Source: Candidatus Methylacidithermus pantelleriae (GTDB taxonomy: Bacteria > Verrucomicrobiota > Verrucomicrobiia > Methylacidiphilales > Methylacidiphilaceae). From it: a stretch of 64,000 nt of DNA. The position numbers and the translations under genes are program-made. The notes beneath the pieces are model-generated. The model did not search any database. It saw only the letters and a list, made by a program, of their open reading frames with translations, and had not been told where the DNA came from. Every line of letters begins with the position of its first letter. The stretch's first letter is position 1. The stretch is from assembly GCF_905250085.1 (NCBI RefSeq), contig NZ_CAJNOB010000071.1, forward strand, positions 1 to 64,000, in the 5' to 3' direction. Below are positions 1-64,000 of the stretch, in pieces.

Positions 1-610
1 CGGTTGAGCGGGTGCCGCGATGGCTGCGCAAGCTCTACGCGCAACTGCGCCTGCCGCTAGGCGAGAAGAAGACCAAAGTGAGAGGCATTGTCTTCGGCTG
101 CACATTTCCTTGGCCACAACTTCCGCCAGTCGTCAGGTCGGATGGTTTCGATTGCGATCACTTCCGAGGCGATTGGCACGTTCCAGGAGCGACTCTCAAC
201 CCTTACGAAACGGGTCGGCAGGCGGAGCATTTTCTAGCTCGCAGACTAGATGCCGGCCTGCCTGCCGGGGCACGAAGGCATACTCCCACTTGGCACAAGC
301 CCTCGCAGACCTTCCAGAACGGCGACTCAGGCGGCCGTGACCGGGCTTTCTCTCCCGTAAGGCTGGGAGGGTATATGCCATACTTTGGCAAGGTTTTTTC
401 AATTGTGTTGAGCCAAGCGGCAAAAAGCACAAGGTTTGGTCGGCAGCTAGGTCAACAGATGTAAGGAGTAAGCGAACGTAGCGGGCAGCGGAAAGGTGGC
501 TACACCTGGCGCGACGGGAGGAACCCACTCTTTCTTTCGCTTCACCTCGGCTCAAGGCTTCTGCGTTTGCCTCCAACCTAAGAGTTCTCATTAAAAGAAG
601 AGGCGGTTGT
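1..610. other. Left-edge region without a recognisable gene
   Basis: Open frames exist on both strands, for example plus-strand frame 12-464 and minus-strand frame 196-837, but none resembles a family I know, and the minus frame runs antisense into murB. The first 90 bases in the frame beginning at position 2 are basic and could be the end of a gene that lies outside the window. The last part, close to 600-610, holds a purine-rich stretch (AGAGG) that can serve as the ribosome binding site of murB. Confidence 0.4.
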
Positions 611-1723
611 ATGGCTCCTGCAACCGAGGGATGTTGCCAGGAGAAACGCATCGGAGCAGATTGCTTTCCCAAGGTGGAAATCCAAGAGAACGTGCCTCTG
701 AAAGATTGGACAAGCCTCGGCGTAGGAGGACCCGCACGGTTTTTTGTGCGAGCCAAGACCCAAGAGGAGATTCTCGAGGCTGTCCGCTGGGCGACCAAAC
801 GGCGCCTTCCTATCTTTGTCTTGGGAGGTGGAACCAATGTTCTTTTCTCAGACCGTGGATTTGACGGGCTTGTGGTTCACATGGCTCTGCGCGGAATCCG
901 AAGATATAGCGAGGGGGAGCATTTGATTTACGAGGTTGCTGCGGGGGAGCCATGGGATGATTTTGTCGCACAGGCAGTCGAGGAAGGGGCGGCCGGGGTA
1001 GAATGTTTGAGCGGGATTCCTGGAACGGCCGGCGCAACACCCGTTCAAAATGTGGGTGCCTACGGGCAGGAGACTTCTCAGACCCTTTTGGACCTTGAGG
1101 TTCTCGATCTAGAGAAGGGCCAAACGCGATGGATGAAGGCGTCAGAGTGCGAATTCGGGTACCGTCGGAGCGTTTTTAACACTGTGGCTAGGGGGCGCTA
1201 CGTCATCCTCCGGCTCCGGTTTACCTTAGTCCCCGGGGGTATTCCTACTGTTGCGTATCCTGAAGTTCAACACCATCTTCGGTCTGTTGGTCGCCCGTTG
1301 AGTCTTCGGGAGGTGCGAAAAGCCGTGCTTGCGATTCGGAGAAGGAAAGGGATGCTTCTTGAAAGTCCACAGAACTCGTATCGCTCCGCTGGCTCTTTTT
1401 TTAAAAACCCATGTCTTACTCAGGAAGAATTCTGCAGGCTCGCAAAGCTCTGTCAGAAGGAGGGCCTGGGAGACCCACCCTCCTTCCCTCTAGCGACCGG
1501 AGAACTCAAAGTTCCTGCCGCATGGCTTGTCGAAAGGGCGGGTTTTTGCAAGGGGCATAGGGAAGGCCGGGTTGGTATCTCGCAACACCATGCTCTGGCC
1601 CTCATCAATCTCGGCGATGCTCGGGCAGCGGACCTTTTTGAGCTCAAGGAAAGGATTGAGAAAGCTGTTTTTGATCGATTCGGGGTTCGGTTGGAACCAG
1701 AGCCGGTTCTGGTGGGTTGGTAG
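611..1723 (+). CDS. murB: UDP-N-acetylenolpyruvoylglucosamine reductase (MurB)
   Basis: MurB is the cytoplasmic FAD enzyme that reduces UDP-GlcNAc-enolpyruvate with NADPH to UDP-N-acetylmuramate, the second committed step of peptidoglycan synthesis. The 370-residue product shows the FAD-binding part early (GGGTNVLFSD near residue 72), the central SGIPGTAGATPVQNVGAYG stretch, the catalytic-serine region SYRSAGSFFKNP typical of the type I enzymes, and the family C-terminal glutamate in LEPEPVLVGW. Length is slightly above the usual 300-350 because of about 25 extra N-terminal residues. ATG 611 has a purine-rich AGAGG upstream. It stands alone rather than in a division cluster: dead transposons lie downstream. 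The family call is firm. Confidence 0.96.
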   Translation: MAPATEGCCQEKRIGADCFPKVEIQENVPLKDWTSLGVGGPARFFVRAKTQEEILEAVRWATKRRLPIFVLGGGTNVLFSDRGFDGLVVHMALRGIRRYSEGEHLIYEVAAGEPWDDFVAQAVEEGAAGVECLSGIPGTAGATPVQNVGAYGQETSQTLLDLEVLDLEKGQTRWMKASECEFGYRRSVFNTVARGRYVILRLRFTLVPGGIPTVAYPEVQHHLRSVGRPLSLREVRKAVLAIRRRKGMLLESPQNSYRSAGSFFKNPCLTQEEFCRLAKLCQKEGLGDPPSFPLATGELKVPAAWLVERAGFCKGHREGRVGISQHHALALINLGDARAADLFELKERIEKAVFDRFGVRLEPEPVLVGW

Positions 1724-2244
1724 TGAGCCGAAAAGCGCGCTGCCCAAGCCCCCGGCTTACGCCATGGAGTAGACCGGGTAGAGTTGCCAGGTAGAAAAAC
1801 AAGGGCATAAGAGTTGGGGTGGCGGGTTGCAGCAACACAACCGTGATGTTGTATCTTCCTGCAAGGATCCCGTTGTAGGGCGTGCGAAGGACCGGAGGAA
1901 GGGATGGGTAAAGCCCGTCGACCGATGGCTGAAATAGGTGATCGTCGGTCTTCTTGGCGGGAGGAATAGGGATCAGGTCAAGATGGCGAAACAAGGTATC
2001 GGTATGAAAAGCGTATCCCATGCTGGCCAAGATTCCATGCTTTATCGCAGAGTTTTCCTTGCGCACGATCGGGGCGGACGAGGCGATTTTTTTCTAAGCT
2101 ACTGGAGGCGTTTCTCGTGGCCTCTCTAGCCCTTGCTTCGGCTGGGCGTTGGGCCAGCTGACCTTGATGCGGCAATCGAAGGGTTCGCGGGTTGGGAACA
2201 GCTAGGAAATACAGCAAGGCATAAGGCTCAGGATCTGGGTACGT
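1724..2244. other. Intergenic stretch, no confident gene
   Basis: A minus-strand open frame (about 1644-2066) has a plausible-looking hydrophobic middle (residues such as LMPLFFYLATLPGLLHGV) but overlaps the 3' end of murB and matches no family I recognise. It may be a remnant. No RNA gene or clear terminator was seen. Confidence 0.3.
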
Positions 2245-2630
2245 GGGCCAACCGGCAGAGTGTTGACTGTAAGACGGGTTAGCGGGTGTGAAAGGAGGGG
2301 TGTTTGGCTGTTAGCGCCGGAGAGTTGCCGACCGGGATGGTAATCGTGCATGCCGAAGCGACATCACTCGATGGCATCGTGCTCTACGCGCGGGTGTTCC
2401 ATCTTGATCCAAAAGCGGATTGAGAGGAGGCGATTGGTTTGGGTTCTCGGAGTTTGTCTTTAAGCCAGGCGTTTTGCATCGTTACGTCCGTCAAGGAGCT
2501 CGGCTCTGGGATGAAGGGTCATCGCAGAGAGGGGCATGTTGGGCAGTTCTGTGATCCGAAGGTCGGGGTTATCATGTCGTCAACACATTTTTTAAACACC
2601 AGCCGTGCCGAGTCGGAAATTGACTGATAG
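2245..2630 (+). pseudogene. IS607-type serine recombinase remnant (copy 1)
   Basis: A reading in one frame gives pieces of an IS607-type transposase/resolvase: AGELPTGMVIV (the linker after the MerR-like helix-turn-helix), then GIVLYARV (start of the serine-recombinase catalytic domain), then VKELGSG and GHRRE, which correspond to the conserved segments following the catalytic domain start. In-frame stops occur at several points and the C-terminal third, including the EHRDRLLRFG motif, is not found. It aligns by eye with better copies in this window near 9290, 25050 and 57501. Dead element; no accompanying intact tnpB. Confidence 0.6.
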
Positions 2631-2679
2631 AATCCAGGAGGTGGCTAGGTGTTAGATACCGTATGATTACGTAGCGTTC

Positions 2680-3609
2680 TTTGAAACAGCTCCGGATGGG
2701 ATTGATGCCATGTTTTGAGGGCCTGAAGTGGGGTTTGATGGTGGGCCGATTTTTGAGGGACGTATTCGTTCTAGAGCCAGGTGCGCTGGAGCGAGCGTGG
2801 TTTTCAGGTCCGGAGAGCTTTGGAGGTGATGCCTACGGAGGATCTGTGCCCGTCTTCCGTTGAAGCGCTCCACCGTCCCATTGGTGAGAGCGTTTTCGGC
2901 TTGGTCAGGCGGTGCTCGATTCTCACGCTTGGCAGAGCGCGCCAAACTCATGGGATCTGGTAGCATCCTTGGCTGCTTGGCCGAAGACGCGATCGGTAAA
3001 GTCCTTGCCGTTATCGGTGAGGATGGTTCGGATTTTCACCGGCGCCGCCTTGGCCAGCGCGTGGAGGAAGCTGCGAGTGGCCGCTTGGGTCTTTGCACGC
3101 TTGACCGCTAGGGGGGCCCAACGAGTCGCTCGATTGATGGCGACGAAGACATAACGGCGAGAAGTCTCGTCGGCCATCTGGGGCAGGTATTTGAGGTTCA
3201 CATGAAAATAGCCCGGCAGGTAAACTTTAAAGGGTTGGGTGGGATTGGCAGGCCTTTCCGATTGAGGCAGCCGGGAGTGGCCTCGACACCGCAGGAGCCG
3301 ACCCAAGGCCGAACGGCTCATGGAGGGTTCAATAAATTCGCTGGTGACGGCCAGCAGATCGTCCAGCGGCAGCTGGGGCTGTGTGCGCAAGTAAATCACC
3401 AATTCTTCCTGTCCTGGATTGAGTGCCGTCGGGAGACGATGCGGGGTGTGGCTGGCATCCTCGACGAAATCTCGCTTCCGTTACCGACGAATCGTCTCCC
3501 GAGTCACGCAAAACGCCGTCACCAACTCGTAATCGCTGCCTGTTGCCCGTTGAATCGGTGTGTGGATCGCCGGCGTAGTCGTGGCATTCTTGTGCAGGGT
3601 GATTCTCAT
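2680..3609 (-). pseudogene. IS481-family transposase pseudogene
   Basis: Pieces of a DDE transposase of the IS481 type lie in different frames on the minus strand. The N-terminus (from ATG at 3609) reads as the family's helix-turn-helix start, MRITLHKNATTTPAIH; a shift leads to LPLDDLLAVTSEFIEPSMSR and to the catalytic core with RYVFVAINRATRW (first Asp region replaced by an Asn-containing run) and RTILTDNGKDFTDRVF (second Asp). A further shift is needed to reach ALTNGTVERFNGR, which carries the third acidic residue. At least two frameshifts separate these parts, so the gene is dead. Family identity is secure from the ordered motifs. Confidence 0.85.
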
Positions 3610-3698
3610 ATCTATACGTCGGCTTTCCAGCTTGCCACAACCTCCCGAAGCACCGCACGACCGATCAGCAACGGACGGCGCTTTTCTAGAAGGTAATC

Positions 3699-4487
3699 AT
3701 GCGAACCCTAACAGCCAGGCAAGAGGAGAATCAGGGAAACACACCCGACTCAACTGCAGAACAATTACTCCGAGAAGGAGAACAGCGTTTCCAAGAAGCT
3801 GTGTCGCAAAATCAATTCGGTGTCGCTCACGTAGGTTTTTTCGAGGCTGCTTGCATGGTCAACCCGCCACTATCCAGGAACGAGGCTGACCAACGCTTTC
3901 TTGAGAAAGTAATGGCGGTTCATCCTGGGCTAGCGGATTGGCCGCTTTGGTTCGACACTAGAGTTTGTGATGTGACAGAGTTCCACCCCTACAAGCATCA
4001 AGAGGGATGGGAGTGTCGCATCAGCGATGTAAAGATCCAGTTTTGGAGAATGGAGCCCATTGGCCGCTTCTATGTAAAGGCAAGTTTCGAAGAGGATAAA
4101 GACGTTACAGTGGACGCAGCGCAAGCAAGGCCCGAGCTGAACGCCCGGTGGCGGATTCGGCGTGTGATTGAAGCGACAAAGTGCTGCTTAGCCTTTGCAA
4201 GAGAGCTCGATGCCGGCGAAAATACCTCTCTTGAATTCGCATTTCGATGGACGCGCCTCCAGGGCAGAGTCCTACGCCGGCACCCGCTCTGGCCAATCCC
4301 AGGCGCAGGACCTTCCCAACGGGACGTTCTTGAATCTTCTGCTACTCTCCATATCGCAGCAGGAAGCAATGCCATTATCGATGCTGCACAACATGCGCTG
4401 GCTCCACTATTTGAGCTTTTTAGAATAGCCTTGCCGCGAGCGTGGGTGGAGAAGGTGTACAGCGATTTTTGGCGACTATCGTCTTAG
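3699..4487 (+). CDS. Hypothetical protein between two dead transposons
   Basis: A 262-residue open frame with ATG start and no internal interruption. I do not recognise the family. The composition is soluble, without signal peptide or membrane segment. The first 35 residues are polar and rich in Glu/Gln; the middle is rich in Trp and Phe (WPLWFD, WECRISDVKIQFWR); the end is more helical (IIDAAQHALAPLFELFRIALPRAW). An IS481 pseudogene lies immediately to the left, head to head, and a decayed TnpB-type gene to the right, so it may be cargo of a former mobile element. A continuous frame of this length amid wreckage argues that it is real, or only recently lost. Confidence 0.55.
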   Translation: MRTLTARQEENQGNTPDSTAEQLLREGEQRFQEAVSQNQFGVAHVGFFEAACMVNPPLSRNEADQRFLEKVMAVHPGLADWPLWFDTRVCDVTEFHPYKHQEGWECRISDVKIQFWRMEPIGRFYVKASFEEDKDVTVDAAQARPELNARWRIRRVIEATKCCLAFARELDAGENTSLEFAFRWTRLQGRVLRRHPLWPIPGAGPSQRDVLESSATLHIAAGSNAIIDAAQHALAPLFELFRIALPRAWVEKVYSDFWRLSS

Positions 4488-4559
4488 AAGACGGAGTCGC
4501 CTGGGTCCGGAAAACGGGCGCCCGGACGTGCCGTCATACTACGGCGGTACGGCGGGCAG

Positions 4560-6164
4560 TCTCAGCGCTGAGATCGTCTACCGCTCTGTCGAAGGCTGTC
4601 AGCATGTTACCCGAAGCCCATGAGTCATGATGCCCACGGCGTCGATCCAACGGGATAATACGGCGGAGCACGCAAGACCGCTTACTCCACCCTGTTCGGT
4701 CTACGCCGGTGCTTGCAACCGGCTCGTTTCCGGTGTGCGCGAGTACTCCGTCTGGAACAGGGTAGCCCTGCACCGGGATACCTACCTCACGTTGCGCTAG
4801 GCAACGCCGTTGGATGCCCAGATGTGCTCCAACACCATCTTTCAGGCTGTGCAAGGCCTACAGGGAAAAGAACGCATGGGGATGCATCAGGAAGGATCCC
4901 GCCCACTCCGGCCATCCGCTTCGACCATGCCAACGTGCATTTCGACAAGGGCGGCTGTAAACACGCCTAATGTTAGGAGCATGGGGAGAGGCAACCATCT
5001 CTATGCTCTACAAGAAAGCTTGAGACTTGAATCGCGGATTGGTTACAAGGATCTGGTTTGGAAGGATTTACCGGGCAGGGTCGGTCGTTCTGCTTGGGCT
5101 CGATCCCAGGGACAAGTCCGACTGGCAACCAATCTGGCTGGAGGCCGGACCAAAGGCGCGCTCATCGTCCGCTGGACCTTTCGAGGCAGGGCTTGTTGGT
5201 ACGCGTAGCTCATCGAGAAAGGACTTGTTCCGGAGGTGGGGCTTGTGGGAGACAGTGCCACAGGATACGATCTAAGGCTTTTTCGCTATGGGGTTTGTCT
5301 TGGATACCGTTCAAGCCTGGAAAAACTTTGCCGGGAAGTCGATCAGCGTTGGGCGAAGAAGCGGGGGATCTTGGGGTCCATCCACCGGTCTTGCCGGGCG
5401 ACTGACCCTGAGAATTATGATGTCGAGTGCTCGGCGAAGCATGCTGTTGTCAAGCGCAGGAACCGTTGGGAGCCTTGTGAGCGAAGACGGCTTGCCGCCG
5501 TGTGGAAGACCGCACATGCCAATCTTGCGAACTGCATCTGGGCGCAGGGGAGAGTCGTCATCGGGGAAAAGTTATGCTATAAGGGCTTTCAGAACCGTTT
5601 TGGGCCGAGTGTGAAAGTGAACGCTCCGGGAGTACTGGTGGAGGGGATTTACGGTAAGGCTGGGAATGCCGGCGTCCGATTCACCGAGACCGATCTCCGA
5701 AAGACCCGGCTGGGCCGATTCGACCGGCTGAGTCGCCACTACGGAAAAAAGGCGCTTCCGCAGACAAGACACCTACTCGGTGATGGTCGCATCGACTCGG
5801 TGCAGCGCGATCTTTCGCGCGTGTTTCTTGCCAAACGGAGCGATCCAGATTTTCTCAATATCGACGAAGTCCGAAAGGGTTGGGCGGGTGCGGAATGGCT
5901 TCTGCGACCGACGATGTTGAGGGTGAAGGAACCGGCGAGACGGGCGGGCTTTGCGCGACTGCACGTCGTGGACGTGAGAGCCGGTCCCCCGTGGAAGGGG
6001 AAAACGGGATACGCCTGTCGCCGCAGCCGTTCCGGCCAGGCTGGGGATGCAGTAACTCAAGCGAAAGCCCCGGAAAGCTGGACTCCCTATTCCCTAGAAC
6101 CCCCTGGTGCTGGCCTTGGGAGAGTTCAGACATCTTGGAAGGCTCTCAGGATATTCTTGTGGCT
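4560..6164 (+). pseudogene. TnpB-related zinc-ribbon transposase pseudogene
   Basis: Fragments in shifting frames follow the order of a large TnpB-like protein: near 4690-4800 the helical start with ACNRLVSGV and VWNRVALHRDTYL, near 4850-4970 PTPAIRFDHANVHFDKG, near 5240 GLVGDSATGYDLRL, then a long continuous stretch from 5236 with IGEKLCYKGFQNRFGPSVKV, GVRFTETDLRKTRLG, a decayed zinc ribbon (the expected cysteines of CHxCG are replaced) and [12 protein letters not shown]. These are RuvC-like nuclease and zinc-finger segments of TnpB-related proteins from IS605/IS607-type elements. The long frame 5236-6168 survives only as part of the gene. It runs directly into dcd. Confidence 0.55.
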
Positions 6165-6734
6165 ATGAGCGTCTATCCAGATGGTTGGATTCGTCGCATG
6201 GCGAAGGAAGCGAGGATGATCGAACCTTTTGTCGATAAGCAGGTTCGTAAGGCAAGCGACGGACAAGGCCTGATTAGCTTTGGCTTGTCCAGTTATGGAT
6301 ATGACTTGCGGGTCTCTGACGAATTCAAGGTCTTTACCAACGTGTTTAACACGGTTGTGGATCCAAAAAACTTTGATGAACGCTCGTTTGTCCATGTCAA
6401 AGCCTCTGTTTGCACAATCCCTCCTAATTCGTTCGCCTTGGCCCGAAGTGTCGAGTATTTTCGAATTCCTCGGGGTGTGCTTACCATTTGTTTGGGAAAG
6501 TCGACCTATGCTCGCTGTGGCATTATCGTGAATGTCACTCCCTTTGAACCGGAGTGGGAAGGGTACGCGACCCTGGAAATTTCGAACACGACTCCGCTTC
6601 CGGCGCGGATTTACGCCAACGAAGGGCTGGCGCAGGTCATTTTTCTCAAAGCGGAAGAGTTATGTGAGGTTTCCTACGCGGATCGGCAGGGAAAGTATAT
6701 GGGGCAAAGAGGGATTACTTTTCCCAGTGTCTGA
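6165..6734 (+). CDS. dcd: dCTP deaminase
   Basis: This enzyme deaminates dCTP to dUTP (or, in the bifunctional form, to dUMP), supplying dTMP synthesis. The 189-residue protein from ATG 6165 shows the family motifs: [18 protein letters not shown] near the N-terminus, the signature [23 protein letters not shown] with the catalytic glutamate in the Pxxxx-E-G segment, and the [10 protein letters not shown] strand that closes the trimer. The open frame extends upstream to 5880 but that part overlaps transposase wreckage in another frame, and ATG 6165 gives the usual family start MSVYPDGWI. No clear operon partner. Whether it is mono- or bifunctional cannot be decided by eye. Confidence 0.95.
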
Positions 6735-6859
6735 CGTCCCTCCCGAATGAATTGGATGGCCTCCTGTAAACGGATGCGCGCTAGCTCTAATCAGCGCTTC
6801 GGTTCGTGCACCGTAGGCCATTTCAGGTGGGAGGACACGACCATAAGCTGCCTCACGCG

Positions 6860-7480
6860 GTTACCGCCCTCTTGATGGAAGATACCTGGAATAGCCGTTC
6901 GTAGATGCTTAGCGCGCCATTGACGTCGGTCTGTGCCGACCCCCCCCGAACGAACGGGCAACGGTAGCAGTACCTCGATAGGTCCGGCTCGGTTTAGAGG
7001 TCATTCCGCAGGCATGGCAGATGCTAGACATATTGTACTTGTGCACATCGTCCCGAACGACGATTCCCATAGGCTCTTTCCTCTTGCGGTATGGCTAGGC
7101 ATGAAGCCTTTGGTTTATCCAGGCGCTGTATTCGATCCTGTCACGGATGCTGGTGAACTCGTCGAGGTCATTTCGTTCACACCGCACTCTACGCACTCCC
7201 GAAGGAAAGCCTTGCTAAAATGCACAGAAGGTGATCCAGCGGCCGTTGTTTTCCCTGGGCAATCTTATGATACGACTGCGACATACATCGGCCTCCCTGA
7301 GGCCGGTTCACCCTTGGCCTTAGCTGGATCTTTCATCGGTACCGGCGGATCGCCTGCATGGGACGACTGAAGGAGAGAAAAGCTCTCTCGTCCTCGAAAA
7401 CGGTCGCAAGAAGCATCATATTGCCCAGGTCTACCGCCACACAACCTGTTAGGGAGTAACCGAGCGTGCGTTTCGCCGAA
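6860..7480 (-). pseudogene. TnpB C-terminal remnant (nuclease and zinc ribbon)
   Basis: On the minus strand, frames reconstruct the end of a TnpB RuvC-type nuclease: FTSIRDRIEYSAWINQRLHA followed by PYRKRKEPMGIVVRDDV, then SSICHACGMTSKPSRTY with the first zinc-ribbon CxxC, and after one frame change TDVNGALSIYERLF, the D-x-N-x-A end of the RuvC domain. Stops and shifts interrupt it, so it is not functional. A plus-strand open frame of 145 codons (6933-7370) covers the same bases; I consider it the shadow. Confidence 0.6.
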
Positions 7481-7519
7481 GCTGGGGTAACACAGGGTTA
7501 CCCGTTGCGGAATGGCCTC

Positions 7520-8002
7520 CTAGATCATTTCTCGCAACTGTTCCTGACGAACGAACCAGCGTAATTGTGTTTCCTGGGGATGGTTGGGATCCCAGAAGAC
7601 ACAGGCCGCCCCGCCCTTATCGAAGGAGAGCCGGTCCGGAGACCCTTGCAGAAAATAGGCCAGGTGCTCGGCCAGGCTTGGCATGTGGCCCACCAGTCCC
7701 ACCTCGGCGTCCTCTTCCAACGGTTTGAGCACCTGCAAAAGGTTTGGGGTGGACACACCATTTTTGAGCTCTTCCAGAGTTAGAATTTCCCCACGATACC
7801 CTGAGGTAGATGCGAGAATTTCGGCAGTTTCTTGAGCCCGCACGAGCGGACTGGCGTAGAGGTAGTCTAGCCGAATCGCCATTTTGGCAAATGCTTCTCC
7901 CAGGATTCGAGCCTCCTTCCTGCCTTTTTGGGTAAGTTCCCGTTGCTCGTCACTCGCAGCGGCTTTTGCAGCGGTGGCATGACGTATAAGATAGAGGTTC
8001 AT
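7520..8002 (-). CDS. sixA: Phosphohistidine phosphatase SixA-like
   Basis: A 160-residue histidine-phosphatase family protein. The catalytic His is in the N-terminal LIRHATA motif, the conserved Arg in SPLVRAQETAEIL, and the second His in VGHMPSLAEHL. Length and spacing fit SixA, which removes phosphate from phosphohistidine in histidine-containing phosphotransfer domains. Related small phosphatases act on other substrates, so the substrate is inferred from family resemblance. Start ATG 8002 gives the standard MNLYLIRHA beginning. The gene is divergent from rlmN, with about 100 bases between them that must hold both promoters. Confidence 0.85.
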   Translation of the reverse strand: MNLYLIRHATAAKAAASDEQRELTQKGRKEARILGEAFAKMAIRLDYLYASPLVRAQETAEILASTSGYRGEILTLEELKNGVSTPNLLQVLKPLEEDAEVGLVGHMPSLAEHLAYFLQGSPDRLSFDKGGAACVFWDPNHPQETQLRWFVRQEQLREMI

Positions 8003-8104
8003 AATTGAATGTTCGTATAAAGATCTTCTCGACTATATCCTGGAAGGAAAGAGAAAAAGTTTTCTGGGAACGATTTGCACGCTGCGGCTGCAAATCCGTG
8101 AGGC

Positions 8105-9298
8105 TTGGAGCCTAGAACCAAGGAGAACAAGTTAGCAAGAATTTTTTCCATGGAAAGCATTCTGGATAGGCCCATCGAGGAGTGGGATCTTGGGCCCGAG
8201 CCTTTGTACCGCCGGTCCCAGATCTGCCATTGGATTTTTGGCCGAAGGGTCACTGATTTCTCGCAGATGACTTCTCTCCCTTGGGAGCTCCGTCGTAGGC
8301 TGTCGGAACAATACAGCGTTCATACTCTGTCTTTGGAAACGCGGCGAGTAGCGCCGGATGGGACGGAAAAGTTTCTTTGGCGTCTTTCGGATGGGCAGTT
8401 GCTCGAAAGCGTGCTTATCCCTGCCAGTGAGGGTCGGGACGGCATGCGTGCGAAGCGTTGGACGTTATGCATCTCGACGCAAGTGGGCTGCGCGTATGGG
8501 TGTCGTTTCTGCGCAAGCGGACTCATGGGTTGGAAGCGCAATCTTACTCCCGGGGAAATCGTCGGCCAAGTCCTTGCTGCCCAAGAGCATTCTCGTTTAC
8601 CGATGGGTAACCTCGTATTTATGGGAATGGGGGAGCCACTGGCCAATTTTGACGCCTTGCAGGTCGCCTTATCCTATCTCTGTTCTCCCTGGGGACTAGG
8701 GATCGGCGCACGACGAATCACTATTTCTACCGTCGGACTGGTTCCAAAAATTTGGCAACTGGCCGAGGACCCTCGGGCGTTTCGCCTAGCAATCTCCTTG
8801 CACGCACCCAATGATGCCCTCCGAAGCAAGCTTATGCCGATTGCCCGCAAGTACTCTTTGCAAGAGCTTTTAGAAGCTTGCATCGCATATGTACGAAACA
8901 AAGGACCTTGCCTTACGTTTGAATACATTCTCTTGGAACACGTAAACGACTATCCCGACCATGCCCGTGAGCTATCCGCTCTTGCCCGCCGTGCAGGGGC
9001 GAAACTAAATCTTATCCCGTATAACCCCGTCCAAGGCTTGCCATGGAAGCGACCCAGACCAACCCGGCTGGAATGCTTTCGAGACGTGCTAGCACGATCT
9101 GGTTGTGAGGTTACGGTTCGTCAGCCAAAGGGAGACATGATTGAGGCTGCCTGTGGGCAGTTGCGCTTGGTCAGCTTGGTTGGTGGAGGCTATGTTGAGG
9201 CCCAACAAGATAAGTGCCGGATTCCCACTGCGGGGGATCGCCAAGGGCTACAGAGTGCGGCCGAACATAAGCCCTTTGATAGGAGCATGTCAAAATAA
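8105..9298 (+). CDS. rlmN: 23S rRNA (adenine-2503-C2)-methyltransferase RlmN
   Basis: A radical-SAM enzyme that methylates C2 of A2503 in 23S rRNA and A37 in some tRNAs. The CxxxCxxC cluster motif is CAYGCRFC at residues 129-136, followed by the family sequence MGMGEPLANF, ISTVGLVPKI, SLHAPND and the C-terminal second catalytic cysteine in EAACGQL. The TTG at 8105 gives 397 residues; ATG 8150, which yields MESILDRPIEEW, is an equally good start. The protein continues about 40 residues past the usual end (after CGQLR), and its last codons run into the left end of an IS607-type element, so the C-terminus may have been altered by insertion. Family identification is certain. Confidence 0.95.
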   Translation: MEPRTKENKLARIFSMESILDRPIEEWDLGPEPLYRRSQICHWIFGRRVTDFSQMTSLPWELRRRLSEQYSVHTLSLETRRVAPDGTEKFLWRLSDGQLLESVLIPASEGRDGMRAKRWTLCISTQVGCAYGCRFCASGLMGWKRNLTPGEIVGQVLAAQEHSRLPMGNLVFMGMGEPLANFDALQVALSYLCSPWGLGIGARRITISTVGLVPKIWQLAEDPRAFRLAISLHAPNDALRSKLMPIARKYSLQELLEACIAYVRNKGPCLTFEYILLEHVNDYPDHARELSALARRAGAKLNLIPYNPVQGLPWKRPRPTRLECFRDVLARSGCEVTVRQPKGDMIEAACGQLRLVSLVGGGYVEAQQDKCRIPTAGDRQGLQSAAEHKPFDRSMSK

Positions 9299-9860
9299 GG
9301 GTGAGGGTGTGGGCCAAGCGGCAGGGTGTTGGGTAGGAGACAGCTTCACGGATGTGGAAAGAGGAGCGTTTGGCTGTTCCCGCAGAAGAGTTTCCGACTG
9401 GGACAATAATCGTGTGCATGCGGAGTCGGAACGGCCTGACGGCGTGGCCCTCTAGGCGCAGGTATCCAGCGCCGATGAAAAACTGGATGGAGAGGGATAA
9501 TTGGCTTGGATTTTCCGCATTTACTCTCAGACAAACCCTTACCGATGGTCAAGGCCCTCAAAGAGGGCGGCTCGGGGAGGAACGGCCATCATAGAGGGCT
9601 CGTTGTGCGGCTCTCTTATCTGAAGGCCTGCGTCATCGTGGTCGCGCACCCCTCCCGGATGATGCGCTTGGGCTTCGAGTAGCGGGAAATGGCATTGGGC
9701 GTACAGAGTCGATCGATCCTGGTGGTGGATCCCAATCAAATGACCGACGATATCGTGCGCGACCTGCGTGAAAGGATCGCTTCCTTGTGTGCCAGGCTTT
9801 ACGGGAAGGGATCTTCTCGAAACCGTGCCGATGAAGGCGCTCGCAGCCACTTGTGAGTAA
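9290..9860 (+). pseudogene. IS607-type serine recombinase pseudogene (copy 2)
   Basis: In successive frames one reads VRVWAKRQGV (helix-turn-helix start), MWKEERLAVPAEEFPTGTIIV (linker), AQVSSADEKLD (catalytic domain start with the serine of the resolvase motif), RMMRLGFE, then ILVVDPNQMTDDIVRDLRERIASLCARLYGK, the conserved C-terminal helix region. This is the whole length of an IS607 orfA product, broken by stops and at least three frame changes. It begins at the last codons of rlmN and is followed by a TnpB-related pseudogene, so together they form a dead IS607-type element of about 2 kb. Confidence 0.78.
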
Positions 9861-9879
9861 GCTCCCCATTTTCCCATGG

Positions 9880-11335
9880 GAGACGCGTTTTGACACTGAC
9901 ACCAGTAAAGGTTTTGTCCGTTCGATGCCTAAGCGGCGCTCTCCGGAAGGATCGAGGAGAGTTTTTTCTGCCAGATGCGGGCTTGTGTTTCGCTAAAAAA
10001 ACTTAGTCGATCTTTCCTGCAGCGGTTGGGTGTAACCGCCTGGGAGCTCGATGCCGTCCGGGTCCGAGCTCAAAGCAAAGATCGCTTGGAGTGGGCCAAC
10101 GGCGGCCCCAGCTCATGGACGAAGCTAAGGAGCGGGCTCCGGAGAGCGGAAAAGGTGATCCGCGAGCTTGAGGAAAGGAAGCCAGGATAAAACGCTTTGC
10201 AAAAAAGGCCGCTAGTCATCCTGCGGACCGAACTTGACGTGCTCTTGCCCCGTCAGAAATCCCGAGCGGGTGCGCCTCTGTTTGGGCTGCCGCGGCCTCT
10301 TCCCATTAAGAGTTTTTTGGAAGAAAAACGGATACTCCAACCATGCGGGCGGGAAGAAGGATTTCAGGTTGGAGCGCAGGAACCCGTTTCTATGTGCTGG
10401 GGTCAAAACACAAGACGGCCGTCAAGCAGTCTTGCCAGGCCACGGTATCCATGGACGGCAGCCGATCGGTTGCGATTGCGGCTTCCGGACGGATGGAAGA
10501 CCCAGAGCCAATACCTGGTTCTTGAGGGCGTGCGTTTGCCTTACCGCGAGGAGGCGATCCTCCAGGTCCTCTCCGCCAGGCGGATGGTGAAGAGGACAAC
10601 CAAGACAAGGAAACTTGTCTGGAAGCGGGAGGGATCTGCGGTAAAGCTACCGCTTTGAGCGGGACCGAAAGGAGTGGCGAGTGTTTGCGAGCGTCGGGGT
10701 GCAACCTCTTTCCTTGGTGACACCCCACCTTGGCGCAGCGGTGGGGATCGACAGGAACGAGGATCATTTCATCTTGGCCGAAACGGACCGCTTTGGCGAT
10801 CTAGTGGATGTTCGTCGGATCGGATTCAATCTCGATGGCAAGAGCGAGGAAGAGGGAAAAGCGATCCTTTTTTCCTGCCGAAGTCGAGCTGATCGGAGTC
10901 GACCCGGCCTATACGTCTCTGATAGGTACGGTCAACCGCGCGCGTCGTCGGGGGCATGGGTTCTCACGAGCGCGCGGCCTCGTGCCCTCGCCTGGAGAGG
11001 ATTGGGTCTCTGGGAACGCGTATCCGTGCAAGAGGCAGTCGTGCCTACTCGCAACGTGGGTCATCTCACTTGGCGCTACCCGCAAGCAATGGGACGCAAT
11101 ATGTATGGTCGTTTCTATGGGGGTCCAGAAGAGACTCAAAGCGGCGCATGGAGCGCATGCTCTGTCCGGAAACAATCGACTGGCTCCGATGCCTTTGCCC
11201 CCGAAGACGTAGGACTGGGGCGCTATCCGGGTTTTACCAGCGAAATCCCGGTAGGCGAACCGTCGGGAATGCTGTTGGGCTGCCGTCGCGGACGATTTTT
11301 TCCCTCAGAGAGCAATGGTTGTCTGTGGGTTTAGG
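9880..11335 (+). pseudogene. TnpB-related pseudogene of the same IS607-type element
   Basis: Pieces of a TnpB-related protein follow the recombinase remnant. From 9975: SFLQRLGVTAWELDAVRVRA and LRRAEKVIRELEER; near 10380-10440: RFYVLGSKHKTAVKQSCQAT; from 10520: LEGVRLPYREEAILQVLSARR; near 10735: GAAVGIDRNEDHFILAETDR, which carries the first RuvC aspartate; near 10880: ELIGVDPAYTSLIGTVNRAR, the segment that usually precedes the second acidic residue; then glycine/arginine-rich remains. The order matches a TnpB-related protein of about 480-550 residues with frameshifts between every piece. The gene is dead. It shares the family of the 4560-6164 remnant. Confidence 0.72.
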
Positions 11336-11706
11336 AACCGCTTGGAGAAGGTTGACCTACGATAGGGTGTGCTATACGGTGAGGCGAGCGGCCTTCTGTT
11401 CGCTGGCACCAGAAGGTGGCCTCGGGGGACGTGAAATGCCCGCGGAATGGCCATAAGCGCTTGTCTCTGGCAGGCATTCCTGGAGGAAGCGGGGTATTGC
11501 TGGACGCCCGTAAGAGCGGCGCCTCAGTGAGGTAACGGGCGGATGTGGAGAGCGAAATTTTTATCTTTGGGTAATGGTTCAAGGATCGCACGAGGAATGG
11601 GCTTCGTAATCACCGGTTTTCCCGGAAAAAAGAAGGCCTGACACAGCTACGTGGAGTGGCAGGGGGCGCAAACAAGTTGAAGGAAAGCCTCGAGGGAGGG
11701 AAAAAG
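11336..11706. other. Gap between dead element and pqqC
   Basis: No gene recognised. The right end of the dead IS607-type element must lie here; its boundary cannot be set by eye. The end of the stretch (GAGGGAGG at about 11692-11700) is the ribosome binding site of pqqC. Confidence 0.35.
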
Positions 11707-12435
11707 ATGTCTGAACCGCTTTCGCATGACGAATTTGCTTCCCGGCTTCGAGCAATTGGTGAAGCGAGTTACCATGACCGGCATCCCTTTCATGTCCTCA
11801 TGAACGAAGGGAAGCTTACCCGGGAACAGCTTCAGGGATGGGTCGCCAATCGCTTTTACTACCAGACGCAAATTCCCATTAAGGATGCTGCTATTCTTTC
11901 TCGATGCCCAGACCGTGAAATTCGGCGGGAGTGGATCCGGAGGATCCATGAACATGACGGTTGGATGGAAGATGAGGGTGGGATTGAGCGCTGGCTGCGA
12001 CTTGGGGAGTCCGTGGGACTTTGTCGAAAAGAGCTCTGGCAGCACAAGTACCTCTTACCCGGGGTGCGTTTTGCGGTGGACGCCTACGTCGAGTTTTGCC
12101 GCTCGCATTCGTGGCTGGAAGGGGTAGCCTCCTCGTTAACGGAACTTTTTGCGCCATCACTTCACCAGAAGCGTTTGGAAGCTTTTCGGAAGTTTTATCC
12201 CTGGATGGGTGAGCAAGCGTTGGAATATGGGAAAACTCGGCTGGTCCAGGCTCCCAGAGATGTGGAGTTTGCGCTGCGCGTTGTCCTCGAGCGAGCTCGA
12301 AGCTGGGAGCTACAAAAACGGTGTCTAGAAGCGTTGCATTTCAAGTGCCAGCTTCTATGGGCCATGCTGGATGCCATCTACTTGGCATACGTTATTGGTG
12401 TGCGAATGCCTCAACCTCCATGGAGCGAAGCGTAA
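11707..12435 (+). CDS. pqqC: Pyrroloquinoline-quinone synthase PqqC
   Basis: PqqC is the cofactor-free oxidase that closes the ring and oxidises the last intermediate to PQQ, the cofactor of periplasmic methanol and glucose dehydrogenases. The 242-residue product contains the family sequence [17 protein letters not shown], the active-site run [26 protein letters not shown] and the ILR-type helices, and ends with [11 protein letters not shown] 11707 follows a strong GAGGGAGG; an upstream in-frame start at 11656 is less likely. No other pqq gene is in the window; the HAD gene downstream begins 4 bases after the stop and is probably co-transcribed. The presence of pqqC suggests use of PQQ-dependent alcohol dehydrogenases. 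Confidence 0.93.
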
Positions 12436-12439
12436 GGGA

Positions 12440-13105
12440 ATGAGGAAAATCGGCCAGTGGGGCGTCATTTTTGATTGGGATGGTGTCCTTGTTGATTCTG
12501 GGCCTCTTCACCGAAAGGCATGGGAGCGATTGGCTGCTGAATTGGGCAAGCCCCTGGAAAGGGGGCAGTTCGAAGAAAGCTTCGGCCGAAAAAACCAGTG
12601 GATTATTGGGCATCTTTTGCGGTGGGCGGACAGCCCAGAGGAGGTCGAGGCGCTCTCTCGCCGCAAGGAAGAACTCTATCGGGAACTGGTTTTCCGAGAC
12701 GGAGTTCGTCTTCTGCCGGGGGTTCTCTCGTTTGTGGAAGAGCTGGCTGTCCGGTCGATTCCGCGAGCTATTGCAACTTCAACCCCAAGGGAAAACCTTG
12801 TTTTGGGGCTTAAGTCATTGGGTTTATGCAGATACTTTTCTTGTGCTGTCACAGCTGAAGATGTATCTATGGGGAAACCGGATCCAGAAATCTTTCTTCG
12901 GGCAGCTAAACAAATAGATCTCCCAGCGGGCCGCTGTGTTGTTATAGAGGACGCACCGGCAGGAGTGGAAGGAGCAAGACGAGCCGGAATGCGGGTGGTG
13001 GCCGTCACAACGACACATCCGGAAGAAAAGCTCCGAAATGCCGATAAGGTGATTCCCTCGCCGGCTTGCCTGCCTGTAGAGGAGCTTGAGGCTTGGTTTG
13101 GCTAG
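12440..13105 (+). CDS. HAD-superfamily phosphatase / beta-phosphoglucomutase-like
   Basis: A 221-residue HAD hydrolase of the beta-phosphoglucomutase-like subgroup. The nucleophile motif is FDWDGVLVDS at the N-terminus, the second motif is ATSTPREN, the lysine region is MGKPDPEIF and the last acidic motif is VVIEDAPAGVEGA; the cap domain sits between motifs I and II. Members dephosphorylate sugar phosphates or isomerise beta-glucose-1-phosphate; the substrate cannot be read from the sequence. ATG 12440 lies four bases after the pqqC stop with an AAGGGA just upstream, so the two form an operon. An upstream in-frame start at 12371 would overlap pqqC and is unlikely. Confidence 0.88.
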   Translation: MRKIGQWGVIFDWDGVLVDSGPLHRKAWERLAAELGKPLERGQFEESFGRKNQWIIGHLLRWADSPEEVEALSRRKEELYRELVFRDGVRLLPGVLSFVEELAVRSIPRAIATSTPRENLVLGLKSLGLCRYFSCAVTAEDVSMGKPDPEIFLRAAKQIDLPAGRCVVIEDAPAGVEGARRAGMRVVAVTTTHPEEKLRNADKVIPSPACLPVEELEAWFG

Positions 13106-13383
13106 CGCGGCGTAGCCAGAACACGCCTTGGTTAACGTCGATCCCAGAGGGCTTGTTCCAGTCGTTACAGGACGACCAATTCGTATAAGCCAACATTGTG
13201 ACTTGGGTGGCCTTTAAGCTCTGGGGCAAGAAGCGACTTTCTGCGATTTCGCGCCTGTTCAGCCTGGAAGTTACAGGTATCCGGCTTTCGGTTTTCCGTC
13301 CACCGAGAAAAGCTTTTTACTCATTCTATTGCGCTTAAACAAAACACGCGACGGTCCCCGAAAAAACTTTGGGCCTTGAGCCA

Positions 13384-14454
13384 ATGGCCTTAGGTTTGGA
13401 TAGGATCAGGGGTGTGACGATCTGGCTTCGGGGCATTGTAGCTTTCCTTTTAGGGGCAAGTTGGCCTTGCGCGCCCCTCCTTTGGGGCGATCATAAAGAA
13501 GGCCTTCCAAAGGCCGTGGGATCGAAAGCGGGTGAAGGAGGCGAAACAAAAGGGGCGGCGATGGAATCGTCACGGGAAAACTCTCAGGATTGGAAAAAGG
13601 TGCTTAGCTCGGAAGTGTATCGGGTGACTCGCGAGAAAGGCACAGAACCCCCGTTTTCGGGCAAATATTGCCACCACTACGCGCCTGGCTACTACGTGTG
13701 CGTGTGCTGCGGGGCTCCGCTTCTATTCTCGGAAACCAAGTTTGATTCGGGAACCGGCTGGCCCAGTTTTTATGCCGCGCTGCGGCCGGAAGCGATTCGC
13801 ACGCAACCCGATTATAGTCATGGGATGGTCCGTGAGGAAATCCTCTGTGCCCGTTGTCATGCGCATCTAGGTCATCGGTTTCCCGATGGTCCGCCGCCGA
13901 CGGGACTACGGTATTGTGTCAACTCGCTTGCTCTTCGGTTCTGTCATGCAACCTCACCAAGCGTTTCTAAGGGAGTCCGGCCGGATCGAGTAGAACGGGC
14001 CGTTTTCGCAGCAGGATGTTTTTGGGGAGTCGAGGCTGCCTTTCGTAAAACACCCGGCGTGGCGGCAACGTGCGTGGGGTACACTGGGGGAAACGTTCCC
14101 AATCCGACCTACCGGTTAGTTTGTACCGGGACAACGGGTCATGCGGAAGCAGTGGAAGTCCTCTATGATCCTGGAGTGGTGAGTTATGGAATGTTACTAA
14201 AAGTGTTTGAAAAGATTCATGATCCCACTTCGTATCATCGACAAGGTCCCGACTGGGGTTCCCAGTATCGTTCAGCCATTTTTTATGATACACCCGAGCA
14301 AAGGGAGGAAGCAGAGCGCTGGAAAAAAGAGGCGCAAAAACGTTATAGCGCTTCGATCGTGACCGAAATTTTACCCGCAGGTCCTTTTTACGAGGCTGAG
14401 GAGTATCACCAGCGGTATCACGAAAAACACGGCTTGATGGGATGTGGTCAGTGA
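13384..14454 (+). CDS. msrBA: Fused MsrB-MsrA methionine sulfoxide reductase with probable signal peptide
   Basis: One protein carries two repair enzymes for oxidised methionine. The MsrB part (R-sulfoxide) comes first: [15 protein letters not shown], zinc cysteines in YVCVCCGAP and [15 protein letters not shown], catalytic Cys in [10 protein letters not shown]. The MsrA part (S-sulfoxide) follows: catalytic Cys in [13 protein letters not shown], then [13 protein letters not shown] and a C-terminal resolving Cys in HGLMGCGQ. The order MsrB-MsrA is the reverse of the better-known PilB type. A hydrophobic stretch, [23 protein letters not shown], near the start looks like a signal peptide, so it probably works in the periplasm. 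Possible starts are TTG 13369, ATG 13384 and GTG 13414, the last directly before the signal peptide. Confidence 0.93.
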
Positions 14455-14812
14455 CCGGGAAAAAAGCGGAAAAGAGAGAGGGACCCCAGTTTTTTGCTCG
14501 AAACACGGAGCGGGGTCGTGAAGCTGGTCGGCCACGTAGCCCGGCGGTTTTTCCCGGAAAAGCGAGCGGAGGGGTCATTGGATAGGCGGCCTCCATCGTC
14601 AGGGTGTTCCGTGGCGACTGCCTCTGGAAGTCTGCAGAAAGCATCTCATCGAGGAAGAGAGGGCAGGTGGCAGAATCGTTCAACCCGCTAAGTCGTTCAG
14701 GCTCGCGGTTTGGGTAATAGAAACCAAAGATTGTATTTGCGCACCGGAGGTGAAAAAAGGAAAGCTAGACACGTAAAGAGTAGCTTCGCCCGGGGCCTAA
14801 AAGCCTCTCCCT
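14455..14812. other. Convergent gap, no gene seen
   Basis: This lies between the 3' ends of msrBA (plus) and the anti-sigma gene (minus). Only shadow open frames are present. It probably holds the terminators of both transcripts, but no strong hairpin with a T-run was identified by eye. Confidence 0.35.
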
Positions 14813-15553
14813 CTACCCACCAAAGAAATCCCGCACCGTTCCCTCTTCTTGCAACCCCAGCAATAGATACACCTTTCCATCCCGCTTCCATAAGGCCGTA
14901 TCCCAGGCACCGATTCGGCGAAACTGGGGCTTTTCCCAAGCGGCGCCAGGTTCAAGGGCCTGTTCCTCAACGACAAAAAGATGAGCATGTTTGCCTCTCC
15001 AAGAAAGGCAAATTAAAGCGACGGGATGTCCTTCCCATGAAAGCGTGGTGCATCCAAATTCGCCAGTGGCTGGCAAAGTAAAGGGAAAGTCAGAAGAATC
15101 CCCCTTTCGTTTTTCCGTGAGCCAACGGAGGGCTTCCTCGGATCTTTGATAAACATTTTCGAATTGAGGGGTTGCCTCGATTTGCCGGACCATGGCCTCT
15201 TCGAAACGCACAGAGGGGGGGAGCCCCCGGTTGGTAGGGAGGGTAAGTAACCACGCACTCAAGCCAAAGACGACACACGTCCCCACTGCCCAAACCCAAG
15301 GTCGATACCACCAGCTGACTGCGGGTACTTCCTGCCAGAGGGAAAGAAGATTGGGTTTCAAACTGGGAGGCGGGACAATCTCTGAGAGCTTGCTGGCTAT
15401 AACGCGATCCACCGCCCGTTGCCATTGAAACCACCGCTCAAGCTCCGGGTCCTCTTTCATTCGCCGAAACACCCCGGAGAACTGCGGATTTCCGTCATCT
15501 TGTCCCCCGGGCCGAACCGACGAGAGCATCCTTCTAAGCTCGTCTCCCTCCAT
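14813..15553 (-). CDS. Probable anti-sigma factor (membrane protein)
   Basis: A 246-residue protein with one membrane segment, WVWAVGTCVVFGLSAWLLTL, at about residues 86-105. The N-terminal part is soluble and helical with ELERWFQWQRAVDRVIASKL and lies on the cytoplasmic side; the C-terminal half would be periplasmic (GEFGCTTLSWEGHPVALICL, HLFVVEEQAL). It starts two bases after the stop of the ECF sigma gene, with GGAGG in the sigma gene's last codons as ribosome binding site. Position directly behind an ECF sigma factor and the single-pass layout are the evidence for an anti-sigma role; no zinc-binding HxxxCxxC motif is visible, so the family assignment is by context. Confidence 0.72.
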   Translation of the reverse strand: MEGDELRRMLSSVRPGGQDDGNPQFSGVFRRMKEDPELERWFQWQRAVDRVIASKLSEIVPPPSLKPNLLSLWQEVPAVSWWYRPWVWAVGTCVVFGLSAWLLTLPTNRGLPPSVRFEEAMVRQIEATPQFENVYQRSEEALRWLTEKRKGDSSDFPFTLPATGEFGCTTLSWEGHPVALICLSWRGKHAHLFVVEEQALEPGAAWEKPQFRRIGAWDTALWKRDGKVYLLLGLQEEGTVRDFFGG

Positions 15554-15555
15554 GG

Positions 15556-16098
15556 TTATCCTCCGCCTTCTTTGCCGCGCTCTTTCTTTTTATAAGAGGT
15601 ACGTTCCGCCAGCTTCATCCGCAATTTTTCCTTTCCTCGAGCCAATCGGGACATGACGGTCCCCAGGGGAACTTGCAGCAGCTGGGCAATTTCCGCATAG
15701 GAAAGCTCCTGAAGATAGAAGAGGACGAGAGGAACACGAAAGACCTCGTCCAGTTCTCCCAGTGCCGCAAGGACCTCCTCAGCCTCCAAGCGAGCCAAGG
15801 CTACCGGATCCACCGTGGGAAGTTCCGGGGAGGCCGGTTCGAGCTCCACCGTTGGATGTCGTGCCTCTCGTCGCTTCTGGCCCAGATATTCGCGGTAGAG
15901 GGTTGTAAACAACCAGGTCTTGACTTTGCTCGGATCCTTGAGCGTTTCACCTTTTCGGGCCCATTGGAGAAACGCCTGCTGGGTAAGATCGGCTGCTTGG
16001 GCTTCATCCCTCGCCAGAGCAAGGGCAAAGCGGTATAGCGGTTGGTAGAAACGCTCTACCAGGGTTTCGAAAGTTTTCTCGTCCATGTGAAAAGACAC
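15556..16098 (-). CDS. ECF-type RNA polymerase sigma factor
   Basis: A 180-residue sigma-70 family protein with regions 2 and 4 only. Region 2 covers FETLVERFYQPLYRFALALARDEAQAADLTQQAFLQW split by the -10 recognition helices, and KVKTWLFTTLYREYL; region 4 covers VPLVLFYLQELSYAEIAQLL and VPLGTVMSRLARGKEKL, the -35 recognition helix-turn-helix. ECF factors direct a stress regulon and are held by an anti-sigma factor; here the next gene on the same transcript is the likely partner. Start ATG 16098 or 16086. A conserved AAC-type -35 promoter upstream was looked for but not convincingly seen. Confidence 0.9.
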   Translation of the reverse strand: MSFHMDEKTFETLVERFYQPLYRFALALARDEAQAADLTQQAFLQWARKGETLKDPSKVKTWLFTTLYREYLGQKRREARHPTVELEPASPELPTVDPVALARLEAEEVLAALGELDEVFRVPLVLFYLQELSYAEIAQLLQVPLGTVMSRLARGKEKLRMKLAERTSYKKKERGKEGGG

Positions 16099-16453
16099 CC
16101 AGCGGTCGATGCATGCATAAGTCGCAAATGAGGCAGCATACTCGGCTACCCGTTAACAATCTAGTCTGCTGTGGAAAACCCGGGTCTACAAACACAGCTC
16201 GAGGATCCTCGGTTACGATGATCGGGAGGAAAAACGAAGACTACCTTTTGTTTTGCGGTAATCCCAAAAGGAGTGATCATGGTCCAGCGTCCCGAAGGCC
16301 CTTGTGCCAAAAGAGGCTCCAGCTTGCCTGGGGAGCCCTTAGACTGAGACTGGAGAGAGAAGTTTTTTACAAAGAAGGCTGCCTAGGCCGGCAGAAAAAC
16401 ATGAGTCTTTGCTGACGCGACGACTCTTGGAGCCCGTAAAGAGCCTGCCGCCA
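16099..16453. other. Gap with no recognised gene
   Basis: Upstream of the ECF sigma gene and downstream of rpiB, both on the minus strand. A plus-strand frame of 100 codons (16113-16415) looks like a shadow with no known relatives. The sigma-factor promoter should lie in the left part. Confidence 0.35.
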
Positions 16454-16888
16454 TTACTCCTGTGGCTCCATTTTTTGCAGCCTGGGGATGTGCCGCCCTC
16501 CCTCAAAGGGAGTTTCCAAAAAAATCCGGACAATGGCTAGTGCAGTTACTTCCGGAAGAAGCCTTTGGCCCAGCGAGAGCATGTTGGCGTCATTATGTTG
16601 CCGAGCTAGTCGTGCGCTTTCTTCGTTCCAGCACAGAGCACATCGAATTCCCCGAACTTTATTAGCCACCATGGCTTCGCCATTTCCTGAGCCACCCAGT
16701 ACGATCCCCCGCTCGCACTCTCCTCGCGCTACGGCCAGGGCTGCAGGACGAACAAAATCAGGATAATCGACGGGGTCTTCCGAATGGGTGCCAAAGTCGA
16801 CGACTTGGTGCCCTAGTTGCTGTAAAAACTTCTTAATGGTTTCCTTGTACCGGAAACCCGCGTGGTCGGAGGCAAGAGCAATTTTCAT
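16454..16888 (-). CDS. rpiB: Ribose-5-phosphate isomerase B
   Basis: RpiB interconverts ribose-5-phosphate and ribulose-5-phosphate in the pentose phosphate pathway. The 144-residue protein begins with the family sequence MKIALASDHAGFRYKE and continues with QLGHQVVDFGTHS, VDYPDF, the phosphate-binding GIVLGGSGNGEAMVANKV with the usual Cys of other members replaced (here GGSGNG), and GIRCALCWNEESARLARQHNDANMLSLGQR. Length is standard. The catalytic base in this family is a cysteine in the GTG/SGIG-type loop or, in a subset, a serine; this sequence has the serine-type loop. The gene is divergent from lepA. Confidence 0.93.
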   Translation of the reverse strand: MKIALASDHAGFRYKETIKKFLQQLGHQVVDFGTHSEDPVDYPDFVRPAALAVARGECERGIVLGGSGNGEAMVANKVRGIRCALCWNEESARLARQHNDANMLSLGQRLLPEVTALAIVRIFLETPFEGGRHIPRLQKMEPQE

Positions 16889-16967
16889 AGCGTTTGAGCT
16901 ACGTAGGATAGGAAAGTCTACTGAAAAACCAATGTTCTTTTTCTGCGCCTTACCTGGAGCTCAAAAA

Positions 16968-17005
16968 CCATCCCCCACCAGGTAATGGAGCTTGGTGGGG
17001 GATGG
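16968..17005. terminator. Perfect 13-bp inverted repeat upstream of lepA
   Basis: CCATCCCCCACCA at 16968-16980 is followed by 12 bases of loop and the exact complement TGGTGGGGGATGG at 16993-17005. It lies in the divergent space between rpiB (minus) and lepA (plus). There is no T-run on either side, so a rho-independent terminator is not proven; it could be a stable leader hairpin of lepA or a protein binding site. Confidence 0.5.
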
Positions 17006-17087
17006 CTTCTATGCCCTGGCTTGGTTTGCACGGGCGGGTGGATTGTGCCATAAAAGGCCTAGGAAAGAAGCTCTCCGATAGGGAGTT

Positions 17088-18953
17088 GTGGCGGATCGAC
17101 CATCAACTATGAGCGAAAAGGATTCCTTTCATTCCTTCGGCCAAGCTGTGGATGCCTCTAGGGTTAGGAACTTTAGCATCATTGCCCACGTAGACCACGG
17201 GAAGACAACGCTTTCCGATCGGCTGCTGCAACGAACCGGCACAATTCCCCAGCGCCAGATGGAAGACCAGGTATTGGACGCTATGGACCTCGAGCGAGAA
17301 CGAGGAATCACGATTAAGGCCCATCCGGTGACCATGTACTATCAAGCAAGAGACGGTCAGACATATCTTTTGAATCTCATCGACACGCCGGGACATGTCG
17401 ATTTTTCGTACGAAGTGTCGCGAAGCCTTGCTGCGTGCGAAGGAGCCCTTTTGGTTGTGGATGCCTCCCAAGGAGTACAGGCCCAGACGGTGGCCAACGT
17501 GCAGCTGGCTTTGCGACAAAATCTCGTGGTTGTACCCGTGATTAACAAAATTGATTTACCCACAGCGGACGTCGAAGGGGTGCGCCACCAGTTGGAAGAG
17601 ATCCTTGCTATTCCAAAGGAAGAAGCGATTCTAGCCAGTGCCAAGGAGGGAATCGGAATTGACGAGGTCCTAGAGGCAATCGTCACCCGGTTCCCGCCGC
17701 CGTCCGTCCCGGAAGACGGATTGTTACGGGCTCTCATTTTTGATTCCGTTTATGATCCATTTCGTGGGGTTGTTCTCTACGTTCGTCTTTTTAGCGGAAG
17801 GATTTCCCGCGGCGATCGCATTCTTCTTTTTTCGACCGGCCGGACCTACGAAGTAAAAGAAGTCGGGATTTTTCGGCCCAAGCCGGTAGAGGTTGACCAT
17901 TTGGTCGCAGGGTTCACCGGGTACGTCGTTGCCAATATTCGATCTCCGGAAGAGGTTAGCGTGGGAGAAACGGTTACGAGTGCTCAATGCCCGGTTCCGG
18001 AGCCCTTACCCGGTTTCCGCAGGGTTCTTCCTATGGTCTATAGCGGCCTTTATCCGCTTAATCCTGCCGATTTTGAGAAACTCAAATCAGCTCTGTTCCG
18101 GCTTAAGCTCAATGATGCTGCACTGCAATTTACCCAGGAACATTCAGTTGCCTTGGGTTCCGGGTTTCGATGTGGCTTCTTGGGGCTTCTTCATATGGAA
18201 ATTGTCCAGGAACGGCTTCGAAGGGAATATGAAGTCGAAATTGTCGCGACGTATCCGAGTGTTGTCTACCGGATTGTCCTTACCCAGGGGAAGACCCTGG
18301 AGGTTTACAGCCCGGCCTTTTGGCCGGATCCCTCTCAAATCGAGGAGGTGATGGAACCTTATGTGGAGGCTATCCTCATTGTCCCAAACGACTGTATTGG
18401 GGACGTACTCCAACTGGTGTTAGAAAAACGGGGAACGTGTCGGAGCATGGAAACAGTGGATTCAAAAAGAATCCTTTTGAGGTGCGAAATCCCGCTGGCA
18501 GAGATCTTGGTAGATTTTCATGATCGGCTCAAAACCATTACTCGCGGTTACGGGTCCATGGATTACGAGTTTACAGGATACCGGCCTGCGGATCTGGTTA
18601 AGCTCGACATTCTTGTGAACGGAGAGCCCGTGGAAGCGTTTTCTTGCATTGTGGCGAAAGAGAAGGCGCAGGCGCGGGGTCGAGCTTTGGTGGGGAAACT
18701 CAAGGATCTGATCCCCCCTCATTTGTTTAAGGTGGCAATCCAGGCGGCCGTGGGAGGCAAAATCCTCGCTCGCGAGGATGTGAGGGCTCTGGCCAAAAAT
18801 GTGACCGCCAAGTGCTACGGGGGAGATATCACCCGAAAACGGAAGCTTTGGGAAAAACAGAAAGAGGGTAAAAAAAGGATGAGGGCGTTCGGGCGAGTGA
18901 ACATTCCTCAGGAGGCTTTTCTGGAAGTATTGAAAGTCGACGTGGAAACATGA
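17088..18953 (+). CDS. lepA: Elongation factor 4 (LepA)
   Basis: LepA is a ribosome-bound GTPase that back-translocates stalled or mistranslocated ribosomes and aids initiation. G-domain motifs are IIAHVDHGKTTLSDRLL (G1), GITIKAHPV (G2), LIDTPGHVDFSYEV (G3), VINKIDLP (G4) and ASAKEGIG (G5). The characteristic C-terminal domain, not found in EF-G, is present with GKILAREDVRALAKNVTAKCYGGDITRKRKLWEKQKEGKKRM divided over the last 80 residues. Total length is 621 from GTG 17088; ATG 17109 gives 614 and the more usual N-terminus. It opens a co-directional block: its last four bases overlap the start of lepB (ATGA). Signal peptidase next to lepA is a common arrangement. Confidence 0.96.
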   Translation: MADRPSTMSEKDSFHSFGQAVDASRVRNFSIIAHVDHGKTTLSDRLLQRTGTIPQRQMEDQVLDAMDLERERGITIKAHPVTMYYQARDGQTYLLNLIDTPGHVDFSYEVSRSLAACEGALLVVDASQGVQAQTVANVQLALRQNLVVVPVINKIDLPTADVEGVRHQLEEILAIPKEEAILASAKEGIGIDEVLEAIVTRFPPPSVPEDGLLRALIFDSVYDPFRGVVLYVRLFSGRISRGDRILLFSTGRTYEVKEVGIFRPKPVEVDHLVAGFTGYVVANIRSPEEVSVGETVTSAQCPVPEPLPGFRRVLPMVYSGLYPLNPADFEKLKSALFRLKLNDAALQFTQEHSVALGSGFRCGFLGLLHMEIVQERLRREYEVEIVATYPSVVYRIVLTQGKTLEVYSPAFWPDPSQIEEVMEPYVEAILIVPNDCIGDVLQLVLEKRGTCRSMETVDSKRILLRCEIPLAEILVDFHDRLKTITRGYGSMDYEFTGYRPADLVKLDILVNGEPVEAFSCIVAKEKAQARGRALVGKLKDLIPPHLFKVAIQAAVGGKILAREDVRALAKNVTAKCYGGDITRKRKLWEKQKEGKKRMRAFGRVNIPQEAFLEVLKVDVET

Positions 18954-20092
18954 GTTTTTGGCAGGATTGGAAGGCTCGCCTGGCTCGGCGCCGGGCGGTG
19001 GTTGAGGGGAAGCATTTCTATCGCTTCTTTAAACGCCAGCGCTTGTATTTTCAGCACCGGTGGAATGATCGAGAACTGCGGGAAATCCTCCAATATGAAC
19101 AGGAGCTTGGAATTGCCCTTCAAGAAGGGGATCCTCGGCAGCTACCTCCTCTGGTAGCGCGGGGAGAAAAATTGGCGGGACGTTTTTTCCCTTCCAGTCG
19201 GTGGCAGCGGTTACAGGAAAACGTTGAGGTGGGCTTTGTTGCTATCACGGTAGCCTTGGCAATCCGATCCTATGTGCTGCAGCCTTTTAAGATTCCCACC
19301 GATTCTATGAAACCGACCCTTTATGGAATCCAGCTTTTGACTCCACCGAAACGGGTTCCGGGCTTCTTGGAACGGCTTTGGGAGCGCGCGGTTTTTGGCA
19401 GAACGTATCATACAATTGTTTTTGAAAAAGGAGGAACCCTTCTGGAGATGCGAGAGGGGCAATTGAGTCCCTGGTTTGAATACACCGATCTTGTGCTTGA
19501 CAGCGGCGAGCGGAAACGGATTTGGGTGCCGTCACAGGTGCTGGCAACGAAAGGGGGTGTTTTTCCTGGGATGAATTTCGCTCCGGGAACGAAAGTTTCT
19601 TTTGTCCTTCAAACTGGGGATCAAGTCTTGGTGAACAAGTGGATTTACTATTTTCGCCAGCCAAGGAAGGGGGATCCGTTTGTTTTTAAGACCATGGGGA
19701 TCGAAGATATTGAGTTCCGGTTAAGGGAACGAGGTATAGAGGGATCCCAATATTATATTAAGCGGTGCGTGGGAACACCGGGCGATAGGATTTCGTTGCA
19801 GCCACCCTATTTGTTGATCAATGGATCTCCGTACTGGTCCCATAAGAAAATGCGAGAGATTATGGAGAAAAAGGATGGGTATCATGGTTATGTTGTATTG
19901 CCCGGCCAAAAATTTTTGAGATCGCCGCAAGAGGTTTACGTATTGGGGCCGAAGCAGTACTGGGCGATGGGCGACAATAGCCCGGACAGTCTGGATAGCC
20001 GGTTTTGGGGTCCAGTGCCTAAGCAAAACGTCGTGGGAGAGGCCGTTTGGGTTTACTGGCCGTTGGGTCCAAGATGGGGGCTCATCCGGTAA
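18950..20092 (+). CDS. lepB: Signal peptidase I, enlarged
   Basis: Type I signal peptidase removes signal peptides from exported proteins at the outer face of the inner membrane. The catalytic Ser119 is in [10 protein letters not shown] and Lys271 in [13 protein letters not shown]; the box [14 protein letters not shown] lies near the end. A membrane segment, [17 protein letters not shown], precedes the serine. At 380 residues it is longer than most: about 90 basic residues precede the membrane segment, and there is an insert of some 100 residues between Ser and Lys. The start overlaps lepA by four bases, which suggests coupled translation. Enlarged signal peptidases occur in several phyla; identity is not in doubt. 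Confidence 0.95.
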
Positions 20093-20118
20093 CCGGAGAA
20101 AAGGTAACGATCGACAAA

Positions 20119-21066
20119 ATGAGAACAGCGGTGGTCACGGGAGCCGCAGGCTTTTTGGGAAGCCATTTGACAGACCGCTTGTTGGCGGAAGGATATCGGG
20201 TGATAGGGATCGACAATTTTTTGACGGGGAGTCGGGCCAATGTGGAACATTTGCAGGGGGAAGCGAAGTTTGAACTCCTCGTGCAGGACGTGACGCAGTA
20301 TTTGGATATTGAAGGGCCGGTGGATATTGTATTCCACTTTGCCTCACCAGCCAGCCCCGTTGATTACCTTGAGCTTCCCATTCAGACTCTCAAAGTAGGG
20401 TCGCTGGGGACGTATCGGGCGTTAGGATTGGCGAAAGCGAAGCGAGCGCGTTTCCTGCTTGCTTCGACTTCGGAGTGTTACGGAGATCCGCTTGTTCATC
20501 CGCAATCTGAGGACTATTGGGGGAACGTGAACCCGATTGGGCCGCGTGGTGTGTATGACGAAGCGAAACGCTTTGCCGAAGCACTAACGATGGCGTATCA
20601 TCGGGTTCATGGAGTACATACGCATATTGCGCGGATTTTTAATACGTATGGACCAAGGATGCGGTTGCGGGATGGAAGGGTTGTGCCAGCCTTTATTAGC
20701 CAGGCTCTGACGGGTAAGCCTTTAACGGTTTTTGGAGATGGATCGCAAACACGGAGTTTCTGTTACGTATCGGATTTGATCGAAGGGATTTATCGCCTTG
20801 CTTGTTCGGATTATCACGAACCGATTAATTTGGGAAACCCGGTCGAATTGACGATTCGAGAATTCGCGGAACTGATTCGTCGTCTCACGGGCAGTTCCAG
20901 CACGATTCTTTATGAGCCGCTTCCCGTAGACGATCCCAAGCAGAGAAGACCCGATATTACCCGGGCACGCAGGATTCTCGGATGGGAACCAAAGGTGGAT
21001 CTTGAAACAGGGCTTCGCTGGACGGTGGATTGGTTTAAGGCACGATTGAAAATGACAACGGAGTGA
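20119..21066 (+). CDS. UDP-glucuronate decarboxylase / NAD-dependent sugar epimerase
   Basis: An extended short-chain dehydrogenase of 315 residues. The Rossmann motif is [13 protein letters not shown] at the N-terminus, the catalytic Tyr and Lys are in [13 protein letters not shown], and the Ser/Thr region is [17 protein letters not shown]. The sequence [14 protein letters not shown] and the following [17 protein letters not shown] are the hallmark of UDP-xylose synthase (UDP-glucuronate decarboxylase), which makes UDP-xylose for polysaccharide or lipid A. The frame opens earlier at 20047, but that part overlaps lepB; ATG 20119 starts the Rossmann fold directly. It lies in the lepA-lepB block. 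UDP-galactose-type epimerase activity is the less likely alternative. Confidence 0.87.
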
Positions 21067-21082
21067 GAGAAAGAGGCGTGGT

Positions 21083-22105
21083 GTGCGAATAGTAGCCATT
21101 GAAACGTCCTGCGACGAAACGGCTGTAGCGATTTTGGAGGACCGGGGGAAGTCGGTTCACCTCAGAGGGTCGTTTCTCGCAACCCAGGCTGCCTCGCATC
21201 GGCCGTATGGCGGAGTCGTTCCTGAGATCGCCGTGCGAGAGCATGCGCGCAACCTGCCGCTGGGCGTTGAGCGTGTACTGGCGGAAGCTTCCCTCAGGGT
21301 GGGGGATCTTCAAGGGGTTGCGGCAACCCGAGGTCCAGGCCTGGCCAGTTCCCTTTTGGTGGGGTATGCCTTTGGCCGCTCTCTTGCTCTGGGCTTGCAG
21401 CGACCTTTTTGGGGGATCAACCACTTGGAGGGGCATTTGCTCTCTCCTTTTTGGGGTCATTTTGACGAGATTCCGTTTCCTTTTCTTGGCTTGATTGTAA
21501 GCGGAGGCCATACGCTCTTGGTTCTGGCCAAGGAGTTGGGAGATTACCAACGGGTGGCAAGCACCGTTGATGATGCCGCCGGGGAAGCGCTTGACAAGAT
21601 CGCCCGGCTTTTGGGCTTGGGCTATCCAGGGGGTCCTGCCATAGAAAGAATGGCGCAACAAGGCAATCCCAAGCGGTATGTTTTCCCTCAGGCATGCCGA
21701 GAAAAAGGGGATCGTCGCTTTTCCTTTAGTGGGCTAAAGACGGCTGTTCGCTACTTTATCCAAAACCATGAGGGGCATCTTGGGGATGGATCCTTTTTAG
21801 CCGACGTTTGTGCTTCGGTCCAGGAGGCCGTCATGGAGGTGTTGGCCAAAAAGACGGTCGAGACGGCCATCGCCTATGGGGTTAGCGTTGTGGCTCTTTC
21901 GGGGGGCGTCGCATGCAATCAAAGGCTTCGGCAACTGTTTGCGGAGTATTGTCATGCCCACCAGCTACGTCTGGCTGTCGCGCCACCTGCGCTGTGCACC
22001 GATAATGCTATTATGATCGGATGGGTGGCGCTTTTGCGCAGCCGGGCTGGATTGGATGACGATTCCGACAAGCAGATCGACATTGACCCCAACCTTTCCT
22101 TATGA
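21083..22105 (+). CDS. tsaD: tRNA N6-adenosine threonylcarbamoyltransferase TsaD
   Basis: TsaD transfers the threonylcarbamoyl group to A37 of ANN-decoding tRNAs, with TsaB and TsaE as partners. The 340-residue protein has the ASKHA-fold start IVAIETSCDETAVAIL, the region GGVVPEIAVREHARNL, the metal-binding histidines of NHLEGH (114 and 118), the nucleotide-binding LIVSGGHTLL, GEALDKIARLLGLGYPGGP and SGGVACNQRLR. All key residues are there. GTG 21083 gives the standard N-terminus MRIVAIETS. It lies 16 bases after the sugar epimerase gene, in the same direction, as part of the 17-25 kb block. Confidence 0.96.
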   Translation: MRIVAIETSCDETAVAILEDRGKSVHLRGSFLATQAASHRPYGGVVPEIAVREHARNLPLGVERVLAEASLRVGDLQGVAATRGPGLASSLLVGYAFGRSLALGLQRPFWGINHLEGHLLSPFWGHFDEIPFPFLGLIVSGGHTLLVLAKELGDYQRVASTVDDAAGEALDKIARLLGLGYPGGPAIERMAQQGNPKRYVFPQACREKGDRRFSFSGLKTAVRYFIQNHEGHLGDGSFLADVCASVQEAVMEVLAKKTVETAIAYGVSVVALSGGVACNQRLRQLFAEYCHAHQLRLAVAPPALCTDNAIMIGWVALLRSRAGLDDDSDKQIDIDPNLSL

Positions 22106-22153
22106 CAAAGGAGTCGCCGCCGTATCGCAAAACTGTGTCCCAAGGTTTTCGTT

Positions 22154-23764
22154 TTGCCTAAGATGGAGGAGCCAAGCGTTTTAGCCGATCATCTTCTGCT
22201 TTCGTTTCTTTCCTCGCCTCAATCCTATCCGCATCGGCCTCGGCGGGTGGAGCTTTTACAGACCCACATCTCCTACGTAGCCATTGCACCTCCGTATGTG
22301 TTTAAAGTAAAAAAACCGGTCAACTTCGGGTTTGTGGATTTTTCTACCTTAGAAAAGCGCCGGTACTATTCGGTAAGGGAGGTAGAACTCAACCGCCGGT
22401 TCTGTCCGGCGGTGTATTTAGGGGTTGTCCCTATCTATGCAGAAGGGTCAAACCTCCGGTTCGGGGCGGGGCAAAGAGTGGCGGAATATGCTGTCCAGAT
22501 GCGGCGCCTTCGGCGGAGGTATTTTCTTAGACAGCTTCTAGCCCGGGGGGAGGTGGGGGAGAGGGAGATCGAAACCATCGCACAGGCGCTTGCGCGTTTC
22601 TACCACGCAGAATCCCCTATTCTCAATGCCGTAGGGGCCCTGGAGAGTTTTCGAAGGGTTACCGAGGAAAATTTCCGGCAAACGCGTTCTAGCGTGGGGG
22701 TCGTGCTTTCGCGAGCCACCTATGAGGCACTGCAATATTTCACAGAACTTTTTTATGCTCTTAAAGGATCCCAGCTTGACCAGCGGAAGAGGGACGGATG
22801 GGTGCGGGACTGTCACGGGGACCTTCATAGCGAGCATATTCACTTGGCACCCAAAGGACTGTGTATTTACGACTGCATTGAGTTTAATGACGAATTCCGG
22901 TGTATTGATGTGGCCTACGATTTTGCGTTTTTGGCGATGGATCTCCACTTTCTGGGCTACCCGAGCTTAGCGGAGATCTTCCTAGGACGAATGATAGAGG
23001 AGCTGGCGGATCCGGGTTGCCGCGGTGTTTTGGACTTTTACTGTGCTCAGCGTGCGTACATACGAGGTAAGGTGGCGTGCTTTAAAGCCAACGACACGAG
23101 GGTTCCGGAGAAGGAACGGACGGAAGCCGTTGAGATTGGGCGCAGGTATTTTGCGCTGGCGCTTCAGTATGCTCTTTGTGGTCTGACAACCACGGCTGTG
23201 GTTGTCATGGGAAAAGTTGGTACGGGAAAAAGCACGCTTGCGGAGGCGCTGGCCCGTGAGACGAGCTTGCCCTATCTCTCGACAGATTGCCTTCGCAAGG
23301 AACTTTTGGGCTTGCCTCCAACCTATCGCCCGGGCGAAGCCCAAAGACAAGAGTTCTATCGTGAGGAGGCGGTTGAGCAGGTGTACCAGGTGCTGTATGA
23401 GAGAGCGGAGAGCTTTTTACGCAAGGGGCAAAGCGTGGTGCTTGACGGTACCTTTGGGAAGCGATCGCGCCGCGAGGCATTGCGGAACCGCCTGAAAAGC
23501 TTGGGTAAAGCCTGCGTATTTATTGAAGTGGATACTCCTGATCCGTTACGGGTGGAACGCGTTACCGTGCGGTCGGTGACTCAAAGCGGCGCCTCCGACG
23601 CTCAGCCGCAGGATCTTGCGGTTTTGGATTCTTTGTATGAATCTCCGGAAGAGTTAGAGCCTTCTCAGCGGGTTCGGGTTTCCGGGGTGGGCTCTTCGGA
23701 GGAGGTTGTGTCGCGAGCCCTTCTGGCCCTTATCCAAAAGAGATTGTTGCAGGAACTCTCCTAA
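22154..23764 (+). CDS. Fused APH-like kinase and P-loop ATPase
   Basis: A 536-residue two-domain protein. The N-terminal domain has an aminoglycoside-phosphotransferase fold: catalytic loop CHGDLHSEHIHL at about 220-231 and metal-binding IDVAYDFAFL at 251-260. The C-terminal domain is a small kinase-type P-loop ATPase, Walker A GKVGTGKSTLAEAL at 353-366, with VVLDGTFGKRSRREAL as the segment typical of the zeta-toxin/gluconate-kinase-like group. Such fusions are found widely and are usually annotated as aminoglycoside phosphotransferase or AAA family protein; the true substrate is not known. The start TTG 22154 or ATG 22163. It lies behind tsaD and before the hydrolase, in the same direction. 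Confidence 0.85.
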   Translation: MPKMEEPSVLADHLLLSFLSSPQSYPHRPRRVELLQTHISYVAIAPPYVFKVKKPVNFGFVDFSTLEKRRYYSVREVELNRRFCPAVYLGVVPIYAEGSNLRFGAGQRVAEYAVQMRRLRRRYFLRQLLARGEVGEREIETIAQALARFYHAESPILNAVGALESFRRVTEENFRQTRSSVGVVLSRATYEALQYFTELFYALKGSQLDQRKRDGWVRDCHGDLHSEHIHLAPKGLCIYDCIEFNDEFRCIDVAYDFAFLAMDLHFLGYPSLAEIFLGRMIEELADPGCRGVLDFYCAQRAYIRGKVACFKANDTRVPEKERTEAVEIGRRYFALALQYALCGLTTTAVVVMGKVGTGKSTLAEALARETSLPYLSTDCLRKELLGLPPTYRPGEAQRQEFYREEAVEQVYQVLYERAESFLRKGQSVVLDGTFGKRSRREALRNRLKSLGKACVFIEVDTPDPLRVERVTVRSVTQSGASDAQPQDLAVLDSLYESPEELEPSQRVRVSGVGSSEEVVSRALLALIQKRLLQELS

Positions 23765-23783
23765 TGTGGTCGGAGAGTGTGCC

Positions 23784-24851
23784 ATGCAGGATCCACAAGT
23801 TTTCGGGGCAACGACGGGAAGGAACGGGCGTTGGGGAAAAAGAGTCTTCCATCGAGCTTGGTCGGGCATCGTAGACGGGGTGAGCTTTGGGTTTATTGCA
23901 TGGCTCCAGGCGCGCCACCCTCTCTCCAAGGATTACCCGTTCCAATTGGATCGATACATAGCCACCTGGGAGGACAAGGACCCCCTGGAGTATTACGGGA
24001 TCCCCGAAAAACAGGCTTCTAACCTTTTACAGGTTATCCAGAGACAGGTCGAAAGAGGGGAGCGGAAGATTCGCTTTCGAAGCCTCATTGAGAGCCCCTT
24101 TGCTCGGAACAACGTGGCGGTCTTCGATTTCTACCCGTGCCCCTTCGGTTGGCATGCCCCAACGATGATTTTGGCTCATGGGCTTATGTCAGTAAGCGAC
24201 ATTGGGTATCGGATCTGGGCGGAAAGACTCAACCGTTGGGGGTGGAACGCGATTTTCATGCATTTACCGTATCATTACGAGCGAAGGCCCAAAGGGTACC
24301 TTACGGGGGAGCTAGCCGTAGGAGCCGATCTTATACGAACCGCTGAGGGAGTTCGACAAGCGGTGGTCGACATGCGAGTGGTAGTGCGGTGGCTTGTGTC
24401 TCAGGGAAGTGCAAGGATCGGCGGCTGGGGCACAAGTTATGGGGGATGGATCGTCGGCCAGACCGCTTGTGTGGAACCTTTGCTGGAGCGGGTCATCTTA
24501 GTCGAGCCTATCCTCCGCATCGATAAAGCCATGTGGGAATCTCCCGCAGGAGCCGGATTACGCAGGGAGCTGCGACGGGTCGGGGTCACTCAGGAGTTAA
24601 CCGAAAGACACCTCCGGCTGGCCTGCCCCAGTTACAACTCGCCCAAGGCAAAGCGGGGGTTTATTCTTTTGGTAGCAGGGGAGTATGACCGGATTGTCCC
24701 TCCGGAGCTTCTGTGGGAGTTGCATCGTCGATGGGAAGGGTCTCACTTTTATTGCTTTCCCCAAGGACATGTAGGGTATCGCCTTATGCCGGAAAGTTTC
24801 CGGCTAGCAACCCAGCTTTGGTCGGACGATTTTAGGCGCGGCTCTTCATAG
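23784..24851 (+). CDS. Alpha/beta hydrolase, unknown substrate
   Basis: A 355-residue alpha/beta hydrolase. The nucleophile elbow is GWGTSYGGWIVG, the acid is in VAGEYDRIVPPE and the histidine in FPQGHVGYR; the oxyanion region is ILAHGLMSVSDIGYRIW. The first 90 residues, which are basic and contain no signal peptide, are extra to the core. ATG 23784 follows GGAGAG with a spacing of six; the frame opens upstream at 23706 inside the previous gene. It ends the lepA block. No close substrate-specific family could be named. Confidence 0.82.
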   Translation: MQDPQVFGATTGRNGRWGKRVFHRAWSGIVDGVSFGFIAWLQARHPLSKDYPFQLDRYIATWEDKDPLEYYGIPEKQASNLLQVIQRQVERGERKIRFRSLIESPFARNNVAVFDFYPCPFGWHAPTMILAHGLMSVSDIGYRIWAERLNRWGWNAIFMHLPYHYERRPKGYLTGELAVGADLIRTAEGVRQAVVDMRVVVRWLVSQGSARIGGWGTSYGGWIVGQTACVEPLLERVILVEPILRIDKAMWESPAGAGLRRELRRVGVTQELTERHLRLACPSYNSPKAKRGFILLVAGEYDRIVPPELLWELHRRWEGSHFYCFPQGHVGYRLMPESFRLATQLWSDDFRRGSS

Positions 24852-24867
24852 AATCTCCGCAAGGAAA

Positions 24868-24887
24868 CCCGCGATGCCAGTCGCGGG
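24868..24887. terminator. Hairpin after the hydrolase gene
   Basis: CCCGCGA, six loop bases and TCGCGGG form a perfect 7-bp stem just past the hydrolase stop codon. It can end the lepA-block transcript. It also resembles the end hairpins of TnpB-type elements, and a dead IS607/TnpB element starts about 170 bases further on, so it may be the left border of that element instead. No T-run follows. Confidence 0.45.
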
Positions 24888-25049
24888 AAAGGACTGCGGT
24901 CAGGCGAAGCCCGCCATGGGGTGTATCTCCTTTCACGCATAGTGGATGTTGTCTCCATTCGGAATGGTTTCTACCCAACGGTTACCAAGAGCTAAAAAAG
25001 ATAGAGACACATAAGGCTGCGTACGAGAGTATATCCGCACGCAGGTTTG

Positions 25050-25620
25050 AGTGCATAGGCCAAGCGGCAGGGTATTGGCTACAAGAGGGCTTGGCGGATG
25101 GGGAAGGAGGGGCGTTTGGCTGTTCCCTCAGGAGAGTTCCGACCGGGACGGTAATCGTGCGGAGGCGGCACCACTGGATGGCGTGGCCCTCTAGGCGCGG
25201 GTGTGCAAGGGCAGATCGAAAAGCGGATTAAGAAGAGACAATTGGCTTGGGTTGTCCGAGTTTACTCTCAAGCACGCCGTTCGAGATCGTCAAAACCGGC
25301 AAGGAGGTTGGCTCCAGGATGAACGGCTGTCGCAGGGGGCTCGTTGGGCAGCTCTGTAATCCCAAGGTCGGCCTTAGCCTAGTTGAGTAGTGCCACCGGC
25401 TGTTGCGTTTCGGCTTCGCGTACCGGGAAGCGGGATTGTCTACGCAGAATCGATCCATCGTGGTGGTGGATCCGAATGAGAGGACGGACGATATGGTGCG
25501 CGACCTATAGGAGGTCGCATGTTTTTTGTGTGCGAAGCCTTAAGCGAAGGGGTCTTCTCGAAAGCGTGCCGAAGAAGACAGTCGCAGCCACTTATGAGTA
25601 AGCTCCCCATTTTTCCATGG
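25050..25620 (+). pseudogene. IS607-type serine recombinase pseudogene (copy 3)
   Basis: The stretch is closely similar at the DNA level to the copy at 9290-9860: the run beginning GGCCAAGCGGCAGGGT, the GTTTGGCTGTTCCC segment and the GCAGCCACTT...GAGTAAGCTCCCCAT end are shared. Readable pieces are the linker with GVWLFPQE, the segment RFGF-like in another frame, and VVVDPNERTDDMVRDL. Stops and shifts are numerous. The shared downstream sequence (TTTTGACRCTGACACCAG) shows that the two copies come from one element family. Confidence 0.72.
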
Positions 25621-25639
25621 GAGACGCGTTTTGACGCTG

Positions 25640-26330
25640 ACACCAGAAAAGGTTTTTTTCGGTTCGATGCCTAAGCTGCGGTCGGCTCAAAGAAAGTAAA
25701 GTTGCCTTTCGGAAGGGGCGCTCGTATGTGAAGCTCGTCGTCGAATCCGGCGAGAAGCGACCCGCTGCTCTCGGCCCCGTACTGGGTGTGCATGGGCGAA
25801 ACAGATTCGCTGCGGTGAGTGCGGCCAAGGTCTTCGGCAGCGAGCATCGGGGCGATTGGGGTTGATCGCTCCTGTCCGTGCACAAATGTCTCCAGTCCAA
25901 CGAGAACCAGAACGCGGTACGGAAGCTCGGGCAGTTCTTAGGCAAGGAGGCCCGGCGTGTGAGCCACCCCCACCATCAAACGAGCAAGGCCATGGTTGCC
26001 GCCTGTGCTCTTCGGCAGGGGACGGCCTTGGCCGTTTGTCTAGCCCGAGACAAAAGCAGTTGGTATTTCCGTTCGGACCATTAACCCAGCTTGCACGAGC
26101 CAAACGTGCTCGACGTGGGGCTCTGCGGGTCAAAGAATCAAACCGTTTGGTGTATGAAGCCTGTGGTCCCAGGGGGAAGAGCGACGGGAATGCCACTTGA
26201 AACCGTTTTCGGACTGGTAAAATCGAGGTTTGGCCAAGCGTTCCTGTAACTGGTTTCATGCCGGGTATGGACATTGTCTGGGCTTACGAGAAAGCCTGCC
26301 ACTTCCGTCACGGGTTTTTACTCAAGGTGC
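25640..26330 (+). pseudogene. TnpB-type nuclease pseudogene
   Basis: Behind recombinase copy 3, frames give parts of a TnpB: a basic stretch near 25690-25730, ENQNAVRKLGQFLGKEARRVSHPHHQTSKAMVAAC at 25910-26010 (in two pieces), the helix-rich part that precedes the RuvC catalytic Glu region, and near 26281 the terminal YEKACHFRHGF, also seen at the end of the 31.9 kb remnant. The rest is deleted. The element reached the promoter region of the FIST gene. Confidence 0.6.
26286..26320 (+). repeat. Right-end sequence of a TnpB element
   Basis: The sequence AAAGCCTGCCACTTCCGTCACGGG corresponds to AAAGCCTGCGACTTCAACCGCGGG read on the minus strand at 31898-31921, directly after another tnpB remnant. 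Two independent remnants ending in the same imperfect hairpin indicate the right end (and guide-RNA 3' region) of the element family. Confidence 0.45.
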
Positions 26331-26378
26331 AAGTGTGCACTCCTGGGGCGTTGTGCTAAGTTATCGAACACAAAAGCC

Positions 26379-27590
26379 ATGACTACCCGGCCAGAAGCGA
26401 GCATGCGTGGAGTCGGTTGCCTAAAGACCGGCGTCTTTGAGGAGGGAGAAGTGCGCAAGGTTGCGTGTTCCCTTCGGGAGCAATTAGGGCAACCACCGGA
26501 TCTTGCGCTCCTTTTTGCTTCACCCGAATATCGTTCCTTTCTTCCGGATCTTTTGGAGCTTGTTACCATCCACGGTCAGGCCTCGGTTTTGGTAGGGTGT
26601 ACGGGTTCTAGCGTCATTGGAGAAGCAAAAGAGTGGGAGGATCGTCCTGGGTTTTCTCTTGCTTTTTTTTCGCTGCCCGGTTGTCGCCTGACCCCTTTTC
26701 CTCTCCTGGAGCCAAGGGGAGAAGGTCTCGCGGACCCTGCCGCAACCCTTTCACAAAGAGGGGTGGATTTGGACCGGTTGCGGGGAGCTCTTGTGTTTTA
26801 TGATCCCTTTGAGTTTCCGATCGAAAACTGGCTGGTGCTTTGGAATGAAGCTTTGCCCGGCTTTCCGGTTGGTGGGGGGGCTGCGGGAGGAAAGGCGCAA
26901 GAGAACGAAGCTTGGGTCTTTTGGGATCGGCAGACCGTGCCCGGAGGGATCGGCTTAGCGTTTGAGGGGCCGCTCTATTTCCATTGTGTCGTATCTCAAG
27001 GATGCCGACCGATTGGGGAGGCTTATCCCGTTACTCGAGCCGACCGGAATATTCTCTATACACTTGGACCTGACTCGGCATACCAGGTTCTCCATCGTGC
27101 GTTTGAATCTCTTACTGAGGAGGAAAAAGAAAAAGCGCGAGGTAGGATTCTCATCGGGATGGCACTTCCTGAGGCTTTGTCCGGGACCCGGGGCGAAGGG
27201 TTTGTCGTCCGGAATGTTTTGGGAGCCGACCCGGTTTCCGGGGCGGTGGCGATTGGCATGATGGCTCAGCCGGGTCAGACCCTCCAATACCAGCTTTGTG
27301 AAGCCAGGGCCGCTTCCCATGCCTTAGGGCGCTTGCTCACTAAAGCCTATCGGGATCTGGAGATGCGGCCACCGGTCGGGGCGTTTCTTTTCGCTTGCAA
27401 CGGTCGTGGCCGGCGGCTTTTTGGGATTCCCGACCACGATGTAGGGATGGTCAGCCGGTTTTTTCCAGACATTCCTATCGTTGGCTTCTTTGCCAATGGA
27501 GAACTGGGTCCGGTTGGGCTCTTTAGCTACCTGCACTCGTTTAGCGCCTCGATCGTTTTTCTTGGGCCCGAGCCAGCTCAGGTTCGCTAG
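26379..27590 (+). CDS. FIST-domain sensory protein
   Basis: A 403-residue protein with FIST N and FIST C domains, a module thought to sense small ligands such as amino acids. Characteristic pieces: VLVGCTGSSVIGEAKEWEDRPGFSLAFFSLPG split over the FIST N core, FPVGGGAAGG, CRPIGEAYPVTRADRNILYTL, and the C-terminal GAFLFACNGRGRRLFGIPDHDVGMV followed by IVGFFANGELGPVG. No transmembrane segment. There is no attached kinase, cyclase or receiver domain, which is common for stand-alone FIST proteins. ATG 26379 is preferred because the upstream part of the open frame (from 26274) encodes TnpB-element end sequence. The neighbours give no clue about the pathway. Confidence 0.88.
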   Translation: MTTRPEASMRGVGCLKTGVFEEGEVRKVACSLREQLGQPPDLALLFASPEYRSFLPDLLELVTIHGQASVLVGCTGSSVIGEAKEWEDRPGFSLAFFSLPGCRLTPFPLLEPRGEGLADPAATLSQRGVDLDRLRGALVFYDPFEFPIENWLVLWNEALPGFPVGGGAAGGKAQENEAWVFWDRQTVPGGIGLAFEGPLYFHCVVSQGCRPIGEAYPVTRADRNILYTLGPDSAYQVLHRAFESLTEEEKEKARGRILIGMALPEALSGTRGEGFVVRNVLGADPVSGAVAIGMMAQPGQTLQYQLCEARAASHALGRLLTKAYRDLEMRPPVGAFLFACNGRGRRLFGIPDHDVGMVSRFFPDIPIVGFFANGELGPVGLFSYLHSFSASIVFLGPEPAQVR

Positions 27591-27719
27591 TAGCGAAAGT
27601 CCTGCAAGAAAGTAACAGCAGGCAGGGCCCGCCTGCCTCTCCGTGTATCAATTAAGGGAGGGATTGGCCATCCGGGGCTTGGGGAAGGTGTAGCGGGAAG
27701 AGAATCGTTCCCCTCCTTT

Positions 27720-29291
27720 TCAGGCAGAGCTCTCATCTGGGGTAGTTCCACCGCAGGCGTCGGCTACCCACCGGTTAAGAACCCCCTGGGGATCCAGCAC
27801 GGCCTCTTCGCTAATCGTGAAACGGGTTCTGCCTGTGCTTTTCTGGATGAGTTTTAGACCGTATTCGAAATCACGGAATTTTTCCTCACAGAGCCGACGC
27901 ACCGCTCCAGCTTCTAGAGAAGCTTCCGCAAGGAGACGATCGACTGCCTGCGGACTAAACTCCAGCGAAAGACCGTGTTGTTGGGCAAAGGATGCTGCAA
28001 ATTCTTCCAGCTCTTGTGCCCGGTTCCGAGCCTGTTCTTGTTGCCAACGGTCCAGAATGCGTGGGAGACCCCCGCGGGGGTCCTCGACGAAATCCTGATC
28101 GATGAGAAGTCTTCCTTGGCCAGCTCCGGGTAATTCGAACTTGAGAGGACGCAAGATCCTTTCAAGAATGGTCATGAGCCCACGCGCTCCGGTTTTTTCT
28201 CCCGAGGCCTTCCTGGCAATGGCTCGCAAAGCGGCTTCCGTAAACTCTGTCTCGATGCCGTAAGCTCGAAGTGATGCCTCGTACTGCTTCAGGATAGACC
28301 CTTCGGAATCCCGAAGGATTCGGAAAAGATCTTCCTCATCCAAGGGAGAGCACGCTACCCGGACCGGCAAACGTCCCACAAACTCGGGTTCCAACCCGTA
28401 TTCAATAAAGTCTTCCGTTGTTGCTTCTTCCCAGAGGTCTTCCCACCTCGGAGTTTGCGTTGGGGTACGGGGCTGAAAGCCGACTTGAGCCTTGGACAGC
28501 CGCCGTGCCACAATTTCGGTGAGTTTCTCAAACGCCCCGCTTACAACAAAAAGGATATAGCGCGTGTTGATGGTTTTCTGGAGAGGTTTCCCTTGCTGCA
28601 ACTCCAAAAGGGCTTGGATTTGGCCTTGAACATCGTAGGCAGCCCGCAGAGGCACCTCCGTTTCTTCCATCAACTTGAGAAGATTCGCTTGGACCCCTCG
28701 GCCGCTTACGTCCCTTCCCAGAACGCCCAATGGGGTAGCCAGCTTGTCCACCTCATCCAGGTAGATGATGCCATATTGTGCCAACTCCACATCTCCGTTG
28801 GCTTCCTGCACCAGCTGCCGCACAAGGTCCTCCACGTCCGCTCCAACATACCCGGTTTCTGAGAATTTGGTCGCGTCTGCGTGCACCATGGGAACCCCGA
28901 TTAACTGCGCAATACACCGGACAAGATAGGTTTTGCCAACCCCGGTCGGCCCGATCAAAAGAACGTTTTGCTTGACATAATTGGGCTGGGGTCGACCCTC
29001 TACCGCTGACCGGATGAAGTTATAGTGGTCACAGACGGCTACCGATAGAACCTTCTTTGCTTCCTCTTGCTTGATGACGAAGCGGTCAAGGTAAGCCTTG
29101 ACTTGCTTAGGGGTAAGGGAGAATTGCAAAACTTTTTCCTTAGCCTTACTGGGTTCCTGCTGTCGTGCGGATTCTGCACCGCGTGCCCATGGGAAAAGAA
29201 AAGGCCCGCGAAGGAACTCTTGGAATCGACGCTGGAATTCTTCAGGGTTTAGCGGGGGCGGTGTACCCTCCATGCCCAAAATTGAATCCAA
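27720..29291 (-). CDS. ClpX-like AAA+ ATPase without zinc domain
   Basis: A 523-residue AAA+ protein of the ClpX type. Walker A is GPTGVGKT (114-121), Walker B IIYLDEVDK (175-183); ADATKFSETGYVGADVEDLV, SGRGVQANLLKLMEE, the sensor region EFVGRLPV and the sensor-2 segment GARGLMTILERIL are all recognisable. The N-terminal zinc-binding domain with four cysteines is missing; instead about 60 residues of other sequence precede the core. After the ClpX small domain there are some 110 additional residues. The pore and ClpP-binding IGF-type loops were not clearly found, so partnership with ClpP is uncertain. It is the last gene of the minus-strand group with the epimerase and rsmE. Confidence 0.85.
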   Translation of the reverse strand: MDSILGMEGTPPPLNPEEFQRRFQEFLRGPFLFPWARGAESARQQEPSKAKEKVLQFSLTPKQVKAYLDRFVIKQEEAKKVLSVAVCDHYNFIRSAVEGRPQPNYVKQNVLLIGPTGVGKTYLVRCIAQLIGVPMVHADATKFSETGYVGADVEDLVRQLVQEANGDVELAQYGIIYLDEVDKLATPLGVLGRDVSGRGVQANLLKLMEETEVPLRAAYDVQGQIQALLELQQGKPLQKTINTRYILFVVSGAFEKLTEIVARRLSKAQVGFQPRTPTQTPRWEDLWEEATTEDFIEYGLEPEFVGRLPVRVACSPLDEEDLFRILRDSEGSILKQYEASLRAYGIETEFTEAALRAIARKASGEKTGARGLMTILERILRPLKFELPGAGQGRLLIDQDFVEDPRGGLPRILDRWQQEQARNRAQELEEFAASFAQQHGLSLEFSPQAVDRLLAEASLEAGAVRRLCEEKFRDFEYGLKLIQKSTGRTRFTISEEAVLDPQGVLNRWVADACGGTTPDESSA

Positions 29292-29323
29292 AGCTTCCCA
29301 AGATGCAATAGGATCTCCAGGCT

Positions 29324-30259
29324 TTATACAAGCCAGCCACTCTGGTGATAGTCAGCCAAGCCTTTTTCCAAGGAAAAGGCTGGTTCAAACCCAAGGAATC
29401 GCCTCGTTTCGAAAAGATCCGCCTCGGTATGGGTTTGATAAAAAGGATACGGGCACTCAAAAAATTCAACTTCCGCTCTTTCTCCCAAGGTGTGGGCGAG
29501 AAAAGTGACCAGTTCCAGAAAGGAGTGGGATCTTCCGGATCCCACATTGAACCGCCAGTGTCCCGGCGACAGCGGAGCATGTGCAGCGGCAACCGTTGCT
29601 TGCACTGCGTCGTGGATGTACACGAAATCCCTCCTCTGGTGCCCGTCGACAAAAATCCGCACTCGTTTTTGGTTGCGGATTTGCTGGGCCAGCTGCCAAG
29701 CCATACTGGCCGATTTCCTTTTATGCGCCTCTCGGGGACCATATACGTTGAAATAACGCAGACCAACCAGAACGCGGTCGGGATTCTGGCTGCAGAAGGA
29801 GTTGGCTAGATTTTCCATGAGAACTTTGGAAAACGCGTACGCGTTGGCGGGTCGCAAGGGATCGCCAACTTTCTGGACCCCGGGACGGATCCCGTACACG
29901 CTCGCCGAGGAAGCGTAGATAATCCGTGTAGAAACTTGGGCAAAGTGATCCAGAAGTCTTCTCCACCCTTCCACATTGCAAAGGAGATGCGCTTTAGGAT
30001 CTAGCACTGTAGTATCGGTAAGAGATGCCAGATGGAAGACAAGCTTCACCTTTTTTGCGGGAATCCATCGACGCCACTGGTCTTCGTGAAGGTCCGCTAG
30101 GATCAAATCTCCCCGGTACCCTTCGAGATTTCGAAAGTCAGAGCTTTGAAAATTATCAATCGTGATCAATTGTTCCGCTGGGTAAAGACTCTGCAGGGCC
30201 AAGAGAAGATTGGATCCGATAAACCCTCCTCCTCCGGTGACAAGTACGATATCGCTCAT
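29324..30259 (-). CDS. ADP-heptose 6-epimerase-like SDR protein
   Basis: An extended SDR protein of 311 residues. Rossmann motif VLVTGGGGFIGSNLLLAL, active-site SSASVYG and YAFSKVLMENL with Tyr and Lys, then GLRYFNVYGPREAHKRKSASMAWQL split over the segment that distinguishes HldD (ADP-L-glycero-D-manno-heptose 6-epimerase) from other epimerases, and YQTHTEADL near the end. HldD makes the heptose for lipopolysaccharide inner core. The call rests on these segments; a related epimerase with other substrate is possible. It is 33 bases upstream of the ClpX-like gene and follows rsmE by about 95 bases. Confidence 0.82.
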   Translation of the reverse strand: MSDIVLVTGGGGFIGSNLLLALQSLYPAEQLITIDNFQSSDFRNLEGYRGDLILADLHEDQWRRWIPAKKVKLVFHLASLTDTTVLDPKAHLLCNVEGWRRLLDHFAQVSTRIIYASSASVYGIRPGVQKVGDPLRPANAYAFSKVLMENLANSFCSQNPDRVLVGLRYFNVYGPREAHKRKSASMAWQLAQQIRNQKRVRIFVDGHQRRDFVYIHDAVQATVAAAHAPLSPGHWRFNVGSGRSHSFLELVTFLAHTLGERAEVEFFECPYPFYQTHTEADLFETRRFLGFEPAFSLEKGLADYHQSGWLV

Positions 30260-30354
30260 AGAATCAAAAGAGCTTCCTTTTCAGGTTAAAGGTCCACCGA
30301 CATCCCGGGAAAGTTAATCCCTTTATCGAAGTTGTCCCTTTTTGGCGACCGTTT

Positions 30355-31068
30355 TTAGGCAAAAAGACGCAGGGCCGAAAGGAGACACAAGGCGGCCGTT
30401 TCGCTTCGCAAGGTAAGGGGTCCCAAAGAGACGGGAACAAACCCTTTTGCCCGAGCTTGTTCTTCCTCCTCGGGCGTAAAATCGCCTTCCGGTCCAATCA
30501 TGAGAAAGATGGGTGATGCATGGCAAACCTTCGCCCAGGCTTCCTTCCACGGGATTGCGTCGGATCGAAGACTGGCCAGGAACTTGGAAGCGTTTGGTGG
30601 CACTCTAGAGAGAAAACCTTCTATGGAGGCTGGGGCGAAAAGCTCCGGCAGCCACGTTTGTCCACACTGTTTGGCAGCCTCAATCACAACAGTTTGCCAT
30701 CGGGCCAGTTTTTGAGAGACCTCAGGGTCTCTCCAATGGACGACGCTGTGAACCGTTCGGACAAGATGAATCTCCCTTACTCCCAGTTCGACCGACTTTT
30801 CCAGAGCCCATTCCAACGCCCTTGCCTTGATGAGGGCAAGCCCAAGCCCAACCAAGGGGAAGGGTGGTGGACTGGTATGGAGTTCCAAAAGCTCGAAGCG
30901 GACAGACTTTCCTTCGGTCCCTAAAAGACGTGCCGTCCATTCTCTTCCCTGTCCATCAAAGACCCGGATGAGGTCTCCAGGGACCTGCCGGTGAACTCTC
31001 TGGCAGTGGTGTGACTCTCCTGGAGAAAGAAGACCCGACTCGGGCTGGGGACAAAAGTAGCGGTGCAT
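30355..31068 (-). CDS. rsmE: 16S rRNA (uracil-1498-N3)-methyltransferase RsmE
   Basis: RsmE methylates N3 of U1498 in 16S rRNA. The 237-residue protein has an N-terminal PUA-like part (MHRYFCPQP, GESHHCQRVHRQVPGDLIRVFDGQG in pieces) and a SPOUT knot: the SAM-binding loops are FLMIGPEGDFTPEEEEQA and VSLGPLTLRSETAALCLLSAL, which are diagnostic. The signature region ALEKSVELGVREIHLVRTVHSVVHW is also there. Length is standard. First gene of the minus-strand group. Confidence 0.95.
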   Translation of the reverse strand: MHRYFCPQPESGLLSPGESHHCQRVHRQVPGDLIRVFDGQGREWTARLLGTEGKSVRFELLELHTSPPPFPLVGLGLALIKARALEWALEKSVELGVREIHLVRTVHSVVHWRDPEVSQKLARWQTVVIEAAKQCGQTWLPELFAPASIEGFLSRVPPNASKFLASLRSDAIPWKEAWAKVCHASPIFLMIGPEGDFTPEEEEQARAKGFVPVSLGPLTLRSETAALCLLSALRLFA

Positions 31069-31139
31069 TGGGATGATGTTTTCTTGGGTAAAGCTAGAAA
31101 TCCACTTTTTAGCCCGGCGCGCAAGAGAGCTTTATCTCC

Positions 31140-31890
31140 TTAAGCGGGAGAGACTTGTGGAACTGTGAGCCAAATCACAGCGTCCGGGGGTGGCATTCCC
31201 CTCCTTCTCTTGACGGAAGCTAGAGAACCTCTCGGATGGGGTAGGACGATCAAGACCCGGAAATCGAGGCTCAGTGGCCCCCACGAGATCACCGCCTCCA
31301 TTGTCTGGTCTGGTCCACGCAGTACCGCAGGGCAGTATTTGTCCTGCCCTGGGGCTCGTCGTAGAGCGGGACGAAAACCCCGAGCGAAATCCATGGGCCT
31401 TTGCGGTCCCATCGCCGGGAGTAGAGGGGGAAACGCAAAAAACGCCGGCAGACCAGATGCAAGACCTCGCATTGGCAGGGGCGGTCCCTGAGGAGGTGGG
31501 AAGACGCCCGCGCCTACAATCGGTAAGTCCACCCGGGAGCGGATCGATCGCGGAAACAGTTTTCTCTTTTCCAGGGAGCGTTTTCCGCATGTTTGTCCAA
31601 GGCGGCGTTTTTGGGTCCGCGGTCTAAAGGGCGGGACACAACGAGCTTTTCCCTGAACTTGCGGTGGCTGGGAAAGGACGGGCACTGTCAAAACCGGAAA
31701 AGCAAAAGATTGGTTGCCTACCAAGGAGAAAAGTGGCTGCGTGGGGCAATCGATTGTCCTGTCGTTCCGGCGGCAAGGGAATACGGTGCACGAAGGGAAG
31801 CTTAGGTCAAAGCTGCGTATCTCCTGCTTAAAGATGCTCTTGCATGTGGTAGGAGGGATGGTGCAAGCGACTCGATCGCTCCCTTGCCTG
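31140..31890. other. Gap with long open frames but no recognised gene
   Basis: A minus-strand frame is open for about 200 codons (31140-31724) and two plus-strand frames overlap it. The minus frame is very rich in Pro, Arg and Leu without a fold I recognise; the plus frames show similar low complexity. With GC-rich sequence, long frames arise by chance. A TnpB remnant lies immediately to the right, so decayed mobile DNA is the likely content. Confidence 0.35.
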
Positions 31891-31894
31891 TAAT

Positions 31895-32115
31895 GAACCC
31901 GCGGTTGAAGTCGCAGGCTTTCTTGTAGAGCGCAAGAAATGGCTGACCCTTCCCTATGCGTCCAACATCCGGCGTGTTTACCGCTGCTCTTGGCGAAGAC
32001 GCCGCCTCGCCAATCCTGGCAAATTCCGACTTGCGTTCAGGTCGCTGTGTGCCCGGAGATCACAGTGAGGACACTCGAAACGATGTCCTGAGCGTCTCCC
32101 TGGATGTCTCTAGCA
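31895..32115 (-). pseudogene. TnpB zinc-ribbon and right-end remnant
   Basis: Minus-strand reading from about 32080 gives HRFECPHCDLRAHSDLNASRNL: the second CxxC of the TnpB zinc ribbon and the D-x-N RuvC end. After further sequence it continues into a frame ending with the KPATSTAG region and an imperfect hairpin at 31898-31918 (GCCTGCGA / CCGCGGG on the minus strand). Only the last fifth of a tnpB gene is left. The hairpin equals the one at 26286-26320. Confidence 0.6.
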
Positions 32116-32264
32116 TGAAGGGATCTAGCTACCATAGGCTGGGTTGACGCGATTCTGGTTGCTGACAATGTCGATCATGCACCACATTGTATACCACAGG
32201 GTGTGCTCCGTGCACACCTAATTCCAGTCGTGATGGAAATCGCGGGTTTCTTTGCGCAGGGTCT

Positions 32265-33332
32265 ATGAAGGTTCTGGTCACCGGGATGATCGCGGGAATG
32301 AATGACCGGGCTTACCTCCAACGCGTCGTGGAAATGGGGAGACGCTACGGGAGAGAGATCCGATTGTACAATGCGGTACACGAGTTTACCAAAGGGGGCA
32401 AAAAACCTTTGGAAAGACTTTTGGGCACTACGGATTACGTGTTTGAGCTTACTCGCGAGCGGGAGTACGAAAAGATTGGCTACGAGATCCAGAAATCCGG
32501 TGCCAAGGATGTTATCGTTCGTGCCCCGGCTACGGTGGAATGGAATCGCATCAATCGGAAGTTTAAAGACCAGCGTGTGATCCGGGATTTTATCGCTCCT
32601 GATGTGATTGTCACCTTGATTGAGGCGGAGTCCAATATCAAAAGGGTCTTGGAGTCTTTGGATACGAGCGACCCCTTCCTTCGCGCCCTCAAGGAGCGCC
32701 GCCACACGGTCTATGAAATCCTTTCGTGGATGAATGAGGAAGTATCGCTTTCTGAGGACTGGGCAAAGTACATGGGGGTTCGACATGTTGTTCTTTCTGT
32801 ATCGGAGCCACCTGACTGTCTTTACAAGCTGGTGGCTTACCCAAACCCTTGGGTAGTCTATGCAAGCTACTCCATGACCCACGCAACTCCGGAGATGCGA
32901 CAGGTTGTCAACGGAGTAATTCGGAAGCTTCGAAGGTATGCCGTGGTCATTGATCCACAAACGGCAGAGATTGAAAAAGAGTTTGAGTCAGAGCTGGAGC
33001 GCGAGGTGGTCTACGCGTACACCGTCCATCGGGATCTTCACTGGTACGTGGGGAAAGTCGATGCGGTGGTGGCGATTCATCCCTATCCGGAACGACCGCC
33101 GCTCTCGGCGGGTATGATGGATGAGCTTGGACATGCCAGGGATTACATGAAAGCCCGCTACATGATCTTTCCAGGAGGTTTTTCTCCCTTTACCACGGAT
33201 AGCTACGTGGAAAAAGGACATCTTTTTGAAACGCCGGAAGCCTTCTTTCGCTATCTGGACGAAGTCGAGAAGCGACCGCAATATCCGGAAAGCTTGGAGG
33301 ATGAATCCCCAGATACTGGCAGCCCGCATTGA
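32265..33332 (+). CDS. Conserved-looking protein of unknown function
   Basis: A 355-residue soluble protein that I cannot assign. It begins MKVLVTGMIAGMNDRAYL, which looks like the first strand and loop of a nucleotide-binding Rossmann-type fold but has no Gly-Lys-Ser/Thr, so it is not a P-loop kinase. Later come strongly charged helices (TREREYEKIGYEI), DVIVTLIEAESNIKRVLESL, and a C-terminal half with VVYAYTVHRDLHWYVGKVDAVVAIHP, a pattern seen in nucleoside-2-deoxyribosyltransferase-like or adenylate-kinase-like unknown proteins. ATG 32265 is preferred; the frame opens at 32187. It overlaps deoC by 32 bases, which suggests a link to deoxynucleoside metabolism. The coding character is clear; the function is not. 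Confidence 0.8.
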   Translation: MKVLVTGMIAGMNDRAYLQRVVEMGRRYGREIRLYNAVHEFTKGGKKPLERLLGTTDYVFELTREREYEKIGYEIQKSGAKDVIVRAPATVEWNRINRKFKDQRVIRDFIAPDVIVTLIEAESNIKRVLESLDTSDPFLRALKERRHTVYEILSWMNEEVSLSEDWAKYMGVRHVVLSVSEPPDCLYKLVAYPNPWVVYASYSMTHATPEMRQVVNGVIRKLRRYAVVIDPQTAEIEKEFESELEREVVYAYTVHRDLHWYVGKVDAVVAIHPYPERPPLSAGMMDELGHARDYMKARYMIFPGGFSPFTTDSYVEKGHLFETPEAFFRYLDEVEKRPQYPESLEDESPDTGSPH

Positions 33333-33993
33333 CCACACACTCCTAAGCCCGACGGCGGGGCAGGCTGAGATTGCGCGGCTATGCGATGAGGCTCTCCAGC
33401 ATGGCTTTGGTTGCGTTTGTGTGGCGCCTCGATGGGTGAGCCTCGCAAAATCCTTGCTTAAAGGAAGCACAACCAAAATCGCCTCCGTCGTAGCGTTTCC
33501 ACTGGGCCATACATTGCCCTCGGTCAAAAAATACGAAACACTAGAGCTTGTAGCCCTGGGGGTCGACGAAGTGGATTGTGTCATTGACCTTGCTGCGGCC
33601 AAGATGGGCAACTGGAGAGAGCTCACCGAGGACCTAGAGGGCGTCGTCAACGCGGCTGGCGGCCGCTTGGTCAAGGCCATCATCGAGGCGGCCTGCCTCA
33701 GCGACGCCGAACTCGATGAGACTTGCCGCTGTGTGATGCGGGCAGGTGCGGCGTTTGTGAAAACCTCTACGGGTTTTGGGTTTCCAGGAGCGACAACGAC
33801 GCTTGTTCGTCGCATCAAACAAATTGTGGGAGATTCCCTCAGGATCAAGGCGTCGGGTGGGATTCGCACTTTGGAACAGGCGATCGCTCTCCTGGAAGCG
33901 GGAGCAGACCGCTTGGGCACTACTGCTTCGGTTGCTATTATGGACCAGTTGCGGTCTGGGACTTCTCCCAGCCGGAAGGGAGATCTCGGTTAA
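33301..33993 (+). CDS. deoC: Deoxyribose-phosphate aldolase
   Basis: DeoC splits 2-deoxyribose-5-phosphate into glyceraldehyde-3-phosphate and acetaldehyde. The 230-residue protein has the family start LAARIDHTLLSP, the conserved VCVAPRWV, VVAFPLGH, the first active-site region VKAIIEAACLSD, the Schiff-base Lys in AAFVKTSTGFG and the second Lys in LRIKASGGIRT. ATG 33301 is placed inside the preceding gene, with GGAGG immediately before it, a very short spacing; the alternative upstream start at 33226 has no better site. Translational coupling to the overlapping upstream gene is likely. Confidence 0.94.
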   Translation: MNPQILAARIDHTLLSPTAGQAEIARLCDEALQHGFGCVCVAPRWVSLAKSLLKGSTTKIASVVAFPLGHTLPSVKKYETLELVALGVDEVDCVIDLAAAKMGNWRELTEDLEGVVNAAGGRLVKAIIEAACLSDAELDETCRCVMRAGAAFVKTSTGFGFPGATTTLVRRIKQIVGDSLRIKASGGIRTLEQAIALLEAGADRLGTTASVAIMDQLRSGTSPSRKGDLG

Positions 33994-34240
33994 GCACCGG
34001 GAGAACGGTTAGCCTGTGAGATAAAGGCCAAAAGGCCTCTTCTCGGCGCCTTTCCCATTGGCTGGAACGTGGCTTTGGGAAAAGTTTTTTGAGACAACTT
34101 CGGGTGTAGGGTTTCCATCCTTGCTGAGCCGGAAGGGGAGGAAACGAGGTTTTCCGGCTCCGGGGTTCCGCGAAATTGAAAGATGACCGGAAGATTTTTT
34201 CTTGAACCGAACAGCCGTCTGAGGCGAGAAAAAAAGGCTG

Positions 34241-35137
34241 ATGAGTCCTGTGCAACTAGGCCGCCGAGCGCTTGCTCTGGTGTCCCCTACGGGTCAAGGC
34301 GACACTTTTTGGTGGCGATTTCTTTTGCCCTGGAACGCTCTGGCTTATTTCTACCGGTATCGTTACCTGATTGCCCAGCTGGCTTGGCGAGAAATTGCCG
34401 GCAGGTATAAGGGAACTCACCTGGGTGTTCTCTGGTCCTTGGTTAACCCGCTCCTTCTTCTGGGAGTTTTTCTTCTCGTGTTTGGCTTGATTTTTGAAGG
34501 AAAATTCAACCGTGGGATCGGGGAGACCCGGACCGACTACGCTCTGGGGCTATTTTGCGGCCTGAGCATCTTTAATTTCGTCGCGGAGGTTATTTCGCGT
34601 AGCCCGACTCTCCTTGTGTCGAACGCTAACTACGTGACCAAAGTCGTCTTCCCCTTGGAAGTACTAGGACTTGCGATGGTTCTTGGCGCTTTTGTCCACC
34701 TTTTGCTCAATTTTTCCATTCTTCTCCTCGGATGTTGGGTCTTTCATGGGGCTCTTCCTCCGACTACACCGATCGCGCTTTTCCTTTTCATTCCCCTGGG
34801 CCTCTTGGGTCTAGGAATTGCTTGGACTTTGTCGGCCCTCGGGGTCTTTGTTCGGGATGTAACAGCCGTCCTGGAAACCGGAATCCAGGTACTGATGTAC
34901 GGGAGCGCCATTTTTTACTCGCCAGACCTCATTCCAAGGAAATTGGCATGGGTCGAACTTTTGATCCGGTTCAATCCGATTGCCCAGATCATTAACGAAA
35001 CTCGGCGGGCCATTGTTTTCGGGTTTCCCTTAAATGAAGAGCGTTGTCTTTACGTTTGGATCGTCGGCGGGGTGGGGGCGTTCATCGGGCTTGCGTTTTT
35101 CCTTCGTAGCCGGCACGCCTTTGCTGATGTCCTCTAG
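34241..35137 (+). CDS. ABC-2 type polysaccharide export permease (Wzm-like)
   Basis: A 298-residue integral membrane protein with six predicted membrane segments. The N-terminal cytoplasmic part reads LIAQLAWREIAGRYKGTHLG followed by LWSLVNPLLLLGVFLLVFGL, which is the signature of the Wzm/TagG permeases that export O-antigen, teichoic acid or capsule chains made in the cytoplasm. The end, FNPIAQIINETRRAIVFGF, is also typical. It pairs with the ATPase gene 35477-36931; the 340 bases between them are unusual for this pair. The saccharide exported is not known. Confidence 0.9.
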   Translation: MSPVQLGRRALALVSPTGQGDTFWWRFLLPWNALAYFYRYRYLIAQLAWREIAGRYKGTHLGVLWSLVNPLLLLGVFLLVFGLIFEGKFNRGIGETRTDYALGLFCGLSIFNFVAEVISRSPTLLVSNANYVTKVVFPLEVLGLAMVLGAFVHLLLNFSILLLGCWVFHGALPPTTPIALFLFIPLGLLGLGIAWTLSALGVFVRDVTAVLETGIQVLMYGSAIFYSPDLIPRKLAWVELLIRFNPIAQIINETRRAIVFGFPLNEERCLYVWIVGGVGAFIGLAFFLRSRHAFADVL

Positions 35138-35476
35138 CTGGGATGTTGTAGGGAGCAAGGGCAAGCTGCGGCCGGAAGGGGTGTTCGGGGATGACCTCTT
35201 CAGTGAACATGAAGGGCCTTGGCAGCGTTTGCGCGTCGGAGGTGGAGGAGCAGCTGGCAACGTACCCTTTGCGAGGGCCCTCAAGAGAAGGGGCAAGGGA
35301 CAAGTCAAGGAGTTCGTTCCCTGGATGGAGAAAAAACAGCGGGCCAGAAAAGGCCTTCTGGCCGGGGACGTTTGTCAGCCTCCTGGACACAGCCAGGAGC
35401 TGGTGGGCTGGACAAAGAGTAAAACAACCCACCCTATGGCGTGGGGAAAACGATCTCTGGGAAGGAAGGGTTTGCG
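35138..35476. other. Gap between export permease and ATPase genes
   Basis: Permease and ATPase genes of this type are normally adjacent. The 340 bases here contain several short frames but no recognised product; a plus-strand frame 35191-35571 overlaps the ATPase gene start in another phase. The stretch ends with GGAAGGAAGGG, the ribosome binding site of the ATPase. A lost small gene or an insertion scar would explain the gap. Confidence 0.35.
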
Positions 35477-36931
35477 TTGAGGGATCCCGATTCATTGTTA
35501 GTTCTTGCGGTTCAAAAGGTTTCCAAGATCTACCGGCTTTGGAACCGACCAAGCGATCGCCTGAAGTATAGCATCGTGCGGCGGGCAGCAGCTTTTACGT
35601 CCATGTTTTCGTCCACCGCGCGGCTTGCGGGTCTTTTAGCGCAGACTTGTGACTCGCTCATGCAAGAGTTTTATGCGCTTCGCGAGGTATCTCTGGAAGT
35701 TTGGCGAGGGGAAGTGGTGGGGATTGTGGGGCGAAATGGCTCGGGAAAATCGACTCTTTTGCAAATTATTGCAGGGACGCTGCAGCCAACCTCTGGATAT
35801 GTGAAAACGTATGGCAAGGTTGCAGCGCTTCTCGAGCTTGGATCGGGATTTAATCCCGAATACACCGGTCGAGAAAATGTTTTTATGAACGCTGCCGTCC
35901 TCGGACTTTCCCATAAGGAGGTTCAAGGAAAGATGGAGGAGATTCTGTCTTTTGCCGATATTGGCGGCTTCATTGACCAGCCTCTTAAGACCTACTCCAG
36001 TGGAATGGTTGTCAGACTGGCTTTCGCGGTTCAGGTCGCCATGAACCCGGAGATTCTCATTGTTGACGAGGCCCTAGCCGTTGGGGATGAGGCTTTCCAG
36101 CGGAAATGCTTCGCACGGTTGGAGGAGTTGAAAGAGAAAGGAACGACCATCCTATTTGTGACCCACGATACCGCAAAGGTAGTTTCTCTATGTTCCCGGG
36201 CTGTTCTTTTAGATCAGGGAGAGAAACTAGTGGAGGGATCGCCAAAAAATGTTGTAGCCATTTATCATAAGCTGCTCTATGGCAAGGAGACTGACCGCGG
36301 AAGGCTCCGGGAAGAATTCGAGCGACTGGAATCTTCATCACCGCCTGAGCCCGCGACTCGACGGGCTCTTTCCGTCACAGGAGTTTCCTTGGGCACCACG
36401 GAGTCCATAGAAGAAGGTTTTTTTGATCCGAATTTTGTGAGCCAGTCTGTGGTGGAGTATCCTGCTCAGGAAGTGCGTATTATCGATCCTCACTTGGAAA
36501 CTCTAACAGGACGGAGAGTGAATCACTTGCGACGCGGCAAGGAGTATGCCTATATCTATAAAGTTTGCTTTGAAAGAGAAGCGTGGAGAGTTCGCTTCGG
36601 GAGTCTTTTAAAAACCGTTGATGGCGTGGCGTTAGGCGGCATGGTGAGTCATTGTGAAGAGGACCCGCTGCCATACGTACCCGCAGGCGAGGTGTTGGAG
36701 GTTCGATTTCGGTTCCGGTGTCATCTTTTGCCGGGCACCTATTTCCTTAATGCGGGTGTTGTTGCTCGGCACGCCTGTGAGGAGGAATTTTTGCATCGGT
36801 TGATTGATGTGGTGATCTTTCGCGTTTTGCCAGAGCCTGCGTTGCGCGTCAATTCGTACGTGGACTTCTTGGAGGAGGTCACCCTCCGGTCCGCATCGGG
36901 GAGTCTTCTAAATGGTAAGGAGACGAGCTAG
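35477..36931 (+). CDS. Polysaccharide export ABC ATPase with carbohydrate-binding tail (Wzt-like)
   Basis: A 484-residue ATPase. Walker A IVGRNGSGKSTLLQIIAG, the Wzt-typical ELGSGFNPEYTGRENV, signature TYSSGMVVRLAFAVQVAM and Walker B ILIVDEALAVGDEAF are present in the first 250 residues. The last 180 residues form the beta-rich substrate-recognition domain found in Wzt proteins that export chains with a modified end; here VDVVIFRVL and a preceding ARHACEEEFLH belong to it. TTG 35477 is chosen because GGAAGGAAGGG lies six bases upstream; the upstream ATG 35441 has no site. It works with the permease at 34241. Confidence 0.92.
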   Translation: MRDPDSLLVLAVQKVSKIYRLWNRPSDRLKYSIVRRAAAFTSMFSSTARLAGLLAQTCDSLMQEFYALREVSLEVWRGEVVGIVGRNGSGKSTLLQIIAGTLQPTSGYVKTYGKVAALLELGSGFNPEYTGRENVFMNAAVLGLSHKEVQGKMEEILSFADIGGFIDQPLKTYSSGMVVRLAFAVQVAMNPEILIVDEALAVGDEAFQRKCFARLEELKEKGTTILFVTHDTAKVVSLCSRAVLLDQGEKLVEGSPKNVVAIYHKLLYGKETDRGRLREEFERLESSSPPEPATRRALSVTGVSLGTTESIEEGFFDPNFVSQSVVEYPAQEVRIIDPHLETLTGRRVNHLRRGKEYAYIYKVCFEREAWRVRFGSLLKTVDGVALGGMVSHCEEDPLPYVPAGEVLEVRFRFRCHLLPGTYFLNAGVVARHACEEEFLHRLIDVVIFRVLPEPALRVNSYVDFLEEVTLRSASGSLLNGKETS

Positions 36932-37293
36932 CCGAGTATTGTGCTTGCAAGAAAAGCTTTCGATAGGGGCCAAAAAGGGGAGCGCGTCACCCAAGCAAAC
37001 ATCGCTGGCGGGTACTTTCTGTGTTCCGACCCCTAGCCTTTGAGCGGAAAAAGCTTCTGGGAAAAGAATGGTCCTCATTTTTGGGAAATCGGAGTGTCTT
37101 TTTTAGCGAGAAGGGCAGAGAAGCGGCCGGACGATGGTTTGTTACCGATAGGAAAAAAACCCTTTTAAAAGAGGGCGGTAGCGTTTAGCTGTCTTTCAAG
37201 AAAGCGATACAGGGAAATCGAGCCTACCCTGCTACATCGTTTGTTACCGCGCGCCCATGAGAAAAGAGCTCTCTCCAAAAACAACGTAGGAAA
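36932..37293. other. Gap before the MBOAT gene
   Basis: No gene recognised in 360 bases. It probably contains the promoter for the two acylation genes that follow; several A/T-rich patches are seen but no convincing -35/-10 pair. Confidence 0.3.
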
Positions 37294-38736
37294 GTGCTTT
37301 TCACCTCGCCCATTTTCCTCACTTTGTTTTTGCCCGTCGTACTGGCTGGATATTTCCTCCTGCCGGCAGTTTTCCGAAATGGGTGGCTTCTTTTTGCTAG
37401 TTTCGTTTTTTACTTTTGGGGCGAACCCAGCCGGTGGTGGGTGCTTGTTGTTTCTACCGGTGTCAATTATGCGCTAGGACTTGCGCTATCGCGAGAAGGC
37501 AACAACTGCCAAAGAAAGGTCATTTTGTGGGCTGGCATTGCCTGGAATATCGGCCTGCTCGTAAGTTTGAAATATTTGCATTTTCTGATTACCAACTGGA
37601 ACTCCGTAGCACAGCGGTTGGGATGGGTCCAGTTCGCGGAGGTTTCTTTGCCCCTTTTGCTGGGAATTTCGTTCTTTTCGTTTCATGCGATTTCTTACCT
37701 TATGGATGTATTCCGTGGCGAAACGATTCCCCAAAAAAATTTCGCGTGCTTTGGACTCTACATGTTTCTTTTTCCTCAGCTTGTAGCTGGTCCTATTGTG
37801 AGATACCGATGGATTGAAGGTCAGCTGAGCGAACGCCGGACTGATTGGGGAGATCTAGGATACGGCGTGGCAAGGTTTGCCGTGGGCCTGGCAAAAAAGG
37901 TTCTTCTGGCTGATAAGCTCGGGTGGTATGCGGAGCGGGTGTTTCAGACACCGCATAGCGAGTTGACCCCGTCCTTCGCCTGGTTTGGTTTGCTTTGTTA
38001 CTCGTTGGAAATTTACTTCGATTTTAGTGGATACAGTGATATGGCTGTCGGGCTCGGTCGGCTCTTTGGTTTCACCCTCCCAGAGAACTTTGCCTACCCG
38101 TATGCTTCTGGTTCTATAACCGAGTTTTGGAGGAAGTGGCATATGTCCCTCTCCGCTTGGTTTAGGGATTATGTGTACATTCCTCTCGGAGGGAATCGGA
38201 GAGGAAGCGTGCGAACGTATGTGAACTTGTGGATCGTTTTTCTTTTGTGTGGCTTGTGGCATGGAGCGAACTGGACTTTTGTGTTATGGGGTGTCTGGCA
38301 TGGTTCCTTTTTGGTTATGGAACGAGTGGGGATGCTCCGGTTTGTGGAAGCTTGGCCTTTGTGGCTCAGACGAGCATATGTGGGGGTGGTGGTAGGAGTC
38401 GGATGGGTCTATTTTCGTTCGGACGACGTGGGAGGCTGTGTTGACTTTTTGAAGGTACTTTTCGGGCTTGGCCGGAGGGAAGAGAATCTTGTGTTTTTCG
38501 TTCATTCGGTTTCCCCATGGACATGGGTTTTGATCGCAATAGCTCTGGTTGGGTGTGGGCCAGTTTTGACAACGCAAGGGCGGAGAGTCTTCGAGGAGAT
38601 GAGCGTGCGGTGGGGTACATGGGGGGAATTGGGGTTTAGAATGCTTCGGGCCTGCGGAGTTGGAGCGCTTTTATTCGGAAGCGCAGTGGAGATTGTTGGG
38701 GGAACCTTTAGTCCGTTCATTTACTTTCGTTTCTAG
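37294..38736 (+). CDS. MBOAT-family O-acyltransferase (AlgI-like)
   Basis: A 480-residue membrane protein of the membrane-bound O-acyltransferase family. It has at least nine hydrophobic segments. The signature is SITEFWRKWHMSLSAWFRDYVYIPLGG, with the first conserved His region, and later LCGLWHGANWTFVLWG, with the catalytic His. FFSFHAISYLMDVFRGE and LFPQLVAGPIVRYRW are also typical. AlgI-type members move acetyl groups across the membrane for O-acetylation of alginate, cellulose or other exopolysaccharide together with AlgJ/AlgX-type partners, one of which follows. GTG 37294 gives the family N-terminus MLFTSPIFL. Confidence 0.94.
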   Translation: MLFTSPIFLTLFLPVVLAGYFLLPAVFRNGWLLFASFVFYFWGEPSRWWVLVVSTGVNYALGLALSREGNNCQRKVILWAGIAWNIGLLVSLKYLHFLITNWNSVAQRLGWVQFAEVSLPLLLGISFFSFHAISYLMDVFRGETIPQKNFACFGLYMFLFPQLVAGPIVRYRWIEGQLSERRTDWGDLGYGVARFAVGLAKKVLLADKLGWYAERVFQTPHSELTPSFAWFGLLCYSLEIYFDFSGYSDMAVGLGRLFGFTLPENFAYPYASGSITEFWRKWHMSLSAWFRDYVYIPLGGNRRGSVRTYVNLWIVFLLCGLWHGANWTFVLWGVWHGSFLVMERVGMLRFVEAWPLWLRRAYVGVVVGVGWVYFRSDDVGGCVDFLKVLFGLGRREENLVFFVHSVSPWTWVLIAIALVGCGPVLTTQGRRVFEEMSVRWGTWGELGFRMLRACGVGALLFGSAVEIVGGTFSPFIYFRF

Positions 38737-38745
38737 AGAGGCCGG

Positions 38746-39990
38746 ATGCGGGAATTGAGTCTAAAACTGGAGAACATGTGTTTAGTAGGGATTTTTTTTG
38801 TGTTCGTGGGAGCCCCGAGCGTGTGGGTGCTGGTCGTGCCAAAGAGCTGGGAGGTCGGAATCCAGGAAAATCGACGGCTCGAGGTGGCCCCGGGTTGGCA
38901 AGAAATGCTGCGTAATCCGAGGGAAGCGATTGTGCGTCTAGAACGATTTTACAGCGATCATGTGGGTGGCCGGAGTTTCCTGGTGCGACTGCACTTATGG
39001 GTAACAAGACAGGTTTTTCCTGAGTTGCTAAGCAACCGGGTGATTGTTGGCAAAAATGGGTGGCTGTATTATGCGGGGCGTGGATCGATCGAAGATATGC
39101 AAGGTCGGATCCATTTGGAGAAAGTGAGGCTCAGGCAAATGCTAGGTGCTTTGGAAGTAGCTCAGAGCCATTTAGAGAGCCTCGGAAGCCGGTTATACTT
39201 GGTGATCGCTCCCGACAAGCACTCGATCTACCCAGAAAATTTGCCGGAATGGATCGGCACGCCCAAAGGAGAGTCGCGTTTGGATCAGGTCTTAGCGGAG
39301 GCACGCCAGTATCCCTCATTGCGCCTGCTCGATCTGCGAGGTGTTTTACGGCAGAAAAAGGGGCACAAACTTCTTTATTTTCCTGCGGACAGTCACTGGA
39401 CGCCCTTGGGGGCTTGGTTTGGTTATCGGGAGATCATTCATGTTTTGCGGTGCGATTTTCCTCTCATCAAGGGCTTGGCGTTGGAAGACCTTGCGATTCA
39501 AGAAGATTCTCCCGTCGAGTTGGGGCGTGACCTCACGGTTCTTTTGGGAGTGGGGGACGATTGGCCTACGGGCAAAGCGCCCTATTTACGACCGAAAGCG
39601 AGGCTGCAGGCCTCCTGGAAAGTGTACCACGTAGAAAAAGATGGACAGAGCCGACTGGTAGCAACCTGGAGTGCGGGGGACAAAGAATTGTTTCGTCAGA
39701 AGAATCTTGCGTTGCTGGATGAGTCTCTCATTTTTTCTTCCGTCCCTGAAGCGAGCTTTCCACACCTTCTCATGTGGCGTGATTCGTTTGGTGTAGCTCT
39801 ACTCCCTCTTTTAGCCGAAAGCTTTCGGGATGCAGTGTATGTGCATTTGTCCAAGGGAATCGATTGGAAGTGGGCAACAAGGTATCGATCGGAGCTCATT
39901 CTCATCGAGACGGTTGAGGGAAACCTTATCCGAACCTTGGAGGAAGTGGAACGGGCCACTGGAAACGAGGGGTGGCTTCCAGGAGGATAG
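38746..39990 (+). CDS. AlgJ/AlgX-like SGNH acetyltransferase
   Basis: A 414-residue protein with one N-terminal hydrophobic segment (GIFFVFVGAPSVWVLVV), the rest extracytoplasmic. Early sequence NRVIVGKNGWLYYAG is typical of AlgJ/AlgX; the Asp-His pair is in FPADSHWTPLGAWFGY and the serine in LMWRDSFGVALLPLLAE. This SGNH-like fold transfers acetyl groups from the MBOAT partner onto exopolysaccharide. Adjacent to the MBOAT gene with a 9-base gap, in the same direction. Together they imply acetylation of the polymer exported by the ABC genes upstream. Confidence 0.88.
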   Translation: MRELSLKLENMCLVGIFFVFVGAPSVWVLVVPKSWEVGIQENRRLEVAPGWQEMLRNPREAIVRLERFYSDHVGGRSFLVRLHLWVTRQVFPELLSNRVIVGKNGWLYYAGRGSIEDMQGRIHLEKVRLRQMLGALEVAQSHLESLGSRLYLVIAPDKHSIYPENLPEWIGTPKGESRLDQVLAEARQYPSLRLLDLRGVLRQKKGHKLLYFPADSHWTPLGAWFGYREIIHVLRCDFPLIKGLALEDLAIQEDSPVELGRDLTVLLGVGDDWPTGKAPYLRPKARLQASWKVYHVEKDGQSRLVATWSAGDKELFRQKNLALLDESLIFSSVPEASFPHLLMWRDSFGVALLPLLAESFRDAVYVHLSKGIDWKWATRYRSELILIETVEGNLIRTLEEVERATGNEGWLPGG

Positions 39991-40307
39991 TCCATCGATC
40001 AATCGGGCTGGAAAATATGTCGGCTGGCAAAGTAAACCTGCGGAACCCTAGCGCGACCATGCGTCCTCCCAGATGGCTCCGTTTGTTGCGAACTTGAGGG
40101 AGTATGGCACCCATGGGGACCAACTGGGATCAATGCGTTGCGTTGCAACCATTGCTTAAAGCACGTTCTTGGGCATGAGGACGAGACGCTACGTAACGGG
40201 AAAGATTTGACCTCGACGTGCTTTGTGGCGGCTAGAATTGCCGTGGGCGCTTGAACAGTTCGATGGAGCTTTTAGCCAAATTGCTTCCTTCCCCGTAAAA
40301 CGAATCG
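39991..40307. other. Gap, no gene seen
   Basis: Some 317 bases after the AlgJ-like gene without a recognisable product. It leads into the IS607-type N-terminal fragment at 40308. Confidence 0.3.
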
Positions 40308-40540
40308 CTTAGCGAGCATAGGCGAAAGCGGCGTGTGCGCTAGGTGTATCGATGGCGGCGACGCTTCGGCGCTGGGAGACTAAGGGTCGTTTGCTGCCTG
40401 AACCTGAAGGTAGCGGACACTGTGGGCACGATCTCGCAAGACTCCTGCCGGTACGTTTCCGTGCCGTACAGAAGAAAAGCCGAGAGAGAAATAGCCTATG
40501 CACCGATTTTCAGCGACGAGCTTAAGGTAAAAGAACAATC
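40308..40540 (+). pseudogene. IS607-type recombinase N-terminal fragment (copy 4)
   Basis: With small frame changes this reads AYAKAACALGVSMATLRRWETKGRLLPEPEGSGH (in two pieces), the MerR-like helix-turn-helix of IS607 transposases, then AVQKKSREREIAYARIFSDELKVKEQ, the start of the serine-recombinase domain. The remaining two thirds are gone. It differs from copies 1-3 in having the classic TLRRWETKGRL helix, so it belongs to another IS607 subgroup. Confidence 0.6.
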
Positions 40541-40739
40541 ATTTACAATGTCTCAAAACATTGACTCTACAAACTTTTCCATAAGTCCTTGATTTGCTGC
40601 TAAAAAGCTAAAAAACCCGGGGAAGCTAGGTTTAACAAGGCTTCCTCCGTGTCGAGCTTACTCTGATCAAGGTGTTATCGAGATCGCGTTGGCGTGCTTG
40701 CGCCTAGGCTTTTGCTCGTTTCACTTGTGCTTCGATCTA

Positions 40740-41600
40740 TCTGTCAAACAAAGGCACCGAAACGGTTAGAAGGCCAGCTTGGCTCTGCACGCCGAGGGAC
40801 ACCCCATTCAAGCTGACCGCCATCGACAAATCCGGCCACCCAGTGCACGGGCCACTGTTTTGGATGGCGGCTTCCCTCCAAGCATCGATATCTGGTCCGG
40901 TTGTAGCCCAAGCGGGTTGATCAGCCCAAATCAATGAACCTATTGACCGGACGATGCGTAAGCGGTTCCAAGGACCTTTAAAGCATCCGGACTGCGTTGG
41001 TCGGAGTCGGCAAAGCTGATTACGCCGCATCGAGTCAAGTCGTCGCTTCGGAAGTGGCAATTACATCTTCCCGCCCGACTGCAAGAAATGCATTCGCCTT
41101 GCTGCCAGACCCTCTCGAACAACCGACGTTATTCGGCAGCCGCGCGCCCATTAGCCTCGGGCTGAAGGACGCTCAGGTACGCCTGGACGACCCGGAGGAT
41201 CGACTGTTGTTCCTGATAAAACATCATCGCGTACTGCGCCTGAGCTCTCGTTTTCGCGGCCCTCAATGCCACGATGCTCGGTGCATCAAGAATGGGCCGT
41301 CTAAGTTAAACCCTGTAAAATTCAGCCGTTGTGCCGGTCACAATGCCAAAGGCATTCCCATCGGAGACGTTGAGACTTCCGATTCCGGTCCCGCCATCAG
41401 CTTTTGCCTTGCGCCCAGTGCCCACCGGGCCACTGAAACGCCCGCTGTCTTTCCACTGAGGAAGAATAAGGTCCGCTCTTACCGCCTACCGGTACATTCC
41501 GAGCACATTCTTGCCATAGCAAAGGCCGTCGGCCAGCAAGCCAAGAAGGACTAGAAGGCCGCAGCTTCACAGGGACGCGGCGAAAAAAGTAAGCCAACTT
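40740..41600 (-). pseudogene. TolC-family outer-membrane efflux protein pseudogene
   Basis: Minus-strand frames give a secretion signal (LLVLLGLLADGLCYG), then near 41310-41120 the helical TolC core APSIVALRAAKTRAQAQYAM, FYQEQQSILRVVQAYLSVLQ, and RRLFERVWQQGE, then FADSDQRSPDALKVLGTAYA in the same order as TolC/NodT proteins, and last a stretch with DAWREAAIQNSGP. Several stops and frame changes interrupt it. TolC proteins are outer-membrane channels of tripartite efflux or type I secretion systems. The gene is dead; no inner-membrane partner is nearby. Confidence 0.62.
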
Positions 41601-41873
41601 TCATTGTAAAAGGCTTTGCCTCATAGGCGAAAGGGGCCGCTTTCAGCGGCACCCGTGTTTGGGTGTTGGCTGGACTACGAGACCCTTGAGACCAACCATA
41701 CCCTGCTGCAATGGATTTCACAACAACCGAAATACGAGGAAGATACCTCGCTAGGAGCACCGGTAACGCGGTGGGGTGTCGCACGCTACCACCAAGGAGG
41801 ATGGCTTGACGGAATTGCAAAGACGCGCACGAAGACATTTGATCACACAGGCTATGGGCAGGGAAAAAGGAGG

Positions 41874-42593
41874 CTATGGCTTTTGGGCTACGAAGAGAAG
41901 ATTCTTTCCAAACGGCGGAGAGAACATTTTTTCGAGATTTTTGGTCAAAGGAACTATCCAGCGGTCGTATAGGCGAACCATCGTTACCGTTGGCTCGGCT
42001 CCCGCGAGCACCATTCCGCCGTACCATAAGACGGCTCCAATCCAATCGACGTATTTCGCTTTCGTTGGGACCAAGCCAACGCTTTCGGCTAGTTGAAAAA
42101 GTTCCCTCTTACGATATCGACGAACGTGGCCAATTTTTCGGTCAAATCGGCTATAGAGCATGGGTAAGGCTGGAACGAAAAGGCACAAAAATCCTTGGGG
42201 TCGCAGAGCTTGGCGGGCAAGCAATAATTCCTTTTCATGATCGGCGATGTGCTCAAGCACGTTGACGTACAAGACTGTGTGGCACTGTTCTGCGAGGTTT
42301 GGAAGAGCTTGTTCCAAGGTCAACGGAAGGATCTTGGCTTGAGGAAACGCAGCAAGGTTCTCCTGGAGAGAGGGTAGCAGGTTGCGCGCCGGTTCAAGGG
42401 CCCAAAGAGTTTCAATTTTTTCCTGGAGAAGCGCGCGGGAGAAGGTCCCTACTCCTGCTCCAACTTCTGCGACGACTTTTCCCAGATAGCCGCGAAATTC
42501 CTCAAGCAACCATTGATAGTATTGGCGGCCTTCCTGAAGAGCGACGAGGGATTCCTTTCCCTCATAATCGGAACAGGACGAGAGCCCAAGCAC
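41874..42593 (-). CDS. Class I SAM-dependent methyltransferase
   Basis: A 239-residue protein. Motif I is KVVAEVGAGVGTFSRALL, the acidic residue ending strand 2 is in LWALEPARNLL, motif post-II is HTVLYVNVLEHIADHEKEL and LRPQGFLCLFVPALPMLYS follows. The C-terminal third has a hydrophobic helix, IGAVLWYGGMVLAG. This layout is common among sugar or lipid methyltransferases next to polysaccharide clusters. The target is unknown. GTG 42593 is used; no good Shine-Dalgarno site is visible. Confidence 0.85.
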   Translation of the reverse strand: MLGLSSCSDYEGKESLVALQEGRQYYQWLLEEFRGYLGKVVAEVGAGVGTFSRALLQEKIETLWALEPARNLLPSLQENLAAFPQAKILPLTLEQALPNLAEQCHTVLYVNVLEHIADHEKELLLARQALRPQGFLCLFVPALPMLYSRFDRKIGHVRRYRKRELFQLAESVGLVPTKAKYVDWIGAVLWYGGMVLAGAEPTVTMVRLYDRWIVPLTKNLEKMFSPPFGKNLLFVAQKP

Positions 42594-43074
42594 GACAGGT
42601 GTTACTTGGCTGCCTCAGACGTGTTCTGTCAATAGGGGAACCAACCGGAGCCTTTTCTTTAGGAGAATTGGGAAAACGTTAGCCGCTTGGGGAGGAAGCC
42701 TAGTCAAAGGATGCAGGTTTCGTTCAATACAAAAGTTCCGATCTTCGTGCTAGGCTACGACGGTGCTTGGTGAAAGCCCCTGGGGCACGCTTTTCGGGCC
42801 AAGGCGGGCTGCTTCCGTTCAAGGGCACTGGATTCTAGATGCTCGTGATTGGTCTTCTTGCGCGCGGATCCAGACTTGACTTTTCTCCAAGACCGCAGAT
42901 CTCCCCAATCCTTGTTTCCATGAACGCTTAAGAATCAATCGGGTTTCCTCGGCCCGAAGGCATTGAAAAACTGCCCAAAAAAGGCTTTTTGTCCTTTTTT
43001 CCAGCCGCGGTCTTCCTTGCGTGAAGGTCCTTTTGGGTGCAATTGCGCAACAGCCGGAGACGGAGTGACCGTTA
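42594..43074. other. Gap between methyltransferase and tRNA genes
   Basis: No gene recognised. A T-rich patch at about 43000-43012 (CTTTTTGTCCTTTTTT) lies on the plus strand; the tRNA is transcribed leftward into this region, so its terminator is expected here. Confidence 0.35.
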
Positions 43075-43147
43075 TGGAGGTTGGGGGATTCGAACCCCCG
43101 ACCTTCTCATTGCGAACGAGACGCTCTACCAGCTGAGCTAAACCCCC
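43075..43147 (-). tRNA. tRNA-Ala (anticodon CGC)
   Basis: Reading the minus strand: acceptor GGGGGTT pairs with AACCTCC including the G3-U70 wobble that marks alanine tRNA; D-arm GCTC-AGCTGGTA-GAGC; anticodon arm TCTCG-TTCGCAA-TGAGA with anticodon CGC; variable loop AGGTC; T-arm CGGGG-GTTCGAA-TCCCC type. The discriminator is A and CCA is not encoded. It stands alone next to the accessory region at 43-49 kb and may have served as an integration target. Confidence 0.95.
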
Positions 43148-44774
43148 ACAAGTCGATTTTTACTATTATTCTACTCGGGGCCCGAACCGGGGAAAAGAGG
43201 AAACTCGGGTTTTCTGCCCTTTAAGGGCAGAACATTCAGTTTTCCTCGTAACCTGTGTCGCGGCTATAACCCCCTCCAAGCGCATCGTTTTCGCTTATAC
43301 GAGCGAAACCAGATGGCTCTTGTTTCTAATTCTTTTCCTTTGCATGACCGGTCTTACGGAAAGCACTCTTCGACTGGTCGTAACGTTGGAAGCGATTCGT
43401 CGCGGGCTTTGCTATCAGGCTTGCGGTTTAGGAGCATGGGTTCAATTAAGGTTAGAAGTTGCCTAAAGTTGCTGCTACCAAAAACTACATGCTAGGAAAG
43501 CTAACCTAGTGGGGTTGGGGATCCCTTTATCCCGTGGGTGACGCGACTTGGGCAGAGGCCAATCAGGATTTGGATGAAGCGCCTGGCTTTCCGGAAGGGC
43601 CTACTGCCGGTAGGACATTGGTAGAGTTCCTTCGACCCCAATGAGGATAGCCGATATTCCCTGGCTCTCCAGATAGGTTTCCTAGAGGCCGAAGACTCGT
43701 GGACGATCGAGCCCTGCGAGCCGAGCCGGAGAACACGCGTGGCAAATGTTTGGGTCCGTGTACGGGTTGGTCGATAGCAAAACGGAGTACTTCGAGGAAA
43801 GTCGCCTTCAGCCGAGCCACTAGCTAGTTCTCTTGCCAGGACTGGTCCCCTCGTTTTTCTCGGGATAGACCGAAGAGCTAAAACCAAGCCTCTCCCGCGG
43901 CCTTTCGGGGGTGTCAAGGCTAAGCAAAAGAGCCATTCTGTTGGTCTTATGGCCAAGCAGAAAAGGTTCTAGTGGGTTTGCAAAAAGTCCCGGGGCCAGT
44001 GCGAGTTCCTGGAGGTCTTGACTTCGAATCGGGCAAGCTTAGTCTGGCAGTCCAGACTGCTGCTCGCTACAACCATTTCGGAACGTAGATCCTAAGACTT
44101 GAATCAAGCCGCAATCGCAAACCCGGGGGCCCGCAAAAGTGCGAAAATCCGATTCGAGGCTTGGCGCTCCAGTCTCTAGTGCTTTGCAAAAAGCCAGAAT
44201 GGTTCCGTCTTTGCTCGTGCCTAGACATTGAAAGTATGAGTGTCTCAAAGACGAGTCATTAGTTTGGACCAACAGTGCCTATTAACGGCGCCCTCCCGTT
44301 CCTCAAAGTAAAAAGCTTGACGATCGAGGTCCAAAATCCCTCGCAGTTCCTCCCTCAGGATTGAGGCTCGTACTTGGTCCTAGCAGAAGCTTGAACGTGT
44401 CTTTGTTGCCCGGATGCGCCTTGGGTTTTTTCCTTTTTATCAGTTGGTAGTCCCCATCATGCTTCCCTGGCTCCTTTTTTGTCCTCCTTTAATGTCAGAA
44501 TCGCTTCCGCTGATGTTTGCAGGACCACTTATAGGATGTGGAAGATTTCCGCCGCGCGATGTGCCACAGACTTGTGGTCGCGGTCTATTCTCATGAGACA
44601 TCCTTTCTCCCTTAAGGGGGGATGGCTGAGCTGCTTACTTATGTCTGCTTTTTGCCGGCAAAATGAGCGACTCATTGCTGCGAAACTATTGGAACCTTCT
44701 TTGCGGCAACGAAGATTGGCTGCTTACCAAGATGGTTGAAAAAGACTCGTCACCCCTGGTTCGGATAGGGTAGC
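43148..44774. other. 1.6-kb stretch without recognisable genes
   Basis: Between tRNA-Ala and the translocase-nuclease operon. Short frames on both strands (for example minus 43501-43956, plus 44479-44739) have no recognisable features. It contains the palindrome TTCTGCCC/GGGCAGAA at 43212-43232. The right end should carry the promoter of the following operon. It could hold decayed genes of the island or an RNA gene; neither is demonstrable by eye. Confidence 0.4.
43212..43232. repeat. Inverted repeat 5' of tRNA-Ala
   Basis: TTCTGCCC, five bases (TTTAA) and GGGCAGAA form an 8-bp stem about 65 bases upstream of the tRNA-Ala 5' end. It may be a terminator of an unseen transcript or a binding site. 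Confidence 0.35.
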
Positions 44775-45515
44775 ATGAATTTTGCTGCGGTGAAGGGTGG
44801 AGCTCGAAAAGCATCAAAGCAAAGACTGGTCTCGGATAGCCGGACGCAAATTTTGAGAGCGCTTGAAAGGGCCGGGAAGAAAGGTCTTCCCCGGAGCCGG
44901 CTGGTCCCGTCAAGAAAAAGGGAAATCGACCAGATCCTAAAAGGGCTTCTGGCAGAAGGGAGGATCATCCGGTTTGGCGAGCGATCGAAAGCCGTCTATT
45001 TTTCGAAGGATTTTGCTCCCACGTGTCAAGAGGCGGCCGAGGCTATTGCTCGGGGAGCCGCTCAATTCCCAACCGAACTTTTCCTGGAAAAGGAGCTGGG
45101 CAGTTTCTGCTCGGGTGCACAGCGGTTGCTCCTTAAAGAAGCGGTCAAACACCTTGTCGAGACCGGAATTCTTTGTCGGCTCAAGCGTCGCAAAAGCTTC
45201 TACTACGTCCATCGCGATGGGATCGCGCTGGGATTGGGCCAAAGACAAGCCTGTTTTGATCCCAACAAAGTCGTTCAAGTTTATCAGGAACTTGTGACAG
45301 CACGCGGTTTTCTCTACGTCCGCATTGCTGAGCTTGCTTGGAAAGCGCAGGTCCCGCTGGAACCTCTTCAAGCTTGGCTGCTCGAGCAAAGCAGCATGGG
45401 AAAAGCTCACCTTTCCCGGGGGGACTGGTCGCTCGCAACGCAGGAAGAGCGTAGGGCAGCAATCTATCTTGACGGCCAACCCCATCTTCTCGTGCGGCTC
45501 GAGTCACAGCCATAG
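44775..45515 (+). CDS. Probable winged-helix protein, partner of the translocase-nuclease
   Basis: A 246-residue basic protein of unknown family. The N-terminal part looks like a winged helix-turn-helix: TQILRALERAGKKGLPRSRL, then EIDQILKGLLAEGRIIRFGE and a hairpin ending AVYF. A second similar unit follows (FCSGAQRLLLKEAVKHLVETGILCRL and SFYYVH), and perhaps a third near the end (VYQELVTARGFLYVRIAELAWKAQVPLEPLQAWLLE). Tandem winged helices suggest DNA or protein binding. It is 10 bases upstream of the 1182-residue gene, in the same direction, so the two are co-expressed and probably act together. ATG 44775 is the first start in the frame. Confidence 0.78.
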   Translation: MNFAAVKGGARKASKQRLVSDSRTQILRALERAGKKGLPRSRLVPSRKREIDQILKGLLAEGRIIRFGERSKAVYFSKDFAPTCQEAAEAIARGAAQFPTELFLEKELGSFCSGAQRLLLKEAVKHLVETGILCRLKRRKSFYYVHRDGIALGLGQRQACFDPNKVVQVYQELVTARGFLYVRIAELAWKAQVPLEPLQAWLLEQSSMGKAHLSRGDWSLATQEERRAAIYLDGQPHLLVRLESQP

Positions 45516-45525
45516 CTGGACGACA

Positions 45526-48500
45526 ATGAATCCCTTCTTTTCGCAACGTGTCGATGATCCTTGGGAGATCGAGCCTGCCGTCCCCGGGCTCAATGACCTT
45601 CCCTTGCACACGATTGTTTCGTTTTTCTCTCAACTGAAGCCCGGCCAGCGGCTAGGGCGTGCTCTTGTCGTCGTTTCGCCAGAGTCTGGGTATGGAAAAT
45701 CCCATCTCATCGGCCGATTGTTTCAAGAACTACGAGGAAGAGCAATTCGAGTCTGTCTGCGCCCTTTTGAGGCACCGGAACGCTGCTGGGAGCGGATTCT
45801 CGACCGGATCCTTGCTGAGCTCGCTCGAATCGATCCAACAGCTGCTCGGCCGGGTCGCACCCAGCTGGCGCAATTCGCGGCCTTAACCATTGGGCACTTA
45901 GCGGCGGACCTCTTGGAACAAAAACTTGTAACGGAGATCGCGCTTCCGGCTCGATGGAGAAGCCATTTTGCCGATCTTTGCGTGCTTCTCCGCACCGATC
46001 CTCTCTCCCTTTGGGAGGGACCGGACTCTGAGTCTTGGACCGAGTGGATCAGTCGCCCAGACATCTCAAGTTGTTTTCTTATGGGACTCTGGACGCGAGA
46101 GATCGAACTGAGCTCTCGTAATCCGCACTCCTGGATCAAGGTGTTCCTGGGCTATCTTTCCCATGCAGGCGATCCATATCGGCGTCGTCTCTGCATTGAG
46201 TGGATCCGGGCTACAAGTCTTGATCCAGAAGAAATCGCTTTTTTAAGGCTTTCTCCGGACGATGTTCCGGTCGCGGAATGCCCAGTAGAGGAGTCCGATG
46301 AACGTGCCAAAGAGCGGATCCTCGACCTGTGCCGGCTTGCTCGGTTCAGCTGGCCTTTTGTTTTTTGTTTCGATCAGACAGAAGCTTTCGCACAAGAGCC
46401 GAAGTGGGCTGCAAGATTCGGCTATGTGGTTGCTGAGCTAGTGGATCAGGCTCCCAATCTAATGATTGTCATAGCTGCAAATCAGGAACCTTGGGAAAAG
46501 AGGATCCTTCCCTGGATGGAAGGTGCGTATTCTCGTCGAATGTACCTTAGCCCGGATCTCCACCTTTCAGGAGTAAACGAAAACCAAGCACACCTTTTCT
46601 TGCAGAATCGGCTGCGGCGAGCTGGAGTCGATTCAGAAAGAGCGGAACGTTTCCTTGGGGGCGAGTGGTTTTCTGAACTGTTTCGAAAAGCTAAAATGAT
46701 TGGCATCGGACGTCTCCTTCAGGAAGCCGAAAAACAGTGGGATCGAAAGCCACGGACGCTTTCGCAATGCTACGAAGAAATTCTTGACCGGATGAAGCAG
46801 GAGCGGCCGCCCTTTGATTTGGACGCTCTCCAATGGATTGTCCGCGAAGGGGGTCACTCGCTACCCAGTTGGGAAACGGAAGAGCCTTATCCCGGACGCA
46901 AAAAGCACCTCTTACTTCGGTGGAAGGGAAGAGGAACAAGCGTCGGCTTTGGCTTGGAGAGAAGTTCCAACTGGAGGCGGTGGGAGGCAATTGCTCGGGA
47001 AGCAATGGAGGAAGCAAAAAGACCCACGGGTTGTCAGCGTTTGATCTTTCTTCGATCGTTTGATGAGCCAGCTGTTCCAGGTGAACGCTGGAAATCCAAG
47101 GAGACCATCGACGTTGCTGCCTCGCGTGGCCCGCTACGTATCGTTGTTCTAAAGGAGGATGTGTGGCTTGAATTTGCAGCTTTGCATCACCTGTACACAA
47201 AAGTGCTGGAAGGGGATCTTGAGTTTTCCCGGGACGAAACGCTTGCTTTGGTTCGGGAGAAACTTCGCCCGTGGGCAGAAAAGCTTGTCGCGGGCGTGGG
47301 AAGCCAAGAGGTTGGGACGGACCTCGAGAGGACCGGGCGATCCCAAGAAGTTTGGCAAGTTCTCAACGTTAGCGAGCTAGTCAAGGGTTGTCTTCGGGAA
47401 ACACACGGTTCTCCCTGGGATGCTAGGGAACGGGGTGAGATTTTTCACAAGATCGTTGGAAAGTTTATTCAGTGGCTTTTCCGGGTGGACCCTGATCCAC
47501 AGGATCCAGAAACATACTGGAGAGTTCAGTGGGATCTTGCGAAATCGGAGCTCACCAAGGCTAACGTTGCTCAAGACGTCGAAGAGGTCAGCCGGATAGA
47601 AGCAGCTCTTCGGCAGTTCCACACGAACCTGAAAAGACTGGCTACTTCCGCAGGTGTCTCTGCTTGGAAAGAGCTCTTCGAGGGAACCGAGATTCCCGTC
47701 TCGGGCACCTTTTTATTGCAGAGCGGCCGGTACGTTCGGATTGAAGGACGAGTAGATACCCTGCGGCGCCATCCGAAAGAGGGACGGCAACTGGTTGACT
47801 ACAAGCTTTGCGGGCCCTCGAGCTCGCCCCGTGATCTTTTGCAACTGGCCATTTATGCAGAGCTGTTAGCACAAGATGCCAAGACACGCTCCTTTTCGGG
47901 GATCCTGGAATATTACACTCCTGCGCTGATCGAGCGGAAGGTCTCTCGTGAGGAGCTCCACGCGATCTTTACTGAGCACGTTTCTCCCGTACTGGAAAAT
48001 ATTGCAAAGGAATCTAGGGCAGCTCGTCCTCAGGCGGAGTTAGACACTTATATCAAGGAGACTAGCCGAAAGCTCGAGCAGTTCTATGCGCATCACGGTT
48101 TGGCGGTGAGCTGTGCTTGGACGAACACGATTCGCGCTCCCCAGGTCCTTCGCTTTCGGCTTTCCTGTCCACCAGGTGTACGTGTCGAAAAGCTTCGTTC
48201 CCTGGCTTCTACGTTACGTGTTCAGTTAAGCCTTGATTTTGAGCCATTGATCGAGCCTGCTGCTGGATTTATTGCCGTCAATCTCCCAAATCCGCATCCT
48301 TTTTTGCTTCCATGGGAAGACGCTTATCGGAGAATGCCAGAAGGGTTGGCGCTCCCACTTCTGCTGGGACAAACCATTGAAGGGGAAATCTTGGCCAGGG
48401 ATTTAGCCGATCCCAACACTCCCCATGTGCTTGTGGCGGGAGCTTCGGGGAGTGGGAAAAGCATGTTACTCAAGTGCATTGTTGCAACCTTGTGCAAAGC

Positions 48501-49074
48501 ACTTTCTCCTGAAAGGCTTGAGCTCCTTCTTATTGACCCAAAGATGACGACCTTTCGGCCTTGGGAGGAGACTCCGTACTTACGAGATCGGGGGCTCCTG
48601 ACCGAGATGGACAAAACGCTCGAAGCCCTCAAGGAAACCGTGGACGAAATGGATCAACGTTATCAGATTCTCTGCAGGGAAAGGTTTGAGTCCATAAACC
48701 AGCGAATAGCCGCTGGAAAAACCGACATCCCTTACCGGGTGATCGTCTTTGATGAGTTTGCCGATTGGCTCTTGAAAGCCCGTCGAGTAAAACAACAGTT
48801 TGAGGACAGGATTGCACGCATAGCGCAGAAAGGGCGAGGCGCTGGAATCCATCTGATTCTTGCAACGCAGCGTCCTGAAAAGAATGTGGTCACAGGCCTG
48901 ATCCGTGCCAACTTGCCAGTGCGTATCTGCTTCCGGGTATCCAGTTCGAAAGATTCTGAGATCGCGCTAGGAAAGGGTGGGGGTGAAAAGCTGTTTGGGA
49001 AGGGGGATCTATTCTGTAACCTTGGACCAGGCGGCAACTTTATCCGAGCTCAAGCTCCCTTCTTAGATACCTAA
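45526..49074 (+). CDS. Giant fusion: P-loop ATPase, RecB-type nuclease, FtsK/HerA-type translocase
   Basis: One 1182-residue protein with three parts. Residues 1-420: P-loop ATPase with Walker A SPESGYGKSHL (51-61) and an acidic strand FVFCFDQTEAF (278-288), followed by MIVIAANQEPW. Residues 610-800: PD-(D/E)XK nuclease of the RecB/Cas4 group with GEIFH (637-641), GRVD with Asp743, VDYK with Asp758 and Lys760, and QLAIY (773-777). Residues 900-1182: FtsK-type motor with Walker A GASGSGKSM (972-980), Walker B VIVFDEFAD (1072-1080), LATQRP (1112-1117) and the terminal GGGEKLFGKGD. No FtsK gamma domain or membrane segment exists. ATG 45526 lies 10 bases after its partner gene. Function is inferred: motor-driven DNA processing or defence. 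DptH-type proteins are the nearest concept I know. Confidence 0.85.
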   Translation: MNPFFSQRVDDPWEIEPAVPGLNDLPLHTIVSFFSQLKPGQRLGRALVVVSPESGYGKSHLIGRLFQELRGRAIRVCLRPFEAPERCWERILDRILAELARIDPTAARPGRTQLAQFAALTIGHLAADLLEQKLVTEIALPARWRSHFADLCVLLRTDPLSLWEGPDSESWTEWISRPDISSCFLMGLWTREIELSSRNPHSWIKVFLGYLSHAGDPYRRRLCIEWIRATSLDPEEIAFLRLSPDDVPVAECPVEESDERAKERILDLCRLARFSWPFVFCFDQTEAFAQEPKWAARFGYVVAELVDQAPNLMIVIAANQEPWEKRILPWMEGAYSRRMYLSPDLHLSGVNENQAHLFLQNRLRRAGVDSERAERFLGGEWFSELFRKAKMIGIGRLLQEAEKQWDRKPRTLSQCYEEILDRMKQERPPFDLDALQWIVREGGHSLPSWETEEPYPGRKKHLLLRWKGRGTSVGFGLERSSNWRRWEAIAREAMEEAKRPTGCQRLIFLRSFDEPAVPGERWKSKETIDVAASRGPLRIVVLKEDVWLEFAALHHLYTKVLEGDLEFSRDETLALVREKLRPWAEKLVAGVGSQEVGTDLERTGRSQEVWQVLNVSELVKGCLRETHGSPWDARERGEIFHKIVGKFIQWLFRVDPDPQDPETYWRVQWDLAKSELTKANVAQDVEEVSRIEAALRQFHTNLKRLATSAGVSAWKELFEGTEIPVSGTFLLQSGRYVRIEGRVDTLRRHPKEGRQLVDYKLCGPSSSPRDLLQLAIYAELLAQDAKTRSFSGILEYYTPALIERKVSREELHAIFTEHVSPVLENIAKESRAARPQAELDTYIKETSRKLEQFYAHHGLAVSCAWTNTIRAPQVLRFRLSCPPGVRVEKLRSLASTLRVQLSLDFEPLIEPAAGFIAVNLPNPHPFLLPWEDAYRRMPEGLALPLLLGQTIEGEILARDLADPNTPHVLVAGASGSGKSMLLKCIVATLCKALSPERLELLLIDPKMTTFRPWEETPYLRDRGLLTEMDKTLEALKETVDEMDQRYQILCRERFESINQRIAAGKTDIPYRVIVFDEFADWLLKARRVKQQFEDRIARIAQKGRGAGIHLILATQRPEKNVVTGLIRANLPVRICFRVSSSKDSEIALGKGGGEKLFGKGDLFCNLGPGGNFIRAQAPFLDT

Positions 49075-49232
49075 CCTCGTTTTATTGGATAACGCTTCCG
49101 CCCTGGTGGAAGGTTTAATGGGAGCCACGGTAGAGTGGGAAGCCTTTTTTGCGAGATGTCCCGACGAAGGAATCGCAATCGCATGGTTGCCGCCCTACTA
49201 GGTTGGCTGTGAGGGAGTCGTTACCTCCACTT

Positions 49233-51053
49233 TTATCGTGCAAGCGCAGCTTTGCTTGTGGCCGGGCTTGCGGCAGCCAGGAGCTCTTCCAATAGCTGGG
49301 CATCTGACTGAGAAAGCTCGAAGGCTGCGGTGTCTCCCTCGATGAGGGCGGTTCGGGACCCATTGGCCCCAGGCGGGCTGACGCGCACCGTTACGGGATG
49401 GTTGGTCTGAATGACCAGCCGGTACTGAGGGTTCTCGAGGGAGCTCTGTACTTGGGCCAGTGCCATCCAACGAACTGCCTTCCATTGACACATATGGTCC
49501 AGCTGCGCAGCAAGCTTCTCGGGGCTAACGGAAGAACCGTCGGCGACAAAAAGCCCATTATCCTTCTTGCGAACGTGCACTGACCGGCCATCGGTAGCAG
49601 AAAGCGAAAGGGAACGAATTTCTTCGGGCCGGAACGAAAAAACACTGGGCTTGCGCCATTCCCAGGATTCGTGAGGGAGAACTTTGAGAAGCTCAGAACT
49701 TACGCGGTAAACGAAAGGTTCTAAGGAATTTTTGCAATAAAGATCTCCTTTTTCTTCCTTCCCCACAAAGATGGATAGTCGCTCCGGGGATGACCCTTTC
49801 GAAAACGTTAGCGCCACAGTTGCTGTGGGGGTTTCAAACCCGTAAGAAACCAGTTCTGGCGATGCGCCTTCTACGAAATCCCGCGCTTGAAGATCCCGGA
49901 GGTGAGAAAGCAGGGTCTCTACACGCGCTCCATCTACTTGCGGGTGAGTGGGTGCTTGGACAATCCAACCGTCACCATGTCGAGAAAGCTCCAGAGAGAC
50001 GTTGGAGGTCTTAATTTCCAGTTCTGAAAGTTTATTCCAATCCAATGGGGGCAGGACGTGCCGGTCACGCAATTGCGAAAATCCCTCGAGAATCTCTGTT
50101 ACGGCATTTTTCGATAGGGTGAAAATCCCCGATCCTTTCAGAAGCTTTGCATAAACCTCGTCCGGTTGATCCTTGGTGGCGGAACCAATGAGAAGCGTCA
50201 GACGATTCTTTTCGCCGCCCGAAAGAATCCAGATCTGAGCAGAGGGAGCATCCAAACCGTACGGGGCTAACGCGGCAGGTTCATCAGAGACGAATTTTTT
50301 GACTCGCAGAAGATAGAGACGGTTGAGCCAAGTTTCGACTTGATCTTTATCGGCTCGGCATACCAAAGGCTTTTGAATGCTCCAGCGTTCCCCTATCCGG
50401 CCTACTTCCCATTCCTTCGCTATGCCAGAGGATGGAGCTGCCTGAGTCTCCTGTACGCCAAAACTGCGCACGGTCATTGGGTCGAATTTAAGAACGACCC
50501 GGCTTCGCAAATCATCCAGTTTCTTATTAAGGGCCTCCAGGCTTGACGCATTGATAAGATGCACCGGTGCGGTCCGGGCAAGGGACGCTCGAGCATAGAC
50601 AAGATCGCTGACCGCCGTTTTTCGGCCCACAACCAGAGTATGGACATTAGAATCCGTACGAAATTCCAGGCGCAGCACGGGATTTTCCAGGCCCCATTGT
50701 TTCAGGGTATTCTCCCCGTCTGGTAGCTGTTCGTAACGAATCTTTCTTCGGGTTTGGAGAATCTCTAACTCCATGAGAAGCCGATCCACGGCACTTTCGT
50801 CGGCCTCCGTGCGAATCGGTTCAACAATCAACCACTGGGAACCTTGTCGTTGCAAGGTTATGGTTCCCTGAGCATTGGTGATCCGAAGCCACTGAACTTT
50901 CTCGGGAACGACATCAAAAAGATTTTGTTCCGAGCGCTGGATCTCTTCCGTGGATTTTTGGTGCCGCTCGACAAGATAAATGTAACTAAAGAGCGCAAGG
51001 GCTAGAGTTAAAAGAATCAAGCTCGATCGGAAGTTGTCCCAGGGTGTCCTCAT
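49233..51053 (-). CDS. DUF4340-domain protein of a Gld-type ABC transporter
   Basis: A 606-residue protein with one N-terminal membrane segment (SSLILLTLALALFSYIYLV) and a long extracytoplasmic part made of repeated DUF4340-like units, for example VQWLRITNAQGTITLQRQGS, VRSFGVQE, LSELEIKTSNVSLELSRHGDGWIVQAP (in pieces) and IRSLSLSATDGRSVHVRKKD. Each unit has the pattern of a beta strand, QGSQWLIVEP-type Trp motif and a helix. Such proteins accompany GldG-type proteins in ABC-2 transporters. The start codon overlaps the stop of the GldG-like gene as ATGA, so translation is coupled. Last gene of the operon 54356 to 49233. Confidence 0.85.
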   Translation of the reverse strand: MRTPWDNFRSSLILLTLALALFSYIYLVERHQKSTEEIQRSEQNLFDVVPEKVQWLRITNAQGTITLQRQGSQWLIVEPIRTEADESAVDRLLMELEILQTRRKIRYEQLPDGENTLKQWGLENPVLRLEFRTDSNVHTLVVGRKTAVSDLVYARASLARTAPVHLINASSLEALNKKLDDLRSRVVLKFDPMTVRSFGVQETQAAPSSGIAKEWEVGRIGERWSIQKPLVCRADKDQVETWLNRLYLLRVKKFVSDEPAALAPYGLDAPSAQIWILSGGEKNRLTLLIGSATKDQPDEVYAKLLKGSGIFTLSKNAVTEILEGFSQLRDRHVLPPLDWNKLSELEIKTSNVSLELSRHGDGWIVQAPTHPQVDGARVETLLSHLRDLQARDFVEGASPELVSYGFETPTATVALTFSKGSSPERLSIFVGKEEKGDLYCKNSLEPFVYRVSSELLKVLPHESWEWRKPSVFSFRPEEIRSLSLSATDGRSVHVRKKDNGLFVADGSSVSPEKLAAQLDHMCQWKAVRWMALAQVQSSLENPQYRLVIQTNHPVTVRVSPPGANGSRTALIEGDTAAFELSQSDAQLLEELLAAASPATSKAALAR

Positions 51054-52510
51054 TGCCGTCGCGAAACCCACATGCTTATTCCTGCCAAAAGTGCGATTCC
51101 CGGAAAAACAGTAAGAGCCAAAGAAGCGACCAGGAGTTTTTGCTGCGGGGTAAGGCTCAGTCGAAACTCTTGGGGAGTTTTCGGCGTGATCCCGAGAGCT
51201 AGTTCTCTTTGGGTCATCCAATTGACAAGGTTAATGAAAAAGTCAACTGCCACCCCGTCGAGGTTTTGGTTAGCCAGAAAGGACGAAGATCCGATCGCAG
51301 CGATCCTCGCCCCGGCAACGCGTACATTTTGTCCTGGTAACCGCCCTCCATCGTATACCATCGCTAGCGTGAGGGGACCCGCGATATCCTTCCCTGAATC
51401 GAACTGCGGATTTTTTTCTTCCGAGTCTGTTTCTCCCCAGAAAGCCTCGGGAGCTCGGACAAGCCAGGTTGTTTTGGAAGCGTTGGGCGAAGAACTTGCG
51501 GCCAACGACCGAGCGTTTGGCATTTGGAGATTATAGCCGGAAAGGCTCCGAACGGCGGGATGATCTCCAAAAGAGTTCCCGGTAGCCACGCTCACCAATA
51601 CTTCCCCTTTGAGCCCCACAATCCTACCTCGGGCTACGACGATATCGTTGTGAAACTGGATGCCATATTTTTCCAGTAACGGTTCCAGACCTGAAACTTC
51701 TCTGGCTCCTTCCAACACAATGAGTTTCCCATTGGCTTCTAGGTAGGATCGGATAGCCTCCACTTCCGAAGGTTTTAAGGGAACCTTGGGGCCCGCGATG
51801 ATTAAAAGATCCGCATCCTTGGGAACGGATCCCGTTACCGCAAGGTTGAGTACTTCGGTCTCCATGTTTTCCCGGCGCAAACGAAGCTCGATTTCCCCGT
51901 ACCCACCTGCATCGGTAAAGTTAATGGCACGTTCCCCGTGACCGGTCAGAAAATAAACCTTGGCGGGTTTTCCTTCTACCAGCGATTGAATTGCACTGGT
52001 AAACTGTTGCTCGCCTTTGAACGCCTTAATCCTGGGTGCCTGTCCGAGAAAGCCTCCGGTCACATCGTATTCGACCAGTTCAGCTTCATCCACGAACTTC
52101 GTTTTGCCTTTATACTCAAAAATGATGACGTTTTCGCGAAGATCGAAGTTATATTTTTTTGCCAGTGCCTCTGCCCGATCCAAATCCAGCGCCGGGTCTA
52201 CATGCTCGACGACCAATTTGTCCTTGCCCCGGTACTGGTATTCTCGAAGGAGATTGTCAATTTCAGAGCGAAGGTTGGAAGTTGCCAGGCAAACAAATAC
52301 GTGGACCGGCTGCGGGAGAGATTCCAGGAGATGAATGGTTTTTTCTGAAAGACGGTAGTATCCACTTTGTGAAAAATCCTTTCTCCAGTAGTAACGGAAG
52401 CCCAGATAGTTGATCATTGCCGCGATGACCGTCGCCAGTACCACCGTAAATGCCGTATTCCACCGCAGCTGGTGCCGAAGAGGCCGTGCGAGAAGAGCGT
52501 TCGATTCCAT
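51050..52510 (-). CDS. GldG-like ABC transporter auxiliary protein
   Basis: A 486-residue protein with membrane segments at both ends (FTVVLATVIAAMINYLGFRYYW at about 20-41, LLVASLALTVFPGIALLAGISMW near the C-terminus) and a large periplasmic part between: SQSGYYRLSEKTIHLLESL, VHVFVCLA, ENVIIFEYKGKTKFV, KVYFLTGHGE, DADLLIIAGP and LIVLEGA are the segments of the GldG/ABC-auxiliary family. GldG was described for gliding motility and lipid or protein export in Bacteroidota, but homologues occur widely with unknown cargo. GGAGG stands six bases before ATG 52510. Third gene of the operon. Confidence 0.9.
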   Translation of the reverse strand: MESNALLARPLRHQLRWNTAFTVVLATVIAAMINYLGFRYYWRKDFSQSGYYRLSEKTIHLLESLPQPVHVFVCLATSNLRSEIDNLLREYQYRGKDKLVVEHVDPALDLDRAEALAKKYNFDLRENVIIFEYKGKTKFVDEAELVEYDVTGGFLGQAPRIKAFKGEQQFTSAIQSLVEGKPAKVYFLTGHGERAINFTDAGGYGEIELRLRRENMETEVLNLAVTGSVPKDADLLIIAGPKVPLKPSEVEAIRSYLEANGKLIVLEGAREVSGLEPLLEKYGIQFHNDIVVARGRIVGLKGEVLVSVATGNSFGDHPAVRSLSGYNLQMPNARSLAASSSPNASKTTWLVRAPEAFWGETDSEEKNPQFDSGKDIAGPLTLAMVYDGGRLPGQNVRVAGARIAAIGSSSFLANQNLDGVAVDFFINLVNWMTQRELALGITPKTPQEFRLSLTPQQKLLVASLALTVFPGIALLAGISMWVSRRQ

Positions 52511-52523
52511 GATGGCCTCCTTT

Positions 52524-53273
52524 TTAGTCCGCCAGCCTGCGCCAGACGAGCGCGCGCTCCGTCAGAAATAGGAAAAGGAAGGTAGCGGTTACGTAGAGAA
52601 CCACGGGCCGCGAATCAAAAACGCCTCGGGAAAAGGCGTCCATCTGATCCAGGAAGGAAAGATAGGTAACGATTTCCCGTGTGCTACTCCCCACGCCTAA
52701 GTAGACGAGGAAACTGGACGAGAAGACCAAAAAAATGGCTGCGAAGGCTAAAATTGCCGCGATCACCTGGTTCCGAGTGAGGGAAGAGCAGAAAAGGCCG
52801 ATCGAAATAAAGAACATGCCAATGAGGCATAGGAGGAAAAAGGGAAGCAACGTCATTCCGGTTCCAATTCCCAGGGGCTGAGCATTGACCCATCGAAGAA
52901 TGCCAAGGCAAAACGGAAGCGGCGTCCACAACACAAGAAAAAAGGTGAACGTGGCAAGGAACTTGGCCGCCACGACCTCCCATTCGGTAATTGGGGCGGT
53001 CAACAAAAGCTCAATGGTTCCTAGCTTGTACTCCTCGGCAAAAGAGCGCATGGTAATCAGAGGGACTTGGATGAGAAGTAAAAACCAGAAGAAAAACGCG
53101 TTGGTACAGGCTTGTAGGATGTTGAAGTCGCGCGTGTTGCTATAGGTTAAGTAATAGAGCCAGAAGGTGAAACTTGCTCCATTAATGAGAGAACAAGCAA
53201 AAAGGACAAGATAGGCAACAGGAGAAACAAAAAAGGCCTTAAGTTCCCGCCGGTATTGAATCCAAGTTTTCAT
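52524..53273 (-). CDS. ABC-2 type permease (GldF-like)
   Basis: A membrane protein of 249 residues from ATG 53273, with six hydrophobic segments. It starts KTWIQYRRELKAFFVSPVAYLVLF and has MRSFAEEYKLGTIELLLTAPITEWEVV split over the cytoplasmic loop, the family signature of GldF-type permeases. The frame continues upstream to TTG 53390, which has AAGG nearby and directly follows the ATPase stop, so a longer N-terminus of 39 residues is possible. Second gene of the Gld operon; the ATPase is upstream, the GldG-like gene 13 bases downstream. Confidence 0.9.
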   Translation of the reverse strand: MKTWIQYRRELKAFFVSPVAYLVLFACSLINGASFTFWLYYLTYSNTRDFNILQACTNAFFFWFLLLIQVPLITMRSFAEEYKLGTIELLLTAPITEWEVVAAKFLATFTFFLVLWTPLPFCLGILRWVNAQPLGIGTGMTLLPFFLLCLIGMFFISIGLFCSSLTRNQVIAAILAFAAIFLVFSSSFLVYLGVGSSTREIVTYLSFLDQMDAFSRGVFDSRPVVLYVTATFLFLFLTERALVWRRLAD

Positions 53274-53399
53274 GGACCAAAGACTTCCGAAGATCTGGCT
53301 TCCTACTTTCCCTGCAATCTTGTCTCCTTGATGGGACCCTTCCGCTCGTTGCGTGTCCATGAGCCTGTGCCCCCCAGAGCTCTGGGCCAAGCTGCCTTC

Positions 53400-54356
53400 T
53401 CAGTCCTGCGTTAGCTCGACAAACACATCCTCTAGGGAAGCACGCTGTCGGCTCATCTCGCGGAGTCGCCATCCTTTCTGTCGCACGACGTCGAAGACCT
53501 GATCGCGGATATCCTCTCCCGGTTTGGCAAAAAGCTGAAGTGTTACCCAGGAATCTTTCTCATCCACGACCTCAACTTCTTCGATTCCACTAATCTCCTC
53601 TAGGAGTCGCGACGCTTCCTCCCGCATTGCCTGGATTTCCAGGCGCAAACACCCACTCCCTCCTCCTCGCACTAAGCGGCTTAAGTTTTCCGGCGTATCG
53701 GCCGCTTCAATCCGGCCCTTATGGATAATGAGGACACGAGAACAGGTGGCCTCCACCTCGCTAAGAATGTGGGTTGAAAGAAGAACGGTGTGTTTTTTGC
53801 CGAGTTCCCGGATGAGGTCACGTACGCTGCGAATCTGGTGTGGGTCAAGCCCGATCGTTGGTTCGTCTAGAATCAGCAAGTCCGGGTCATGAATAAGAGC
53901 ATCCGCTAGGCCCACCCGTTGCCGAAAACCTTTGGAAAGTGCGCCGATCCCGCGGTGCCGAACCTCTGCTAGTTGGCATACCTCACAAACAATAGCCACC
54001 CTTTCGGCCAATTGCTTCTTGGGTACTCCCTTGAGGCGAGCCCGGTACTCGAGGTATTCCTCCACCCGCATGTCCGTGTAGAGCGGAACGTTTTCTGGCA
54101 TGTATCCCACGTGGCGTCGCACGGCCAAAGGGTTTTCGACGACATCATACCCGGCGACTCGGACCTTCCCATCGGTAGGAGGCAGGTAGGCGCAAAGAAT
54201 CCTCATCGTTGTTGTCTTGCCGGCACCATTTGGCCCCAGAAACCCTACCACTTCGCCTCGAGTCACTTGAAAGCTGATCCGATCCAATACCACGCGCCCG
54301 GCGTAAGACTTGGTAAGCTGCTCGACTTCAATCATGGGCTCTGCGGTTGTTCCCAT
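53400..54356 (-). CDS. ABC transporter ATPase (GldA-like)
   Basis: A 318-residue ATPase. Walker A FLGPNGAGKTTTMRIL, Q-loop region YMPENVPLYTDMRVEEYL, signature LSKGFRQRVGLADALI, Walker B LLILDEPTIGLDP and H-loop STHILSEVE. About 90 residues follow the nucleotide-binding domain, a regulatory extension common in GldA and related ABC-2 ATPases. It energises the permease and GldG-like proteins encoded downstream. First gene of the operon, divergent from parA. Confidence 0.93.
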   Translation of the reverse strand: MGTTAEPMIEVEQLTKSYAGRVVLDRISFQVTRGEVVGFLGPNGAGKTTTMRILCAYLPPTDGKVRVAGYDVVENPLAVRRHVGYMPENVPLYTDMRVEEYLEYRARLKGVPKKQLAERVAIVCEVCQLAEVRHRGIGALSKGFRQRVGLADALIHDPDLLILDEPTIGLDPHQIRSVRDLIRELGKKHTVLLSTHILSEVEATCSRVLIIHKGRIEAADTPENLSRLVRGGGSGCLRLEIQAMREEASRLLEEISGIEEVEVVDEKDSWVTLQLFAKPGEDIRDQVFDVVRQKGWRLREMSRQRASLEDVFVELTQD

Positions 54357-54545
54357 ACGCTTACTCCATATGCGCGAGAGTGCCCCAACCTCTTAGGTCA
54401 GAGCCGGTTGCCAACTGGGGAACCTTTCCCATTCCGAAAAGCCATTGCGCTTCCATTCCCCAAAGGAATTCGTCAGAGAGGGCTCCTTTCGCACTAGAAA
54501 AAATCTTTCCCTCTCTGTCAAGTTCTTGCAAGTTGCCCAGGGGGC

Positions 54546-55376
54546 ATGAGGGTCTTTGCGGTAGCTAATCAAAAGGGCGGCGTCGGCAAAACGACCACCG
54601 CCATCAACCTTGCAGCCTGTCTTGCAGAGATGGGGCACGCCACCCTGTTGGTGGACCTAGACCCTCAAGCCAATGCCACTAGTGGTCTAGGATTTATCCC
54701 CAACGCTGGAGAGAGCGTTTACTCTGTCCTCCTTGGCAGGAAAACGGTCGAGCAGCAGGTCCGCCCTACCGCCTATGCCAGGCTCGCCCTTCTACCTTCG
54801 GAGCTCAATGTGGCCGGTTGCGAGATTGAAATGGCTCAAAATGACGAATTCCGAGGCCGTCTCTACCAACTTCTTCGCTCCCTTCCAGTTGTCTTCCCCC
54901 ACGAGTTCATTTTTCTCGATTGTCCTCCTTCCCTCGGGATTGTCATGACTACCGCAATAGCCAGCGCCGATGCGGTCTTGGTCCCGCTCCAGTGCGAGTA
55001 TTTTGCTCTCGAAGGACTGACAAGGGTCTTTCAAATCCTCCAGGAGCTTGGAAACCCAAGGGAAAATCCCCCCAGTAGGCTATTCGGTGTGATCATGACG
55101 ATGTTTGACGTGCGCACGAACCTAAGCCAGCAGGTGGTCGAAGATGTCCGGCGCCATTTAGGTCCCCTTGTCTTTGACACGGTCATACCGCGGAGCGTCC
55201 GTTTAGCGGAAGCACCAAGCTACGGCAAGCCCATCATTGCTTATGATACAGCGGGGACCGCAGCCCAAGCGTACCGAAAACTTGCTCGAGAATTTCTCGT
55301 TCGGGTTCAGAAAAAAACGATAACCACCCCTCCATCCGGTTATTCGAAGGGAGTATCCCAACCAACGTACGGCTAA
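54546..55376 (+). CDS. parA: ParA-family ATPase (Soj-like)
   Basis: A 276-residue ATPase with deviant Walker A FAVANQKGGVGKTTTAINLA at the N-terminus, motif A-prime LLVDLDPQANATSGLG, FIFLDCPPSLG as Walker B, and VPLQCEYFALEGL. These are the marks of chromosomal ParA/Soj, which partitions the origin region with ParB bound at parS sites. A parB gene is not in the window; the small gene directly behind is not ParB. A different ParA-like positioning role is possible. The gene is divergent from the Gld-type operon. Confidence 0.93.
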   Translation: MRVFAVANQKGGVGKTTTAINLAACLAEMGHATLLVDLDPQANATSGLGFIPNAGESVYSVLLGRKTVEQQVRPTAYARLALLPSELNVAGCEIEMAQNDEFRGRLYQLLRSLPVVFPHEFIFLDCPPSLGIVMTTAIASADAVLVPLQCEYFALEGLTRVFQILQELGNPRENPPSRLFGVIMTMFDVRTNLSQQVVEDVRRHLGPLVFDTVIPRSVRLAEAPSYGKPIIAYDTAGTAAQAYRKLAREFLVRVQKKTITTPPSGYSKGVSQPTYG

Positions 55377-55832
55377 ATGGTACCAAACCAAACTTTAGCC
55401 AGCGGCTCACGTCCGATCGCCATGGTTGTTCTTTCTCGACCGGGAAAAGTTTGTGGGGCGTTCATTATCTTGCTGACCCTAGCGGTCCCAGAGTCCTGGG
55501 GGCGCCGTGTTGCTTTTGGACCTTTCCTTTCCGATGCCGTGTACCAGTATTTGGAATCTTTTCCTTTTGAGGCTCGCCAACGGGTGTTGGCCCGTTTCCG
55601 CCCGGACTGTACCCATGAATGGGTCGGAGCTGGGAAGTGGGACGGAAGAGTGATTTTTATGGTCCGAGAGCGAGGGAACGAATTTTACGCAAACCTCGTC
55701 TTTGAACGCGAAGGAAACTCCGTCCGGCTTCTCTATTGGACCCCGTTTGAGTTTACCCGCGTTCCTCGATACCTTACTCTTTCCCGTGAGCAACTCGCGA
55801 CCATTAAGAGCATTGCGCAAAAAGCTCGTTAG
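55377..55832 (+). CDS. Small exported protein, unknown function
   Basis: A 151-residue frame starting directly after the parA stop. A hydrophobic stretch (VCGAFIILLTLAVPESWG) suggests a signal peptide; ATG 55422 would put it at the N-terminus and is the better start. The rest is soluble with AVYQYLESFPFEARQRVLARF, a beta-rich middle with WDGRVIFMVRERGNEFYANLVF, and a C-terminal helix. No family recognised. It may be transcribed with parA but is unlikely to be part of the partition machinery. Confidence 0.6.
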   Translation: MVPNQTLASGSRPIAMVVLSRPGKVCGAFIILLTLAVPESWGRRVAFGPFLSDAVYQYLESFPFEARQRVLARFRPDCTHEWVGAGKWDGRVIFMVRERGNEFYANLVFEREGNSVRLLYWTPFEFTRVPRYLTLSREQLATIKSIAQKAR

Positions 55833-56000
55833 GGAGGTCGTTCAAAGTCCCATATTGGATTCTAGTCCTTTGGCCAATGCCCAAAGTGGCCTAAGAGTTG
55901 CACCTGTCTTGCTTCAGGCGGACGCTCATGGCGCAAACTACCCCCGGGGGATGCCTTGTGGCGCACGAAAGTGGTCCTAGCCTAGGAGCTATCTTCCCTT

Positions 56001-56780
56001 CTACGGAACAACGGCAAAAATTCGGGCTGGCGCTCCCGTGCCGCCTCCAATCTTCATGGGCGCGCAGTAGAGAGTCGCTCCCCGTGGAGGCAGGAGCTCC
56101 GCGTGGGCTAGATTTTCAAAACCAGGCCGGCCGGCTCCGAGCCATAACCGGTGCACTGGGAACTCCAGTGCGTTGCCAGGGTCCATGCTAGCTGTGTCTA
56201 TAGCCAGTGCAGCTACCTGACGTTCCCGAAGAAGAAACCGGACCGCCTCAACGGAAAATCCTGGAAAGTGTAGGTGAGTTATATCCCCCGGACGATCGCT
56301 CCCTAGATACTTCCGGCGGTTGCCCCAAAACTTACCCCACCCAGAGCGGGCTACCACGATCGCTCCATCGGGGATGCGACCGTACCGGGATTCATAACGG
56401 CGGATGTCGGAAACTTGAAGGGTGGCGTCGGGGTTTTTCGCCGAGCGATTTGAGAAATCGACGACGCATGCAGGCCCAATACAGGCCTTGAGGGGAACCT
56501 GGTCCGCAGTTGCACCGCTGCGCGAAAAGTGAAGCGGCGCGTCCATGTGGGTTCCCCCGTGTTCGGGTGCACAAAACTCGCCAGCTGCGTAAAAGTATCC
56601 CCGGTTGGTCAGACCGAAGCGCTTGTACCAGAAGCGGAACCCTTGTTCTGTTGGCCAATAGATCGTTCTTCGATCAAAGGGATAGGTAAGATCGATAATG
56701 CTTTGGGCCTGTCCGCACACAGGCAAAAGGAAGGTCCCTAACGACACCCACGTGGAGAAGATGAGCGCTTTATGCTTCAT
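56001..56780 (-). CDS. Secreted cyclase-family (kynurenine formamidase-like) hydrolase
   Basis: A 259-residue metal-dependent hydrolase of the cyclase family. A signal peptide, ALIFSTWVSLGTFLLPVCGQAQS, follows ATG 56780. The family motif is EFCAPEHGGTHMDAPLHFS, which matches the HxGTHxDxPxHF metal-binding signature, and later VEAVRFLLRERQVAALAIDTAS with FPVHRLWLGAG. Relatives hydrolyse N-formylkynurenine, isatin or related amides. The frame extends upstream to 56954 but the signal peptide fixes the likely start. Export to the periplasm is unusual for formamidase itself, so the substrate is probably something else. Confidence 0.88.
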   Translation of the reverse strand: MKHKALIFSTWVSLGTFLLPVCGQAQSIIDLTYPFDRRTIYWPTEQGFRFWYKRFGLTNRGYFYAAGEFCAPEHGGTHMDAPLHFSRSGATADQVPLKACIGPACVVDFSNRSAKNPDATLQVSDIRRYESRYGRIPDGAIVVARSGWGKFWGNRRKYLGSDRPGDITHLHFPGFSVEAVRFLLRERQVAALAIDTASMDPGNALEFPVHRLWLGAGRPGFENLAHAELLPPRGATLYCAPMKIGGGTGAPARIFAVVP

Positions 56781-57500
56781 TGACTGTTTCCTCAAAAGGT
56801 ACGTTGACACCTTGTAACCGAAAAAAAGTTCCATAGGAAGATGGGATCTTCCGTTCGCGTGGCACTGTTGAGGGGGGCCCAGGCCAGCCCGCGTAAAGCG
56901 TGCACAAGCCCTCCACCACGGGCAAAGCAAAAGCCAAGCGATGTCCAGACCCATTGGGCGATCTCAAGGCGCGCCATAGGGAACGTTTTTTCCTGGCCGA
57001 AAGCCGGTCCCCACCGGTCGGCGTCTCCGCTCGTGTGCGCCGGAAGCGGGTAATGAAGCCAAATGCGGTGTGCCAAGTTTGCGACATTCTCCTTCCCCAC
57101 ACGGATCCGGCCACTCTAAAGCAGAGAACCGCAGAATGGGCTCCCATGGGGTTCGTTCTCCGTATATCGTTCCAGCTAGGAACGACAACACAAGAGAAGG
57201 CCTCGAGCCACGCAGTCAGTTCATTCGTTGGCGGGAGGGACCTCCAGAGAGTCTCTCGCAAACGTTCGAGGCCGCCGTAACGGCCCTTGGAACCGTCAAC
57301 GCAATGCCACAGATCCATATGGGGCTTTTGGTTCTTCGGTAGGGCCTCCCTCACTGACCTAGGGGCATGACAGATGGGGAAAGCTATTCTAGTCCTCTAC
57401 AATGCTACCCTGGATCCTCCGAAGTCTAGCCGTGCACTGCAGCATGCGTAGCGACTTGGGGTAGGCCCAGCACGCTTGGGGTCCACCTCCCATCGGTTTG
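56781..57500. other. Gap with a long decayed minus-strand frame
   Basis: Minus-strand frame 56770-57354 (194 codons) and a second frame 56792-57100 look partly coding (SWNDIRRTNPMGAHSAVLCF; HRIWLHYPLPAHTSGDADRW) and appear to be one former gene shifted in phase, ending in front of the cyclase gene. I cannot name the family. It lies where the tnpB of the IS607 element at 57501 would be expected, but no RuvC or zinc-ribbon motif is visible. Confidence 0.35.
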
Positions 57501-58071
57501 CTATACCCAATCTTTGCCTTTGATGACCTCTAGAGCTTTCTGCGCCATAATCCGGGCGGAACGGCGATCATAGAGACGGCTATAAAAAGATCTTAGGACC
57601 TCCATTATGTCCTCGACCGAGTCATCCATAACCTCACCAGGCTCGACCACTACAATACGCCGCTGTTGAGCCGCCAGAGCTGCTTCCACGTACTCAAAGC
57701 CGAAACGCAAGAGCCGATCTCGATGTTCTACGACGATGACGTTCACCTAAATCGGACAGTAGGCGCAAAAGCTTGGGTCGCACTCCATTGACTCCCGGTC
57801 CAATTTCAGAGACGGCTTTCGTGACTGCCCAGCCCTTTTGGCTAGCGTACTCCACGAGCCGGCCCATCTGCTAGTCCAAGTCTGCCTTCTGCTCCACGCT
57901 CGACACACGGGCGTAGAGAGCCACAGCATCATTCGAACCTTGAGGTTCCTTGACCAGGATTGTTCCGGTCGGCGTGTGTTCGAAGGGAACCGGCATTTTC
58001 CCTTGTCGTACCCAGCGCCAGGCTGCCTTGTACGAGACACCTTGCTTTTTTGCCCATTTGCTGAGCTTCAT
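57501..58071 (-). pseudogene. IS607-type serine recombinase, broken by one stop and one frameshift (copy 5)
   Basis: The best-preserved IS607 transposase here. From ATG 58071 it reads MKLSKWAKKQGVSYKAAWRW, VRQGKMPVPFEHTPTGTILV (helix-turn-helix and linker), VALYARVSSVEQKADLD with the catalytic Ser, then a TAG at 57871-57873, QMGRLVEYASQKGWAVTKAV, SEIGPGVNGVRPKLLRLLSD, and after a one-base phase change near 57747 NVIVVEHRDRLLRFGFEYVE and IVVVEPGEVMDDSVEDIMEVL to the end. The product would be about 190 residues. Serine chemistry in IS607 moves the element without target duplication. Only two lesions separate it from an intact gene. Confidence 0.85.
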
Positions 58072-58686
58072 ATGACTAGCCTCGCGAATTTGCCATTGAT
58101 CTTCAGATTTTTTCTACAGCTCTTGACCCCGGATAAAAGGAGGCCTGACCAAACCCATCGAGCAGCCATCCTGGCTTTCCTCGTTGGTCCCCTTGGCACT
58201 CCAGCTTGGGCGGGTGTTGGAACCGAGCGCTCGGTGGCGGAATAGGGACGTAACCGCTTCGGCATGGAACCCAGACTTAGATCCCCCCGGCGCACTTTGA
58301 ATGCTTGCATGCAAGCCCCGCTCAGTTGGTTAGGACCCCTTGCGTGTCCGAAGGAGCCTGCTGGCACCGTGCCAAGCTTTTTCGAGTTCTCCCCATGGCT
58401 TCGCTATCACCTGGCTCGTTCGTGTGAGGTCCACAGCACGGGTGGCTCTTTGTAGGTTGCTGCGCGCAGCGGCTGACTCAACATTCCCTTTTGTTACGTT
58501 TTCGCAATGAGTCCTCTAAGGATAGCTGTTCCTACTATCCCCGTTTACCCTTTGTTTTCGTTGGCCCGTTCAGCACCGGTGTGTTGTTTATTAGGATGGA
58601 TAGGAAAGGGTGCGACGCAAAACATCAGTCTTCTGACAAGGAGCCACGTGCTTGACGGAGCTAGTTGTCCTGGTTACTCGAGAAGC
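58072..58686. other. Gap, no gene recognised
   Basis: Left part: upstream region of the IS607-type recombinase, where the element end should be. Right part: the plus-strand open frame from 58507 is continuous with the DUF3455 gene but contains no signal peptide until ATG 58687. Nothing else supported. Confidence 0.35.
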
Positions 58687-59253
58687 ATGCGCTTCAAGTT
58701 TTTCTTCGCCCTGGATCGAGTTCTTTTAAACCTTTTCGTTTTCTTTCTCACGCAGGTGTGCGTCTTTGGGGAAGGTGTTTTACCTCTACCTCGGCACAGC
58801 TCTATTGTCGGGGTCGCGCTTGCCGAAGGTTACCAAGTTTACCGTGCTTCTGCGAACCCACCTCCAACCGGCGGCAGTGTTCCTCAGTGGGAGCTTATTG
58901 GGCCGGAGGCGACCCTTTACGATAGTAGCCACCGGGTGATTGGGAGGCATGTTCCAGGTCCTCGCTGGTCGTTTCGCGATGGCACACGACTGAAAGGCAA
59001 GCTCCCGCCAATCACGTTGGTTCCGGCAAAAAACCCGAAAGACCTTCCGTGGTTACTGCTTCGCGTGCACGGTGAGAAGGGTCGCGGACTGTTGGCAAAA
59101 GCGACTCACGTTGCCCGGCTGGACACCCACGGGGGAGTAGCTCCCGCTTTGCCACCCAGGAATCAGGCCCAGGTGATAAAGATCCCGTACCGCGCCACCT
59201 ATCTCTTTTTGTCTTCTTCGGCTTTTTCTTACAAAAAGTCTTTTGGTTGGTAG
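58687..59253 (+). CDS. Exported DUF3455 protein
   Basis: A 188-residue secreted protein. A hydrophobic signal, FALDRVLLNLFVFFLTQVCVFG, follows ATG 58687. The mature part matches the DUF3455 pattern: GVALAEGYQVYRA, WELIGPEATLYDSSHRVIGRHVPG (in pieces), WSFRDGTRLKGK, LPWLLLRVHGEKGRGLLAKATHVARLDTHGG and a terminal IPYRATYLFL. No function is known for this family; members are exported and beta-rich. The open frame starts at 58507, but the signal peptide supports the internal ATG. Confidence 0.78.
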   Translation: MRFKFFFALDRVLLNLFVFFLTQVCVFGEGVLPLPRHSSIVGVALAEGYQVYRASANPPPTGGSVPQWELIGPEATLYDSSHRVIGRHVPGPRWSFRDGTRLKGKLPPITLVPAKNPKDLPWLLLRVHGEKGRGLLAKATHVARLDTHGGVAPALPPRNQAQVIKIPYRATYLFLSSSAFSYKKSFGW

Positions 59254-60065
59254 CCGGTCTTCGTGGGTGAGGATCGCTTTTTGGGGGTTTTCTCCTTCGT
59301 TTAGGCACCTCGCCGCTTGATTGGCCGGTGGAGGGCGATCGATTGGGAGCACTCGCTTTCCCTGCAATACCGGCTTTGTATCTCTGTCCTCCGTCCGCCG
59401 ATCGATTATAAGACGGCCCTTCGGCCGTTGTTTCTTCCTCTGTTTCCAATGGTGCTTTTTCTTGATCCTTTACGCACGGCACTTTCCGGACCGAAAAAAG
59501 CGTGGGCTACCGGAAGAAGAAGCGCCAGAGCATCCTCAAAATCACCTTTGCGTAGCTAGCAATGCGTTGGAGGGAGAACCACTCATCCCGTAGGGATGAA
59601 AAGCTTTGGCCGCTTTTACTCCGCGCTGCTCCATCCAGTTTTCTTTGCCAATGGGCTGGCCTCTTTTTTTCTTTCCGGCCCACCGGTTCGAGCTTTGAAG
59701 CTCTTAGGACCCCGTGGATTCCATTCAAAAGCTACCGGTCGATGTTGCCAACAAAGAGGATGCGCCGTCTTTGCCCTTGCACCCTTTACGAGCGTTGCGC
59801 CCTTTTTCCTATTGAGACCGGGGACAGTCACTTGATTGGTCGACGGCGATTCCGGTCGAAAAAGCGCCAAGAGAAACTCAAGGAAAATGGTCCTCTTTGA
59901 AAGCCAGACCTTGGCAGAAGAGTTGCTGGGCTAGTGTTCATCTGCTTCGCATAAGCTTTTTTCCGCAAAGTTGGCTAAAGGTTGCTAGCAACTAGGTGGC
60001 CAAACAGGATAAATGCGATGCGTTGAAAAGCGCTCTGGTCACTTTGAGCGGGAAGGATAGGGACC
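59254..60065. other. Gap of 0.8 kb, no gene recognised
   Basis: Short overlapping frames on both strands only. The bases just before 60066 include AGGATAGGGACC, the ribosome binding site for hyuA. Confidence 0.35.
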
Positions 60066-62090
60066 ATGCTGCAGATTGGAATCGACACTGGGGGCACGTT
60101 TACGGACTTCGTGGTTGCTGACACGGAAAGGATTTGGTCATTCAAGCTCCCTTCGACCCCGGGCGAACCCGAACGTGCTGTCCTGGATGGATTACAACAG
60201 GTGATGGAAGCCGTGCCTGAAGCTCAGGAACTAGAAGTGATTCACGGCACAACGGTTGCCACCAATACGGTTTTGGAGCGCAAAGGGGCCCGAACGGCTT
60301 TCGTAACGACTCGTGGTTTTGAGGATCTTTTGGAGATTGGTCGGCAGAATCGACGCGAGCTTTATCGCCTGGGGCCATCGAAGGCGACTCCCCTTGTCCC
60401 CAGGCAATGGCGATGGGGTCTAGCTGAGCGTGTCCTTCCCGACGGCCTGATTGAGCAGGAGCTGGATCCGGCAGAAGTCAGGGCGCTTCTAGACTCTTTG
60501 CGGAAGGAGCAGATCGAATCGGTCGCTGTCTGCTTTCTTTTTTCCTTTCGAAAACCACTTCACGAGCAAGTGGCTGGGGAGATTCTCCGCGAAGCGGGGT
60601 TTCCTGTTTCGCTTTCCTGCGAGGTTTTACCCGAATTTCGGGAATATGAACGTGCCTCAGCGACTGTCCTTAATGCGTACCTTCAGCAAAAGGTTACCGC
60701 CTATTTAGAAAAACTGCGCGTTGGGGTAGACCGAGTCGCTCGATCGATCAAGCGAAAACGCTTTTGGCTCATGCAATCTAATGGAGGATGGGTGTCTCCG
60801 ACCCTAGCGGCTCAGTTTCCTGTCCGGGCGATTTTTTCTGGTCCGGCAGCAGGCGTTTACGGTGGGTGGACCGTTGGACAAGAAGCTGGCCTTTCTCGAG
60901 TGATTACCCTGGATATTGGAGGGACCTCTGCGGATGTGAGTCTTGTGGACGGAGAAATTTTTCGAACGAAGGAATCGACCATTGATGGGTTGCCGCTTCC
61001 ACTGCCAGTCGTTGACGTACAGAGCGTAGGGGCAGGGGGAGGTTCGATCGCGTGGGTAGACGCGGGTGGGGCTCTTAGGGTTGGGCCGCAAAGTGCTGGG
61101 GCTGATCCGGGTCCGCTATGTTTGGGTCGCGGTACGGAACCGACCGTAACGGATGCGCATCTGGTATTGGGGCGACTGGATCCACGGTCTTTGTTGTTGG
61201 GAGAGAGACAGGAAGCGTTGGAACGTTCATGGAAGGGTCTAGCTCGATTTTGCCAGCGTTTTCGAGGGGGAAGCGGTGAGGAAGACATTTCCGAAGTCGC
61301 ACAAGGCATTTTGGAAATCGCCAATACGCACATGGCTCGAGCGATTCGGGCCGTCTCGCTCGCTCGGGGCTGGGATCCCAGAGATTTTATTCTAATAAGC
61401 TTTGGAGGGGCCGGTGGACTTCATGCGTGTGAACTGGCAGAGCTTTTCGGGATCGACGAAGTACTGGTTCCTCCGCTTCCGGGTCTTGTTTCTGCTTGGG
61501 GTGCTCTTTGTGCCGAAACCGTATTAGATGCTTCGAAGACACTCCTATGCGAGGCTAGTGCTGGTTCGTTAGGAAGGTGGGAGTTGGTGTTCGAAGAACT
61601 GGAGCAAAAACTTGTGCGGGAACTTGAGGCAGAAGGCTTTGCGGGGGGAGAGGCCATTTTCCAAAGGTACTGTGACCTCCGCTACCGTGGCCAATCGTAT
61701 GAGCTTACGGTGCCCTGGAAAGCCAGCTTCTTGGAAGAATTTCACAGCCTTCATGGCAAGCGGTACGGTTATGCGCAACAGAACTGGCCCGTGGAACTGG
61801 TGACAGCGCGGGCAACAGTGCGTATCCCGAAACCCAAACCGAAAGGCCTCATGGTCCAAAGCGAAATCTGCCAAGAGGTAAGAAGCGGGCGAGCCTACTT
61901 TTTGGGAAGAGATTGGCCGGTCCATTACGTGCCACGAAGTGCTCTGCGGCCAGGAGATGAGTTAGAGGGTCCGGTGATCGTGACAGAATACGGCGGGACC
62001 ACGGTGATCCCTCCCGGCTGGCGTGGGTCGGTCGATGTGATGGGTAACCTTAGGATTAGGAGACAAAGCCAATGGACGCGGTCCAGCTAG
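60066..62090 (+). CDS. hyuA: Hydantoinase/oxoprolinase subunit A (HyuA-type)
   Basis: A 674-residue ASKHA-fold ATPase of the hydantoinase A / 5-oxoprolinase / acetone carboxylase group. The N-terminus has QIGIDTGGTFTDFVVAD, then VIHGTTVATNTVLERKGARTAFVTTRGFEDLLEIGRQ (in pieces); the middle has ITLDIGGTSADVSLVDG and VDVQSVGAGGGSIAWVD, and FGGAGGLHACELAELFGI follows. These bind ATP and phosphorylate the substrate carbonyl. It overlaps hyuB by 19 bases. The pair hydrolyses or carboxylates cyclic amides or ketones with ATP; the actual substrate is not evident. Confidence 0.93.
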   Translation: MLQIGIDTGGTFTDFVVADTERIWSFKLPSTPGEPERAVLDGLQQVMEAVPEAQELEVIHGTTVATNTVLERKGARTAFVTTRGFEDLLEIGRQNRRELYRLGPSKATPLVPRQWRWGLAERVLPDGLIEQELDPAEVRALLDSLRKEQIESVAVCFLFSFRKPLHEQVAGEILREAGFPVSLSCEVLPEFREYERASATVLNAYLQQKVTAYLEKLRVGVDRVARSIKRKRFWLMQSNGGWVSPTLAAQFPVRAIFSGPAAGVYGGWTVGQEAGLSRVITLDIGGTSADVSLVDGEIFRTKESTIDGLPLPLPVVDVQSVGAGGGSIAWVDAGGALRVGPQSAGADPGPLCLGRGTEPTVTDAHLVLGRLDPRSLLLGERQEALERSWKGLARFCQRFRGGSGEEDISEVAQGILEIANTHMARAIRAVSLARGWDPRDFILISFGGAGGLHACELAELFGIDEVLVPPLPGLVSAWGALCAETVLDASKTLLCEASAGSLGRWELVFEELEQKLVRELEAEGFAGGEAIFQRYCDLRYRGQSYELTVPWKASFLEEFHSLHGKRYGYAQQNWPVELVTARATVRIPKPKPKGLMVQSEICQEVRSGRAYFLGRDWPVHYVPRSALRPGDELEGPVIVTEYGGTTVIPPGWRGSVDVMGNLRIRRQSQWTRSS

Positions 62091-63637
62091 GCATTTTTCG
62101 GGCGCTTCTTGAAGCCGTGCCGGAAGAGATGGGGATCGTGCTCCGTCGCACAGGCTTTTCCCCAAATATTAAGGAACGACGAGACTACTCATGCGCCATC
62201 TTTGACCGCCACGCAAGGTTGGTGGCCCAAGGAGACCACATGCCGGTCCACTTGGGTTCCCTCCCGGCCGCGGTTTCCGAAATTGTGCGGCGGATGCCCA
62301 TCTTGGAACCTGGTGATGTGGCCATTGCTAATGATCCATTCGCGGGGGGAACCCATCTGCCGGATCTAACGATGGTAAGCGCGGTCTATGCACCCGACGA
62401 GGATACACCGGTCTTTTATGTTGCCAGCCGCGCCCATCATAGTGACGTGGGCGGGATGACGCCCGGTTCCATGGGGTTGTGTCGAGAAGTTTTTCAAGAA
62501 GGCCTCCGGATTCCCCCCGTGCTTCTTTGGAAAAAAGGGGTATTGCAGAACGACATTTGGCAACTGGTTCTTGCCAATGTTCGAACCCCATGGGAGAGGG
62601 AAGGGGATCTTTTAGCGCAACGAGCGGCCAATGAAGCCGGCGAAGGTCGGCTTCGCGTTCTCATGAAACGGTATGGTGTCAGCCAGCTTTCGGAAGCCAT
62701 GGAGGCCCTTTTAGACTACTCGGAACGTTTTCTACGCGTAGAACTTTCCCGAGTCCCTCCGGGGAGCTATGAGGCAGAAGATTATTTGGACGACGACGGA
62801 TTTTCCGAAGCACCGGTGAAAATCGCCGTTCGGATGGTGTTTTTTGGCGATCGAGCGGAGATTGATTTTTCTGGTTCTTCTCCCCAATGCCCAAGTGGCG
62901 TAAACGCGACTGAGGCCGTAACGATTTCGTGTGTTTTTTACGTAGTTCGCTCGTTATTTACGCCAGATGCGCCAGCCAATTCAGGTCTCTTGCGTCCGCT
63001 GACCCTTCACATTCCGCAAGGAACGGTGGTGGCAGCTACCTATCCTTGCGCCGTGGGGGCGGGGAATGTGGAGACTTCCCAGCGTATTGTCGACACCCTA
63101 TTGAAAGCCCTTTTCAAGGCGGTGCCGGATCGCGTTCCTGCAGCAAGCCAAGGCACAATGAATAACTTCGCCTTCGGGGGACGTGACCCGCGGTCGGGCC
63201 GACTTTTTGCCTACTATGAAACCATCGGTGGGGGAATGGGTGGAGGCCCCCTCGGACCAGGTGACAGTGCGGTTCACACCCACATGACCAATTCCCTCAA
63301 CACCCCCGTTGAAGCTGTGGAACACGAGTTTCCGGTCCGAATTCGGGCTTATCACGTGCGGAAGGGTTCGGGAGGGGCTGGACGCTTTCGAGGGGGGGAT
63401 GGTATCCATCGTGAAATCGAATTTCTCACCCACGCTTGGGTTTCGATTCTTTCCGACCGGCGTCGCTTCGCTCCGTATGGGCTGCAGGGAGGAGAGCCTG
63501 CCTCTTGTGGTCGTAACACGCTTCAAACTAAAGATGGGCAGGTGCAAGTCCTCCCTGGAAAAATCTCTTTTGAAGTGGGACCTCACAATCGTGTGAGTAT
63601 TGAAACGCCTGGAGGAGGGGGATGGGGTCTCCCCTAG
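62072..63637 (+). CDS. hyuB: Hydantoinase/oxoprolinase subunit B (HyuB-type)
   Basis: A 521-residue partner of HyuA. Diagnostic segments: LRRTGFSPNIKERRDYSCAIFD, GDHMPVHLGSLP, LEPGDVAIANDPFAGGTHLPDLT, VASRAHHSDVGGMTPGSMG, EIDFSGSSPQCPSGVNAT, GAGNVETSQRIVD and GRDPRSGRLFAYYETIGGGMGGGP in pieces, with ETPGGGGWG at the C-terminus. The start ATG 62072 lies inside hyuA with AGGAGA nine bases upstream; coupled translation is expected. No transporter or hydrolase partner is next to it. Confidence 0.94.
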   Translation: MDAVQLGIFRALLEAVPEEMGIVLRRTGFSPNIKERRDYSCAIFDRHARLVAQGDHMPVHLGSLPAAVSEIVRRMPILEPGDVAIANDPFAGGTHLPDLTMVSAVYAPDEDTPVFYVASRAHHSDVGGMTPGSMGLCREVFQEGLRIPPVLLWKKGVLQNDIWQLVLANVRTPWEREGDLLAQRAANEAGEGRLRVLMKRYGVSQLSEAMEALLDYSERFLRVELSRVPPGSYEAEDYLDDDGFSEAPVKIAVRMVFFGDRAEIDFSGSSPQCPSGVNATEAVTISCVFYVVRSLFTPDAPANSGLLRPLTLHIPQGTVVAATYPCAVGAGNVETSQRIVDTLLKALFKAVPDRVPAASQGTMNNFAFGGRDPRSGRLFAYYETIGGGMGGGPLGPGDSAVHTHMTNSLNTPVEAVEHEFPVRIRAYHVRKGSGGAGRFRGGDGIHREIEFLTHAWVSILSDRRRFAPYGLQGGEPASCGRNTLQTKDGQVQVLPGKISFEVGPHNRVSIETPGGGGWGLP

Positions 63638-63812
63638 GGTTAGCGGTCGATAGGCCTGCCATCCATCTTTGGGAAAGACCGGCGATTTTGTCGACTGCTC
63701 CAGAGGGAGAGAGCGCAATTTTGAAAAAAAGCTAGCGACATCTCTGAACAACTTTTTTGCGAAGTACCCGCTTTCTTTTGGTTCTATGAGGGAAGGGTGG
63801 CGATGATAGGTC

Positions 63813-64000
63813 ATGTTTGTTCCTACCATGCGCCTTTGTCAGAAAGAAGGGGCGGTGGTGGAGTATCTTCCCTTGGTGGAACGCTATCGAGAGAATGGGG
63901 GATCAAGCAGCGATTGATCACTACCCTTGGGCGCAAGGATGTTTTGGCGGCTCATCTGGATCGGCTGGTGGAGTTGCTTGGGCGGGTAGAGTCGAGGCGA
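63813..64000 (+). pseudogene. IS1634-type transposase, start only, frameshifted
   Basis: The frame MFVPTMRLCQKEGAVVEYLPLVERYRENGG from 63813 and, after a change of phase in the G-run at 63897-63901, IKQRLITTLGRKDVLAAHLDRLVELLGRV form the N-terminal start of an IS1634/IS4-type DDE transposase. One added G would restore the frame. The catalytic part lies outside the window. Either a dead element or a base-calling slip in the homopolymer. Confidence 0.65.

Follow-up and report, generated by a model that had tools for sequence, protein, structure and literature searches.

A fused two-gene operon of Candidatus Methylacidithermus pantelleriae that probably belongs to the predicted HerA/FtsK capture systems

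Operon layout and protein domains

The window is a 64,000-nucleotide stretch of contig NZ_CAJNOB010000071.1 of Candidatus Methylacidithermus pantelleriae. It contains two genes with ATG start codons, which encode proteins of 246 and 1182 amino acids (Table 1). The open reading frames coincide exactly with the two same-direction genes, 10 nt apart, described in the initial annotation. The start codon of the large gene agrees with its homologues, whose N-terminus also reads MNPF. In a genome of the same family, G002, the small and large genes overlap by 4 nt. Homologues with identical domain order exist at approximately 60% and 30% identity, and the dN/dS values of 0.10-0.32, where dS is unsaturated, indicate purifying selection on the domains. 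A chance arrangement of open reading frames is therefore excluded.

The neighbours of the operon in the window are housekeeping-like (an ABC transporter, a DUF4340 protein, and a tRNA) and do not form a defence island. The gene of tRNA-Ala(CGC) is positioned in the interval 42700-44770, approximately 2 kb immediately upstream of the operon, which contains little convincing coding sequence and no further RNA families. Directly downstream, the opposite strand carries a cluster of ABC transporter genes together with those for DUF4340 and ABC_transp_aux proteins. The cluster is present in all 13 genomes of the family, and in the six relatives inspected it continues into other genes without the operon. 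A search for mobile-element boundaries around the operon identified only short, unconvincing repeats.

Table 1 Positions of the operon, its domains and motifs, and its neighbours in the window
Feature	Position	Strand	Basis
tRNA-Ala(CGC)	43074-43148	-	
Small protein, 246 aa	44775-45515	+	ORF; neighbour of ATPase gene across relatives
Fusion protein, 1182 aa: AAA ATPase, middle domain, PD-(D/E)XK nuclease, FtsK-alpha, FtsK motor	45526-49074	+	ORF; domain searches
N-terminal AAA ATPase, aa ~1-410	45526-46755	+	Weak AAA_16/AAA_22 matches; motifs invariant in alignments
ATPase Walker A SPESGYGKS, aa 51-59	45676-45702	+	Alignment
ATPase Walker B-like CFDQTE	46366-46383	+	Alignment
Middle domain, aa ~440-615	46843-47370	+	Profile matches in full-length homologues
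RecB/Cas4-type PD-(D/E)XK nuclease, aa ~624-836	47395-48033	+	PDDEXK_1, E = 7.4e-14
Nuclease H motif (GEIFH)	47434-47457	+	Alignment
Nuclease D motif (GRVD)	47746-47763	+	Alignment
Nuclease DxK motif (VDYK)	47791-47808	+	Alignment
Nuclease QxxxY motif (QLAIY)	47842-47856	+	Alignment
FtsK-alpha, aa 836-922	48031-48291	+	PF17854, E = 1.4e-6, above curated cut-off
FtsK/SpoIIIE motor, aa 943-1182 (Pfam match 943-1117, extends to C-terminus)	48352-49071	+	PF01580, E = 4.8e-34
Motor Walker A	48436-48462	+	Sequence motif
Motor Walker B VIVFDEF	48739-48759	+	Sequence motif
Motor sensor ATQRP	48862-48876	+	Sequence motif
ABC transporter cluster with DUF4340 and ABC_transp_aux proteins	49233-54356	-	

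The large protein had been described as an ATPase, a PD-(D/E)XK nuclease, and an FtsK-type motor in one chain, and domain searches identify all three. Profile searches, of the kind suggested in the initial annotation, yielded AAA_16 (weak), PDDEXK_1 (E = 7e-14), and FtsK_SpoIIIE (E = 4.8e-34). A fourth domain, located between the ATPase and the nuclease, had been overlooked.

The match of the N-terminal ATPase to AAA_16 is weak (E = 4e-4), and similarly weak matches to AAA_16 and AAA_22 occur in seven and six of nine homologues, respectively. The whole protein of the relative G601 scores 42 bits against AAA_16, with the best stretch inside the ATPase. KAP and BrxC/D match weakly in a cyanobacterial (Pseudanabaena) relative, and a profile search of the PDB with the ATPase identified nothing significant. 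The Walker A motif is intact, and an almost invariant FDQTE replaces the usual DE of Walker B. A similar DQFEE occurs in nSTAND1-type switch ATPases, which would fit a function of the domain as a switch and not a motor. The domain may be an Orc/CDC6-STAND-like AAA ATPase, in which the Orc/CDC6 label, derived from the weak AAA_16 and AAA_22 matches, is tentative.

The middle domain has no database match and was identified by profile in the full-length homologues. It is a candidate inactive restriction endonuclease (REase) domain followed by a helical or winged-helix part. Its low-confidence fold predicted without an alignment (pLDDT 54.2) has an order of strands and helices compatible with an REase, and a structure search of the PDB with this model identified nothing below E = 0.26.

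Relatives of the N-terminal part also occur alone. A stand-alone protein of 650-690 amino acids related to the ATPase is encoded in other genomes of the family (L036-L041; for example, L041:9266-11290), nearly all of which have it in a conserved place near uvrA-like and citrate synthase-like genes. It was not found in the genome from which the window is derived. Plasmid pOB3b1 of Methylosinus trichosporium OB3b contains a fragment (L025:12001-12774) matching residues 367-590 of the query, in the ATPase and middle domain, beside an IS6 transposase. The fragment is perhaps a truncated alphaproteobacterial copy.

The window protein and nine homologues all retain the full RecB/Cas4 motif set H, D, DxK, and QxxxY, in agreement with the nuclease type assigned initially. 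Together with the PDDEXK_1 match, the complete set predicts an active nuclease of the REase fold. FtsK-alpha and the motor both score above the cut-off, and no gamma domain follows the motor. Relatives of the motor in the PDB include FtsK (2iuu) and others.

The 246-residue protein has no Pfam match. Reading of its sequence suggests that it is probably composed of three tandem winged-helix domains; folded without an alignment, it has a helix-hairpin pattern at low confidence (pLDDT 38.7). The small gene is kept beside the ATPase gene in the family genomes G001, G002, G005, G007, G009, G011, and G012 and likewise in G033, G083, G091, G147, G470, G502, and G601. The initial annotation regarded the protein as a recogniser. 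The role of a DNA-binding partner fits this co-conservation, and the winged-helix assignment is derived from the sequence reading and the low-confidence fold. The protein is predicted to be a DNA-recognition or adaptor subunit.

Distribution and variation among relatives

Homologues were searched for in overlapping sets of 98, 388, and 384 genomes, representing relatives, phylum, and class, and outside the phylum in plasmid, phage, and viral collections and in one contig scan with the window protein. Across the three genome sets, the fused two-gene form is found complete and with an FtsK motor only in the family of the window, Methylacidiphilaceae (Verrucomicrobiota), where seven of the 13 genomes contain the long form. 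It is kept in G000, G002, G005, G009, and G012; the copy of G011 is split over two contig ends, and in that of G007 the motor frame is interrupted. In G001 (L034:7051-10044) the nuclease domain is absent, and the frame is open through the ATPase and FtsK motor. Only remnants were found in G003, and no copy in G004, G006, G008, or G010. Phage records match through the FtsK motor alone, and one scan of viral contigs identified only an FtsK-domain relative. The one relative from the contig scan with the window protein (L004) was rejected as a homologue of the operon, as it looks like an ordinary cellular FtsK.

The location of the operon is variable. Homologues of the same domain order occur in the family, and their neighbours mostly differ between loci, with a shared place only within one genus. 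A modification gene was not among the neighbours shared by the operon loci.

Other Verrucomicrobiota also encode the small protein and the ATPase-middle domain unit, usually in a set of three genes for the small protein, the ATPase, and a nuclease-motor protein. The products have 461, 710, and 623 residues in G147 and 241, 695, and 615 residues in G502; G100 contains a more distant three-gene match. In Pseudanabaena sp. PCC 7367, the conjugative plasmid pPSE7367.01 encodes a distant three-gene relative (266, 680, and 688 residues; L135:7630-12589). The third protein of this relative scores as PDDEXK_1, FtsK_alpha, and FtsK, and its 266-residue upstream product has no profile match to the small protein. 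These three-gene relatives indicate that the ATPase and the nuclease-motor part are probably functional partners. In the plasmid copy, cysteines around the nuclease motifs possibly form a Cas4-like cluster, and the three genes adjoin a pair of genes for an SNF2 helicase and a SWIM protein.

The motor differs among the relatives and may be FtsK, HerA, RuvB, or none. In G033 the third protein is a nuclease with a HerA motor. This locus directly precedes Cas3g, near the type I-G gene csb2/Cas5-6. In G091 (L042:4510-7926), one chain contains a related ATPase, a RecB/Cas4-type nuclease, and a RuvB-type AAA motor. The G091 motor has the RuvB C-terminal winged helix, and a small-protein homologue is located just upstream. 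In G601 (L129:7506-10607), the ATPase, middle domain, and FtsK are fused in an open frame without the nuclease. G601 groups in the tree with the split G147, and its fusion is therefore probably independent of that in the window, which suggests that the fusion arose twice.

The third gene of G083, and likewise that of the closely related G470, encodes a short nuclease-like protein with no motor after it. The nuclease motifs are broken in G083, as they are in G037, and the nuclease match of G470 is weak. Judging from these sequences, the nuclease is deleted or inactivated several times among the relatives. Its absence from G001 and G601 implies that cutting in cis is not essential in every version. 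The versions with a missing or dead nuclease may be either decaying copies or systems in which pumping alone has an effect.

It is conceivable that the operon encodes a housekeeping machine for DNA-end processing or chromosome dimers, of the HerA-NurA or FtsK kind, which serves repair. A nuclease combined with a hexameric pump is the principle of HerA-NurA, and RecB/Cas4-like motifs belong to a family common in repair. However, such a function is unlikely, because the operon is absent from four of the 13 family members and most of the class in the genome searches, copies are repeatedly decayed or without a nuclease, their position is unconserved, one is carried by the conjugative plasmid of Pseudanabaena, and the host retains a separate FtsK of its own on contig C45.

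The variable locations and plasmid carriage would also fit an operon that belongs to a mobile element or plasmid and aids the transfer or segregation of that element by an addiction or DNA-packaging function, and FtsK and HerA motors occur in transfer systems. The probability of this explanation is small, since genes for an integrase, a relaxase, or replication were not seen as recurring neighbours of the operon, the flanks differ between loci, and most copies were found on non-plasmid records.

Proposed function in the capture of invading DNA

Among the predicted anti-invader systems, the operon can probably be assigned to the HerA/FtsK capture class, as a fused member with two genes. Most likely it pumps invading DNA and cuts it independently of DNA modification. 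The docking site of the three-winged-helix protein would be DNA or a feature of the invading DNA. The N-terminal AAA (Orc/CDC6-STAND-like) ATPase would read the docked protein and, by a nucleotide-dependent switch, license or load the complex. The FtsK motor may then encircle the duplex DNA as a hexamer and pump it, and the RecB/Cas4-type nuclease, tethered just ahead of the motor, would cut the incoming DNA. A DNA-modification partner would be unnecessary. We infer the anti-invader role, the hexamer, the order of the steps, and the sensed feature.

The self-contained DNA machine envisaged in the initial annotation gains support from the co-conservation of the small gene, the split partners, the patchy distribution, and the lack of a shared modification gene; that it acts in defence is what we infer. 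The patchy and position-variable distribution, the copy on a conjugative plasmid, the G033 locus beside type I-G genes, and again the lack of a shared modification gene speak for an anti-invader function. The housekeeping-like neighbours in the window, the weak Orc/CDC6 matches, the tentative label of the inactive REase, and the nuclease missing from G001 and G601 speak against the assignment to the capture class.

In a more far-reaching scheme, which is doubtful, a fixed core of the three-winged-helix sensor and the AAA switch ATPase would be combined with exchangeable FtsK, HerA, or RuvB motors and an optional nuclease. The motor alone could then be the effector, and self would be distinguished from non-self by the state of the DNA and not by chemical marks. 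The natural variants would allow the contribution of each part to be told apart: G001 and G601 lack the nuclease, G083 has a dead one, and the motor is exchanged for HerA in G033 and RuvB in G091. Since everything is contained in one chain of 1182 residues and one small partner, the version from the family of the window comes close to a minimal set for expression, assays, and imaging.

Comparison with known systems

The SspFGH system pairs a Walker-A protein with a protein ending in FtsK and is accompanied by the sspBCD modification genes (PMC8092258). The operon likewise has an FtsK/SpoIIIE motor at the C-terminus of its large protein, and SspFGH also resembles it in having a Walker-A protein, a separate one. 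In the profile comparison, the N-terminal approximately 1400 residues of SspH did not align. SspH is the best PADLOC match of the operon (E = 7e-64). Together with the shared pairing of Walker-A and FtsK-ended proteins, this match would be expected of a phosphorothioate restriction module, SspFGH or DndFGH, acting on DNA without the sulfur mark. However, such an identity is highly improbable. SspH aligns to the window protein over residues ~843-1182 only, which is the motor region, and its model also matches in eight of 14 control genomes, presumably cellular FtsK. SspF and SspG have no profile similarity to the operon proteins (hhalign probability 3.3% and 0.1%), nor does the 246-residue protein resemble the SspB profile. 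No SspD match was found in the host genome, in a search without a positive control, and no sspBCD genes were seen adjacent to the operon. In the motor tree, in which several deep branches are poorly resolved, the motors of the operon and its relatives branch apart from SspH and the host FtsK, and the SspH motors group with cellular FtsK.

Similarly to DndFGH and DptFGH, the operon combines a nuclease followed by a HerA/FtsK motor with a probable winged helix-turn-helix (wHTH) subunit. However, its proteins are much shorter and differently fused, and no Dnd modification genes were seen. PADLOC and NCBIfam scans of both proteins identified no DndF, DndG, or DndH family match, which led to the rejection of this identity; a DndG-family search, which was silent everywhere including the controls, has no bearing on it.

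The operon shares the principle of pump and nuclease with HerA-NurA and HerA-based defence pairs, and its relative G033 has a HerA motor. It differs from HerA-NurA in that its motor scores as FtsK, its nuclease is of the RecB/Cas4 type (scoring as PDDEXK_1, with no match to the NurA family) and is part of the same chain, and an extra AAA ATPase is present.

The mad8 profile of MADS matches the operon motor (E = 6.5e-27), and mad3 matches weakly. MADS, whose full gene set includes a methyltransferase, was also rejected, as only the motor matches mad models and the ATPase and middle domain match none. BREX-related capture (BRC) systems contain HerA/FtsK, an Orc/Cdc6 ATPase, and a wHTH protein. 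Unlike in MADS and BRC, no methyltransferase, PglZ, or other BREX protein matches or adjoins the operon.

The HerA/FtsK capture systems were predicted by Rakesh, Aravind & Krishnan 2024 (section 22; PMC10853773). They are composed of an Orc/CDC6 ATPase, an inactive REase positioned between the ATPase core and a wHTH, an active REase from one of two families, and HerA/FtsK, in some cases with FtsK-alpha, distributed over single or multiple polypeptides (PMC10853773). A subset has an extra multi-wHTH gene, which encodes a DndG-like protein with two to four wHTH domains (PMC10853773). The class is so far a prediction of comparative genomics, and no experimental test of it was found in the literature searched, which covered few subscription journals. 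The operon differs from the published description (PMC10853773) in that its Orc/CDC6 and inactive-REase labels are weakly supported, and the RuvB-type motor of its relative G091 is absent from the section on the class. The AAA ATPase, the domain preceding an active PD-(D/E)XK nuclease, the FtsK motor with FtsK-alpha, and the separate predicted multi-wHTH gene all correspond to the capture systems (PMC10853773). The view in the initial annotation that the operon stands outside the known systems is not supported, as this parts list matches the class almost exactly. By its predicted domains, the operon appears to add a new member, in a compact one-chain form, to a class already defined by computation.
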